Assembly: GCA_020740775.1 (NCBI GenBank)
Contig: JAHEWK010000007.1
Location: 1,984,001-2,048,000 of the forward strand
Direction: 5' to 3'
DNA from: Ilyonectria destructans
Taxonomy: Eukaryota > Ascomycota > Sordariomycetes > Hypocreales > Nectriaceae
Length of the DNA: 64,000 bases
In this document: positions 1-64,000 of the stretch, piece by piece
How positions within the stretch are numbered: position 1 is the stretch's first letter
Layout: each line of letters begins with the position of its first letter
Program-made: the position numbers and the translations under genes
The notes under the pieces: generated by a model
Databases searched by the model: none
Seen by the model: only the letters and a program-made list of their open reading frames with translations
Told to the model about the DNA's origin: nothing

Positions 1-3000
1 GTGGACATAATCCACGTCTACCACGATAGCGTGGTGCATGGCCCTTGTTCTGACACCACGAAGGCCGGTGCGGGACTATGAAACCCTAGTTTCGATGTTG
101 CGACAGGTTCTTGCAGAGGAAGTAGGAACGTCTCTACCACGTGGTGTGAGACGTCGCACCGTCACCATGAGGCGGGGGCGTTCATTTCGGCGATGCTCTG
201 GAATTGAAGATCTTCCTGGAATCTTTGCACTGGCCAACAGCCCGTCTGTAGTCAAGGGTGTTCCGGAAGCTGCTACCGTGCTGGAACATGTTTCTTGAAG
301 TGAAGGATGGTCGTGGGCAGCGCTCGGTGCTCCCATGCTCTGAAGTTGACTCGCCTTGGTGAAGGATTTTCGATGAGAGATAGCGTAGGCTTCATCGCTG
401 TGGGCGTTCTTGTCAGTAATGCTCTGGCGATTAAATCCCAAAGGAGGTTTGATGTAACTGACCGGCTCGCAGTGAGTGGGTGGGTTCTAGAAGGAGCATG
501 GCTCGTCATGGGGGCAAGTTGCAGCATCAAGGTGGCACAAGGCACACGATGGCGATTCTGTAGACGTGGTGCACTGCGCACAGAGGAAATTGAGTCGATC
601 GGTAAACTCGACGATGGAGCTTCAGTTCAGTGTGTCATTCGCGCTGAGTCTCGTCGTTTTGGGGTCGTGGGGAATGGAAGAACAGACGGACGGCGGGGAC
701 CATGTGCGTTTGTTGGGGGCGCAGGAAGGCGACCAAGGAGATAGTTTAGCAGTGATGCGTCCCTGGTATTCTGAGGGCGTCTGGATTGACTGGTCACTGA
801 GTCATTTGTTGGGTCGGCTTCCAAAACCCAGTTGAAAGCTGGAGTCTGGCGTTGGATGCCATCAAACTGCCCCGCCCTACCTTTCCCACCAGAAGACTTC
901 CACTTGCCACTCCGCCCCGCAAAGACCAGACTTCATCCAGTTTCCTCGGCAGCATCTACCTTGGTATTTTCCTCCCCTTTGCCGCTATCGCATCCGTGCT
1001 GACAATCTAGGCAGTCTCGACGCACGGCTCGTAGCAGGGCCTTGGGCCCAAAGCCACTCTGCCTGCCGACTTTGGCACGATGCTCCCGACTTCCTCCCAC
1101 GCGCGCCGCAACCGCCTTGTTTGCCGACAGCTCCGCCCCTCACGTCACATTCATCTTCATGTTTTCACGAGTGGAAAGACGGGCAAGGGCTTGAGAAGCG
1201 CTCCGTCTCGTGCGTCTGTCGGCAACTTCGCTGCCCACCTTGCCTCCATCGCCCCGTCTCACGGGGAAGGCTAAGCCTTGGCCAGCCTCCAAGCTCGCGC
1301 GTCCGAAGACAACGTAGCCGAACAACGAGTCTTTGTTTGCTGCTCTTGGAGTGGGAATGATCAGTGCTGTAGGTTATCTTCTTCATCCATTCGCGTTATG
1401 CTCGATCGGCTGGAAATTCAGATGATCCTGGATTGGCTTCTCAAGCGAGGCCAGGTCTTCTGGAAGACGACTACCCAGAGCATTCACCATCACGACCGGA
1501 CCTCGGAAACAAAAGCGCATACCGGTTGAACCTCCCCAATCTGCACCTCCCTTTGCGCCTACAGCGACAACTGCAGTAGTGATCCTGGACTGCGCAGTAT
1601 CCGTCCTCGTCCTCGTTCAACCTCGGGCGATGAGCACTAGAGGTTCATCGTCTATCCGTTGAACAGAAAGGTGAATTCATCGATGAAGTCCCTGGCGCGA
1701 ACAACGTCAACGTTGAAGCTACATTTCCGACTCCTCTTCCAACTCCTCCCTCGCAGCTGATCCAAATGCGAACAGCACCTTCCATACCGCCGCCGATAAA
1801 CCGCATTGCGTCCAGAATCCATCTGACCAGCTTGAAATGCCTACAAGTCCGACCAAGCGTACATCCAAAACCTTCGTTCACTGCGAGTTCTCTTGAGGCT
1901 GCGCTCGACGAACTTTGAGGCGGCGATCAATCCTACTCCATCACCTTTTCTCAACACAGTACGATCACTATTCTAGTGGCACATCGGGGGTGCTGCTCAA
2001 GCCCTATTACTCGCACTGCGGTTTTCCACAGTGGCAAGTATCTTATGCGACCCTGACCACTGTCGGAAACGGCATCCAAATCCACAACCTCGTTGGTCTG
2101 GAACCAGTTATCCGTCTACGACCCTCCGGTCACGATTGTCGTTGCACCCAACACTGTTGTGAATCCGGCCATTGTCTTAAAAGCAATTCACATTCAAATG
2201 CTTTAGTCATTGTTATGGATTTATTCCCTTTCAAGTTTGACGACGATGACGATCTCAGACCTCATACAGGTCTCGATTTTCTCGCCCTGGCTGGGTAGCT
2301 AGAGCTAGTCATAATAATGCACATATCTTTGATCTTTTGACATGAAGCCTGGCTTCACGAAGCTGCCATTTGGCCTCAACTAGCTAACGCGCCTCTCTTA
2401 CAAGGCGGGCGGCGTCAACGATGAATGAAAGACAATATGGCGGACATTTGTTCGCGTTGTTAGTACATGGCGTGTTAGTTGGTTGGTACTTGAGACGGGT
2501 TTTGGTTGTGGCCCACATCCAACTCAGGCTCCACCATCTCGCGCGAACCCTGTCCAAATTCCAGTTTCTTTTCCCAACTTAGTTAATGAGCGATGCCAGT
2601 AACATCCGCATTTGTGAATAGTAGACTAAGGTGTCATTGTTGCCGTACATTTGGCTTTGCTAGGTACCTGGCTAAGGATCCTCACTGTGGACCTGGCTTG
2701 GTGAGGCTACCTGAGGCAGCCGCGGTTGAACGCTAAAGGAAATGCTTCGGTCCGACACTTGGCTTGCTTCCTCGCATCGCATCACCGCGATTTTGCAGCC
2801 AGAAACGACCAGCATCCGACACCTTGCACCACCTCAGCTCGCATCTACGACAGTTCCCGTTGACGCCGAGCCCTTGTCCGCTACCGCTGCAAATCCCCAG
2901 TATGTCTCCCGGACTTACCGCTTCCCTCGGCACCATCAACTAACCTTTCGTCCCTGGACTTCTATTGCAAACTCATCTCAATATCAGCAAGCGCGCCCGC

Positions 3001-4536
3001 CAGTCTATTTCATGGCCGTCAAAATCGCCATGGCCCTTGTCAGCGGTGTCCGCCATACCGCACTGCGATACATCGCCGCCCGGGCGCTCCTTCACCCACA
3101 ATCCTCCAGTTGCCGGGCTGAAAGTGACACTCTTCATGGCGTTTGTTCGTTTCCGAGCCTGAACACAAATCACCCAAGCAGATGCTGTATGCACCAGCGG
3201 AGAGTCAGTTGTGTCATCTATCAATTGTTCTTGTTGATCACTGCTTGGATTCGTTTCCCGCCATTGGTTTGACCATCCTTAGGCTGCTTTTGCTTGTGTT
3301 GCTTGCTAACCCTTGGGTTCCTACAGAATCTACTTCCTGTCGATTTCGTTCCCTGGCCTTGCGCATTTGGTTGTCGAAATTTTCTCGGTTATTGAAGCCC
3401 AGACGCACCGCCCGCCCCCCTTGCGATCCTCCGTCCGACCTGCGTTAAGTTCGCATCACTTGGTTCACCCCCTCGCTTTGGTCTTGGGCGCCGAGTCACC
3501 GAAAGTCGCAATGTCTGAGCTGACCCGGAAGATGTCCTCGACGAACGAAGCCCCTGGCACGAGGCTGATCTCACTCCGTCCCCCATCCCGCAACGTAGTC
3601 ACCCTGCCCATCGCATACATGGCAATCAGGCCTGGAGCCATCGGCCTCACTCCTACACTCTCTTCTGGGCCGTCTTCCCATGTACCTCAGGCTGATATGG
3701 ATTTATTTTCCATCAAGCTTCCACCAGGATGACGTGTTCACTATGTGTCAGGTCGGTGAGTTGCATCTTCTCATCAACCCGCTTCATAATGGAACAAACG
3801 TACTACAGTCAAGGTTGTTTAATCTAACAGGGCCAACTAGTGTGAGTAACCTGAAAATCAGTGGTGGCTAGAGTTGCAGCAATGGCTGGACCATCTAATC
3901 TCTATCTCGACCTTATCGATTTACATCAAGTTTGGCAGAGACCAGACGCTCTTTGGTACTACAGGTAAGAAGTTTGGTAGAAATTCTCTCTTGTTGTTGA
4001 AACTAACATTGATGCGGTCTTCAAGTTCTCCAATCCGGCCGACTCTGATACATGGATGGGCTTCCACACCGTTCTCCCCACTTGGTCTATCAAGAATTCA
4101 GAAAGTCTGATGGATTCGACAAGCCGCTAGAAAGACTTTCCATTACGCGCCCATGATAGGAGGACGTCACCTTAACGAGCTACTAGATGATTCAGCGAAC
4201 AAGCGGGGGAAACCCCGTGAGGGCAGGACACACCCTACGAGCATGGGATGATACGGCGGCAGACCGTCGTGCGTTTGTTTTGTGAATCGGGGATGCAGTC
4301 CACAAACGGTGAACAGGAGCGACGGGCTTGTCGATGGCGGAGAAAGTTGAACAGCTCGAAGACACTGCATGTCGCCGGGGGTAGAGATGTCTCTTCAGTT
4401 TTTAAGATTTCTACCAACAGTGTGACGCTTTAGTGTTGAGCTAGCATTGTGACATCCACCTATACGACATAGCATGACCATGTCGGGGCTCAAGTTCAAG
4501 ATATCTGGTTGAAGCCTGAATTTGGCTCTATCCTAC
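1..4536. other. gene-poor stretch, no supported gene
   Basis: I see no ORF with recognisable family motifs, convincing splice pattern or domain content in this stretch. The open frames are short, overlap on both strands and have biased composition. Non-coding DNA or thoroughly decayed repeats are the most economical reading. Confidence 0.5.
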
Positions 4537-4995
4537 TTATCTCTGTCTTCCCCTTCTTCGTTTTATTTCCCTTGCACATGGTAAGATCCGATTCCAACCC
4601 CGAACCCCCAAGCGCTTCCTTCCCTTTTTCATCAGGTTGAAAACCACGCATGTTACTATTCGGAAGCAGCGGCCTCGAGAGGCGATTTTCGAGTCACAAT
4701 CCTTTATTCCATCAATCAACACGATCTCGCCGCAGAAGGCGTCGAAGTCAGGGAGAGTCTTCTCCACTGGGTGTATGACTCTGTCTTCTGGCAGTTCCTC
4801 TCCCCAATCTGAGTGGTTCGGTCCCCAACAAACTGCCAACACGAACCAGCGTGGGAAAAACAAGAAATCGAGTAATTGGTCGTACATCTTGTGGTTCGAT
4901 GTGGAATCGTAGTTGACAATCTTCTCGGTGGGAGTCTTCCACGCTTTCTCGTAGACTAAGGTCCCCTTGAGCGTACGCTGCACGTCCGTGGTCAT
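4537..4995 (-). CDS. hypothetical protein or gene fragment, 152 aa
   Basis: The minus-strand ORF starts with an ATG at 4993-4995 and encodes a 152-residue protein that I do not recognise. The first ~105 residues look like genuine protein: mixed hydrophobic and charged composition, an aromatic segment LLDFLFFPRWFVLAVCWGP and an acidic stretch. The last ~45 residues are strongly basic and may be read-through past a lost splice site or stop. The frame stays open for about 20 codons upstream of this ATG to an in-frame TGA, so the ORF could be an internal exon of a decayed gene. It has no partner gene nearby. A fragment is as likely as a functional gene. Confidence 0.35.
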   Translation of the reverse strand: MTTDVQRTLKGTLVYEKAWKTPTEKIVNYDSTSNHKMYDQLLDFLFFPRWFVLAVCWGPNHSDWGEELPEDRVIHPVEKTLPDFDAFCGEIVLIDGIKDCDSKIASRGRCFRIVTCVVFNLMKKGRKRLGVRGWNRILPCAREIKRRRGRQR

Positions 4996-5123
4996 AGATG
5001 GCGTAATCCGGAGATAGTTGTCAACCAGGAGTCGTGCTCTGCATCTCTCAATCTCTCAAGGTTGGCGTTTGAAAGATCGAGGTCCATTACTGACAACGGG
5101 ATAAGATGTTTTGAGGGTCGCGA

Positions 5124-5310
5124 AGGCCCGGGAGGGCCAGGAGGAGGACCAGGACCAGAAGGGCGAGGGCGAGGGGGAGGGGGATCGGGGGAGCCAGGAG
5201 GCCCAGGGGGAGGACCAGGAGGACCAGGAGGGCCCGGAGGCCCAGAGGGCGAGGCGGCCCAGGAGGGCCTAGGGGCCTAGGGGGCTAAGGAGGGCTAGGA
5301 GGAGCTAAAG
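5124..5310 (+). repeat. purine-rich low-complexity tract with G-quadruplex potential
   Basis: The plus strand is almost pure G/A with CC interruptions and repeats of GGACCAGGA type. At 5161-5191 there are five successive runs of three to five G separated by 1-3 bases, which meets the usual G-quadruplex pattern. One frame encodes a collagen-like Gly-Pro-Gly string, but no gene context supports translation. Confidence 0.75.
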
Positions 5311-6173
5311 TGGGTTGTAAAGTCGATGGTCGTGTTTATTTCCAGGCCCCGGGGTCTCAAATGGCAGGCAGGTCGGTTCTTGAACTCGTCTCGTGGGATA
5401 TTCTCTAGAAGGATAAGTTAGTTTGCTATCTTCAATCGAATTGGAGCTGAAAACCAACCTGCTGCGCTTGCGGGCCTTGGCTCTTTTTCATGTCGTCCCG
5501 AAGGTTCCATTAGCATATGGTTGCTAGCCGCATGGAGTTTTGGCAGGTGATGTGTTGTGAATGTGTCTACGTAGGTAAGGTAGCAGGTGATTAGCCTGCA
5601 ATGGAAAGACGAATGCGTGATTCAGGGTTAATTTCTGTTGAAGGAAGGCATCCGCATCCGCCCACCTCACCGTGGCCTCAAGCAGGCAGGTCCTCGCACA
5701 TGCTCCCATCCCCTCGCCCAAACTACCAACTGACACGGCACATCTTTGTCCTCTTTGCAATCTCTGCCACGCAATCACATCCTTCAATGTTGGCCACCAT
5801 CGGACGCAGTGGCACCTTGGGCTTGGGTTGGAGATACTACTCGTTGCGATGATGTAGGAGTAAGTTGCCAATCTGCCTTCCATGCCGTTTTCTGACCACC
5901 CATTACCCCAGGTAATCCGATGCAACCGCCGGAAACGACACCCCTTCTCTAAACCGAACCTTCGATGTACTCGCTGCGGGTGCCCTGGAGGCTAATACGG
6001 CCAAGTCATGGATCGCGGACTCACCGAGAGCGGTTACTCAGGCCAACAGGCGACTTCCTGTCACCTCCATCCACAGCGACCGCACATTACCTTCTTCGAC
6101 GATGGTGGTGTTGATGAAAAGGCTCATCAAATTGGAGGCCCTCTACCTTGAACTCGACAGAAAGATGATTTCC

Positions 6174-6374
6174 GACACTTCCGTTTTGCTGTACCAACGA
6201 GTGGAGGCACTCGAATTGCATTTGGATTCAGATGTCGGTCTCGAATCGGAGACGACTCTGACACTTCCGTTTTGCTGTACCAGCGCGTGGAGGCACTCGA
6301 AGTGCATTTGTATTCAGATGTCAGTCTCGAATTGGAGACGGCTCTGATACTTCCGTTTAAACTGCATTTGGACT
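6174..6374. repeat. 86-bp tandem repeat, two and a half copies
   Basis: Units begin at 6174, 6260 and 6346 with GACACTTCCG or GATACTTCCG. The second copy differs from the first at a handful of positions, and the third is cut short by an internal deletion and ends near 6374. The 86-bp period is not a multiple of three, so the array is not a protein repeat. Confidence 0.8.
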
Positions 6375-6773
6375 TAAACGTAAATAAATACACTTTGGGC
6401 TAATAATGAACCCTTACTTTTAGAATAAGAACCAAATCTTGTCATATTACCTAAAACTAACTCGGTGCATGGCATGCTGTGGATGTCAGTCGAGGTTGAT
6501 CCGGCGAGCCAGAGCGGGATGCCCCGTAATGGAAACGTTGTTGTCCATGCATATGTCAATATTGACCTATCGCACTGAATGAAGGATCTAAATGATGCTG
6601 ATGAAAGCTCTTGATTTTCTATCTAACGAAGGACTGGGGATCGGTCTAATAGATGAAGATGAGGACGGCCTCCGGCAGCCTCCAAGCCCGAGGTCCCGAG
6701 GTCTGAGACCGGAGGGCCCACCAGCCGGGGGATCTGTGACCCGATCACCACCAGCCATGTACTAGGCCCTAGT

Positions 6774-7030
6774 AGGACGGTTCGTCAATCTGTTATTGGT
6801 CCGTTTCGTCAGCCTGTTCCTGGTTTGGTTCCACCCTTTTATGATCTGGCGGGCGCTTCGATGTGACTTTGTGGCGGTAGCCGAAAACCTCCTTGGCACG
6901 GTCACCGCCGACCAGACTGGGCTCTTGTAAGACGGTTCGTCAATTTGTTTCTGGTCCGATTCCACCCCTTTATGATCTGTTCGGAACTTTTCGATGTGAC
7001 CTCGTGGTGGTGTCCGAAAACCTCGATACG
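6774..7030. repeat. diverged ~150-bp tandem duplication
   Basis: Two blocks start with A(G/A)GACGGTTCGTCAAT near 6774 and 6930 and both end with CCGAAAACCTC near 6897 and 7020. Shared anchors lie between, such as TTTATGATCTG and TTCGATGTGAC. Many differences are C/T or G/A transitions, as expected for an old duplication hit by repeat-induced point mutation. Confidence 0.6.
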
Positions 7031-9274
7031 CTGTGCGGAAGGTTGCGCATCATGTAGTCTTGGCCAAAGTTAGTAATGAAGTACCAGAGAGTAGAGCGCT
7101 ATGGAACGCACCATCATTGGCGACAGGCCTTCGTTTTGGATTGCCGTAAGGGCGCGATAAGCTGACCAGTGGTATGATCGGAGTGACGGCGGTGCACAGA
7201 TGGGAGACTCTGTAATAGAAAGCTTGTTTCAGTGCAGTCGGCCGAGTGTTGAGAGCTGACCTACTCATTGCGCTTGTGGATAGCGACATGTCTGCTGGAG
7301 CACAGATATGGGTGCATGCGGACCAAGTCCGCCGAAGTGTGTGGACAGTTGTTGTGAGGTCAACGATGTGTATTGATCGAGGCAACGGCATCTGGGATCG
7401 TTGGAGTCTGTGATGCCTAAGGCCACAACCGCCGATCCAGGCCCCAAGAGCAGTGAGCTCTTCTTGCAGCAGGCGGCCCCCAACGGGGCTGCCGAAGGGC
7501 CACTGGAGGTTGTCATCAGTTCAAACAGCGAGGGAAATGCGGCTACTTGGCCCTAGTATAGCTCCCGCGCCGTAAGCTTTCGGGGGGTTTCAGGGGCCCC
7601 GGCAGGGTGGAGGCATTAGCGGCAGGCGGAAAAGCACGCAAGCCGTTTTCATCGTCATCTTGAGTCGCCTTCCGGTCAAAAATCCACATCAGCCAAACGC
7701 TCGCGTCATCTGGGTGATGAGCCCGACGCTGTGGCTTAGCAGTCGCTAGGCCTGGAAGACTTTGATCCCATTGTCACTGTCAGCCTAGCTGGGCTTGATG
7801 CGGACCAAAGGAAGATTGCTGCTGCAGTAGACATGGACGAGTCCTCGCTTGTCCATGTTTCTCTTCGTTTGGTGGCATGGGGTGAGATACGACGGGCCAA
7901 ATGTCTCCTCCTTTACTGAACTGTTTTTGTAGCATCCCTATTTCTGGCGCTACTGGCCATAACGAGACTCAGGTCCTCGAAAGAGAACACGACGCTGGAT
8001 TTTCTCCTGTCTTCGAGCCTCCACCGACCCGGTTACATCTGCTACTCCTGCTCCACGCCCAATCGACTTGGCAGGTAGCCTTGAGGAAGGGATCCATTCG
8101 AAGACAGGACGACACCCTATGTACACACCTGGTCCCTCTCCCTCGCGCTACCACTCTGGCTGTCGCTGCCGCTGCCGCTAATGTTGTGGCCGCTATTGCA
8201 GCTGTCGATTAGGTACGTTGCTGGTCCATCCTCAGTTCTCTAACGCTTTGATTTCAAATGGGTTGGTAAAGTGGTAGCTTACCAGTCTGATTAGAAAACG
8301 TTTTCCACCGCGCCATCCATCCAGAGAAATACCGGTCGCGACTTCTAGGCATCCTCGAGATGCGAGAAAACCGTCACCCGATCGACCGCTGCCAATAAGA
8401 AAGTAACTGCGGCAGGCTCTGGAACCCTATCTAGAGCATGTGGTAAAGAATGCCTAAATCACCAAGCATCCTGCAATAGCCAGTCCGTTTGATCCTGACC
8501 TCAAAAGCCCGCTCAACACCGACTCCTGTCGCCGCTGCTGCCGCTCGGGTTAGTCCCATGTGCCTCAGAGTCGTGGACGTTAGCGATGAGGGACCGAGAC
8601 GGATTCTGGGATGTGGAGAGTCTTAGACACTGGAACCAGTTCAAAATGGTGGTCTCGCGTTGGAGAATGCCAACCAGTATCGGACTTTTTGGAATCGTTG
8701 AATCGTCTTTCAAAATGCCTCGGCCAAGAATTTCACGGCTCTACTCACCTTCACCTCTGAAATCATCGCCTTCCGATCTTCTTCGAAATAACTGGTCCCG
8801 TATGCGTAGGACAAGCCAATCACTCCAGGCGAAGGTGGACAGTAACCCCGACACCCCGACAAGGCACAGAGACGGGAGAAAGCTGCATGGATTACTACGG
8901 CAAGCACAAATATGACCGTGTCCCTCGAATCTAGCGCTCAGGTCAAAGTCATTAGATCAGGTAGACAATTTTTCCTATCGGAATGCATTGATGTGTTCGC
9001 TTTGTGGCTCTGTGGGCTGGAGGGAGTAGTAACCACCCTGAAAGGCATCTCGGAATTATCATCTGCATTCGACTCGGCAGGGTTTAATGCAGCCAAAAGA
9101 TCTACCCAAGAGCCATGACAGGCCTGTATCGTTTTGTTACCAGCGACAACCTGAATACAGTGGTCTTGTGTGCCCCTTTTGCATCCCTTTCGTTATGCTG
9201 TTGGCTGCGGATTTCGGACGCTGGGCTTGGCGGTGGCGGTGCCGCTAAAAGGTTGACGCATTAGCCAACATAAC
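7031..9274. other. intergenic, no supported gene
   Basis: Only short overlapping frames occur here, with no recognisable motif and no intron-exon pattern. I see nothing that can be named. Confidence 0.45.
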
Positions 9275-9280
9275 CTTGGA

Positions 9281-9346
9281 CCTAGATACAATATAGATAC
9301 TGTAATACTTTGCTCTCTGCCATTGGCACAATCACTTCGAGCATGC
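9281..9346. repeat. dispersed repeat copy A (partner at 11271-11336)
   Basis: About 65 bp matches the segment at 11271-11336 with the same order of words (CTTGGAC, TAGAT, CAATATA, GTAATACTT, GCTCTCTG, GGCACA). Several differences are C/T or G/A changes. It is probably the edge of a larger decayed dispersed repeat. Confidence 0.55.
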
Positions 9347-9556
9347 ACGCTTGTCTGACCATGCCTAGAAGACTCGTGCAAGAGAACAGTAGTGGAAGGC
9401 CTTCCCTCACTTTGGCCATCATACGGCAAGTTATTGGGGTCGATCCTGATGCACTTTGTCCGACACGTACGTCGATGAACTTGGGGAATACGTGGGAAGA
9501 AATAATAGACCGCCCGGTGGAAAAAAGAGCAAAGAGAACAGGCTCAATGGAGGAAG

Positions 9557-9600
9557 AAAAAAAAATAACCGAATGGGACTCGAACCCACGGCTAGTTGCG
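9557..9600 (-). other. tRNA-like 3' half: B box, T-arm and poly-T terminator
   Basis: On the minus strand a T-arm can be folded at 9573-9589 (stem GTGGG/CCCAT, loop TTCGAGT), and it contains GGGTTCGAGTCCC, which matches the RNA polymerase III B box. It is followed by a seven-base tail and then nine T residues (9557-9565), a Pol III terminator. I could not pair an acceptor stem or find a credible anticodon arm or A box upstream. It is therefore a tRNA relic or the head of a tRNA-derived SINE, not an intact tRNA gene. Confidence 0.4.
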
Positions 9601-10158
9601 CACCACGACAGATCGCCCGTTTGGGCAAAAAGACTGGCTTTTCAAATCATCAAAGACGACGTTGAAATCGAAGCGGAGCGAATCTCACCCGACCAGTGCT
9701 AGATAGGCAATCCCGGGTTTCCCCTCGCGCCGACTGGTTCGATTTAAATTTCTCTTATATCACTTGGCACGCGGTGTAGGGGCCGTGAAGTTCAAGGTTC
9801 GGTGCTCATACAGAGACGCCATGAATGCCCAAGAGGAAAACATGCTGAGGGCCACTCAAATGGGTAGTCACACGCCATTATGCGCCGGCGCGAAACTTGG
9901 TTCCACGTCTGGCGGGAGATCTGCAACTGACCTGGACCTAGCCCCATGGCCGTCGATGCGCTTGTGGATACTTGACCCACTGGCGTGCATGGATGCACCC
10001 CAGATTTCTAATGCGGCAGTCTCGAATTTTAGCAACGACTAAGGCTGTGAGGTCGACTCTGCATTGCTTGGCATGTCAGTGGGTTGGCCATCCATTCGAT
10101 GCAGCCGTAGCATCCAAGTGTTACGTAGGACAACAGTGACTTCGGTGGTATCCCTCGG

Positions 10159-10201
10159 ACAACAGGCGAGACAACAGGCGAGACAACAGGCGAGACAACA
10201 G
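10159..10201. repeat. 12-bp minisatellite, 3.6 copies
   Basis: The unit ACAACAGGCGAG is repeated three times without change from 10159 to 10194, followed by a partial copy to 10201. No coding role is apparent. Confidence 0.9.
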
Positions 10202-11270
10202 TTGAGGGCAGACCTTCACAATGGGATTGACAGGAGCAGTACCAGGAAGGATTGGAGACGGACGCTGAGCGAAATTCGATGTTAGGCATCCCAACAAACG
10301 ACCAATTCTTTACCTTGGAAGCTAGCATTGGTCTCTAGGGCCATGTAGATTGGTGCTGCTTGTAAGGCCTTGTAATCATACACAGGGATCTTCATCGCGG
10401 TTGCGTCGGATCACCCACACAGCAACGCGACCCCGCCAAGGTAAACAACCCCGCGTCACCGGCACCACTCCGCGAGATTCCTACACCTTAAAGGCTGAGG
10501 CATCAGCGTAACGGATCGCGTAGCAACAGAGGATCAGCCGTAGGGCCTAAAGGAAGTTCCTTGGCGAAAATCTGGCAAAGGATTGTCAGCCAAACAAGCG
10601 TCTATGTTCCGAGAGGCAGGGCCAGCCAATCGACCTCGAGGATGTAGGAGCGGGATCCCGCTTACCCTGCTACTTGCTGACAGCTTTTGGTCAAAAGGCA
10701 TGTAGGAATCAAGTGGGTTCAGCCGCTGTGGGAATGGAAATCGACGGGGGCGCGGTGTCTATGCGTAGGTTGGTAGATTCTTCCAGTTCCTCGGGGGAGT
10801 CACTGAATCATCCAGAACTGTCAGTATAGACGGTGATTTGAGAGGATACAAGCTTGCTAAATACTGACGGGGAGAACCTCGTAATAGACATGCGAAGGAA
10901 GAGTGAGGAAACCAGCGTACGAGACGAGGGAATCAGACTCCCACCGGCAAAGGAAGCAGATAGTTGGGGCGGCAACATGGTTGAAAAAAGCGCCGACATA
11001 AAGAGGGTCGTCCTGATGGACCTGAGTATGATTGGCCTTGGTGAAGTTGTATTTGGCATAGTTGATTCTGATAAATGCCGTGGTCCCATGCCAGACGGTG
11101 TGCGTTTCGATGTACGTTTCGTGAACGGCAGGATGATCCAGGTGCGGGGAGGTTGGAAGAGGAAACCCGACCAAACGAGAGGTGGTGCAGTCTTCAGGCT
11201 TGGACACAGCTGTGGCGCTCACAGGAGCATTGTTGCACCCACTTGCATAGGTAGTTATGTAAGAGAAGAG

Positions 11271-11336
11271 CCTTGGACATAGATGCAATATACATACGGT
11301 AATACTTCGCTCTCTGTCACCGGCACATCACTTGTG
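11271..11336. repeat. dispersed repeat copy B (partner at 9281-9346)
   Basis: This is the second copy of the ~65-bp repeat, in the same orientation, about 2 kb downstream of copy A and about 400 bp outside the left end of the integrase transposon. Confidence 0.55.
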
Positions 11337-11741
11337 ATGTGCCATTTGCTCCAGTTGGCCGAACGGTTACCTAGTACCTAGTACGCCCCTGGCACACGTC
11401 CTCCCTGAGGGTGTGTATCCAAACGATTTTCCCAAACGGGTAAGTATACGTAGCGCGTAGTCGTAGGTTCAAGTCTTCATCATGTGAATGTTCTTTTCTT
11501 TTTGGTTCCTTCAAACAAAACAAGGTGAATCCTGCTTCGTCTTCAACTTTCTTTTTTAGTCACCTTGGCGCAAACTGCAGCATGCTCAAGTGCACACGAG
11601 ACAAACAGCCCTGAAACTTGAATCTGCTGAGGCTTACTTCGTTTAAATATTGACGGGCAAGGACGTTGCCAATCCTCCTGGAGTGTCTCGACACCCATTC
11701 GCAACCTTGATGAAGCGTGCACGGCACGTGCGGCTCACGTC

Positions 11742-11775
11742 TACGGTCGCACATTACCACATGGGTGACAAAACC
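11742..11775 (+). repeat. left terminal inverted repeat of the integrase transposon
   Basis: 34 bp beginning TACGGTCGCACATTACCA and ending GGGTGACAAAACC. It matches the reverse complement of 15285-15318 at 33 of 34 positions. Confidence 0.9.
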
Positions 11776-12032
11776 ATGTACGAAAATGACTGGAGCTATT
11801 TCGCACATAGGCTTTCGGCGTTTTTATATGGGGCTACAGTATTGATATGATAGCGCACTGTTTTCAATGTAGCAAAGCTGATGCCATACCAAGCGGTGCT
11901 GATGCCATTCCATCGGCGCCGAAGCTCCGATAATGCCGGTTCAGAGGGGGATATTGCAGCTGGAAGCCTTGGAAGGAGGTATGAATTCCGACCTCTACCA
12001 CGATCTCGAACCCCTGGTCTGCGTCTCGTACA

Positions 12033-13731
12033 ATGCCGAGGCCCCGTAAAGACTTGGAGGGCGTCAAGGACTGGATCCTCGAGCAGCGGCGAGAAGGACT
12101 ATCCATTGACACTATATGTGCCCATCTCCGCGACGATGGGCACGTACTCGACGCCAGAACCCTGAAAAGGAGGTTAGCGGAATGGGGTGCACAGGAGTAC
12201 TCCCCCCTTCACTCAAAGATTGATACCAACACCTTCGTCGAGCTGATCAAAGGCTACTTCTACCGATACGGATATAGCGACACTTCCATCGTCCGTGATC
12301 TCAAGCGACGCGGCATCGAGATCTCCGAGCGGACTGTACAGGAGTATCGTCTGAAGCATGGCATGAAGCGGCGCTTCCGAGATCTGACTGAACGACAGGA
12401 TGCTATTCAAAAAGCAAGAGAGTTCCTCTTCCAAGACGACCGTCAATCTTCAAGCATCAGAGGATTTGGCAGGGGGTATCTATACCACTACGTCCGCATC
12501 CGTGCCGGCGTCCTTGTCGGCCAGAATACCTTATATCGCGAGTACCAAACGAACCCAGAGTGGAAGAAGCGGGCCGAACAAAGACGCCTTGCTGATTGGA
12601 AGCACCGGAAGAACTTCCAGGTTCCTGGGCCTAACTTCATGTGGTCTCTCGATGGGTACGAGAAGCTCAAGAACTTCGGCTTCTCTATCTACGCCTGTAT
12701 CGACACGTACTCGAGAGCCATCATCTGGATATATGTCGGCAGGGGGAACATGACTGCGCTGAGTTCACTCAAACAGTTTCTACGGACCGTGTCGTACTCA
12801 GGGGTCCGGCCCCTTTTCACCCGCTCGGATCATGGTATCGAGACTCCTCTTTGGGCCGGAGCCCAGGCGATTCTCGCCGACCTTGATCAGACAGAGTTTC
12901 GGTATACCACCGATGATAACGACCAACGAGTCCATAGGCAGGGAGCGAGACTGAGCTCCTGTCATATCTGGGGCCCAAGCACATCGAACCAACGGATCGA
13001 GTCTTGGTGGGAAAAGCTACTTAAAGGTGTCAGTCAGCGCTGGATCGCGTTCTCACACGAGCTGATTGATAGCGGCCTCTTCCAACCAAACCGTCTTGCT
13101 CACCAGATCGCGGTGTATGCTCTCTATGGACCCATGATCCGTCAAGAGGTTGCGGACTTCACGGAGATGTGGAACGGCCATCGCATCCGGCCACAGAAGA
13201 ATAGGGAGCATCTCGTCGCCGGGATCCCAATGGATCTGTATAATACAAGCGAAGTGGAGAACTGGGCAGTCCATCTAGGGCCTGCGGCTCGAGATGGGCT
13301 TGCCCAGATGATGGCCGCTGTCGATTCTATCGATATAGACGATCTTCTTGACCCAACAACAACAGACTGGTGTGATCAACAGCTCCGGGATCTTCAGTTC
13401 GGTGGTCAGCTAGATGGGGAGCTTGATCATAAGCGACCACACCTCGCAATCTACTTACGGCTTAGAGACAAGATTCAGGTTCATCTCGACTGCGGGGCAA
13501 GTCCGGTGCTGAGCATCCCAGAGAGTCCAGTTGGAGGGCAAGAGAGATTCGTACGTAAAAAAGTACTCTATCGCACTCAAAAGCTAGCTGACAATGCTTT
13601 AGCTTCAGCTCCTCGAGCAGAACTACCTTGAGCCTATTAACAATAGCCTCTCCGGAACTGGGCTACCTGGCGATATTATCAATAGTGTAGACGAGCTGAT
13701 GGGGGACCTGGGTCACCTTGAGCTAGAGTAA
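12033..13731 (+). CDS. integrase-core DDE transposase, 548 aa, two exons
   Basis: Exons 12033-13550 and 13603-13731 are separated by a 52-bp intron (GTACGT...CTGAC...TTTAG). Reading through instead of splicing would give a shorter, unlikely tail. Residues ~8-52 look like a fungal Clr5-type helix-turn-helix (WILEQRREGLSIDTICAHL...LKRRLAEWG), and ~68-112 form a second helix-turn-helix-like segment. The catalytic core runs from ~195 to ~345, with D207 in MWSLDGYEKL, D266 in TRSDHG and E323 in SNQRIESWW, the classic third integrase motif. The D266-E323 spacing is longer than the retroviral 35 residues. The region after the core is unassigned. The start is the first ATG of the frame. The gene sits inside inverted repeats with a target duplication, so it most likely catalyses the element's own transposition. 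A domesticated integrase-like protein is the alternative. Confidence 0.85.
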
Positions 13732-13734
13732 CTA

Positions 13735-14985
13735 CTATTTCCTCGTCTGTTTATGAGGATGCCGACTACTTGGCCTCCTCGTATTAACTCCTCGGGTTCC
13801 AGCAGCGGGACCATGGGCAGTGAAGGCAGGGCCAGCCGAGAGCTCCGTATCCTCTGCCTCTACCGAGAGTGCTGAGCTTATAGAGTCTCGAGCTCGTTTC
13901 TGACCCGCGCGGGTCTCGTCCACGTCGCTAGTAATAACCTCGATCTGGTCTTCTGCGCTAGCTCTCGAAGGGGGTAGAACTGGGCTCAGAGAGGGGCTCA
14001 AGGAGGGCGAGTTGAACTCGCTCCCGATTAACAAGGCTGGTTGTACCTTCACTTCGGCCTTGACTAGCTCTTTCTTGATTCCTTTCTCCTTTTTGAACGG
14101 CTTTACGGCTGACCTCGGTGCCTTGATATGACGAGGGGCCGGGAATTGTGGTCGAGGAGGCAATGGCTCATAGAAGACAAGGAAAAGGAGATATCTGCCC
14201 TCTGTTTTGCTGAAACGAAAAGGGCAGTCCTCGCCGAAAAGCTCTGCGACTGTCTGTCTCTCCCAGTCGAGGTCGCTCAGCTCCGTGATACCCTCTTTAA
14301 TATGGGCGTTCTGAACGAGTCTCTTGTCGAATTGAAGAACAGAAGAGAGGGCAGGCTTGTCCTTGAACTGAGGGAAGAAGATGCTGTCGAACCAGAAGTG
14401 GACAGGTAAAGATGGTTCCTCGTCGACGAAGGGGCGCAAAGCGACCTTCAGCAGCTCTCTAGCCAAAGACCACTGGGGCTCCTCGTCTTCGTCTAGTATT
14501 TCCCATGGGCCAGGCCTCGCAAGGAAGACGGTGAGGCGCATCGAGATCTTCCGTCTGCTCTTGTTTTGGCTCTGTTTAGCCACAGCCTCACTGAGTTGCA
14601 ACGAGCTCGCCCCCATGCCCCTCGCGATCCGACTCTGCGTAAGTTTGGCATCTCGATACACGGCGGAGGGCCGCGATGCTGCGAGGATACGGCCAGGGCC
14701 GTCTCCAGAGCCGGTGAAGATCGTCTGTGAGGGCGTGGAACGATCAGAGGCTGTTAGGTCGATAGACTGTATAGCGGAGGAGGTGGAAGCTGTCTCAACG
14801 TCTCGAAACGGGACTGGCGAGCTGTCGAGGATGGAGATACTCGTGGGCCAACGTCTCCCGCAATATGGACACAGATTCGACCCTGGGTAGCTATCGCGGA
14901 TGAAATCGTGGCTCCGTTGGTACGATTTAGGGGCCACGGTCTTCGGAACATCGGGACATGTCTGCGATAGGACGTGATCGGGCAT
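13735..14985 (-). CDS. transposon-borne protein of unknown function with CPYC motif, 416 aa
   Basis: I do not recognise a named family. The ATG is at 14983-14985, and an upstream AG acceptor-like sequence leaves open a short extra 5' exon. The N-terminal ~45 residues hold NLCPYCGRRWP, half of a zinc ribbon or an RTC4-like CPYC signature. Residues ~50-125 are Ser/Thr-rich, and a folded stretch (~145-265) contains the segments FWFDSIFFPQFKD and YLLFLVFYEPLPP. The tail is Lys/Pro/Ser-rich and probably disordered. The stop codon lies 3 bp from the stop of the transposase gene, in convergent orientation, and the whole gene lies within the inverted repeats. This makes it the second gene of the transposon. 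A DNA-binding or accessory transposition role is inference only. Confidence 0.75.
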   Translation of the reverse strand: MPDHVLSQTCPDVPKTVAPKSYQRSHDFIRDSYPGSNLCPYCGRRWPTSISILDSSPVPFRDVETASTSSAIQSIDLTASDRSTPSQTIFTGSGDGPGRILAASRPSAVYRDAKLTQSRIARGMGASSLQLSEAVAKQSQNKSRRKISMRLTVFLARPGPWEILDEDEEPQWSLARELLKVALRPFVDEEPSLPVHFWFDSIFFPQFKDKPALSSVLQFDKRLVQNAHIKEGITELSDLDWERQTVAELFGEDCPFRFSKTEGRYLLFLVFYEPLPPRPQFPAPRHIKAPRSAVKPFKKEKGIKKELVKAEVKVQPALLIGSEFNSPSLSPSLSPVLPPSRASAEDQIEVITSDVDETRAGQKRARDSISSALSVEAEDTELSAGPAFTAHGPAAGTRGVNTRRPSSRHPHKQTRK

Positions 14986-15284
14986 ATCTACGTACAAGAC
15001 AAGGTCAGTCGCACAATCTCATGATGGATAGACCCGAGCTTACTTAGGGAATCGATGGGGATAGCCCATAACAGCTATGGGGTGGCGATGGGCTGGGTAT
15101 TGATGCTGGTGTGGATGTGCGAGTGGAAGAATTGTGACGCGTCACCAGGAATTATCACGACATATTTCCTGGTGGACATGCCATCTAAATGAAGAGATAC
15201 CTTCCGGATAGTGTGCGATACTGTAGTCTTGCAAGGGTCCACAAAATTACTAAGTATTTCCACATGGTTGAGGCTTCCCAAAAG

Positions 15285-15318
15285 GGTTATGTCACCCATG
15301 TGGTAATGTGCGACCGTA
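15285..15318 (-). repeat. right terminal inverted repeat of the integrase transposon
   Basis: Reverse-complement partner of 11742-11775 with one mismatch. The flanking CACGTC (15319-15324) repeats the hexamer at 11736-11741 in direct orientation. Confidence 0.9.
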
Positions 15319-15324
15319 CACGTC

Positions 15325-15967
15325 GCTGCAGGCTCCACCCACACCATTCCGAGGGATCGCTGAGCCGCATATGGGGCCGCCACGTGGGGCGTAGATTAAT
15401 TCAACGATACTAGTGGAATCACAGGGACGATGCTAGGGCCTGATGAACTGTATGATGATGACTAGGCTAGCTATCTGTGACAGACGGTATGTCGCTGGGG
15501 CGATCACCGTTGTCGCTGTATGCCTAGTAAATTGTGGCGTAAAACGGGACAAGTCGGAACGCAGGTCCGACAGTCGGGTCCACCAACAGATACAAAACAA
15601 ACGCTGCCAGCCTAGTCTCGCATATCATGCGTAGTCCAAAGGATGTCAATGAAGTCTCGCTGATGGGCTTACGTCTTTAGCCCAAGCGCGAGTTACCCAA
15701 GACCTGGTTAGTAAGAATGCCAGAGTGACACAGGTGAGAACACTACCTGGATACCACCCAGGTAAGCGAGGAAATCATGTAGTTAGCCTAATCTTCGCGG
15801 AGTGAAGCGGCAGATGCAAAGGCCCTTGTATGGGAGGTGCCAAGGTATGTTACCCTTTTCGCACCTACCCTATCACACTTGTACACCTTTTGCCCAAGGT
15901 GACTTCTTTCATGACTGCCCCGAGTAACAGCATACGTAAACGTCTGATCGTATGCATTCCATGAGCT
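15325..15967. other. intergenic, no supported gene
   Basis: Nothing recognisable. This is the right-hand flank of the transposon insertion. Confidence 0.4.
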
Positions 15968-16405
15968 CTAGTACTCGGCGTCTATGGTGTCTTGTGCAAC
16001 ATCAGCGGCATCTTGTTGACCTCGTGTGATGGGAAGACGGGATTGCTCATTGCGGCAATGCTGCACAAACAGGCCAAAGCTCGTGAACTGTGCTTTACAA
16101 TCGATGCAATGAAAACCTTTGATGGCGACGCTGATGACACGTCCTCGTTGGGAATGCACATGTCAAGCGGGAGAGGTGGCATGTCGAAAGAAGGAGTCGG
16201 TGGGACGGGCCTGATGGTAGTGTCCCATGCACCTTCCCAATTTCCATTGTCAAGATGGATGATGCAGATGAATAGGACTTGACGTATGGCCTCTCGAATG
16301 CCATCCCAACAGTCGGGGCTGAATCTGTGCATGGCAAAGTTCGTGGCGATGGAGGCAATGGTGATTATGCCTTGGCCGAGGTCAATATTTTGGACAGAAT
16401 CGAAT
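15968..16405 (-). pseudogene. frameshifted gene fragment with a C2H2-like zinc finger
   Basis: One minus-strand frame runs from about 16405 to 16180 with credible protein (DSVQNIDLGQGIITIASI, then NFAMHRFSPDCWDGIREAI). It then has to switch frame near 16140 to continue into VISVAIKGFHCIDCKAQF, followed by TSFGLFVQHCRNEQ, which has Cys-x2-Cys and His-Cys positions like a degenerate C2H2 finger. The stop codon is at 15968. No intron of normal length fits the switch, so I read it as an indel. There is no start codon or 5' region, so this is a decayed 3' end of an unknown gene. Confidence 0.45.
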
Positions 16406-16429
16406 AGTTGGCTTCAATAAGCCTACATT

Positions 16430-16562
16430 CCTTAAGAATATATATAGTACAGCAATTGGAGAATAATTATTCTAAGACTCTTAGTTTTGGTATTTAGTTT
16501 TTAATTCCTATTTTTATTATTTTTATTTTATCAGTTTTGTATTTATTATTTACCATGTATTC
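16430..16562. other. AT-rich block
   Basis: Runs of T and A dominate (for example TTTTTATTATTTTTATTTTA), in sharp contrast with the surrounding DNA. It could be RIP-degraded repeat or simple intergenic AT-rich DNA. No gene is visible. Confidence 0.6.
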
Positions 16563-17290
16563 CAAGTTGACCTACCTATTTAGCAACGTACGCATAAGGC
16601 TAAAGAATGCACACTCTGTGACTCGCATGCTATCCTGATGCTGGACCTACGCAGCTCGCCTCAGTTTAATATCACCTTGGCATGAATGCAATACAGGCGC
16701 ATTCGGCGGAGTCTAAGTTCACAAAGCACTTAATTGGACAACCCGCCAGACGGAGCTGAAGCCCGTCGTGATACGGCCAATGAACTGCGCCGGGCAGCTG
16801 GCCAGCCCGTTGACTCACTCGACAATGAAAACTTCTTTTTCACCCACCGAGTTTCTTCCTTTTTGTTCCTCTCAACAATCTCACCTTGCGCGATCCGTCC
16901 CTGCTTGCAGAGACGAAGTTTTCCCTGTGCAGATTTCCACGCCGCCTTCCGGATCTACTCGATAGACCTTGTGCCGTCGAACGTGCGCAGATAGGGGTGA
17001 GAGTTTCTGCGGTTTCCAGCCTGACCGTCACTGACGGTCTGTATTTTCTCCCTCACGTTGATCGGGACCAAAGAGCTCTCGTTGTGGCAGGTTCGGAGGA
17101 GTTGGTGTTTGGCTTGGTCTCGTACCTTCATCCAAAGCGAAATTGTTTGTCATCTGTACGGACGGCCACTGATCGTCTGTTTTTGTCTCTTTCGGCTCCC
17201 AGACCTGATTGAACCGAATTTTATAAAACTCTCCGCCGCATCTCTCCCTCCCTCACTCTTCTCACCAGACATTACGAAGTCGCCTTCGCC

Positions 17291-18812
17291 ATGTCTCAGT
17301 CAACTGGAAAGATGGACAAGGGCAAGAATGTCGGATTTCACCCGCTCTCCCATGGACTGCTGTCGTTTTGACGAAAACTTATGCTATTGTGCTGACGGTC
17401 AAATGCGGTGTTTCGGGCCACACCATCGCCACCACGTTTGAGCTGCTCAAGACGCCCGACGTGACGGAATACTTGGAAATGCCACTTGCAACGTCGAACA
17501 AAGCTGACGGGTTAGGCATGACTCATTGGGGTATTGCGTTTTCCCTGCTTATTCTCCGCTGCCTTACTTCACCACAAGTCCTTGAACGATATTAACCGAC
17601 ATACTGATACTAATATTGAGACTTTATAGTAGATCGCCGTCGTACACACTCCATCGAAACATCCGACGTTCTGCGGCTCAATGTTGTGTTTCCTCTCAGC
17701 TGCATGATCACTATCATGAACCGCTCGAAGACAAGGCACTGCTCGAGCCCCTCAACGTCAAGGGTGCCATGTCGGCGGTGGAAGTCTGCCTCAAGGAGGA
17801 CGCAAACGTCATGGTTGAAGGTTTTGGGATCCCATTTCCCAACGCAGGGCAGCCAGTGCTCGAATGGCTTCGATTCCTTGCATGCAACCGCGTCTGTCGC
17901 TGACAACATGACGTTTATCGACATCCTCAAGCAGGATCGCTTCACCTTACTCGTCCAGCATCCCCACTTCATCTTGAGTGACGGATGGAATCCACAAAGA
18001 CTGACGGAGCGCATGTATCCTGTGCACGCTCCCTTCCCTGTCCCAGACGCTGCCCAACATCAGACTTTGGAAGAACAAGACCGCGAGAGGCATTGCCGTG
18101 GACGACGCCGCCAACATCAATCACCCTGACCTCTACACCGTCTGGGGCAACACCTTTCTCCCACCCTTGCCGGAGACGAAACGCAACTTGCCCCAGTCGT
18201 TACGACCATGAACGACGCTGATGCCGAGGGACATGCCGTTAACCGTCTCGCGAAGGATGGCAGGATCTCGCCCCTGGAGTTCCTCAAGGGCGCTGGCTGG
18301 CCGATCTACCATTTGCGCACGCAGCTACGCATGGCCGTCGGGCAATTCGAGATCTGCAAGGAGACCGTCTACACAGATATTGAATCCACGTAGGGCGGCC
18401 AGTGCGACATCACCCGACCAGAGCACAGCATCGGCGTCACCTTCGAGGCGTACATCACCACCAAGTACCCAGAGGTGGCTCCCTCCCCTGCCGGGCAACT
18501 CATGCCTGTGTTCATGCACTGCAAGGGCTCTCGGTGTTTCAAGGACAAGGTGACTGGATCGAAGCGCCCTTGTGATCTTTGGTGACATCAATGTCGTTGG
18601 GACTATCGACCAGGTCCAGGTCAAGGCCAACCCCGACGAGAAGGAAGCCGCCTGCCCGATCGTCCTCTCACACACACCCGAGGGTGATGTGCGCAAGTGT
18701 CGGCTCAAAATGCTCCGGAGGGTCCATGTTACCTTGGTTGCTGCTTCCAGGTCCGCCGTCATCAACACTAAGGGCCTGGGTGGGAGAGGGGGTGATCGTG
18801 GCGAAGGCTAAT
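17291..18812 (+). pseudogene. multiply frameshifted pseudogene of unknown family
   Basis: A start-like ATG at 17291 is preceded by a pyrimidine-rich leader, but the frame soon meets TGA. Downstream, protein-like segments follow one another in different frames: TTFELLKTPDVTEYLEMPLA (~17430-17490), EDKALLEPLNVKGAMSAVEV (~17720-17850), NMTFIDILKQDRFTLLVQH (~17905-18000), DAANINHPDLYTVWGNTFL (~18100-18160), GRISPLEFLKGAGWPIYHL followed by an in-frame TAG near 18391, GVTFEAYITTKYPEVAPSP (~18430) and NVVGTIDQVQVKANPDEKEA (~18590). Some switches could be introns, but the TAG and the repeated shifts indicate decay. I do not recognise the family. Confidence 0.55.
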
Positions 18813-20186
18813 GAGGCAACATGAGACGTTTTTAGGGCATAATGTTTATTAGAACTAAGGCCATACCCTAAAGGCTAGACGCTAAAGCGCTAAAGAATTA
18901 AGGGTCATATCTTAATTCTAGAAGGTGCTGATGTCCTAAAGATTTAGTAATGGGCGAGCGTAACCAAGCCCAAAGGCGGCTGCCTACATGTCGCTACTCA
19001 GAGACCAGGTTAACAATGACGTCGTCGTCTCCCACCCAATTAATATAGCTCAATGCGACTCAAGGAGATCATGGCGTTGGTCCTTACCTCGGACTCCACA
19101 CCCATCATCCGTTATTCTTGTCAACGGAGTGTGTGACTATTTATTTAGCAGAGTAAACAGGAACTAGATAGCGATGAATTCCCACATAAAATAACAATGA
19201 ATATGCCGCGATGCTGCCGAATAGTCTGTCCTTGGCTACTTCGATTCAATGAGCAGGTAGAGGGCACCGGACTGTTTAACAGGCAGCGCGATCTTGCATC
19301 GATTCTGAAAAAGCCGACATATCTACGGATAACTATTCTTATCAGTCTCTGACTTAACTAAAACCATAGTCGTAACAGTGCATATGATGTTACAGTTAAC
19401 AGAATAAAGGTCCCATAGTTGATCGGACCAGGAGGAGGGATTTCCAGTTAGTCAAACAGGAATTCAGCTTTTCGGCTCTTCAAACGGCTAATATTATAGT
19501 GCTAACTAGCACGCGCAATTAATCAGAGGTTAGACCAATATCCTCTCTGGTCACTACCCAGAGTCGTCGCTCTGTCCAAGTCGTAGAAGGCCAACGTTTA
19601 CATGCTATGGATTCAAGTACAAATTTGCTCCCCATTTGATACATGATGCAGCTTGAAGGAACTCTCACCACACCCTTCCCTTTATATGAGCCTGGGGCTT
19701 TAGAACTGGAGTTAACATGGTTGTGATTATCATCAAAACAGCTAAGTTCCACAGCGCGGGTGAGGAAATATTTTAGCGCACCTAACCCCTAATTCTCAGC
19801 AAATCCACTCCACTCCCAGAGCACTTGGCAGTCAGTATTTGGCGGCTTCAGCACTTGGACCACTGCTTTTCAGCGCCACCCAACGTTGGCCGATTTGCCG
19901 AGGGAGCATCGCAACTCGGCTGGAAGCGCTAAAATGGCAGTGCAGGGTTAGATGCCTGGTTGTCAACTCCAGAGCTCAACTCTAGAACTCAACAACTGGT
20001 GAAGAAAAATGCCACCCGTGGTAGGTGATATACACAAGTAGTAAATTGATTTGAGGTCAGTGAGTCAATCTGGAATACAGTGCTTTGTACAGTTGAAAAC
20101 TCGGCTACAGTGTCAATCTCAATAGCCAACCCGTTGCTTAGCATCCCATTCTTCCTCATCTCCCATCATCTCCATAAGGTGAGACC
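18813..20186. other. intergenic, AT-leaning, possible decayed repeat
   Basis: The sequence has short repeated words (for example CTAAAG several times at 18868-18950) and AT-rich patches. On the minus strand a TATA-like ATATAAAGG lies near 19680-19690, which could belong to a decayed retroelement LTR, but I found no paired LTR, polypurine tract or coding domain. Confidence 0.35.
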
Positions 20187-22977
20187 TTACAGACGGAACG
20201 GAACCGTCAGCTCTCCGGGGGCCATATATGTGGGGACCTTCATCTCGAGGGCCTCGCCAGAGTATCCCAAGTCCTCGGCAACAAGCATGGCTGCCTTCTC
20301 ACCGATCAAGAGAGCGGTGGAATATCTATTTCACATTAGCGTTGTACTCAGGTTACTAAAGGGCATGTTACTTACGTGTTGCATCCGACGTTATCGGGGC
20401 AGATACTGAGATCGGCAACCTTGAGTCCCTTGACACCATGGACGTTCAGACGCTCGTCAAGAACTCCCTCCTTCACGATGCTGTTACCGTCCCGGGGCGC
20501 CATGGAGCAAGTGCCCAAGCTGTGCCACTACAAACAAAGTCAGTAGATGAAGATATGAGAATGAGAATATGGTTCTTACGGTGCTCTCGGTGTGTCGCTT
20601 GACCCACTCCTCGACAGCCTTGATGTCGCTCTCGCTGTACTTGAGCTCTCCGCGGCTGTTGACCTTGTTGGAGTTGAGGATGTTGGTTCCGCACTTGTTT
20701 TCGGCCTCTGGTATCATCTTTGACCAGCTTCCATGAGTGATTCCGGCAGACAGGTTTCCTGGAAGTGCATACGCCTTGGTTGTCTCAAGGTCCATGTCGT
20801 GGGCTCGAGCTGGCGAGTCGTAGTCGAAGAAGGGGTGCTGTTGACGAGTTAGTTGGATAAATATCTACCATGCTAAGATATAAGCATACCATGTTCTCGA
20901 CTTCACCTGCATATGCGTCCATCCTGCGGGCAGTCTCTCGAGCCTTGATGTAGCCCCAGACCATGGGGGCCATGTCTCGCTCATCATTCATGAAGCCAGT
21001 GTCAAAGTCAGGGCTCTCATAGGGATCGGCGGATTTGATGTGAGTGAAACCTCGGGAGAAGGGATACTCCAAGAAGTTGAACATGGTAAAGAATTTACCA
21101 GCGGGCCTGCAAATTTGTTAGTATTGAATCAACAGATGGACTGCATATCGGCAGTTGTCAATTGGCGATGTTGTTAACACTTACATCAGCATGTGGTCTC
21201 CCTATGTTTTGTCAGACATGTGGCCACTAAATATTGAATGGGTGAAACTTACATACCAACCAGCAATGACACTGTAATGCATCACTGGCTTGTCGGGCTT
21301 GTTCTTGAAGTAGCTATCCCAACCGTCTTTGAAGTGCGGAGTTGGCCAGGTCTCAAACTCCCTCAACTCCTCAGCAGTTGGGCGCACTTTGACACCGGCC
21401 TCAATGCCGTTAGTTGCGAGAGGTCCAGTTCCCTTCTGGTGCCACTCGTCAAAGACCTCTGGAATCGTGTTAGTGGATGGGGGTGGAGAAACTTGGGGGT
21501 TTCACATACGCTTCTGGACGACGGGGTCTCCGCGAACAAAGTCGTCGAAACTTTCAGTCTCTGGCTTGGCTCGATAGGTGGAGAAGTGAAGGTAGTGGTC
21601 CTGGAAGTTCTTGCCTAATAGTTTGATTTGATGTCAGCGATGAGTTTTCCAACTTTTAGTTATGTTGTTGATCGTGGGGGTCACGTGGGGGCACGTACCA
21701 ACACCGGGCAAGTTGACCAGGCAGTTAACGCCAGCGGCCTTGAGCGACTCAGGGTTGCCGATGCCAGATCGCTGGAGAATCAAGGGAGAGGAAAGAGTTC
21801 CTCCGGACACAACAATTTGCTTGCGGGCGCGGAATGTGCGCGTCTGGGGCGTGCTTCCGCCGAGCGGCTTGGTCGGAACAACTTGGACGCCGACAGCCCG
21901 GCCATTCTCAAGAATGATCTTGTCGACCTTGGTGCTAGTGGCAAGGTACAAGTTGCTGTGCACTGCACGAGTAGAGTGGATATCTAGGAAACAGCATGTT
22001 AGTAGTTGAATCCTGATACCACAAAGGTATTAACTTACAGGCGTGCGCGGAATCACTTCGACGGCCAGTGTCGCGGTTGATCCACTTCAGCCACTGCTCA
22101 GCGCCATGGGCAGTCTCGAGATCCTGAAGATCGTCGACTCGGGGAATTCCCTGTGTCTCGACGGCGCGGAGGAAGTCTTCCTTGATCGGGTATTGGTAGT
22201 TGCCGAATGAAACCTTGATTGGACCTGAATCTCCGTGAATGTCCTTGTTGTGGCCGGCGCGCTGATATGTCTCATGCTTTCTCATGAGAGGCAGGAGCTC
22301 TTTGGTGGTCCATCCCTTGGCTTGGAAATCATCGTACTAGTTAACTTGTTAGACCATTTAAAGTTTCCAGTTTCGGTTACTCGAATATATCCACTTACGT
22401 CGGAGGCGGAGGCCCTGGTGTACATCATAAAGTTGATAGATGATCCACCACTATATTTGAAGTTAGCATAGTGTCTTGATGGGTTTAATAAGACTCCAGG
22501 ACAACTTTCCCTAGTATATGGGCAACGGGAACAACTGCTTTGCGGCCAGCGAGGTGTTTCGAAGGTCGAGATTCGTAGAACGTAGCCGTCTTTGAATCCA
22601 GCTTCATATTTCGAGGGTAGATTCCACTAAATGTGCTTATTAGCATCTCTAGTCACCTGCAATTGAATCTGGGATGTTCCACTTACGGACGGAAGACCCA
22701 GGGGTTGTTGAGGTTGTTCTCGCCACCCTCAATCAACAGAACCTTCAGGTTATGGTCCAGGTTTGCGAGGCTAGTTCAGTTAGCTCTAGACTTCGTTTTC
22801 GTAATCTTCTTTTTATTTTTCTGATCTTTCTTCTCGTCTTTCTCCTTATTTCTTGTTGAGGCACTTGGGCACTTACCGTCCAGCCACGACACAACCACAA
22901 CTCCCACCACCACAGACGATGATGTCAAACTCATCAGGAAGAGAGCTCTGAAATTTCGAATACTGCGGAGCAGCCAT
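20187..22977 (-). CDS. GMC-family alcohol oxidase, about 13 exons
   Basis: This FAD flavoprotein of the glucose-methanol-choline family most resembles fungal alcohol (methanol-type) oxidase. It would oxidise short alcohols with O2 to aldehyde and H2O2. The ATG is at 22975-22977 (MAAPQYSKF) and the stop at 20187-20189. The N-terminal FAD-binding motif is [36 protein letters not shown] and [16 protein letters not shown] follow, then the GMC signature [16 protein letters not shown] and the catalytic motifs [14 protein letters not shown] and [19 protein letters not shown]. First exons are 22877-22977, 22687-22770, 22510-22626 and 22399-22450. The third intron begins with GA (GAAAGT) rather than GT. 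Every other junction I checked is GT-AG and keeps frame. The C-terminus (VPFRL) is not a canonical peroxisomal signal, although classical alcohol oxidases are peroxisomal. Confidence 0.9.
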
Positions 22978-24683
22978 GTTTGCGATTGACACTTGATAAC
23001 CTAAAGATGTTGAGTGTCTTGGTCTTGGGGTGGTGGAAAATCTGACTTGGAACCTCCCCCTTAAATACACACGGTGATCCCTTCATCCGCTATGCACATC
23101 GCCATTCCGAGATCCCATATCCCGAGAAACGCCCGGAAATCCAAACTTGGACGACGCACCTAGCTCAACGAGGTATCCTCAGCGCCCATCACCGCATGCG
23201 AACCCCTCTTGGACGTTGCGGGCACCAATCGCGCATGCATCCAAGCTTCAGCTTGAGTTTGGACGCAACGCTTGGTTCCATTCTTGCCGTGGGTGAGATT
23301 CAGGTTATGCTTTTGCCGGGAGGGTGTATGATGCAGGGTTTCCCTTGGCTCTTGGCGAGTCGTGATGGCCAAGCGATGCGGGGAAGCTGATAGCTTCGAG
23401 GTGATCAACGGGGAGCTCTCGCAGGGGAGCTGCTGGAGCTCTCTATCCAGCTAGGATCAAAGCTGAGTGATTTCTCTACCGAGTCAGTGCCAACTGGTGG
23501 GAATTGCGGCAGCATACTAGGTACGCGCCGGGCATATGCGCGCAAAACCAATTCAAGACATTGACTGAGCCAAGTCGTTTAACGATATCCGAGCCCGAGC
23601 CGAGAGCAAGATAGCTAGGGCCAACACCAAACACGCCGTCGCATGCACCACGCCGGATAAATTAACTGGACGGCATCAATTCCACCAGACAGGGAGTCCT
23701 GCTTCACTGATCGATCCTCCGGGTCATCCGTTGCGGGCACTTCTCAGCGTCTCGCCTCGCGGATTGGGCGCGTCGTCGCCAAGCTGCAAACTACCGACGC
23801 AGCAGCCTGTCATCAGATTACGACCCCGTCAGGGCCAAGCCTTCTCCCGTTCCCCATTGCAACATCACCCCACAGACACGTTACGCTACCTGGCCAGTAG
23901 GAGGTGCCACCCCACACCCATGCCAAGCTCCATGTACCCCAGACAGGCCAACTCGCATCAAGATGCGGGGATGAAAAGTCGATCTATCGACCATTGCCAG
24001 TCGTTTTGGCGCTTTCAACCCCTCTCCGCTCTGACTAGTATTACGAGGAGATGACGAACCAGTGTGGCTGTACAGAGTCGTATTGCAGAATCCGTCAATT
24101 GAGAAGCGGAGTCCTTGTCGATGCCTGCACCTAGGAAATCAGCCCACAATCGACGAGTTAGAAGGGCTTGCTTCAGGTATTCGTAGGCAACCAGAATAGC
24201 AACGATCATCGGTCCGTCTTGTTACCGTAAGCCCCAAATCCAAAGTAGGTCTGGTGACGGATTGGCGGGTCCGTCTCACCTACGGATTCATCGGCAATCC
24301 ATCCGACTGATCCGGACAGGCCTCCAAGATACGTGTCCCAATCGGGAAACCCGACCATTCAGAAATGAAGGCTTTGACGTTAAAGAGACTCGATAAGCAG
24401 TCCCTAGAGCAGAGGTCAATTTCCATTGTTGTTGTGAGAATTGTTGAAATCAGTCTCCAAACGATATCTTGACTATAGAGTTGACATTCCGTCACAACCA
24501 GTGAGTGACTACAGGGTAGGTAGGTATCTTCACGTTGAACGCCGGCTATTGTGAACAACTAGATATTAACAACAACCCAATTCAATCAAGTCAAAAAGCC
24601 CAATTCAAACGAGTCAAAGAGACAAACGACGTCGGCTGGTTTAGTGGCGATTGCTAGTAGTGCCACGTGCGTCGAAAGACGCT
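22978..24683. other. intergenic, alcohol oxidase promoter side, no gene seen
   Basis: Immediately upstream of the oxidase start is a presumed promoter. Beyond it I see only short frames without motifs. Confidence 0.4.
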
Positions 24684-25134
24684 ATCTCCTTGACAGCGGA
24701 AATGCTTGTGGGGAGCTCAGGACTTCCCCACATTGAATAAATACCAGACTTTCTATGGTCGGCTCTGCCAAAGATAAAGTATTCGCTAACTGAATTGTGT
24801 ACCTGCTTAACCCCGATTTGTCCACAGCGCCCCCACAAGCATTTCCGCTTTCAAGGAGATCATTGCAAAGCCGAGACAGACTAATGGAGACTAAACCGAG
24901 AATCTCTTTGACTGCGGAAATGCTTGTGGGGCAGCTCGGAACTTCTCCAGGTTTGAGAGATACTAATGTTTTTGTGGGCAACTCAGCTGTAGGCGAGGTA
25001 TCTGCTAACTGGACTGTGTACCGGCTCAAATCCGATTTGTCCCAGGCAGCCCCACAAGCATTTCCGCAGTCAAAGAGATACGCGACGCCCGCAATAAGCG
25101 ATGCGTAGTGCACCAATACCACGTTCTTGGCCAT
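24682..25134 (-). CDS. repeat-containing small ORF, 150 aa, unknown
   Basis: An ATG at 25132-25134 opens a 150-codon frame with a hydrophobic start (MAKNVVLVHYASLIAGVAYL) that could be a signal peptide or membrane anchor. Two similar protein blocks follow: CGNACGAAWDKSDLSRYTVQ and SGNACGGAVDKSGLSRYTIQ, each with LA(D/N)T and a Pro-Ser-rich end. They correspond exactly to the two inverted-repeat-bounded DNA modules at 24902-25079 and 24684-24860. It is unclear whether selection acts on the protein or whether the frame is a by-product of a duplicated palindromic element. I do not recognise the protein. Confidence 0.35.
   Translation of the reverse strand: MAKNVVLVHYASLIAGVAYLFDCGNACGAAWDKSDLSRYTVQLADTSPTAELPTKTLVSLKPGEVPSCPTSISAVKEILGLVSISLSRLCNDLLESGNACGGAVDKSGLSRYTIQLANTLSLAEPTIESLVFIQCGEVLSSPQAFPLSRR
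24684..24860. repeat. inverted-repeat-bounded module 1 (MITE-like), 177 bp
   Basis: The two ends, 24684-24713 and 24831-24860, are 30-bp inverted repeats with one mismatch and core GCGGAAATGCTTGTGGGG. The interior is about 70 percent similar to module 2 by eye. No clear target duplication flanks the module. Confidence 0.75.
24902..25079. repeat. inverted-repeat-bounded module 2 (MITE-like), 178 bp
   Basis: The ends at 24902-24931 and 25050-25079 are perfect 30-bp inverted repeats sharing the core GCGGAAATGCTTGTGGGG with module 1. The module lies 41 bp from module 1 in the same orientation. Confidence 0.8.
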
Positions 25135-28100
25135 GGGTTAGGGCCAACAGTGGCTTTACTAGTGGAGTGCACGGGTGGACGGAGAAGGACGAAATGAAGA
25201 GGAAATAAAAAGGCCAGTTTGACTGAGTCGAGACCATCACCACGCGGAACAATTGGGGGTCATTCGAAGCTGACCATTTTGGGGGCGCTGTATTTATAAT
25301 CCCTCCGTTTCCTTTTTGCCACCTGACTACAGTTAAAAATGGGTGTACGGTACCTGTACGGTGTATATGAAGCATGGCACTCGGCGTTATCCCACTGTAA
25401 CCCCCACCCACTCTAGAATGTTCAACTGCTTCCACTCCAGAGTAGCGCAAAGATTTGTTCTTTACGGCCCGTCCTCGAGTCATGGAGTGCGGTGTCCTTC
25501 CGTAGCACTGCAACTGGGCCTTGTACAAGCCGTGCAGAAACTAGGGACTAAATCACCAAGCTACTCGAGTAGTCCCCCTGGAAATCTCTCATTTACCCCA
25601 ATCTTTCTCGGTCGGCGCCTCCACAGCGATACCCGCTTCTATCACCGTAAGTTTTATTAAGTTTGGCCCTTGGCTCGGCTGGGTCGGCTTGACTAACATC
25701 ACACTGGCCGTGGTGGTTGAGGACTGAATCTCGAGGCTATTAGCATTGAGACTGGCACAGTACGCGATGAGACTTAATGTGCACATTTCTAGCCAAACGA
25801 TCCTACGTCGTACAATGCATCGAGCGCCGGCGTTTTAGCCAAGAATAGGTACTAGTCATGCCGTGGTAGCCAAGCCCCTCACTCGAATCCTCCGCGGCTC
25901 GATCACTTCTGCCGCGGGTGAAAACCCAACTAATTTTATCGGCAATTGCTGTAACAAACCCGAAGCATCCAAGGGGGGCTAGTTTCATGCAACGATACAG
26001 GGCGGCCACTCAGGCTGAATCTAGAAAATATTTGTGAAATAGCCTCCCTGGTTGCAACTTTTGAGTGTATGGCAATTATTTACCCATGATAGCCCTCGAA
26101 GTATATTCTAGCTACATAGAAAAGTCATTTCATAAATTGACATCAGGCTGAGAAATAATCAGGGCAGTCATGAATGCACCGAGGGATTTGTATTCCCACT
26201 CTTCCCATGGAGCATAGCTGAATCACACACGATGTCCAAGCACATCGCGAGATGTTTGAACTAATCGCATGGCGGATTTGGCAGCCCTAGGAGAACTAAC
26301 GACTCGTATGATACATCGAGTCAAATGAAATGCATACTTGAGAAACCAAGACGACCCTGTGATTCTATAAAATCACACTGAGCTTTCAAATAGAATACTC
26401 TTCCTAGGCATATCCCTGAGGTCAGTAATATAGCTAATATTAACGAATGCCGAGAATGGTGGGACTGCGGCAGTTTGTAGCACAACTGAGCTAACCACAA
26501 TGCCACACACATGAGGGACCCTTGCCCCTGCGGCGATTTGGGCTTCGACCGCTACTACGGCTGGTAGCAGATGGAGGTTTGTTCATCATTGGCCACTGAC
26601 CGCTTTTTTCTTCGTCGATGGGTAAGTATGGGTTACATGGTGGAAACTCCTTACGTAGCGGAAGATCAGCTAAGTGGGTTGCCATGTGCTGAAGCTAGAA
26701 GCAGTTTCAGCGATCATCCCCGCAAGTTGATGCCGCAGCTAGCAGCTAGAATGGTAGCGTTGGAAAACCAACGGCTTTAACTAGTGGCAAGCAGCTTTGA
26801 CCCGTCTATGGTTACAGGCGTGCGTGAGATGGGAATAGATCGTCTGGAGCTAAGCGAACATCGTGACTTGAAATCAGCCTCAGAATGCGGGGATGCGAGT
26901 GGGGAATGGAATGTCGATCGACGTGCGCCCGCTGTGTCGATTAGGAGGAATAAAAATATGCTCAACACGCACGGGTTCAAAACGATTCCGCTCTCAGAGG
27001 TCCATGTGGTGCCAATCGTTTCCTCCACGGCTTTGGCACAATAGCGAGAATCCTTGGCGAAATAGGCGCAGCTCCATTTAACCACCTCGTGGCCAGTCGT
27101 TCAGCGACCCCTTGTACCGTCTGCTATTCTCCAAGGTGTTCTGCCAGCGCAGCAGATCTGGCCGACCCATTGCTCAACAAGTGGTCTTGTTCAGCATCGA
27201 CGTCGAGAACTTGCTGAATCCCCGTGTAAGAACACGCCCACTCATAGTTAGCCAGGATCACCTTGATACCTATTTCATGCCGACGAAATCCCCCGGCCTT
27301 TTGCTTGCCCCGCTTGGTGTACCCGGCATTGCCATGTTGTGGCGGGGCGACAGCGTAGGATTTCGGCAAATGCCCTGCGTCTTTCCCCCTTCATCGCCAC
27401 TGCTTTCGCAGAATAGCCGGGGAACATAGTCCTCACCTAAATGAGAGTGGCAGCAGCAATATGTCCTTTGGCTGCTACTCTTGACTTTTGGTTGTTGGTT
27501 GTGAGTGTAGGTTCTCGGTACGATTAGGTTCCGGCTGCTTCGGAGTAGCTCCTCCGCGAGGAACGGGCGGTGGCCATCTAGGACTCGTGAGGCTAATGCA
27601 AACTAAATGATGCAGAACAAGACCGTAATTCGGGGTACAAGCAAGGTTTGATACACACTTGGCGCAGAGGCCGCATGTGACCAGACATACACCCCGCGGG
27701 GGTTGGATGGAGAAAGCCAGACCCTTTTAGGGAGATTAAAATTACAGCCTACTCGTCCTTGGCCATTGATGCCCTGGAAAATACGGTGCGGTGGTCTGAT
27801 GAATAGCTGATCACACAGCGTGCAGACTGAATCTCCATTGGGCGGGAGCTTGGCGCAGCCCAGGATGGGCACTTGCGAAGAGGAGCAACTGAGCTCATCA
27901 CTGGAGACAGGGCCAGCTGGTAGACTTGCGGAATTTGCCACGCCAAGCAAATTCATTGGTCTGGTAATGTACACAGCCATAGTACAGCCTCGCTTGGACT
28001 TGGATGACGCAGATTGTGGCTTTGTTTGTTGGTAGATGAAAGTGGGAGCTCCCCGTTCCGTCTCCAACGCTGCACAAATGCCGGGGTCCGATCAGCTTCC

Positions 28101-29620
28101 CCCCCTCTTTCCCAAAGCTTGAAGTTTCATACAACACTAACATTAGACTAGCTATCGTTTGGGTGCGTCGTGGGTCCTTGTACGTACTTGTAAATTTAGT
28201 ATCTTGGGATCCCCAACTGATCAGCACCGGTTCCCCTCCCGCCTTCTGTCAGGAAGCCAAGTACTCTATAACTGATGCAAAGATCCACATCCAGAAGGAG
28301 CCTCAACGCCCTCAAAGATTAGTATTTCAAGTGGAGGATTCCTAGTGGCGGTGTAGTGTACACAACCAACAACACACCCTTCTCTACCTCTGACATTTCT
28401 TTCTGAGCTGAAACCCTCTCGAATGAAAGTATGATGATCGGTTCTTGTGCTGCTGAGTGGGGGAATCTCGGCCTCTCATGCTCCATTTTAGTCAGGCGCC
28501 CCGTGGCACTTGTCTGTCGATCATACACCGACAAGGCAGCAAGTGGCCCGGCTCGTCTCATTCTGCAGACACTCAGCAACATTCATAGTTCCTTTAGCAT
28601 GCTCCACGATGCCGTTGGTTCGGTGAAAGATGCATTCCAGATCAATTACAAGAGCAAACTCACTTCAACTGCCCTGAGGTCGTAATTCCTAGATTAGCTC
28701 CATGCCAATGTACTCAACTACTCATGGAGGATCAGGTTGTCTCTATCACTGGGCGCAAAAATGACAAACAAACAGTGCAATGACAATTTCCTCCGCTTCA
28801 TTTCCTGCTCTCTAAGTTCTGACCAACCCGCGGGATCATAGTTCTTGACAATTCCGGCAATGTTGATGATATGCTCAAATTATACGATAACGGCAAGGGA
28901 TATTTCCTCCATAGGTTCCACATCCTCTAAACCCACTTTATGATATTTGGTTCATATTAAATCTTGCATGGAGAAGCAAGTTGGAGGGTAGCGTCGCTGG
29001 TGAACCTCCGACTAAGCGCTTCTGGTAACGACGCAATGGGGAAACGGTCGATTGAATGCAGAGGCGCCCAAGGTACGAGCGCCGTTCTCGGTGTAAAACG
29101 GTGCGGGAACGGGATCGTCGAAAACCACTTGAGCAGACATGGAAATGCCAAGGTCATGTTGGATCTTGGGGGTGTGAGGGGAAGCGAGTTGGGCATCAAT
29201 ACGTGTGCATGCCTCAGGCAAGAGAGTTGGAGACGGATGAGGATCATCGTGGGGGTCGCGATGACTCCTCACGTATGCCTCCCTCACGTATGCGTGGCTC
29301 TCTTTAAGGTATCACGATGTCACCTCCACTGCATCCAGCTACTGTAAATACCCGCCCGCCACCAAAACGCTACTGTTTAGTTTGATTGACGGGCATTTAA
29401 ATCGCTGTGGATGTGCCAAGTGGCGAACGCCATGGCGCCTGTCATCGCATTCGGTGTGTCACTCTGACAAAATATTATACTAGGTTGCATGAGAGTAAGG
29501 ACGCCCAAGTGCTGCAAGAATATCTTTATAATGAGGCCGTATCTTGGTATTTTTCAAGGAACGAAAAGTGCCTTGACTTTGGTCTCTTGACCCCCAATCT
29601 TGACACCCCCAAGATGACCC
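25135..29620. other. long gene-poor stretch
   Basis: Short frames overlap on both strands without recognisable domains. Candidates such as those around 26784-27085 and 27124-27369 look protein-like for a few dozen residues but have no start, splice or family support. I cannot name any gene here. Confidence 0.4.
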
Positions 29621-29659
29621 CCAAGTCGGCCGCCCTCCAGGTTTCCCATTCTCCAGGGT

Positions 29660-29889
29660 AGGCACACTGGCAAACTGATCAGTAATTCGGTACCCACAGG
29701 TAAGAACACGCCTGGAAATGACGCAGGGGGAGTAGCTCTCTTGTGGCATGATGCTTCTTGTTGTACATGTGATGTATGGGGCTGTCGTCGAGGGAGCAGC
29801 AGAGGTTGTGGTTGGAGCAAGGCACGGGCAGCATTGACTCCTGCGGTTAGAGCTGCTAGGAAGCCGGTGAAAGAGGTGATCGAGCACAT
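29660..29889 (-). pseudogene. possible broken small secreted cysteine-rich protein
   Basis: An ATG at 29887-29889 begins a signal-peptide-like sequence (MCSITSFTGFLAALTAGVNA). Around the predicted cleavage region a change of frame leads into a Cys/Thr/Pro-rich sequence (TTTSAAPSTTAPYITCTTRS, then spaced Cys residues ending in VLTCG), like the mature part of small secreted fungal proteins. In a single frame neither half is complete. A one-base indel or a missed short intron would explain it. The assignment rests on composition only. Confidence 0.3.
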
Positions 29890-30397
29890 AGCGGACGTAA
29901 ATTTTCTTGGCGTAGATGGTTCAAGAGTTCCTGTGTTCACAAAGGGGAACTAGACCATTTTGTAGCTGACAGCCGAGGTACGGACCCAGTTCCAAAAGTT
30001 GGATAGTACAAGCGCAACGGCGCGACCAACCCAGCTCTTTCGGTGCACCTGGGCTGATTGAGCTGTATTGGTCCTTGGGCATGCCACCTCCATGATGAAT
30101 GCAATGGCTATGCATTTACTTAGTGACTACTTAACATACGTCTTTGTGCTTCATTTTGGAATTAAAATGAGATAGAAGAGGCAGCAGAGAGCAAAGAGGG
30201 ACCATGCAGTACTAACTCATCACGATCATCAAGAGGATGGCTGTGAAATCCCGAAAACACAGTATAGTCACAGCTTTTCAAGTATTATCATCCTGTGCTA
30301 AAAGATTTGTGTTCATTTTAGTCTTGTTCAAAATACATCGCGCGCTGTAATACTTTAGAAACAGAGAAGTAGCTCCAGTTCAACCATTCCCGCATCA

Positions 30398-31450
30398 TCA
30401 CTCCAAAATAAAACATTCACCATTCTCCACTTCAACCATCTTTGGCTTGGGTAAATCTTGCTCGCTCTGTTGGCCCGTCTTCCTCTCCTCTTCAAGTGCC
30501 CATTCCATGGTCCGTGCCGTGTCAATAGTTCTCGACAGCCACATGAAGATGCCGGTATACACAAGAGCCGAGTGATGTGAGAGAAGCCAGTACTTGACGC
30601 CTCCAAGTCTCCGATACAGTGCAAGCCCGCCTTTGACTCCGAATGTCGTCTTCCATCCCGCCGTGTGACTCTCTTTCAGCCCATGAAGCATGGCCAGTTT
30701 CTCTGTCGGAGGCTCCGCATCCAGAAACGCTTGCAACGGTCCCTCGTCAAGGCGCGTGCCATGTGGGGAATTGATTATGGCTTCGTGAACTTCCCTTCCA
30801 TCGTCAGCGACGTGGGTCCACACCAAAGCAGAGCAAAAGTTGAGTTCTGAATGACCGGGTACACGGATAGGTGTGAACCACGACGGTACTGGGTCTCCAG
30901 GATGCAGGGCAGGGTCCCGCCAGGCCTTTGACGAAGCACCGAGGTCTTGAATCGTCGTAATAGTCTTAAAGTGATTCCAAGGCTTTACCACGTTGGCGGC
31001 CTCCGGGGTTGCGATGATGGGAATGTTCTCGTTGAAAAGACGGAGGGTTGCTTCATGGACGTGGTCAAGGAAGTGAAACTCCAAGAGAATCGCATCGATG
31101 CCGCCACCGTAGTCTCCTGGCCCCGCTCTTGTCAGCTTGCTCTCCACGACGAGCCCAGCGGCAGCTTCTTCGATCTGACGAATAACGGTCTCAATAGCTT
31201 CTGGATCTGGTATCTTCGGCACCTGTGGTAAAGTAATACCGATGAACCAAGAAGCAATCTGGCTCGTTGGCCCAGCCAGCCACGGTTCAAACACAACATG
31301 GTAGTAAGCCCGTTCCGCACCGTCAGCAGGCGGACGCGGGAGCGAGATCAGCCACGAGTTGTCCCCGTTTAGTGACGTCATGATTGGCCTCAAGGAGGCA
31401 TTCGGCGAGGCAAAATATGCCTGAAGCTTGTCGCGGCGTGCCTCGTCCAT
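30398..31450 (-). CDS. metallo-beta-lactamase-like protein, 350 aa
   Basis: Single exon with the ATG at 31448-31450. The layout resembles fungal UlaG-like metallo-beta-lactamase-fold proteins: two beta-rich halves, an early NGDNSWLISLP strand pair, the segment AILLEFHFLDHVHEATLRLF at ~123-142 where the metal motif is expected, PIIATPEAANVV after it and a later SALVWTHV. The usual H-x-H-x-D-H is not present. The sequence reads E-F-H-F-L-D-H, keeping only the D-H pair, so metal binding may be altered or lost. A C-terminal helix (LVYTGIFMWLSRTIDTARTM) could be amphipathic or membrane associated. Function and substrate cannot be given. Confidence 0.6.
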   Translation of the reverse strand: MDEARRDKLQAYFASPNASLRPIMTSLNGDNSWLISLPRPPADGAERAYYHVVFEPWLAGPTSQIASWFIGITLPQVPKIPDPEAIETVIRQIEEAAAGLVVESKLTRAGPGDYGGGIDAILLEFHFLDHVHEATLRLFNENIPIIATPEAANVVKPWNHFKTITTIQDLGASSKAWRDPALHPGDPVPSWFTPIRVPGHSELNFCSALVWTHVADDGREVHEAIINSPHGTRLDEGPLQAFLDAEPPTEKLAMLHGLKESHTAGWKTTFGVKGGLALYRRLGGVKYWLLSHHSALVYTGIFMWLSRTIDTARTMEWALEEERKTGQQSEQDLPKPKMVEVENGECFILE

Positions 31451-31849
31451 GGTGTTGCGGGTCGATGTCCGCGCAGCTTTGGGGCTAAGTAAGTTGCCAA
31501 GGAACGAAAAGAAAGAGGAAATAAAAGAGAGCGATGTCAGATTACGAGCAAAGGTATAGTGCTTACCACAATGGTCAGTGAGTGATTGGCTGTCTGCATT
31601 CTCGTGATCAGCGGTGCAACAGTGTCAGACGCGATGGATCTTAGCGTCGAGTGTAACTGCGTCATACGCTACATGCTGACGCTCAATACTCCTCTGACAA
31701 TACGCAACGAGCCATGGTCACAGGGGGAAAATTATGTGCGTAATTAATTTCAGGTTTTACTACAATCTAAGCTCTTTCCAAGCTGGCAGCTGTCGTCAGG
31801 GAGCCCGATTTCATCTCTAGCTATCAACAAGACTGCGATCTCAATCTGT

Positions 31850-32362
31850 CTACTTCTCGCGTTCGCTCTCCTCAGCCACGATCTGCACTCCTCGTGAAGT
31901 CTTCGACGCCAACTTATAGATCCTGACCCAGCCCGCGTCCGCGGCTCCACTGCGTCCTCCACCGGCATTGGACTCATCAGATGATGACTTGTCCCAGCTT
32001 TCGTCGGAACTTTTCCCAGTAGACTTTGCCGCCGAGCCGGAAGGAGAAGCCTCTGCACTCGAGTCATCTTTGTCATCATCGCTGGTCGAACGCTCGGCTT
32101 CGGCGATGGCAGAGTCCGTCATAAAGCTGGCTTCCATGTCAATGTCCTGGCCTGTAGCGCTCCATTCGGCTCGTGACTCCACGGCTTCAATCATGTCAAT
32201 GAGTTGTTGTCTAGTGACATCTGGATGAAGCACAGGATCGGGCCCTGTGATCCCGCTTCGGCCATCTGGGTTGTTATCCTGCGTCCCGTCATTGATTTGG
32301 GTTGTCTTTGTGGAATTTCCCAAGTTTCCCACATCGGTGACTCCCTTCGAGGCTGACGACAT
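31850..32362 (-). CDS. hypothetical acidic low-complexity protein, 170 aa
   Basis: Single ORF with the ATG at 32360-32362 (MSSASKGVTDVGN). It is Ser/Asp/Glu-rich in the middle (DDDKDDSSAEASPSG and KSSDESWDKSSSDES), with one short predicted helix (TRQQLIDMIEAVESRAEW) and a basic tail ending SEREK. It is probably largely disordered. I do not recognise it. Confidence 0.5.
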   Translation of the reverse strand: MSSASKGVTDVGNLGNSTKTTQINDGTQDNNPDGRSGITGPDPVLHPDVTRQQLIDMIEAVESRAEWSATGQDIDMEASFMTDSAIAEAERSTSDDDKDDSSAEASPSGSAAKSTGKSSDESWDKSSSDESNAGGGRSGAADAGWVRIYKLASKTSRGVQIVAEESEREK

Positions 32363-33092
32363 TTTGCTTCTGGGTGGGTTTGAGGTTGGTAAGTCGAAGT
32401 GTGATAGAGAAGAAGTAAGTTCTTGTGAGTTGTCGAGACATTTTTGGCGTTCAAATAGACCGCAGGGCGTGGTAGGTGTTCAATGTTCTTCGAGAACCTA
32501 TGTTCAGCGCTTGTTGTTCAGTGGACGTTCCAAAACTAAACCCCGGTCAGTCCATTTTGTTCAAGAACTTGTGATTTGAGAATCATATCACTGCTCATTA
32601 GAAGCAAAGAAACAAGAGTTATGAAATTAGCATGTTCTAGGATAAACCCCACTCATCTACCTGCTGGATAAGTTGTTATAAGAATGCACATCAAAACAAA
32701 GTGATATAAACCGATTCTGAATATGGTAGAACTACGGGTTGTATTGATCCCGGAACTACATTACTTTACCTTTGTGAACATATGGGCGGAACACGCACCA
32801 TGGTCCCGGAACTTGGTCTACTAGCTTTGACATACCAACTGATCTAGAACACCTAAGCAGACCACGCGGTCTGTTTCTAAAACAACACCACAACCCATAA
32901 ACCAGAACCAGATGTAGTCCACCGCATACTCCCAGTAGAAAGCTGTTCCCAGTTCTCCACTTCATTGCATCCAACCCAGCGGCGTCGTTGATCATTTCCA
33001 CTCGCTTCCTCGTACTATAGAAAGACAGATCTTGAGCCAGCATTGAGATGTACTAATTCTCAGAGTTCACAATTCGAGGAAACCCTGCTAAT
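32363..33092. other. intergenic, no supported gene
   Basis: Only short frames are visible between the two hypothetical genes. Confidence 0.4.
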
Positions 33093-33728
33093 CTAGCGCT
33101 CGATGCTCCGAGCGCACAGTCTATTTTTGAGCTCGAGTCCTTTCTGCGGCTCCACATAGGCGTACATGATAGCCGAAGCATCTGGTTGACCGTCAATTTC
33201 CAGAGACACGGAGTCCGTAGTGTCCAGACGGTGCCGTGCATCAGCCACATAGATGGGACTTGCACAGATGGCACTCGATATCTCGGGGCCAAATACCGTA
33301 GGGATCATGTCGCGCCAAGCCCCTTGAAGTGTCAGTTTCGGAGTCGGTAGCATCTTTAGACCGTCGCCGATGTATGCCTGCTGAAATCCATGCTTGGTCT
33401 TCAATCGAACCCTAAATAGTGCAAAGGCGTAATGCGCTATATTCTCTGGGGCTATTTCGAATGCCATCTGGCATGTATGTGGGAGGTTGTCAGTTGCCGG
33501 GAATGACAACGAAATAGCAACCAACAAGTTGTCTTCATTCTTCGGATCAGGTCTGGTCACAATCGATTCGACGAGGTCCGTAGGAAGAAGCCTTTTTGCC
33601 TCACGGATCGGTATATGGTGTATGGCGGTGTTGAGACTGATGATATTGTCAACAGGGTTGGTGGTAGGGTCCATGATTTGTGTCACGGGAGTCGGGGCGG
33701 CAGTTTGGAGCTGGGTTGCAATATCCAT
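33093..33728 (-). CDS. hypothetical protein, 211 aa
   Basis: Single ORF starting at the ATG 33726-33728 (MDIATQLQTAAPTPV). The body alternates hydrophobic strands and charged loops (LLVAISLSFPATDNLPHTC and YAFALFRVRLKTKHGF), consistent with a small globular alpha/beta protein. There is no signal peptide or membrane span. I do not recognise a family. Confidence 0.55.
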   Translation of the reverse strand: MDIATQLQTAAPTPVTQIMDPTTNPVDNIISLNTAIHHIPIREAKRLLPTDLVESIVTRPDPKNEDNLLVAISLSFPATDNLPHTCQMAFEIAPENIAHYAFALFRVRLKTKHGFQQAYIGDGLKMLPTPKLTLQGAWRDMIPTVFGPEISSAICASPIYVADARHRLDTTDSVSLEIDGQPDASAIMYAYVEPQKGLELKNRLCARSIER

Positions 33729-33989
33729 GGCTATTGCCGTCGTGATCGGTTCGGGGGAGTTCGCAACGGAGGCTGGTGGACATGAAGTCGGCGGAAGAGA
33801 AGCTACAGGACGTCCGTTATCTTCATCGGTGCCTGAGTTGCATTAGAAGAGCCACCAACAGCTTGAAGGAATGCTCACGGCGGCGTTTATTCTGGTGCTC
33901 CAAACTTGCACTGTCTGTCGTCCTCTCGACGGGTGAATCAGAACCAGCAGCCGTTCGACAATCGGGGTCATTTGCCAGGCCTAAGATAT

Positions 33990-34445
33990 TTAGAAGCGGA
34001 AACGAGATTTGATGGAGAGCGTACTGCTTTCTGGCTGTTGCGATGGGTCAGGTGGTAACGATGTAGGCCCGATGATACTTCTGAGCAAGACAGCAGTTTT
34101 TGCCGCCAGGGATCTTCGATCAGCGACCGAAGAATTCTCAAAGTCATCTAAGAAGCGACTGATAACAAGCAAACGGCTGTCATCAGGCTTCAAAAGAAGA
34201 CTCCGCTCCACATCACGCTTGGCGGACAGATAGGCCAGCACCACCAAATAGCCGCCTTCAGCGAGGAAGATTCTCACTGTAGAATCTGATTCCAATTTAT
34301 GGATATTTTTCCATTCGAACTCAGTCCCATATGATATTGGTTTGCGTGAGTTTGGACTGAACATTGTCACCATCAATGCGGCCAGGTCGCACCTGATCTT
34401 GCTTGGCGGAGTGGCGCGAACCGCCTCGGTCTGCGAGTCCTCCAT
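33990..34445 (-). CDS. hypothetical protein, 151 aa
   Basis: The frame is open from 34736 but only with a TTG codon. The first in-frame ATG with good context is at 34443-34445 (MEDSQTEAVRATPP). The protein has a globular centre (FEWKNIHKLESDSTVRIFLA, then helix-rich LLVISRFLDDF and LAAKTAVLLRSIIG) and a Pro/Ser-rich end. No family recognised. It faces the nuclease-like gene at 35002 head to head, with about 550 bp of shared upstream DNA containing a GTGGCT microsatellite (34823-34847). Confidence 0.5.
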   Translation of the reverse strand: MEDSQTEAVRATPPSKIRCDLAALMVTMFSPNSRKPISYGTEFEWKNIHKLESDSTVRIFLAEGGYLVVLAYLSAKRDVERSLLLKPDDSRLLVISRFLDDFENSSVADRRSLAAKTAVLLRSIIGPTSLPPDPSQQPESSTLSIKSRFRF

Positions 34446-35001
34446 GGCCGGACGAGATAGGGAGAAATGATGGCTTTCAAAAGAAGATCGGTTCTGTAAG
34501 GATGCTCGCGAATGTGAAAAGAGTGCAATTCTAGAAGAGTCGAGAAGAGGGGAAGAGCGTGATGATATTCGTTGCCTGATTGAATGAGCGACATTGACTG
34601 GCTCTGTAGCCGCCGAGGCTGGCGGCTGAGGACAGTGCGAGAGCCATTGATTATCACGTACACTGTGTATTGTAGAATAGGCACTACGGTTCGAGGCAGA
34701 TGGATTTCGTCGGAATTTTTTAACAACAGGTAGCAATGCCTGTCAATAAAATGCCAAGTCCCTATTCATTCTCCTGCCACTAAATATTGTCGCGATGGTT
34801 TAACCTATTATTCTAGCGAGGGTTGTGGCTGTGGCTGTGGCTGTGGCAAATGTGGTTAGTGTCAAACGTGGCTGGTGCGTCGTCGTTGGCTTGTCAACCG
34901 CCTCCCAGCAAGTCAACAATGGGTCACAAATGTCACCTCCAACTCGACGTCATCTTCACCATGCCGCTTGATTGAGATCTCTCACCCAACTGCTTTCAAC
35001 A

Positions 35002-36407
35002 ATGCTCGACTTCCAGCGTGTCTCCTGCTGGATCGATACACTACCCGATACCTTGCCCGACACATTACCTCATCTCCGTCCGCACGACGAGCATCCGCCA
35101 CGACTACACACCAAGTTCTCGTCCACGAAGCGAAAGACCCCCCAGCAAGAGCCCAGTCCTCCCTCATCACTGGACGATCCAACTGAGATGGAAGAACACA
35201 CACCAAAGCGACGCCGAACGGGCGACCCGAATCGCACGCCGCGACCAACAAACCGTGGCACCATGTCTTCAGCTGCGAGCTCGACAGCCAGCTCGCTTGC
35301 GCCCTCGGAAGGGAGCGAGGCACCTTCGCGGTCATCGTCCCCGAAGAAACAAATGATGAGCTTGCGCTTGGATGACGGAGGGCTCGAGTGCCGACAGCTC
35401 AACATTGACACTGCGCCTCCCGCCGCAGCCGACTTGCTCGTCGCAATACGGGAGATTGGCAACGGGCTCGAGATTATTCCCCACGCGAATAAGACGACGA
35501 TCCTTCAAAACCCACACGTTCGAGACCAAAACATGCGCATCTGGCGATATGCGTTCAAAGAGCCCGACGCGATAGACACGCTTCCCGGTTATACTCCAGC
35601 AACAGACGAGGTGGCTCTGGTGTGTGAACTAGCGCGGCAATGTCACGACAAGAGCCACGAGGAGGCATCCTGGAACATGGAGGTGCATCACCGCCTGCTG
35701 CAGGCCGTCTTCAGGAAGACGGGATCTTCCGAGGGCGACCTGTTCAACTTTACAACATGGTGAGATCCAGATGTTTCCACGATAAACGCAGACGCTAACT
35801 GATTTCTAGCACAACTGCTCGCCCGCATAGCAAATACCTTCCCTACTCCTCGCCCGCCAAGATGGTCGACTTTTGCCTCTACCTCGACAGCCCTGGCGAT
35901 ATTGACGCCCTACAAGCCCTCGGTCGCCGAACCCCAACTCTTACCGTCAATCACACCGACTTCGCGCCGTTGCAGTTATCCCCCATCGCCCTAAGCATCG
36001 AGACTAAGCGTCCCGGGAAGGAACTCGACGCGGCGCAGCTACAAATGGGGATCTGGCACGCGGCGCAGTGGAAGTTTCTACGCTCCGTCGTTGGGTTGAC
36101 GGGGCAGCCTTTGTCGACGGCAGAAGAGCTGTCAAGGAGGCAGCTGGCCGACCAGGCGCTGGCAGAGCTTGGGTTCATACCAGGAATCATTGTGCAGGGC
36201 CACCGCTGGCTGTTTGTCTTTTCGACGCTCGAGGACAAGAAGACGGTGCTCTGGACGGAGCGGCAATTTGGCACGACGCAAAGTATCTTGGACACGTACC
36301 AGATCGTGGCGGGACTTCGTCAGCTCGCTGGATGGGTGAGGGATGTCTACTTTCCGTGGTTCAAGTCAAAGGTCTTGTCTGGATTCTCGGCTGAGAATGG
36401 AACTTGA
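35002..36407 (+). CDS. PD-(D/E)XK nuclease-like domain protein, 451 aa, two exons
   Basis: Exons are 35002-35759 and 35810-36407. The 50-bp intron is GTGAGA...GCTAAC...TTCTAG. The N-terminal ~125 residues are disordered, Ser/Pro/Arg-rich, with a short DTLPDTLPDTLPH repeat. The C-terminal domain carries a complete nuclease-fold signature: E227 in WNMEVHHRLL, D273 in KMVDFCLYL, E317 and K319 in LSIETKRPG, then a Gln helix (QLQMGIWHAAQWKFLR). This matches the fungal PD-(D/E)XK nuclease-like family, which is abundant and mostly uncharacterised in filamentous ascomycetes. Because all motif residues are kept, catalysis on nucleic acid is possible, but no substrate is known. Confidence 0.8.
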
Positions 36408-37040
36408 ACCTGGCATTCACGCACATTGACCACTCCATCATGGGCTCTTCATCCCGGAAGCCTTTCCCAAACGCAGCAAACACCGAATCGCCGAGCTCCT
36501 GGCGCTGCCTCGGCGATATTATCACGACCTGGCCAAGCCAAATTGACGACACGCACAGTTGTAGGCCAGCCCAGGTACTTTCCTCTCCCGCGTGACTTCA
36601 CCCTCGATCACGACTGACATGCAGAAAGTGCCGAACCAATGACAGTCCTTCCTGCAGTATGCGTGGGGATGTTGAAATCTCAGTACGAGACCAGAAGGCC
36701 GAAACTCGAGCCGTAGCGCGCGTGCCTTCGCTATACAGGTGCAGTTGGTCAACCCAACGTCTCGCAAAGGGCTGGTAGTGTCCTCAACGCACCTCTAAGG
36801 AGCCAATGCTTCGATGTATCATTAGAAAGAAGAGGAAAATAAGACAAGCAGAGAAGAAGCCAACGTACCTTATCTCATGACTGTCACTCCAGAACGAGGC
36901 GCCGCACCGCCACAAGATAGAATTGCGAACCACCCCCGCATCTGCCTTGTTTATCAGCCACATAGTGACAATCCTAGTGACAATCCTCCCTGCCGTTGCA
37001 AACTCTTCCATCAACATCTGCATCTCTCAGCACTTCGGCC

Positions 37041-38535
37041 ATGGCTTCTCCAATGGACAGGCTTCCCCCAGAGGTCCTCTCAATCATCTTCTCGCATGTC
37101 ACCAAAGACACATCCGGAATCAAATCGACAACCGAACGTGTGCCGAAAAACAGTCTCGGTCGATATGCACCCGTCTCGCGCCAATGGCAACAATACATCG
37201 AACGCCAGACCTTCCGCGACCTCTATGTGACACTGGACAGAATGACATCTGCCGTTGCAGGTAACATTCTCACTCCTCAGCGTCTGTCGTACCTACGCTA
37301 CATCAAGCTCGAGTTCAGCTTCCCGCCTCGTGACAGGAGAGTTAAGAGAGTGAAACACATGGAATTGGAGCTTGAGAGTGATCATATCTTCGGAAACACC
37401 ATAGAGTCGCTCTTTCGTCTCCTCGAACCAACTCCGCTCCGCCCACACCCCTTTGTTATCGTCGAGTTCGCCATTGCTATCCAGAAAATTAATCCTCGCA
37501 TTAGTGGCGCCATATACAACTCGCCGATCGAACTGGAGCATGCACGAGTCGCCCGAGCGGAACACTGGACTCAGTATCCCGAGTTGCTCAGCCACTACTA
37601 CGACAAGCTTCCAATGTTACCGATGGTGGTTTCCTTCAGAACGAGGCTCGTGTCTCATGTCGTGACGATTGAACCTGGCTCAGCGTGCCTCATTGCGCAC
37701 AAGATGCCGCGTTTGGAGGAGGTAGATTGGGAACTACATGATGGAGACAAGACGGAGATGCCGACGCGGGTGTGGTTGCGAGATGGTAGGCGCTTATTCT
37801 AGCTCCCAGCACCCCACATCACTTTTGTTTCCCCAACTAACTCGATTTGATCTAGGCTTCGCTAAGAACCTTAGCAAACTGCCCAAATCTCTGAAACGCT
37901 TTTCGGTCGAGTACTTTCGGCTGCCACCTAAAGATCACGCATATCAACCTCGAAGCATCATACCAACTGGCGGCGACGGAGATACTCTGAGCAATGCTCT
38001 TTTTCACTTCACTCAACAAAACGCCCTTACGGATTTCCATTTTAAAGGTAGCGTCGAGACCACAATATTGTGGCCAACAGACTCCACAGAGGTTCCTCGG
38101 TGGCCCAACATGAAGAATTATACCCTATCCCTGCATTTTGTAATGCCTTCGGGGAAGTGGCTTGGTATCAAAGGCACAGAAGTTATCCCTCCTAGAATTA
38201 TCCGTGATCTCAGAGACGCGGTTCCACCGGATATACCTGGTGAGCAGAAGAGGAACGAGTTTCGAACCATTCCACACCCTGGAATCGTCGACGGCATCTT
38301 CCTCGCTGCCGGTAAAGGTGTAGGGCAGATGCCGAGTGTGGAACGGTTCAAGCTGGACTTCTCCGGCAGCCCGCTCAACACTTGTCTCGAATTCGACACA
38401 ATTCACTCTGCCGAAATACCATGTCTAGAGTTCAGTGGGGTTGCTAAGGCTCAGCCTAGTAAGGAAACCATTCAGGCCTGGCGCGAGACTGCAGGAAAGT
38501 TGGGGAGGAAATTCGGGTTCAAGTTGAATGACTAG
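37041..38535 (+). CDS. F-box protein of the fungal DUF6546 type, 474 aa, two exons
   Basis: Exons are 37041-37785 and 37856-38535, with an intron GTAGGC...CTAAC...TCTAG. The N-terminus (MDRLPPEVLSIIFSHVT...YAPVSRQWQQYIERQTFRDL) is an F-box, which would bind Skp1 in an SCF ubiquitin ligase. The remainder resembles the large fungal family in which the F-box is followed by a conserved C-terminal module of unknown fold (MPSVERFKLDFSG and LEFSGVAKAQPS). The target protein is unknown. Confidence 0.75.
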
Positions 38536-38568
38536 GTCGATGATGGGTCATAAAAAGTTTTTGCTGTT

Positions 38569-40119
38569 CTACATAACTAGTATCGGAGTATCATTGATCA
38601 CCACGTCGGTCCACCTCCGAAAAGCCTGTTTCGCCCACACGATCCTCAGAGCCTCCAAGCCAGCCGGGATACTTCCAAACCCAGTGTAATCATACAGATC
38701 ATTCAGGCGCTCCGTGAAGAACTCGCGATGCTCGGGCAAGATGCTTTCAGCCGCTCCAATGAAGTAGGTCCAGACCAGGGCATGAACACCCTTGACATGC
38801 ATCCCCAATCCAAGCACGTTCTGTCGCAGTTGCTCCACGAGGTGGATTGATTCGTATTGGTGGAGTGAGGACTCGACGCGACGCCGATAAATTCTACCGG
38901 CGTCTAAGATTGCAGCTCTTATCAGATTCACATTGTTGTAGTGCTCTGACTCTGCAGTGAGTTCCGGATATGCCATGAATTCGAGGTAATAATCCGGAGG
39001 TCTGGTGAAGATCTCGACGCCTTTCGCTTCATTGGTAAGCGGTATTCCAAAAAGCTGAAACCTACATGGAATTAGCACAAAGACCATCAGTGCAGTCCTA
39101 CGTTAGCACTTACATCTTGACCTGCTGCCAAAAGAACTCTTTCAGTGCCGGCGGCAACGCTTCTATAGTTCCAGGAGATTGGATCAAGCAGGCCAGCATT
39201 TCCAAGAGGTAGCCATAGTTATCAGCTCCAGTGATTGTCTCCCCGACTAGAAGGACCAGAATAGTTGCCAGTGTGAATGGGTTAAAGACTTGGCCCGACT
39301 GGAGCTGCATTGAGTCGTGTCGCAGTTTCTCAATAATGGCTTGGTAGTCTGCCTCAGCAGCTTGTCGCATTTCCGGTATCTTTTCGGCCAAATGGAATGA
39401 TGCGACGACTGAGACGGCTCTACCAAGACACTCGTCCTGGCAAGCGAGGGGTATAATGATGTTTCTGTAGCCGTTGCTGATGGAGTCAAGCACCACCATA
39501 ATAGGCGCTATGCATTCGGAGACTCGGGTAAGGTTAGAGCATGAAGACTTGGGTTGTAAATTATACTCACAATGGTGAAAAAGCATTCGAGTCCGAGGAT
39601 TCAGAGATTCGTTCAGTGCAGGTCGTGGATTTTGCTCAAAATGAAGAACAGCGACACCTGACCGGCGAGGGACAAATTTGCTCGACATGACGGAAAAGCC
39701 CATTGAAGGTTTCATCTCGGCGGCGAACGGGTGACGTTCATGCTCATGAGAGCTTTTCAACTGATCCCGCGCATCAGCCCCTCGCTGTCGTTGACTATTC
39801 TTCAACTGTGGAGGGCTAGGAGTGTCCGCTTGTGAGGTTACGAATCGAAACACGACATTCTTGGATCTAGACCCCGATAGAGGGTTGACAGGAGTAGTTT
39901 GAGTGCTAACATAACGAAACCCTTGGCCAGAGCAGCCAATGCCCTTTTTCAGGCATTTGAGGCATTCTGGTTCCGTTTTATCGCATTTGAGACGCCTTTT
40001 ACAGCATTCGTGACATCCTTTAAAAGTTCAGGTCAGTTACAAGCACCACCAACGGGCACGTCAAATTGATAGACAGGTCTTGGGAATCTACCATCGTTTC
40101 GACGAGCCAACATAGCCAT
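38569..40119 (-). CDS. Zn2Cys6 transcription factor with Fungal_trans_2-type domain, 458 aa, four exons
   Basis: Exons on the minus strand are 40092-40119, 39571-40017, 39114-39522 and 38569-39061. The first 28-bp exon encodes MAMLARRND and is joined to the zinc cluster. Cysteines 11, 14, 21, 28, 31 and 38 have the canonical C-x2-C-x6-C-x6-C-x2-C-x6-C spacing (GCHECCKRRLKCDK...ECLKCLKKGIGC). The second intron is 48 bp, a multiple of three, so an unspliced reading would insert 16 residues. The C-terminal part has the helical pattern of Fungal_trans_2 regulators (MLFHHFSECIAPIMVVLDS). It is a nuclear DNA-binding regulator, probably recognising CGG half-sites. Its targets are unknown. Confidence 0.85.
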
Positions 40120-40793
40120 CCAAATCCCAGATTTTCTCAGTTTTCCTGGTGCCAAAATATTGGCGCATCCAAGGGCGTGATGTTAATAGGTTCGAAAAGC
40201 GTGGATAACTTTCAATTGGAACCAACACGCACAAACGTCTTCATAATTATTTCGTGGTAGAAAAAGGGAATGCAAGTTTGCCTGGGAGTATGGAGACTAC
40301 GCCGGCGTGACGATAACTACGCCAACTACAACCGCTCAATAACTTCCACATCTAGACAAGCGTCTAAATTATTAGACTACTTAAGTTAAGCTAACTTACG
40401 AAGTAACTTAGTGCGTGTTCGTGTTGGCTCTTGAACATCCACTTGGAAGGCAGCTACCCTGGAGCATGGACGGTATTTTCGGCACTCATCGTGCTGGGAG
40501 CAGTAGATAGATCCGGGCACAATCTCAGATTGTAAAAGAGTACGAAAGGGACATTGCTAAATATTAATTTCTCCATGTTCGCCTCTATCTACGCCCTTAC
40601 CTTCGTAATGAGACGTTGTTTTGCAGTTGGTCAATATGTTACAACTGCTGAGTTTGCAGCTTACATTCAAACAATGAAGACTTCATTCCGAGATGTCGTT
40701 TCTCACTATGCTGTTTTGCCTTTCAAATGTGTCATGACAATCTTAGTGACTCGTTTTTAATAATGTTTAGTAATAAAGCCGCTCTAACCGCCC
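40120..40793. other. intergenic
   Basis: This contains the promoter of the upstream Zn2Cys6 gene and the 3' side of the BTB gene. A 68-codon plus-strand frame at 40554-40760 has no recognisable features. Confidence 0.4.
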
Positions 40794-42058
40794 CTACTTA
40801 CTACGATGCTGGTAATCTCCTAATTTGAGTCCCTGGAGTTCCCCGTCTACCGTGTCCATAGTCGGGTTAATTTGCTCAGAGAGGTCGCAAGAATGATATG
40901 ACTCGCAATATGAGGAGTAGTTTCTGTCTATGAGCCAGGTAGGGCTTCGGATTTTAGACACAATTGTCTGGACAGCGGTCGCGCTGTAGCCAGAGAATGG
41001 TGCTCTGGCTCGGGGGCTCAGAATCTCATGTTTGTTCGATTCAATAGTCAATGAACCGAGAAGCATGGATGAACACTCAAAACAATAGCCTGCTTTCTCA
41101 TGGGTGAGAGAATCAAGCAAGGTATAGAGCGCTGAAAACATCCGACTAACGGAGATCTGCCGGCTCTGATCAATTGAGTCTGTGGAAAGCATCAGTTAAG
41201 TGAAGGATAAATGAGTGGAAGTCACCTACCAAGTATCTCTCCTGGAATTGGGAGATCTGCCACCTTGATTAGGCACTTCGAATGTCGAACGGCAAGCTCT
41301 GTCATTTTTTCGAATATGTCGACTGAAGAGAAAACCCAAGATACGAGCAATCCAAGTAGGGACTCGCTTCCATGTGACGTTGGAAGATCCTTCTCTAACC
41401 CCTTGAGCCAGTGGTCCGAAAAGACTTCAACCACTTCGACGCAGTCATAGTAATTCACAATAACGGCTACCTTGGCGAGCATCGCCAAGCTAAGAGACCT
41501 CGGGACAAGTCGATGGTGGCCATGGATGATGTCCAAGACGATTATGAAGGCTTCTAGATCCGATTCACCCACCGAGATCTCACGTAATGGGCCGTGGCAA
41601 GCATGCGATTCCATCCACGGTCCCTCCAGCATTTTTCGAAAGACTGGTGAAGCGAGGATCAAGTGTCTCGAAGAAACGCGCAATCGAACCATGTTGGGTT
41701 GCCCATTCGTTTGGACGTGACCCCAAACAGGGTTGTCCTCGTTGGCAGGTTTCTCGTCCTCGGGAAGCACTTCGTCTGCTGGAGCAGGCTCGTCTTCGTC
41801 AGGATTGTTTTCTGGAGTGGGATTCTCCTCGACGGGCTCTTCGGCCCACTCTTCGGCATCATTCTCTGGAGCGGGAATGGGTCCATCCTCTGGGGTGGGA
41901 TACTCGGATTCATCCCGGGGACAAGCTTCGCTGGGATGTTCGGCGGGAAGGAATATGCACTCCAGGCTATCCTTGGACCCAACGAATACCATTTGTTGAT
42001 TTTCCAATACAAGCTCTATATCACCCCCTGGATCTAGTTCATAGGGCGATGACTTCAT
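40794..42058 (-). CDS. BTB/POZ domain protein with acidic insert, 404 aa, two exons
   Basis: Exons are 41230-42058 and 40794-41179, with a 50-bp intron (GTAGGT...CACAG). The BTB fold starts as DPGGDIELVLENQQMVFVGS and resumes as VRLRVSSRHLILASPVFRKM, the typical fungal BTB core. The two parts are separated by about 75 residues rich in Glu, Pro and Asp (PENDAEEWAEEPVEENPTPE). The rest resembles helical back segments of fungal BTB proteins (AMLAKVAVIVNYYDCVEVVE). BTB domains mediate dimerisation and Cullin-3 binding. No partner domain is present here, so the specific role is unknown. Confidence 0.8.
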
Positions 42059-43016
42059 GTTGTTAGAGGCACGATGTTGTAAAAACAGAGATGGTCGAGC
42101 CGAGGTAGTTTTGATCGGTGCTCCTTGCTTTGGCGTGTTTGGTAGTGCGGATTCGGAACAGAGACTATTCGCAGGTGGTTACATATTGGTGATACATTCG
42201 CACCAAGAACAGAGCATGATGAGATCTCTAGATGCGGCGAGAATGAATAAGTAAGACCCTCCTTGGTCTTTGAAGGTGGAGGAAGGATGGGAAAGGGAAC
42301 ACAGGTGCGGGGCGGACGGTAGGCTGAAAATCAGGCAGCCAGGCTCGTCGGTCAGCGAGCCCACGCAAAAAAAAGCAATTCTATCCAATCAATGTCGGAT
42401 GTGCATATAATGTCCATTTCAATCGAGTCTTGATGACTGAGTAACATGAAATTGTTAACCAGGTACTTGATCTGGCTGTTTTCCGACTTCCCAGCCACCC
42501 CCGTCATTATGCACGCATCAACATCCAATCGACAATCAAGTTGATAGGACACTGCATCACTACGGGCAACACGTCGCCACGTTCCACAAACACGCTTATT
42601 GGCTGTTCGCTATCTGATCAACAATGTTACGTGCTTACGTGGCGAAGCTTGTCACCACTGGGCAAGCTGATGCTCATTCCTTCTCGGCGCCGACGACGTG
42701 GCTAAGAAGAATAGAACGAACAAAGAAAATAAAGATCAAGAAGGAAATAATTTGTATGTGGTATACACGCCTTGATGTTAAAATATAAAATAATTATCAC
42801 GCTTATCGCTATTGATGGCCCGACGATTGTAGTTCCACGAATTCAACATTCTATCACCAAAACTCAAACCCACAACACTGACGGATTGTAATGAATGGGA
42901 TGATGTACCTCTAACTATCGTGAAATGATTCCATCCGAACGTGTATTGCAATACGTCCGTATCAGAATTGCCACCCCCGGGAGAAGTTATGACAGCTACT
43001 CCTTGGACCGAGATTC
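42059..43016. other. intergenic, no supported gene
   Basis: Only short frames. This is the upstream region of the BTB gene and the 3' flank of the RTA1-like gene. Confidence 0.4.
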
Positions 43017-43964
43017 TTAGACCGATGACACCTCGAAGTGGGCAGCAGAAGGCTTGTAATGACTTCTCTGAACCACAGCACTTGGGTGTTGAATATTGAA
43101 CAAAAGCGCGCACATCAACATGAGGGCTGAATCCAGGGAGTAGAGATACACCTCTTTAGTCTGTAGCACGCTGTGTGGCCCCGCGGAGAATTGTGCAACT
43201 CTGAATATCGATCGAACCATGATCAATAGAGAAGCACCGTATAGTACGAAAATATAACGCTTCCAAGAAACTTTCGCTTGCATGCTCGCGGAAGTTGGAT
43301 TCCGTACGATGCGGTAGTGGAAGATGGAGATGACTGCGATGAAAACTCCAAAGAAGGTGATTTGGATCGCCAAGCCGCCAAGAACAATGTCCTGACCTTT
43401 GTCTATACCGTCCTTGCTATCTGAATTTGAAAGGATCACACCGCCTGGGTTTTATTAGTCTGATTCAGGGAAGGCAGAAGGGCCGGCGACGCTTACCGAT
43501 GGTCTGGACCACAAACGAGAGGACGTCGCCAAGGACAAAGATCTTGGTCAACCAGTTGACTCGAACGATTGAGAGCTTCTCAGCCTCCAAAATCCGAATA
43601 ATTCGGCCCAGTATCATGTAAATAGAGGCAGCGAACAGGGCAGGTGCTAAGAGCAGGAGGAGAGTTTGGGCGATAAATGGGCCCTTTTCCCAGTCTGGGG
43701 TTTGGTGTGCGTTGATGGATCGAGCAATGTACCCAAAAACTTCGACTGCGAGGAATTGTTAGATAAGGCAATAAACGGATGGATTGTATGCAACGCACAG
43801 AATACGCCAATGACAAAGGGAATAAAATACCAAGTCCGGCCCTTGGCTATCTGGTACAAGTGGATGAGGCCGGAAATGCCGAAAAGGCCTGCGAAGGTGG
43901 CGGCAGCGGCCAGGGAAGGGTCATAATGATAGCGCGGCGGAGTGGGTACTGCCGTGGTGGACAT
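43017..43964 (-). CDS. RTA1-like seven-transmembrane protein, 280 aa, three exons
   Basis: Exons are 43799-43964, 43497-43745 and 43017-43444. Both introns are short and GT-AG. The protein has about seven hydrophobic spans, and diagnostic segments are YHYDPSLAAAATFAGLFGIS at the N-terminus, APALFAASIYMILGRIIR, LTKIFVLGDVLSFVVQTIGG and FRVAQFSAGPHSVLQTKEVY near the end, all typical of the RTA1 (lipid-translocating exporter or stress-resistance) family. Family members are plasma-membrane proteins linked to resistance to toxic lipids and azoles in yeast. The specific substrate here is unknown. Confidence 0.88.
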
Positions 43965-45092
43965 GGTTATTGAACTTGTTGGACTTGTTGCGAATGGTGG
44001 GTGGATGGAAACACATTGGGATGGAGACGATGGACGATATATACCGATTGCTTTTTGTAGCTCCTCTTGAATAGCTCGAATGACGCTCTTAATTAGGAAA
44101 AGTCCGCCAGCCCTGTCTCTTCAGCCCTGCGCCACCACAACTTTGTCTTTCTGCACTGTGAGTGATTGCATCTGGGAATTCCCGCCGAGTCATGCGTAAA
44201 CGCCGTGGCCGTCCCTGGAAGGACGTGGACACCCGGAAAAAGTTAGAACAATAAGGAAAGAATGCATCAACAAGTGCCCAAAAGTACCACCCTAGAGACC
44301 TCTGCTTGTTCTTTTAGCTATCCTATTAATTGAACAATTAAAGAGAAAACGTGATTTTAATATGTCTCTACTCTTAATATTAATAAGAATTTTTGTCTAA
44401 TTTTAATAATTTTATACCTTAAATAGGGTGCTCTAACTTTTACCGGCCTGCTCAGTAGCTTACCCACTTAGTACCTCCAGCTAATTATGCCTCAGCCTTC
44501 AATCTTACGCCACTTTTCTTTGTCCTGGCAACTCAAACCAATGAACCTCAAGAGTAAGCTAAAATGCGCCTCCACATCGGTATATCGGGGCTGCAACTGC
44601 CGATGTGATGCGACGTAAGAGGCTGTGGTGTCGGTGATTTGTGTCCCGTCCACCGATATCACGGCCTCCGGCGTGGTGGCGCCCCGGTGCTCACATAAAC
44701 ACTAGAGTAGCACGGATATTAGCAAGATGAAGCAGTTGCACAAAATCTGCCTACTGAAACGCATGGACCATGGATATCGTCATTTCTGCTGAGAGTGGGT
44801 TCATCACATTCGGATCCGGCTCAATGGCTAATAGGGTGTTAAGCATGTTCATGAAGTAATTCTAGTAGCTCTCGTCTCTTAATCGCCAGCACGCGGTCAG
44901 AGTCGCAATGTTGAAGATGCATTATGCACATGCTGACTCACAACCGCGACACTAGGTTGATGGCGCCGCAGATACCGGCTTGCTGTGACTGCTCCATTAT
45001 CATCTGCGAGTCTCGCGCTGTCTTCAGCTTTCCAAGCTCACACCTCTCTAAATCCAAATGCGCAAATCCACAGATCCAAAACCCCTGTCGGG
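43965..45092. other. intergenic with an AT-rich block (44325-44440)
   Basis: About 115 bp near 44325-44440 is strongly AT-rich (for example TTTAATATGTCTCTACTC followed by TTAATATTAATAAG), which may be a RIP-degraded repeat. No gene is visible between the RTA1-like gene and the permease. Confidence 0.45.
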
Positions 45093-47138
45093 TTACCACA
45101 ATTGGATGTACGTCAAGAACCGTCTCCACGAAGGCATGGCGTAGTAGTTGTCCAACTGAGTGATTTCAGCCTGGCTGAGGGTGCGTCGGCCCGTGACAAG
45201 GTCCGCCGTCTTTGGGTCGCGCCAGGGGGTCTTCATTATGACCTTGTAGGCGGCTGTGAAGACGACAATAATAAGAATACCAATGGTGTATTGGAAGAAG
45301 TTGTATGCGCTGAAAGGGGTGGTGCTCTGTAGGCTGTCAGTGCACTTGAACCTCACGAGACCGACTTGGACACGCCAAGGGAAAACTCACCAAGTCACCA
45401 ATTCCGGCTCCAAGACAGCAGGCCAAGAGCAAGATGGAGATTGTCATCAACCAGATGGGAGCGGTGGGCCACGCAACAGACTTCCATGCATACACCTGCG
45501 AAAAGAGCGCGTCGTTCTGGGCAACGAGTGCCTGGTGGAATCTCCAGGATGTGAAAGAAATAATGATCCAGTTCATGAAGAATGAAGCGCTGGTAATGGA
45601 CAACAGCCAGATAAACACTTCGGCACCGCTACCTGAAAAGAGTGTTAGTTTTGGTTCCAGAGAATGTGACTGCGAGACACGTACCGTTCAAGTTGAGGTA
45701 AGTCAACAGCAAGGCAGTAGCTCCAGTAATGACTAGAGCCCAAACTGGACGGCCCTGCGCATCGACGTGAGCAATGACTTCCGGAATGAGCTTTTGGTGG
45801 GCCATGGTTCGCAGCACTCGGGATGCGAGATAGACGGATTCAGCTGCAATGGCAAGAATACCGATGATCATGCAGGCGTTCATGAGATCAGCAATGCCCT
45901 TCACGCCGGCATTCGTGACAGCGAGGACGAACGGCGAGGAGGTGACACCGCTGCCGCCAAGGAGACGTTCGTCATCAGAGGGAATAAGAAGAGTGATGAA
46001 GATGACCTATTGATCTTTAGTTCTCGTACTTTTGATTAGCGGGATAATGGACTTACGCTCAGCATATAGATGACGTTGACACGGAACGGAACAAGCTTGG
46101 TAGCATGAGCCATAGAATAGCGCGGCGATTCAGCTTCTCCGCCCATGATACCAATAAAGACCTGGTCTCCAACAGCCCAGACGGCCAATAGAGCACAATT
46201 GGCGAATCCCTGAACGAATTAGGATTTTGCATGCACGTTTCAAATCCGAGAACTCACGAAAAAGCCATTCTTGAACACTGGCAAATCCCTCCAGTACGAT
46301 CCGTCGTGAACCTCACCAGTAGGTCCGGCACCACCAACCAGGGCAATCGACAGGATGATGATGAGGAGGAAGAGGAAGATCTTGATCAGCGACGTGACGT
46401 ACTCAAACCAGGCAAACGCCTTGTTGGGCAGCAGGAAAATGGCCAGTGTCGCAAATGTGAAGATGGTGACTGAAGAATACTATTAGCGTATTGTCGCTGG
46501 AAACATGGGCGTCTTCTTACGTGAAGCTGCCATAGGTAACCCATCTGCAGACCAGTACTTGATCAGGATGTTAAAAAATACAGCCTCTGCGCCCACAACC
46601 GCAGTCCAGCCTATTAATATGTTAGATAACTTTCATATCAATTTACAATCGCAATCTGCACTCACCAAGCCACTCGGCGAATCCAGCTCCAAAAGCCAAC
46701 GCCGGGTCAACCCAGCGGCCAGCGTAGTCGATGTAGTTGCCAGATGTCGGGAACGCAATTGTCATTTCGGAAAGGGTCTGAAGAACGGCCCAGACACATG
46801 AACACACAAGACCATAAGCTATGATCATGTTTCCAGGACCGCCATTGGCAAGAGCCTTGCCAGTTGCGATAAAAACACCGCTGCCGATATTCGAGCCGAG
46901 AGAGATGATCTATGAGTAAAGTTTGGTTAGCACCAACTTCTTATTGATTGAAACGCAGCTTCATCTGCAGGAATGCACCTACATGAACTTGGCGAGGAGA
47001 GAAGGATCGCTGGAATTCGCCATTGCGGTTGTCCTCGATGTCAATAATTTGGGCCTCGGCCGTGCTAGTAACGCGTCCGATGGGATCCTCCTTGGAGGGA
47101 AGAGCATCGTCCGATGCACCTTTGCTGTCGTTGAGCAT
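45093..47138 (-). CDS. amino-acid permease (APC superfamily, fungal YAT type), about 7-8 exons
   Basis: The ATG is at 47136-47138. The cytosolic N-terminus ends in RSFSPRQVH|IISLGSNIGSGVFIATGK, spliced at 47002, which is the family's first membrane span with the Gly-rich substrate loop. Further diagnostic segments are LSEMTIAFPTSGNYIDYAGR, FEYVTSLIKIFLFLLIIIL, GGEAESPRYSMAHATKLVPF, SVYLASRVLRTMAHQKLIPE and FTSWRFHQALVAQNDALF. The stop codon at 45093 follows MPSWRRFLTYIQLW. About 12 membrane spans are expected. The role is proton-coupled uptake of amino acids at the plasma membrane. Exact substrate preference cannot be read from the sequence. Confidence 0.88.
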
Positions 47139-50100
47139 GGTGGATTGATTTTAGGATATTAGAATATCCTAATTGAAGGGGAGTAATTCAGAAAATTTGA
47201 TGTCACCTAGGTGAGACGACCATTGGCGTTTTATACTGGGGTGGTTGAAGATGGCTGGTTTAAAGGTTGCACACCATGAACTGGACAAGGGATGAGAATG
47301 GCAAGTGAACACCGGGTCCAACGCCGATCGCTAGTGAGTGTGTGGCTCAAAAATGCTCCACCGTATGACCCTTGAAGTTAACGAATAACGGTCTGGCTCG
47401 TTTCCGATACGGCGTGGCTGGGAAGGTGGTAATCGGAGGCGATAAGAGGCTGATAGATGTCGAGATCTCATACGCGGTAAGACTTGGCGACGGGGGCAAG
47501 CTACTCCGAACGGACAACGGTGAAGGACACCATTGGTAACTCGGATGTGATCCCGATCAAATGATTCCACGTGATGAGGACTGACTAGACAATAACGGAT
47601 TTGACCGAGCTAGCTTGTTCGACCAGCAATCTAGACTCCTTGTCGTGGGAGCACGATTCAGCCTAGCGCCAACTCAATACCGGGACACACGGCGACAGCG
47701 GGGAGACATTCCTTTCCCAGATTTGTGATAAGGCAGAAAAGGCTGAATGCGACTACTTCAAAGATATGTTATCAGGCGCGGCTGATATGAGGATGGGGGA
47801 TATGAGACGCGGCCTATGGGGCTGCAATCCGTACTCCCGGAGTCACCCCTATTGAGGATGACGGACAGGTTTGCAGGACTAGGGTACGATGCCAAGCGTT
47901 TGGTTTGCACACTAGATAACATGTTCACTAGCATAAACACAGCTCCAATCGGCAGCCGCAGATAGCAGTCGTCGCGGTGGATTACCTGGTGTTTAGGCCC
48001 AGGTATTACACGGCGACAGCGTCAGGGTGTCATGCGAACCTAGTATGCGAGCAGCGGGCGTAGAAGTAGCGGTATCTCTTAAATTCAGCGTTGAAGCTCT
48101 TCGTCAATCAGACCGAGATGTGCCAGTAGCTGGATTTATAAGATGGTCCCTCTGCAGTGCGGAGCTGCAGTGGACCACCTCTCGAGATTACGTCGCTCAT
48201 GCCCAGGAGGATGACCGAGAGAACGATCTTCGGCATGCAAAAGCCGTAATGCGCTGATAATTTATGAGCTATGGTGATCCGACAAACTGGGAGTCCAGAC
48301 TTCTAGAATCGCGATACCGAATGCACAATGGAAGGTCAAGCCGATCAGTGCAGGCTTCTCGGCAAACCTCACGTTAGCTCCCGCATATGCTGATGATTTA
48401 AACCCAATGAACCCTGTATAACGAGAAAGCTGAAAGCCGACTTGATCACGCTGGTATTGTAACGCGACCTCTCCGTCATGTCCTTGCCCGCCACCCCAGC
48501 CCATTGCCTTGTCGCCACATGGCAAACGCGGGGTTGCCTTTCCTCTCAATGGAATAGCACACCCGATATTGCGGGTTAGTGTAAGCGATACTACGAACGC
48601 CTCTCTGGGGTCTCCACCTTGCCCCCTCCCGGCCCTCCCGTGTTTTTATGGGAGGCGCAGCGATGGATGCCGATTCCAATGACCCCTCAGTACAGTATCG
48701 GATAGCTTCCGTCGCCACTGGGTTCGTACAAACTCTGGAACCTTTCGGTTCGGATGGCGTTCCGTAGTGTTGTGTAAAGCTATCGTGAACGGTGTCGTGT
48801 GGCGTCAGAACGGCAACAGCCACCCCTGCTAGCCATCATTTTGCATGATGCTTGCCACGGGGATGGCGCAGTAAGATGAGCTGGGCCCCCTGGAGAATAA
48901 AGTTGCATCTCGGTTTGCCCATCAATGAACGCTACGGAAGTCATTCCGATTCAGCTTGTCCCCTCTGATACCAGCAATTTCTTATATCTTCGCTAAGACT
49001 TGCCAGCCGTTGAGGTCGGAGTAAAATGAAATGTAAGTGCCCCAATCTCTTCGACGGTCGTGACCACCATGGCGATTGGCTTCTTGCTTATTTTCAGGCG
49101 TAGTGACACATCCCTAGACTGGGTGTGAAAGGCTAGGTATCCATGGATACGGTTGGATAAGTGCAATAGGAGATCTACGAGTAGCTTGGGTACCCGAGCA
49201 TAGATCGGTGCCGTAGGAGGGTAGATAATTATATTTGAACATTATTTAGATACCCACGGGTAACAGTGGCTCTTAAACAAGTATCCACAGGATATGTAGA
49301 AGGACCAATGGATACCCAAGGCCCTTAGTACCTTTAGTTGAGACCCATGGACTCTCGTCCACCTCAGTGATGAGCCATGACCTATTTACTTATGGGCCAT
49401 AGACTACTCATCGTAAAATGCCACGGACGTACCCCCAATAGGACTTAGCCTATCATTTAGCTTCCTGGAGATCGGCCCATTCTGGTAATGCCTCTCATTA
49501 AATAAGAGGTGTCTTACTACGGGTTGGTACCCGAATCGCTGGTTGCGTTACTACCTGAATGAACGTGAACATGGTGTGTTCGGCCCCAGGTGGCGCATAA
49601 TCATGGGGTTCCCCAGGACGAGTAAATCTGGGGAGCAGGAACAGGGACTATGGTGGGTCCACAAACCTCGTAGCGGGACCTCTTCCATTTACTGTAGCTC
49701 TTCCATTCCTCCCTTGTCATCGACGGCGCTTTATCAAGTGTTCAAAGACTGCAGTAATCCACTCAGAGATGGAGGATATTCACCATCCTGCCTTGACACC
49801 CACCGGAGATCTTCCACAACAGGTGTTTGGTCTTTTATAAAGCCTTTTGATTGTGAGATTTGCTACTGGGACTGATTCATCTTTCGCCGATGCGTATTAT
49901 ATCATACGTCTTTGGATCCGGCTACGGTGTGACGGCGGCTACCCATTTGTCCGTGATGGCATGCTGAGAAGGATTTACTCCAAGTCGAGCCCCCGACTAC
50001 GTCAAGAAATGACAGGCAAAATATTTTCGTACTACCTATTGGTCTATCTAGCGATTTAATAATTTAATAAAGCCAAGCGCATAAAATCAATCCCATTCAT

Positions 50101-50295
50101 ATGGATGATGCGGGCGGGTAAGCATTTAAACGACTCGCGGTGGGGAAACGCGGGGAAGCAGGGATGGAGTCCCATTCACCCTAGACTACTAGACAACGGT
50201 CCACAAATGAACTTTTGCAGGAGCTGAAGAGCTGATTTTGGTCAGTGTTTCTCTCTCCGCAAAGTCCCTGCTAGGCTGTCGGTTCAATATGCGAC
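47139..50295. other. gene-poor stretch between permease and catabolic cluster
   Basis: No supported gene. The part at 49130-49330 is rich in GGATACC/TATCCA words, including a perfect 14-bp palindrome GTATCCATGGATAC at 49137-49150. This could be the trace of a decayed repeat but is not enough to name one. Confidence 0.4.
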
Positions 50296-52825
50296 ATGCC
50301 AGACCAAGAGAGCTCTTCGTCGCGGTCCGGTGGAGACACTCCTCGCCTACCGATTCCGCTGCATCCCATTCCCAACGCGAGGCCATCTTCAGTGCCGCTG
50401 TCGCCGATGAGCTGTCGATCATGTCGTCAGAGAAAGGTGTTGTATTAATCATGTATTCGTTATTGAGTCGTGTTTAACAGATCATACAGTCTAAATGCTC
50501 TCGGAGAGTCCCGACTTGCGAAACCTGCCAACGCCATGGCTTTACGTGTATCTACGGTACTGAGAACTCCTCGAATATTAGCACGATGATCCTTGTTGAC
50601 TCAGAAATGCAGACGCCATACCAAAGAAGCGGGTTCCCAACTCTCATCTAGTCAAAGATCTGCTCAATCGTGTACATAGTCTTGAGCGTGAGCGGCAAGG
50701 AATAGAGCCCCCTGCACAACAGGACGAGGTAAATGACACACCGACCACGCTAGTAGCCCAACAGGAGTTGAGCTATTGCCCCTCAGAGTTGCCAGACTCT
50801 GGAATACTCCCCCAAAATACCCAACCCGATATCCCCACTCGTCGAGAGATGCTTGGGGCGTTTTTCACACACGTCCATGGGAATCCTTATATTTTTGTCC
50901 ATGAAGGCACCTTACGGAGACAGTTCCTCAATTTTCAAGTGTCTGGTGCTTTTCTCTACTCCTTATGCGCGTTATGTACATGGTAGGTTGGTGTTTTAGT
51001 CTATCATAAGAGACTAGCTAAGAATTAACCTAGCTATATGACCCGGATCGATCAGAACACTCCAAATCGCCAGTCCGAAGAGTATTTGCAACTCGCAGAG
51101 TCCGCCGAAGATTCCCTAAATCTTTCTCTTGAAAGCATACGGGCCAGTATCCTGCAAATACTCTGCCTCCTGTACCTTGGCCATGGTGCTCGAGCCTGGA
51201 TGAAGTTGGGCTCCGCGATCCGTATGGTTCAAGGTATGGAATTGCACAAAGAGCCATCAAGAAATAATGAAACAACGAGTTATCGCGATTCAGTACGACT
51301 GTGTATTCATACACTTTATTCTATGGATCGATTTAGCGTCTGCGGTTCTAATAGGCCGATGATGTTCAACGATGACACACTCCGGGACTATCGATTACCA
51401 ACTCCAGACGGCATCTTCGGAGAGATGACTGTCAACACCACCGGAACCACCAAATTCAGCGAACTGTTGACATATGGTAGCAGCCAAAGTCAGCCGCAGA
51501 CCATCATGCATATGTTCACGAGTATTGTTGTGCTGCTAGGGAAATGCAACAACTACTTACAGAGCGGAGGCGTTCAAGGCGATAGCCACTTCCCGTGGCA
51601 TCCAAGGTCTAATCTTTCCAGCCTAGTCAGTGAGCTGGGTAAATGGAAAGACCGGGTCGAGTCTGCAATCGCCCCTGCAAATCTCGACTGTTCACAAACA
51701 ACCACAGTCAACCGATTCTACCTGAGTTGGTTTATATACCACTTAATCTTCGTTCGCCTCTATCGGCAGTTCCTTCCCTTGATATCAGGGTCTACCGCCT
51801 CAGACGATTCATCGGATCCGTGGCAGCAAGAAACATCGAAGAAATGTGTAGAACACGCCGCCAGGATTTCCGAGCTTTGTGCCCAAGCCCAAATTCATGG
51901 CTACTCTTGGCCTTACTTTACATCGTAAGTCTCTGAGGTTGCGCTTTATGGGTTGGGGACTATACTAACGAGACAGATCTTGTCTTGGGTCAGCTGGAAC
52001 TGTGCTGATTCACGCTGCGCACTACGAGAGTTCTGCTAGCCACAAACCCCATCTTGTGAATATCGTTGAGAAGCTTTTGGACATGCGCGTTCAAAACACT
52101 CTCGTTAGCCACCAGGTCTGAACTACACCGACATGCCTTTTTCCCTGCAGTTACTGATAATTATAAGTGTGAAATGTTGAGACAAATGCACAGGCTTCAT
52201 GCTGTGATGATACGCAACTATCGCTCTGGGACACTGGTCACGACCAACCTTCACTTGACTCAGTTTTACAAGGTAAGTGGAAGCCTGAACTGCAACCTTG
52301 GTGCACGAAGTTTCATATTTAAGCTTGCTAATTTGTGAGAAACAGAGATATCCCGAAGGGTTATTCAACCCAAGTCACATACCATTTTCCAGAATCGGAG
52401 ATTGGATGGATACTAGGCATGTTACTTGAGATTTACCGCGGCCTGTCGGCTGTTTAGTTGCTGACAATTGTCATAGCCTTGACGGACCTGATGACATCTT
52501 TTCACTAGGCTCACTCTCTCAAAAACTTGGTTCTTTACGTGGGAAGCCGTATGCGTATCATGAGCAATTAGCCGAGTCTGAATCATCCGGACAGTCAACA
52601 ATATCACCTCTGGGTAGCGGGTCGATGGCAACACCTGGTTCATTCTCAGAAGCATCACAAAATTACCCGTCTTCCCTGATGTATGCACTTGATGGGTATT
52701 TCGAATTTGAAGCATCTTCTTCAGGATCCCAGGCGATGTCGGGAAATGCGCACACAGATCCATGTGAAGGTATCGGGCAGGATCTCATAGACTCGGTACG
52801 GTACAGCCTGTTTCAATTCAGGTGA
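50296..52825 (+). CDS. Zn2Cys6 transcription factor with Fungal_trans domain, 697 aa, eight exons
   Basis: Exons are 50296-50436, 50490-50556, 50652-50982, 51034-51924, 51977-52115, 52168-52272, 52346-52416 and 52477-52825, together 698 codons including the stop. The zinc cluster spans exons 1-2 with Cys40, 43, 50, 57, 60 and 67 (SCRSCRQRK|SKCSRRVPTCETCQRHGFTC), followed by a short coiled-coil linker (VKDLLNRVHSLERERQG). The middle region is a Fungal_trans domain (SIRASILQILCLLYLGHGAR, then AWMKLGSAIRMVQGMELHKE). The last intron (52417-52476) has a GC donor (AG|GCATGT), a CTGAC branch site and a TAG acceptor. The other introns are GT-AG. As the first gene of the catabolic cluster it is the likely pathway activator, which is inference from position. 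Confidence 0.88.
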
Positions 52826-53514
52826 TATTCAGCTAAATTAACTCGCCAAGGTTCTCCAACAGGCCGCAGAAGATGGTTTCCGAGGGTTGGAGTATTAGGG
52901 TGGTATCGAGGTCCTAAAGTGCAACCAAGTGCTTGGATCTCCTCTTCACCTACGAACGAATGGCATACGAGTCGAGAGCGAGGCAATTCTTGGAATTCAC
53001 AAGCAGCTTGGGATTAAACGCCAGAAACGTTTTACATGATGATGGAGCCTGAAAATAGACTAAACATACACATTGAATTAAGCTCGTCCTGGGCAGCTGG
53101 GGCTTCACTTAATGGTGACTTGATGCGATTTCAATCTGGCCTACGTGTTTTCCAATCTCGACAATAAATATTGTACATGATCCTTCCCAACAATGCGGTG
53201 CATTCTTTACTACAAAACCCATCTGAGAACGTCTCTCCTGCCCACGGCATCTCAAATCGTGATGTACATTTACAGCCGAGGTAATCGTACACAGCTCATC
53301 TCGGATTGGCGGACTCAAGACGCGCTCCGGTTGGCGGACTCGTCTGGTTCCGATTCCCCACACTCCGTAAGAGCTTAGACGCTATCTCGGTAAACATGGA
53401 GAGGAGCGCCTAAATATTTACCCCTTGCGCTCAGCCGGCATCACGTCAATTGCGAAATGGAGAGGTCAAGGTGCGACTGGCAAGATATGTCAACTGACTA
53501 GGATATGAGGCACC
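52826..53514. promoter_or_regulatory. upstream region of the QutR-like gene
   Basis: I see no coding exon that would supply a longer N-terminus for the repressor-like gene. The part nearest the gene carries two CGG-type boxes, listed separately. Confidence 0.4.
53302..53341 (+). promoter_or_regulatory. two candidate Zn2Cys6 operator boxes
   Basis: Two direct boxes, CGGATTGGCGGACTC (53302-53316) and CGGTTGGCGGACTC (53328-53341), lie about 175-215 bp before the QutR-like start. Each has tandem CGG half-sites (spacing 4 and 3) and an ATTGG or TTGG core. The 12-mer GATTGGCGGACT recurs exactly at 57411-57422 on the opposite strand. Confidence 0.5.
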
Positions 53515-55535
53515 ATGGCTTGTCTAATCCTCGTTTACGATGTTGACCACTCGTTTTTGATCGATCTGGCCGCCAGCATAACGGGCTATGCTCTACAACC
53601 AAGGAACTACCAATTGAGCAACGGCGTCCGCCCGAGTTCTATCGTAGCATATGACAGGAAATACGTCCCGTCTTCGGATGTGCGGCTCATCAAGACCCGT
53701 ACCAACACGCCAGTCTTGAGCATCAATCTGAGATGTCTAGACGCCGTTAAGCAACAATGCAAGGAGCACGATGGAGCTGTCGATGCTTTCGACCACGAGT
53801 ACCTATTCGTGAAGGGAAAATTTCACCGAAAAGAATTTTGTCGATTTCTATCGTTTGTCACTGGACAATCTGACCCGTTCTCTCATATCAGGGGGAAGAA
53901 GAGATCAGTGTACATTGGTCTGACCTATCCAAACGTCCGCGTCGCTTTATCCAATATGGCCATTGTGTCTGTCGGAGCAGATGCGCTCGAGCTGAGGGTC
54001 GATCTTCTTCACGAAGAAGGCCAAGAGGGAACTCTTCCATCGCTGGATTATGTTGCTGAACAGTTGATGACCCTGAGGCTTCAGTCGGAACTACCGATCA
54101 TCTTCTGTATTCGATTGATACCATCAGGCGGAAAGTGAGTTTCCCTGCCAGAATTCATCGGTGCGCGATCTAACTGCGCCGTAGATGGCCCCTGAGCGAA
54201 ATGCCTCTTGCTATAACGTACCTTCAAAAGGCATTACAGTGGGGTGTTGAGTTTATCGACCTGGAAGATCTGTTCAGTAATGAACTAAGAGCCTCACTTC
54301 TGCCTCGCAAGGGACACACCAAGGTCATCGCTTCCCACCACGACTTTTCGGGACAATTGGACTGGACGTCTCCAGAGACATTAGATATATACAGAACCTG
54401 TTCCGAATTCGGAGATGTGGTCCAGATTGCAGGCGTGGCTACAGATCTCAGCGAGACGTTTGAAGTTCAACGATTCCGTGGCAAGGTCGTGCGTGCTTCC
54501 AGCTCGTCAAGCCCTCCTCTAACCGCTTTCAATACCGGACGAGGCGGAAAACTCTCCAGGATTCTCAATCCTTTCCTGCAGGCAACGACACACCCGCTGC
54601 TGCCAACTAGCAGTGCTCCAGATCAGCTATCATTAGTTGAAGTCAATGGGTATGCTTGGTCTTGAACACCTTTGCTGGCGCTAGCATCCACTAACAAGCT
54701 TAGTGTTCTTGCGGTTCTAGGCGAGATAGTCCCCAAGAAAATCTACGTCTTCCAAGACCCCGATATTGATGCTGCACTCATAGACAAGTGCTTCAATGAG
54801 TTGAATTTGCCTCACCAAGCTGTGCCACTAAGCCCGAGGCAGGATTCAAGTGTCCAGTTGCTCCTGAGCGAAGCAGATTGCGGTGGGGCAGTCTTTGACT
54901 TCTCATCTACCTTCTCAGACCAATTAGTCCTAGCATCTCGCAGTCCCGAGGCTATTCTCACTGGATCAGTGGACACTATCAGCATAGAAGACGGTCGCCT
55001 TATTGGGCATAACTGTCTTTCTCTGGGGATTAGATCGCTGCTGGTTCAGGAACATTCCCCTTCCGCTATCAAAGGGCAAGATGTGCTAGTAATTGGCCGG
55101 TCATTTACTGAAGCATCATGTGTTGTCTCCGCATTGCTCTCGCTAGAATGCGGACAAATATTTACACTCGGCTTCTCAGTACCGCCCGAGATTACAGAAA
55201 AGGCAGTAACGTGTACGACAACCGAATTCGAAGATGCTCTTACATCTGTAGGAGTTTTCTCCACCTTATCAATGCAGGATCGGAACTTCCTGGCCCCTCT
55301 CCTAGGTCTCATTTCCAACCGACACGCCAAGAGCAAGACCCAAGCATTAGTATACATGGACATTCATGGTTCTCAGAAAGATGCAGCGGTGAGGGTTGCA
55401 CGAGCGGCGGGATGGAGCACCATTATGAAGGAGAATATCTCGGCTGCAGTCCTGGCGGCGAGGCTGAGGGTCCTTGTCGACCAGTCGATTCATCCTGATT
55501 TCCTCAGAATGGTGAGGAGGCAGCAATTGTACTAA
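53515..55535 (+). CDS. QutR-like quinate-pathway repressor (pseudo-AROM protein), 638 aa, three exons
   Basis: Exons are 53515-54134, 54185-54649 and 54704-55535. Residues ~130-350 form a type I 3-dehydroquinase domain (VSVGADALELRVDLLHEE, IIFCIRLIPSGGK, VIASHHDF with H259). Residues ~370-638 form a shikimate-dehydrogenase-like domain (LILTGSVDTISIEDGRLIGH-type segment, then DVLVIGRSFTEASCVV). The Schiff-base lysine of dehydroquinase is replaced by Gln287 (GDVVQIAG). The first ~125 residues stand where shikimate kinase would be but lack a P-loop. QUTR and QA-1S repressors are known to derive from the last three AROM domains, so a regulatory pseudoenzyme sensing a pathway metabolite is the best reading. 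It is shorter at the N-terminus than I expect for QUTR, so a missing 5' exon is possible. Confidence 0.85.
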
Positions 55536-55701
55536 TCATGAACTTGAGATTTGTAAATAGGCGGCATCTTGGTACATAATGAGATATACCCTGGTGAGCC
55601 AGCTTTCCTAGACAAGCTTGTTGGCGTTTTATCTAGGCTACATGAAACGACCATTGTATTTTACTTCCATCCGACTCATACAGTCTCATACAGTATACCC
55701 G

Positions 55702-57192
55702 TCACAATTTTGCCTGGGTAAGCTTTGTAGACTCGCCCAAGTCTGCCAGTGCTGCTTGTCCAGCCCATTGTCCGGTGACAAAGGCCTGCGCCAGTCCACC
55801 ACCGTACCGCCAATTTGAGAATCCTCCAGCATCCATGCCACAGCTGTAGAGGCCGTCAACCGTCTTTCCATCTGCATCCAAAACTCGAGCGGACGTGTCA
55901 ATCTTCAGACCCCCGTACGTGAACGTGATTGAAGGCTGAACTTCCAAGGCCCAGAACGGTCCTCCCGATGTTCCCTCAAACGCTGGGTGAGGAGCATGGT
56001 TGAGACCAATGGGGGCATCTATGACTTGGGCAGTCTCATTCTTCACAGTCTGATTGTACTCTGCAATCGTCTTTCGTAGTGCAACTTCCGGGACACCCCA
56101 TTGCGCGACGCGCTCAAGCAGCGTCTCTATCGAGTTTGCACTCGTTACTCTCCCGCCGAACGATTTGGCCTTCTCAAGTCTATCAATCTTGCCCGCGTTT
56201 GGGAATACTTCGCCGAGTGCCCAGCGTTTCCTGACATCGTCGTTGAGGATCATGTAGCCAATACGTCCAGGCTGGCGGGCAAGTTCCTGGTTGTTGACTT
56301 CGTCGCCGAATGTCTCGTCGCAAAATCTTCGTCCATCGCGGTTCACCAGAACCGAGTAGCCAGACTGAAACTGGGCCAAGTGGATGAAGTGAGACGGGTC
56401 CACGTCGCGGCGCTGCAGAGGAGACGGCAATAGGTGGCCGTAGAAAGTAGACAGGCCTCGACTGGTCCCTGCACCAACTTGGCTTCCGAGCTTAAAGCCA
56501 TCGCCAGTCGAGTACGGGTTTGATCGGACAAAGATGTTGTCAGCACCAAGTCCAATATGCTCTGAGACGAGTTTGGGGCTTCCTTGAAAGCCGCCAGTGG
56601 CAATCAGGACAGCACGAGCGGAACAATGAACCAATGACCCATCGTCCCTTCGGAGAATGGCCCCGGCGATTCGAGATCCTGGGACATCAGGCGACTCTTG
56701 GATGAGGCGGACTGCGGATGTCTTGGTCATTATTTGTGTTGACGGGCTCGACGTGATGATTGACTCGGCTCGAGCGAGCCATTGTGGGATGTCAATAGGG
56801 AAGCCAATTCCAATGGTCATGATACCGTTAAACTGATCGTGTGTTTTGATGCCATTTTCTCTCATCCATTCCACCGCATTGGGGTAGTCGGAGAGGAATT
56901 TGGTGAGCAGTTGAGGCTCGGCATGGGGAATGGTGGACAAGGCTATCTCAGGACCTTTAGGGGCCCAAAACATGCCTGCAGAACTAATTGAAATGTCAGT
57001 AATGAATCATTTTGTGTGGTACAATCACAGAGTAACTCACAGTTTGGAGGAACCGCCGAGAGTATCGCTCTTCTCGACAACAACACATCGTACCTTCGAC
57101 GAGCTGCTCACGGCTATTGCGGCAGACAACCCGGACATTCCCCCACCGATAATGAGAACATCGGTGTTGATGTGGTCGATTTTCGACGTCAT
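55702..57192 (-). CDS. FAD-dependent oxidoreductase (FAD_binding_2, fumarate-reductase/KstD-like), 477 aa, two exons
   Basis: Exons are 57041-57192 and 55702-56983. The Rossmann motif is DVLIIGGGMSGLSAAIAV, followed by the dehydrogenase-type segment LGGSSKLSAGMFWAPKGPEI. A second FAD-contact region is AVLIATGGFQGSPKL, and the C-terminal family signature is GLYSCGMDAGGFSNWRYGGG with AFVTGQWAGQAA. The protein ends TQAKL, and AKL is a good type 1 peroxisomal signal. Such enzymes introduce or reduce C=C bonds next to a carbonyl, as in 3-ketosteroid dehydrogenase or fumarate reductase. In this cluster, dehydrogenation of a hydroaromatic ring toward an aromatic product is a reasonable inference. 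The gene is divergent from the dehydratase gene and shares its promoter. Confidence 0.88.
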
Positions 57193-57636
57193 TTTGTCTC
57201 CGTGTGGCTTTAATTGGTCAATTCAAGGTTCAGACGAGCTTTCTGCTTTGGCCTCTCTTTTTGTTAATGCTTCGAGGAACATGGACTCATAGAAATATGG
57301 CATGACAGCATTCAGACCTCGGATATGTCTGCTCTATGCCCCGGCGTGACGACAGCAAATGTAAGCAGGGAACGCCACATTCCGAGTTGTCGATCTGTCG
57401 GGGCCTACTCAGTCCGCCAATCACGGAGATGGAGTCGCGATGCACCCCGCAACCAGACGAAGGATGCCCAAGACTCATTGCCGATGCGTTTGCCATTCAC
57501 CTGATGTACGATGCTTCCTTTAAAGGGCCGTGCCTGACAGTCGTACGATTTCTACTGCATCCCAGCCAGTTTCGAACTGTTCATACGATTCTTTGATTCA
57601 CTTATACCAGGGTCCAAGACTCCAAGATCCACCACA
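57193..57636. promoter_or_regulatory. divergent promoter of the FAD oxidoreductase and dehydratase genes
   Basis: 444 bp separates the two start codons. AGTCCGCCAATC at 57411-57422, the reverse complement of GATTGGCGGACT, lies almost exactly in the middle, about 220 bp from each start, and includes a CCAAT box (57416-57420 region). The same 12-mer occurs at 53304-53315 before the repressor gene. This fits shared control by the cluster regulators. Confidence 0.5.
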
Positions 57637-58746
57637 ATGCCTGCCAAACCAATCTCGAATGAACTGGGCATTGCGACCCTTTCCCTGGGTCACTGTAGCA
57701 AGCACTCTCTCGAACCACGGATTCGTGCTGCCGCTGCCGCTGGGTTCGACGTCCTTGATCTCTTTGATGAGGACTGGGCGACGTATCTAGTCGAAAATGG
57801 TCTCGACTCCACTGATCCCTGGGAAGCTACCGAGGAGAAACTTTCTGTTGCCCGCCAATTGCGTGTTTTCGTATCTTCTCTTGGCATGCGCATCGCATGC
57901 ACCCAGCCTCTGAGAGATATTGAAGGCAACCTCATACCCTCAGAACGGGATGCGGCTCTCAATCGCGTGGCAGCCCGGTTTCCGTTTATGCGGGCGTTCG
58001 ACACAGACTTGGTGTTCATGTGCAGTAGCATGCGGCCTGACGATGGCCAAACTACCACGGCCAACTTCCAAACCGTCGTCAGAGATCTGACGAAACTCAG
58101 TGACATGGCTTTGGAGTTTGCAAACAACGACGGCCTCGGAATGCTACGGATTGGGTATGAACCGCTCTCATGGGCCAGGCGCAATACTTGGGCGTCGGCA
58201 TGGGAAGTGGTTCGAGCTGTCGACAGGGAAAATTTCGGGATCATCCTTGATACCTTCAACATTTTGGCGGTAGAGTTCGCAGACCCGTACTCCGAAGAAG
58301 GTGAAGGGAGAATGTTGTACAGCTCGAGAGAGCAAGCATTGCGAATACTCCAGGATTCCATGGCGGCCATGGCTGCAACCGTTCGACCAGAGAAGCTCTT
58401 CTTCGTCCAGGTCGCAGATGCAGAACGCATGGATGCACCGGGATTCCGACCCCCGGAGGATCCCAAGGTCCCAAGGTTTCTCCCATGGTCGCGATTCCAC
58501 CGACTGTTCCCGGAGGAGCAGCACAAAGGCGGGTACATGCCCGTCGAGATGGTGCTGAAGGCAATACTGCAGATGGGATATACGGGCCCTTTGTCCCTAG
58601 AGGTGTTTTCGCATTCTCTACATGTGTCGGGTGAAGCGGTGCCGGGCGATCTTGCATCGCGAGGAATAACTGGGCTCAAGGCCTTGATCAAAAAGGTCGT
58701 AGATAGTTCGAGAGTGAGAGGCGAAAGGCCCAGAGCCAATATTTAG
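57637..58746 (+). CDS. 3-dehydroshikimate dehydratase-like sugar-phosphate isomerase/epimerase fold enzyme, 369 aa
   Basis: Single exon with the ATG at 57637. The TIM-barrel (xylose isomerase-like/AP endonuclease 2) pattern is clear: GIATLSLGHCSKHSLEPRIR, AAGFDVLDLFDEDW, IGYEPLSWARRNTWASAWEV, FGIILDTFNILAVEFADPYS, KLFFVQVADAERMD and GPLSLEVFSHSL. Presumed metal ligands are E175, D205, Q258 and E322. This arrangement is that of fungal 3-dehydroshikimate dehydratases (QutC/Qa-4 type), which convert 3-dehydroshikimate to protocatechuate. The repressor-like and permease-like neighbours support that assignment. A related epimerase or dehydratase acting on a modified hydroaromatic acid is possible. 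Confidence 0.82.
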   Translation: MPAKPISNELGIATLSLGHCSKHSLEPRIRAAAAAGFDVLDLFDEDWATYLVENGLDSTDPWEATEEKLSVARQLRVFVSSLGMRIACTQPLRDIEGNLIPSERDAALNRVAARFPFMRAFDTDLVFMCSSMRPDDGQTTTANFQTVVRDLTKLSDMALEFANNDGLGMLRIGYEPLSWARRNTWASAWEVVRAVDRENFGIILDTFNILAVEFADPYSEEGEGRMLYSSREQALRILQDSMAAMAATVRPEKLFFVQVADAERMDAPGFRPPEDPKVPRFLPWSRFHRLFPEEQHKGGYMPVEMVLKAILQMGYTGPLSLEVFSHSLHVSGEAVPGDLASRGITGLKALIKKVVDSSRVRGERPRANI

Positions 58747-59427
58747 CTATCAATATAATTTCTTTGTCTGCACAAACTCTCAATCCCTCTCCGTCTCTTC
58801 CACGCTATCACCTACGTGTGTATTCCAATGTAATCTTGTTACAGGCTACAGTTCATCACTCTACGCGTCTTGAGTGAACCTCGCAGTATGATAGCTTTGC
58901 TACGTCGACAGACCAACTCAACGAGATATGGCAGTGGCATGAACTAATACCCATCCTCATATCGACATTATCTAATTCCTTCTCATCTCTCCATTGCGGG
59001 TGTCATCTCACACCACGATAGAAACGACGCCAGGGACCCCGGTGTAGTGAACGCCGGCCTGTGAGTGGCGGAACCAGCTCGGTCCTGCGATGGCCCGGCC
59101 AAGAACCCATCCCCGCTACTACGCGGATCCGTCAATTCGACCCAGGTTAAACAATCATCAGCTTCATGACTCTCAAGTCTTCCGAGGCCCAGGAGATACC
59201 CCAGATTCCAGAGACTGGCCCCATACCCCAGATTGTGTCGCCCCATGGGGTACTAGGCGTAGGAAGATAGGGTCTGAGGGTAGATATAAAACCCTCAGCC
59301 TTTTCGCCAGAGTTAGAAAGCAAAACATGCTAAACAACATTCCGCACATTGCAGCCTATTTGACCATCTATTCATATCTTTCCCCCTCGCTACTACCCTT
59401 CCTGCAAGGCCCATTTGACAGGTCACA
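58747..59427. promoter_or_regulatory. upstream region of the MFS transporter
   Basis: 681 bp without a gene. A TGGCGGAACC word at about 59065-59074 resembles part of the cluster box GATTGGCGGACT, but the match is weak. Confidence 0.3.
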
Positions 59428-61211
59428 ATGGTGTTCCTAATCCCTGTCCGGGAAGATCCCAGCGATCCCCAACCCCGCGAGATCTACAATTGGAGAGTCG
59501 TGGCCGTCGCTTTAGCCGCTGCTTGGGGGTCTTCCATGTTTGGTGCGCCTCTTTGTCCTTAGTCATTGAGCAATAGCTGACATGAAAATGACTGGTAGGA
59601 TATGACAGCGCCTTCATTGGTGGAACCATGGCGCTGCCTTCTTTCCAGAGTGCTTGGGGCCTCGCCGACGCCTCTGACGCGAGCCACACAGCTCTATCCG
59701 CCCATATCGTCTCTACCTGTACGTACCTAGCACTTTGATCCTTGTTCTCTTGTACTAACACTATTGCTATGTACTCAGTCCAGGCCGGCTGCTTCTTCGG
59801 TGCACTTCTTGTATACTTCACCAATGATCGCCTCGGACGTAAACCCTCACTCATTGGAGCGGGTGTCATTTTCAATATCGGAGTTATCTTGCAATTGATC
59901 GGCGGCGGTTCCATTGGGCTCTTTTATGCCGGTCGAGCCTTGACTGGTCTTGGAGTCGGCTCATCATCTGTCGTCATCCCGCAGTACATCGCCGAGTGTG
60001 CCCCAGCTGCCATCCGCGGCGCACTCGTCGGTCTCTTCGAAATCATGCTACAGCTGAGCGCTGTGTGTGGTTACTGGGTCAACTATGGCGTCAATCGAAA
60101 CATCTCAGGCACGAACTCTGCACAGTGGCGGATTCCCGTTGGCGTTCAGTTGGTTCCTGGGACATTGTTGATCCTCGGCATGTTGTGGGCCGTCGAATCT
60201 CCCCGCCACTCCGTTGCAAAGGGACTTCACCAAAAAGCCATCAAGGATCTTCAATGGCTCAGGAATCTTCCAGCAGACCACCCGCATATTCGTATCATGA
60301 TTTCCAACATTCAGAACCAACTCGAGCATGAGGGCGTGTCATCCACGCAGGGTGGGGGCAATTTCCGCTCCGTTATCCGCGAAACATTCAGCAGCGCGGT
60401 GCTTCCACGTCTCATGATTGGAATCTGGATCCAGCTCTTCCAGAACTTCACAGGTATTAACGGCATCAACTACTTCTCACCCACCATATTCAAGTCCATT
60501 GGATTCACCGGGACCTCGGTGGGTCTGCTGGCAACCGGAGTCTACGGAGCGATCAAGAGTATCTTCTCGATCATCTCTTTTATGTTCCTCGTCGACCGAT
60601 TTGGAAGACGTCCCCTTCTCTTGCTGGCATCTATTGGATGTTGCTTCACATTGTTTTATCTTGCCGGCTACGCCTCTTTGACTCACTCGTTTGAAGGTGA
60701 CGCGGAGAAGAATGCGGCGGCGTATAGTGCTATCGTGATGGTGTATCTATTTGCCATTTCTTACGTCTCTGGGTACGTGGCTTACTTTCAAATTCGCTTA
60801 ATTATCACTAACATTTGCAGTTGGAACCTGAGCTGGATTGTCTGCTCCGAACTGTTTCCCACCCACGTCCGAAGCTTCTGTCTCACAATTACTACCTGCT
60901 CCCAGTGGCTCGGCCAATTTATCGTGGTATACTCAACGCCATACATGATCGAAGGTATCTCCTACGGCGTATTTATTTTCTTTGGTTGCATGACTGCCAT
61001 CGCTTTCGCGTTTGTGTACTTCTTCGTGCCGGAAACGAAAGGAGTTGCCTTGGAGGACATGGATATTCTCTTTCGAGAAACCACTGGCTTCGCTTCCAAA
61101 AAGAGAAAGCAGTTTGACGAAATTGTTACTCTGCGCAACAGAGAGCGGGCGGCAAACAAGTTGGACGGCGAGGAAGCTCAGCATGTTGAGAATTTGGACA
61201 AGGTGGCCTAA
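59428..61211 (+). CDS. quinate-permease-like MFS sugar transporter, 539 aa, four exons
   Basis: Exons are 59428-59542, 59599-59718, 59779-60772 and 60821-61211. The first exon carries the N-terminus REDPSDPQPREIYNWRVVAV, typical of quinate permeases (QutD/Qa-y). Sugar-porter signatures are present: DRLGRKP after span 2, PQYIAECAPAAIRGALVG, ESPRHSVAKG, the QLFQNFTGINGINYFSPTIF region, DRFGRRPL and VPETKGVALEDMD. About 12 membrane spans are expected at the plasma membrane. In this cluster it would import quinate, shikimate or a related acid by proton symport. Substrate is inferred from neighbours and overall resemblance. Confidence 0.9.
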
Positions 61212-61497
61212 TGATGTTGCGTCGAGCGCTGGTTCAATTCAACCAACAGTTGAGTTAAACTGTAGCTGGATCAGGTACAATCATCAATCAGAGTCTCCAG
61301 AGATCCATAGTTTATTTTAGAAGAAGTTAGGGAGTACAGTATGCGGATCATCCGCTCTGGTTCTACTCTAGCTGTGATGCTAGCTTGTCTCTCAATTTTC
61401 ACCCAGTCGTTGTACCTACCCTGCACCAACCCGAAGCAAATAAAGATCAGAATCATTTGATCTGAAGTGAGTATTTATTCCAGAAGGCTACCTTAAC

Positions 61498-63398
61498 TCA
61501 GTACAATTTCTGCATCACTGGGCGTACTTCTGGAAAATCTGCCACGATGTGACGGCTCCCAGTCGACAGTGTTGGAGCCCCTTGCATATACTCCTTCCTT
61601 GCCGCCTTATGCACTCTCCCATTCATGACGATAATGTTTAGACGATCGTGGTCTTGTAGGACGGAGATGTCTTCCAAAGGATCTCCGTCAACCAGTACGC
61701 AGTCGGCATAGTACCCTGCCTCAATCTTTCCTAGTTCGTGGCCTCGCATCATGAGCGCTGCGACGCCGGCCGTGGCAGCAATGATACTTTCGTGCGGAGA
61801 AAAATCCAGCAATTTGACAAAATGTTCGAGGTCTCGCGCATAGGCACCATGTGGTGTCCAAGCGAATCCGTAATCCCTATAGAGGTCAGACACGGTAAAC
61901 AAGTGCGCTTCTGAGAAGTATGTACTGACCCTCCAGGCAAGACAATTATGCCACGACGATGCATCTCCCGTAGTCCAGCAACGGCTGTGTCCAATTCCCG
62001 CTTGTACCCAGCCTTTTCTGCTTGGTCATGGGTATAGCCGAAGGCTTCTGCTTCGTACGTCGTGGCCCACAGCCAGTTGAGTGCTGGTACAACAATGTAT
62101 CTGTTCTTTTCCTTTTCGAGCATGTTCATTCCTGTGCGTTGATTAGCGCAGGCGTTTGACCCCAATAGTATGAATCTTTGCATGCCTTCCTCGTCAATGT
62201 AAGACGCATGGTATATCACGTCGACGCCATGCTTGATACACATTTTGATCGAGTCCCTAGCACGAGCATGTGCGCAAAGCCTCTTCCCGTATTTATGAGC
62301 TTCATCAACACATGCCGCAGTTTCCTCATCCGTAAAGTAACAGTCTTGGGCAGACCGTGTCTCACAGATTTCCTCACCAGACATGCTTAGTTTGACATTG
62401 TCTACACCGATATTTTCGATGTTATGCCGCACGACTTGACGCATCTCTATCAAGATATCAGTGATCACTCGGGGCTTCCTGAGAAAATTACTTACCCTCG
62501 GGCCCATCCACAAATGCTGTGATACCTGCAACCAAGTCACCGTTAGGTTTCGCAATTTCTCTGGCATTTGCAAGATATCGCGGTCCCGGGATGTCGCCTG
62601 CGTTGATGGCATCCCGAACCACTACGTCGAGTCGGTCCTTGGCCGAGGCAGCTCCGAAGCACCTGCGCACCATCAATCTTCAACGGATCCTTGGCAAAGT
62701 ATGGGGCTGATTTGGGAGTATACTTACATGGAGATACAGCTGTTCCTGCAGCTTATTAAGGTATTGGGAAAGGTAACCAGTTGGACTAGAAACCTTAGTC
62801 TGTTTGAGTAACTGTTGACCTTTGAATGGACTGGGTATATGGTCTGTATTGTTGATACTATTGTTGGTGTTTTCTTTTTACTGTTGAGCTTCTAGTCCCC
62901 CCTCAGGGTATGTGTGTACTAGGGCACCCTAACCTCTTGATACTTACATGGTGTACCCTGAATCAAGGAAACATTGGGCACTCTTCATAGTTAGTAGAAC
63001 ATGCTCTTCGATTTCTAGATCCCCAAGCCTTCCCAAGTCACCCCCGTTCCAAGTGAAATGAGTATGGCCATCTCCGAGTCCGGACATTAGTGTCCTCCCC
63101 CGACCCTGGAAGACTCTGACCATAGGGTCCCGCTCGAGTTGGTCTTGATTCGGGATATGACCCACAGCGGTTATTCTCTCGCCTGCTTTGCCTTGGTCTT
63201 ATTGTGACAAACTTAAGTTCCTGACTTACCTTCAATGAGTACGTCTCCTCTGTAGGGGTCTCGACCAGTGGAGTCTAAAATCTTGACATTGGTGAAAAGA
63301 ATTTTAGACTCCCCATGGGTTCCTGCAATGCTATACTCTTTTGGCTGCAGGTTGGGATTCACCTTGAGGTTGTTGATGTAGGTGATATTTCGGGGGGT
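61498..63398 (-). CDS. metal-dependent amidohydrolase (imidazolonepropionase-related), five exons seen, 5' end unresolved
   Basis: Exons on the minus strand are 63230-~63398, 62948-63182, 62496-62662, 61930-62446 and 61498-61876, and every junction keeps frame. Amidohydrolase landmarks are ILFTNVKILDSTGRDPYRGD (beta-sandwich start), GLGDGHTHF (H-x-H metal site), KRLCAHARARDSI and DVIYHASYIDEEG (metal histidines), WTPHGAYARDLEHF and the closing GKIEAGYYADCVLVDGDPLE. The first exon has no Met. The frame runs upstream to a TAA at 63399-63401, so either a short upstream exon was missed or the start has been lost. The exon 2-3 intron is long (285 bp) and contains a duplicated donor segment. The family includes prolidase-like, ochratoxin-hydrolysing and other amide- or lactone-cleaving enzymes. 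Here it may release a hydroaromatic acid from a conjugate (inference). Confidence 0.82.
62720..62951. repeat. 12-bp direct repeat bracketing 208 bp inside the amidohydrolase intron
   Basis: ATACTTACATGG occurs at 62720-62731 and 62940-62951. The second copy contains the true splice donor of exon 2 (ACTTAC on the plus strand). The first copy creates a decoy donor. Without the insertion the intron would be a normal length of about 65 bp. Confidence 0.6.
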
Positions 63399-63401
63399 TT
63401 A

Positions 63402-64000
63402 TTTTGTGTGAGCCGTAGCTTGCCACTGTGTGTGGGGACCTTGCGGCTAGGAAACGCTGTCTGGGGTCTTCTGTGGACCCATGATCGTTATCTGACTTAC
63501 TATGCAGACCTGGGAATGTGGTGCTTTGGTCCGGGGAAACTTCTTGAAGCCCAGTGATTGTAACTTAATATGTTCACAAGCCAACATGTATTGCTTCCCC
63601 AGACTACCCCGTGGGGAATGAGGAATGGAGCTAGGTGAGATACCAAAAGCACGAATAGTAGTAAACCTCTTAGAAATGTGACATTGAAAGACAACAGGTT
63701 GATGGATCTGAACATTTAAACTAGGTTGGTTTCCGTAGCCATGGGGTACAGCACATAAGAAGCTTCGAAAAATCGGATGAGATTACTGGCTTTTGTTGCG
63801 TGTCAAAGTCCCACTACTTGAGTTTCGTCTCAGGATACCACGCCATTCTGTACCCCGTGCTGGGTGTAGAAACGGTGCATCCTTTCTTGATTGACATTAA
63901 GGACCTTTAGTTCGGTGTAGCATACCAAAGTCAACTCGGTAAAGGATAGAATCAGCTTCGACACATCCTCCTTCCAAGACTTGCATTGATCACTTTCAGT
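63402..64000. other. upstream flank of the amidohydrolase gene
   Basis: No credible first exon or other gene could be identified. An ATG near 63480 on the minus strand opens only a 12-codon frame before TAG. Confidence 0.35.

Follow-up and report, generated by a model that had tools for sequence, protein, structure and literature searches.

A compact, apparently recently active two-gene DNA transposon of the IS3EU type in Ilyonectria destructans

In the window (the whole stretch of Ilyonectria destructans DNA analysed, 64,000 nucleotides), an integrase-type gene and a second gene facing it are enclosed by inverted ends, and the locus raises the questions of what kind of element this is, whether it has moved and what its second gene does. 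The element extended from position 11742 to 15318 (3,577 bp) and was set between perfect CACGTC hexamers. It is most probably (probability about 0.92) an apparently autonomous, recently active DNA transposon of the IS3EU superfamily, a known but little-studied kind, with the mechanism and the role of gene 2 proposed below. Its features were the following:

11736–11741, no strand: left target-site duplication, CACGTC
11742–11775, plus strand: left terminal inverted repeat (TIR), 34 bp, with outer TACGG and inner AAAACC (11770–11775)
12033–13550, plus strand: transposase exon 1, from ATG, 506 codons, with N-terminal helices and DDE core (D207, D266, E323)
13551–13602, plus strand: predicted transposase intron, 52 bp, GTACGT..TTAG
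13603–13731, plus strand: transposase exon 2, including the stop codon
13735–14985, minus strand: gene 2, 416 aa, open from ATG, tail to tail with the transposase; CPYC at residues 39–42, IDLT at 75–78, [VILMF]KxE starting at residues 297, 303 and 308
15285–15318, minus strand: right TIR, 33 of 34 positions matching the left
15319–15324, no strand: right target-site duplication, CACGTC

These features agree with the original prediction, which had claimed 34-bp inverted ends, flanking hexamers, an open spliced integrase-core gene with the three acidic residues and an intact second gene facing it; the single mismatch between the TIRs lay at position 30. The spliced transposase (548 aa) matched the homologue P0003 in length and C-terminus. 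Protein queries were carried out with the unspliced 532-aa reading (P0001), the final residues of which derive from the intron. In a 34-row alignment of the window transposase with 33 of the 34 homologues from the database search, D207 and D266 were invariant and E323 nearly invariant. The nearest NCBIfam families were IS3 (E 4.6e-8) and IS481 (E 4.4e-5), both under the curated cut-offs, and the transposase profile gave no match among PDB sequences at E 0.1. No C..C pair was present in the unspliced 532-aa reading, and an HHCC domain is therefore considered absent.

The 29-bp end, with up to three mismatches, occurred 46 and 43 times genome-wide against 0 for the reversed pattern, so that the inverted ends are not due to chance. 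The outer TACGG, together with an inner hexamer AAAACC or ATAACC at positions 29–34, was shared by family A (the window's own element family), the related family B and the left end of the related family C, the right end of which was looked for and not located. The ends look bipartite, with an outer TACGG and an inner hexamer, which suggests two transposase contacts. Next to two elements the outer 14 bp of the TIR was present once more, in tandem at the left end of L023 and 17 bp outside the element in L010 (position 4097). In the copy L015 (G000 C18:468761-473338) the flanking hexamers ATAACC and GGTTTT equalled the inner TIR hexamers.

The original prediction had proposed a young integrase-fold transposon of a possibly undescribed or poorly described kind, neither Ginger nor Maverick. 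All but the novelty held. In the parts available of two papers, IS3EU (GingerRoot) elements are defined by TA..TA ends, in fungi TAYGG..CCRTA, a 6-bp target-site duplication, TIRs of over 30 bp and no HHCC domain (PMC10045372, PMC12730594). The window's element has TACGG..CCGTA termini and 34-bp TIRs, a DDD/E core related to IS3 and IS481 without HHCC before it (in the 532-aa reading), and 6-bp duplications, seen in 15 of 32 two-ended copies, with one hexamer at empty sites. The element does not represent a new superfamily: in its ends, its 6-bp duplication, its lack of HHCC and its best bacterial family, IS3, it agrees with the published IS3EU. The assignment was made on published descriptions of ends, duplication, TIR and HHCC. 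Polinton/Maverick elements carry a DNA polymerase and other large-element genes; here only two genes were found in 3.6 kb, with no polymerase among the Pfam matches. A Ginger-type or Maverick-type origin, with an integrase from the LTR-retrotransposon or self-synthesising-element lineage, would account for the shared integrase fold, and Polintons also make 6-bp duplications (PMC10045372, in the part available). It is very improbable given the TA..TA ends, the lack of the HHCC N-terminal domain of Ginger1, IS3 and IS481 as nearest families and duplications of 6 bp, not the 4 or 5 bp of Ginger1 and Ginger2 (PMC10045372).

To establish whether the element has moved, the assembly containing the window (G000; 71.7 Mb, 74 contigs) was searched. 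At least 32 near-full-length copies were found, a lower bound since 40 of 69 candidates were scored. Twelve copies, the window's included, were identical across all 3,577 bp; two further copies had one difference each and one had three. Perfect 6-bp duplications flanked 15 of the 32 two-ended copies, all different as read along the element, and 9 of the 15 youngest; the other 17 two-ended copies lacked a matching duplication. The predicted mobile family with differing 6-bp duplications was recovered, and the identical copies bear out its apparent youth. For 17 insertions, the sequences on either side were joined and used to query the same assembly. Among the 40 of 435 candidate matches scored, uninterrupted paralogous targets with one hexamer were found for three insertions: L011 (31 places), L025 (8) and L048 (1). 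The original prediction had suggested looking for empty sites in related strains; here they were found within the same genome. The L011 insertion hit a repetitive sequence, of which at least 31 near-identical places are empty. Mobility, 6-bp duplications and youth are established at the level of sequence.

Spread of the copies as segmental duplications rather than by transposition is hardly credible; contigs smaller than 1.2 Mb hold 27 of the 32 copies, as that explanation might expect, but the copies are bounded by TIRs, the 15 perfect hexamer pairs are each different along the element, and empty insertion sites exist. Transposition remains the preferred reading. Older and shorter relatives were also present. 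The relic L057 was flanked by a perfect TTCTTC duplication and carried 761 substitutions, 723 of them of the C>T or G>A type that repeat-induced point mutation would produce. A 235-bp non-autonomous derivative (L048, G000 C16:744061-744295) retained both ends and the duplication CCCAAA; a further two-ended stretch (L049) was without a perfect 6-bp duplication. The outer 14 bp occurred 50 and 45 times, more than the TIRs of families A and B explain, and excision footprints were considered as the source; six solo places were inspected by eye, none had equal hexamers on both sides, and footprints are unsupported. L081 and L084, two of the solo places, shared nearly the same sequence on either side of the 14-bp motif. 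In the databases, a Verticillium dahliae transposase piece (P0005), located on a 2,329-bp contig, covered 69% of the query at 95% identity, and a Fusarium oxysporum gene-2 piece (P0039) covered 47% at 95% identity; these pieces may reflect horizontal transfer or contamination of short contigs.

The 17 copies with mismatched flanks count against the main reading of the element. Three of them, identical or one base apart, closed a three-way cycle of hexamers, given here in element orientation:

L016, contig C15: CCCTCC..TAACGG
L018, contig C30: TAACGG..ACGGCC
L021, contig C18: ACGGCC..CCCTCC

When the left flank of L021 was joined to the right flank of L018, the result matched, at 94% over 237 bp, a sequence that lies uninterrupted, with a single ACGGCC, next to the short derivative in L048; the other two joins of the cycle had no uninterrupted match among the loci fetched. 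The closed cycle and the uninterrupted ancestral target support ectopic recombination between near-identical copies. The flanks of the three copies appear to have been exchanged between contigs in this way, a feature that the original prediction had left out. Misjoining of contigs inside identical 3.6-kb copies would produce the same pattern, since copies identical or one base apart are the situation in which misjoins happen, and the young copies L014, L015 and L022 also had unmatched flanks with no partner found. Such an assembly artefact is somewhat unlikely: the hexamers close a perfect cycle, and misjoining is not general, because perfect duplications survive at 9 of the 15 youngest copies. 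Ectopic recombination is preferred for this trio, which accounts for only three of the 17 mismatched copies; partners were sought for the remaining 14 and none was found. The hexamer GACCCC was common to L051 and L012, taken as chance as L012 has its own pair, and GCTGTA was common to L052 and L061.

Gene 2 had no Pfam or NCBIfam family above cut-off, its profile gave no match among PDB sequences at E 1, and an in-frame 5' exon was sought without success. Its structure model was confident for about residues 4–48 only (mean pLDDT 36), and this mostly low-confidence model gave no useful structural match. Only five database homologues were obtained with the window's gene 2. In the same genome, family B comprised transposases 66–76% identical to the window's at five loci, with ends beginning TACGG and target-site duplications ATGGAC (L068) and CCTTGG/TCTTGG (L067, 5 of 6 positions matching), and gene-2 homologues were convergent with the transposase at all five. 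A weak match of gene 2 residues 17–60 (E about 0.1) led to a second group of ORFs (L071), which adjoins a transposase (L072) about 35% identical to the window's and whose database homologues are named from Ilyonectria and Dactylonectria. The two gene-2 groups were joined by profile comparison at the N-terminus with one alignment pair (E 3e-5, probability 73%) and in the middle with another (E 5e-5, probability 67%).

A convergent transposase lay within 4 kb at 24 of 38 gene-2-like loci, one locus was non-convergent and 13 had none listed, so that 24 of the 25 loci having a transposase nearby were tail to tail. Eleven of the 13, L078 among them, had a short form of the ORF with an open frame of 196 aa; L078, the sole one fetched, carries CPHC and IDLT. 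Of 71 transposase rows, the 24 paired ones stood closest to the L072 transposase, at 61% or more; the remaining 47, mostly at 46% or less, had no gene-2-like ORF listed near them, and none was seen in the 5-kb locus L070. As the search for gene 2 relied on similarity to two single proteins, the unpaired transposases may be misses or true absences. The gene pair evidently recurs in two divergent transposase clades; the claim is one of recurrence rather than universality, as no gene-2 homologue was detected beside the 47 rows. This conserved pair, beside transposases only about 35% identical, was missing from the original prediction. At L070 (G000 C37:29800-34800) and L068, IS3EU-like transposases lay beside ORFs judged hAT-like by eye, apparently nested insertions.

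Gene 2 is evidently under purifying selection, with dN/dS of 0.24 between A and B (179 codons, the B copies being degenerate) and 0.33 between C and D; the A–B transposase value was 0.07, with dS saturated, and gene 2 diverges faster than the transposase. It appears to be a long-standing partner of the transposase. It is unlikely to be a captured passenger that takes no part in transposition, or to have been gained independently by the two clades, even if the lack of a recognised family, its faster divergence, weak profile links at 67–73% probability between the two groups, the 47 unpaired rows and the other genes (alpha-kinase and TET/JBP) of rust-fungus IS3EU elements (PMC12730594, in the part available) would fit it. 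The same tail-to-tail place beside divergent transposases and at all five family-B loci, the dN/dS values and the motif order shared across gene-2 proteins argue for a partnership, and misses are expected of single-protein searches. Gene 2 most likely encodes an accessory protein working with the transposase, for which a part as adaptor to chromatin or host factors is favoured.

Motifs were counted over five gene-2 representatives (A, C, D, E and F), with patterns chosen after viewing the sequences. CP[YH]C, with an upstream histidine in the alignment, and [VI]DLT, starting 14–36 residues after the CxxC start, were present in all five ([VI]DLT: 5 against 0.08 expected). Towards the C-terminus, [VILMF]KxE clustered in four of the five, with 14 occurrences. 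Whole-protein shuffles gave an expectation of 1.4, and none of 5,000 reached 14; local shuffles, 3,000 for each of three window sizes, gave an expectation of about 1.7 and never reached it either. As controls, the reversed pattern occurred 3 times, the pattern with R in place of K once and that with D in place of E not at all, and four transposases had 0, 0, 0 and 1 of the motif. We take the CPxC to be zinc-knuckle-like, [VI]DLT to resemble a SUMO-interacting motif and [VILMF]KxE to resemble a SUMO site. Several observations spoke against a universal motif: F had no KxE motif, degenerate family-B pieces had CPYC and no IDLT (by eye), and L071 was without the upstream cysteine of its close relative P0041. 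It is possible, as a tentative proposal, that an ancient transposon-encoded family of SUMO adaptors has gene 2 as its prototype, the zinc knuckle binding DNA or transposase and the SUMO-interacting motif and sumoylation cluster engaging host SUMO. We put it forward cautiously because C and D are related (57%), so that the representatives are not fully independent, F and family B lack motifs, and the patterns were post hoc. If correct, the transpososome would be coupled to host SUMO in a way that steers target selection, repair or the evasion of silencing, and divergent ascomycete IS3EU lineages would have this accessory strategy in common. In the parts available, the open-licence PMC literature described no SUMO link for IS3EU.

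In the proposed mechanism, the spliced DDE transposase would bind both bipartite inverted ends (outer TACGG, inner AAAACC), bring them together and release or copy the element, the ends of which would be joined to target phosphates 6 bp apart, giving the 6-bp duplication, while the gene-2 product may work alongside as an accessory protein. Catalysis, end binding, the choice between cut-and-paste and copying and the role of gene 2 are all inferred. The IS3EU superfamily is known mainly from sequence, in the available parts of the papers (PMC10045372, PMC12730594, PMC10853768), and this intact, very young and compact two-gene element is a candidate for its first activity assay. Its second gene recurs with divergent IS3EU transposases, and a testable idea of what that gene does is put forward.

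The open-licence PMC literature, in the parts available, held no description of the window's element; over published IS3EU, the flank-exchange cycle and the recurrence of gene 2 with divergent transposases are added here. As described in the parts available of the cited papers, IS3EU/GingerRoot elements share with it the 6-bp duplication, TIRs of over 30 bp, TAYGG..CCRTA ends, a DDE core without HHCC and a second gene in opposite orientation (PMC10045372, PMC12730594). The TET+ IS3EU families of rust fungi differ in having an alpha-kinase as second gene and a TET/JBP gene between (PMC12730594), neither of which was matched in the window's element. Bacterial IS3 and IS481 transposases are the nearest NCBIfam families, but scores were far under the curated cut-offs, and the window's gene is eukaryotic, with an intron, in an element of two convergent genes. 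Styx of Zymoseptoria is likewise IS3EU-derived, with 36-bp TIRs, a 6-bp duplication and recent activity, and its proposed ancestor encoded two proteins; it differs in size and content, with 7,927 bp and four ORFs (transposase, GATA-like, CCHC-like and DUF3577; PMC10853768) against 3,577 bp and two genes. Styx is also linked to chromosome rearrangements (PMC10853768), to which the flank-exchange trio, if real, would be a parallel, as a record of transposon-mediated exchange between contigs.
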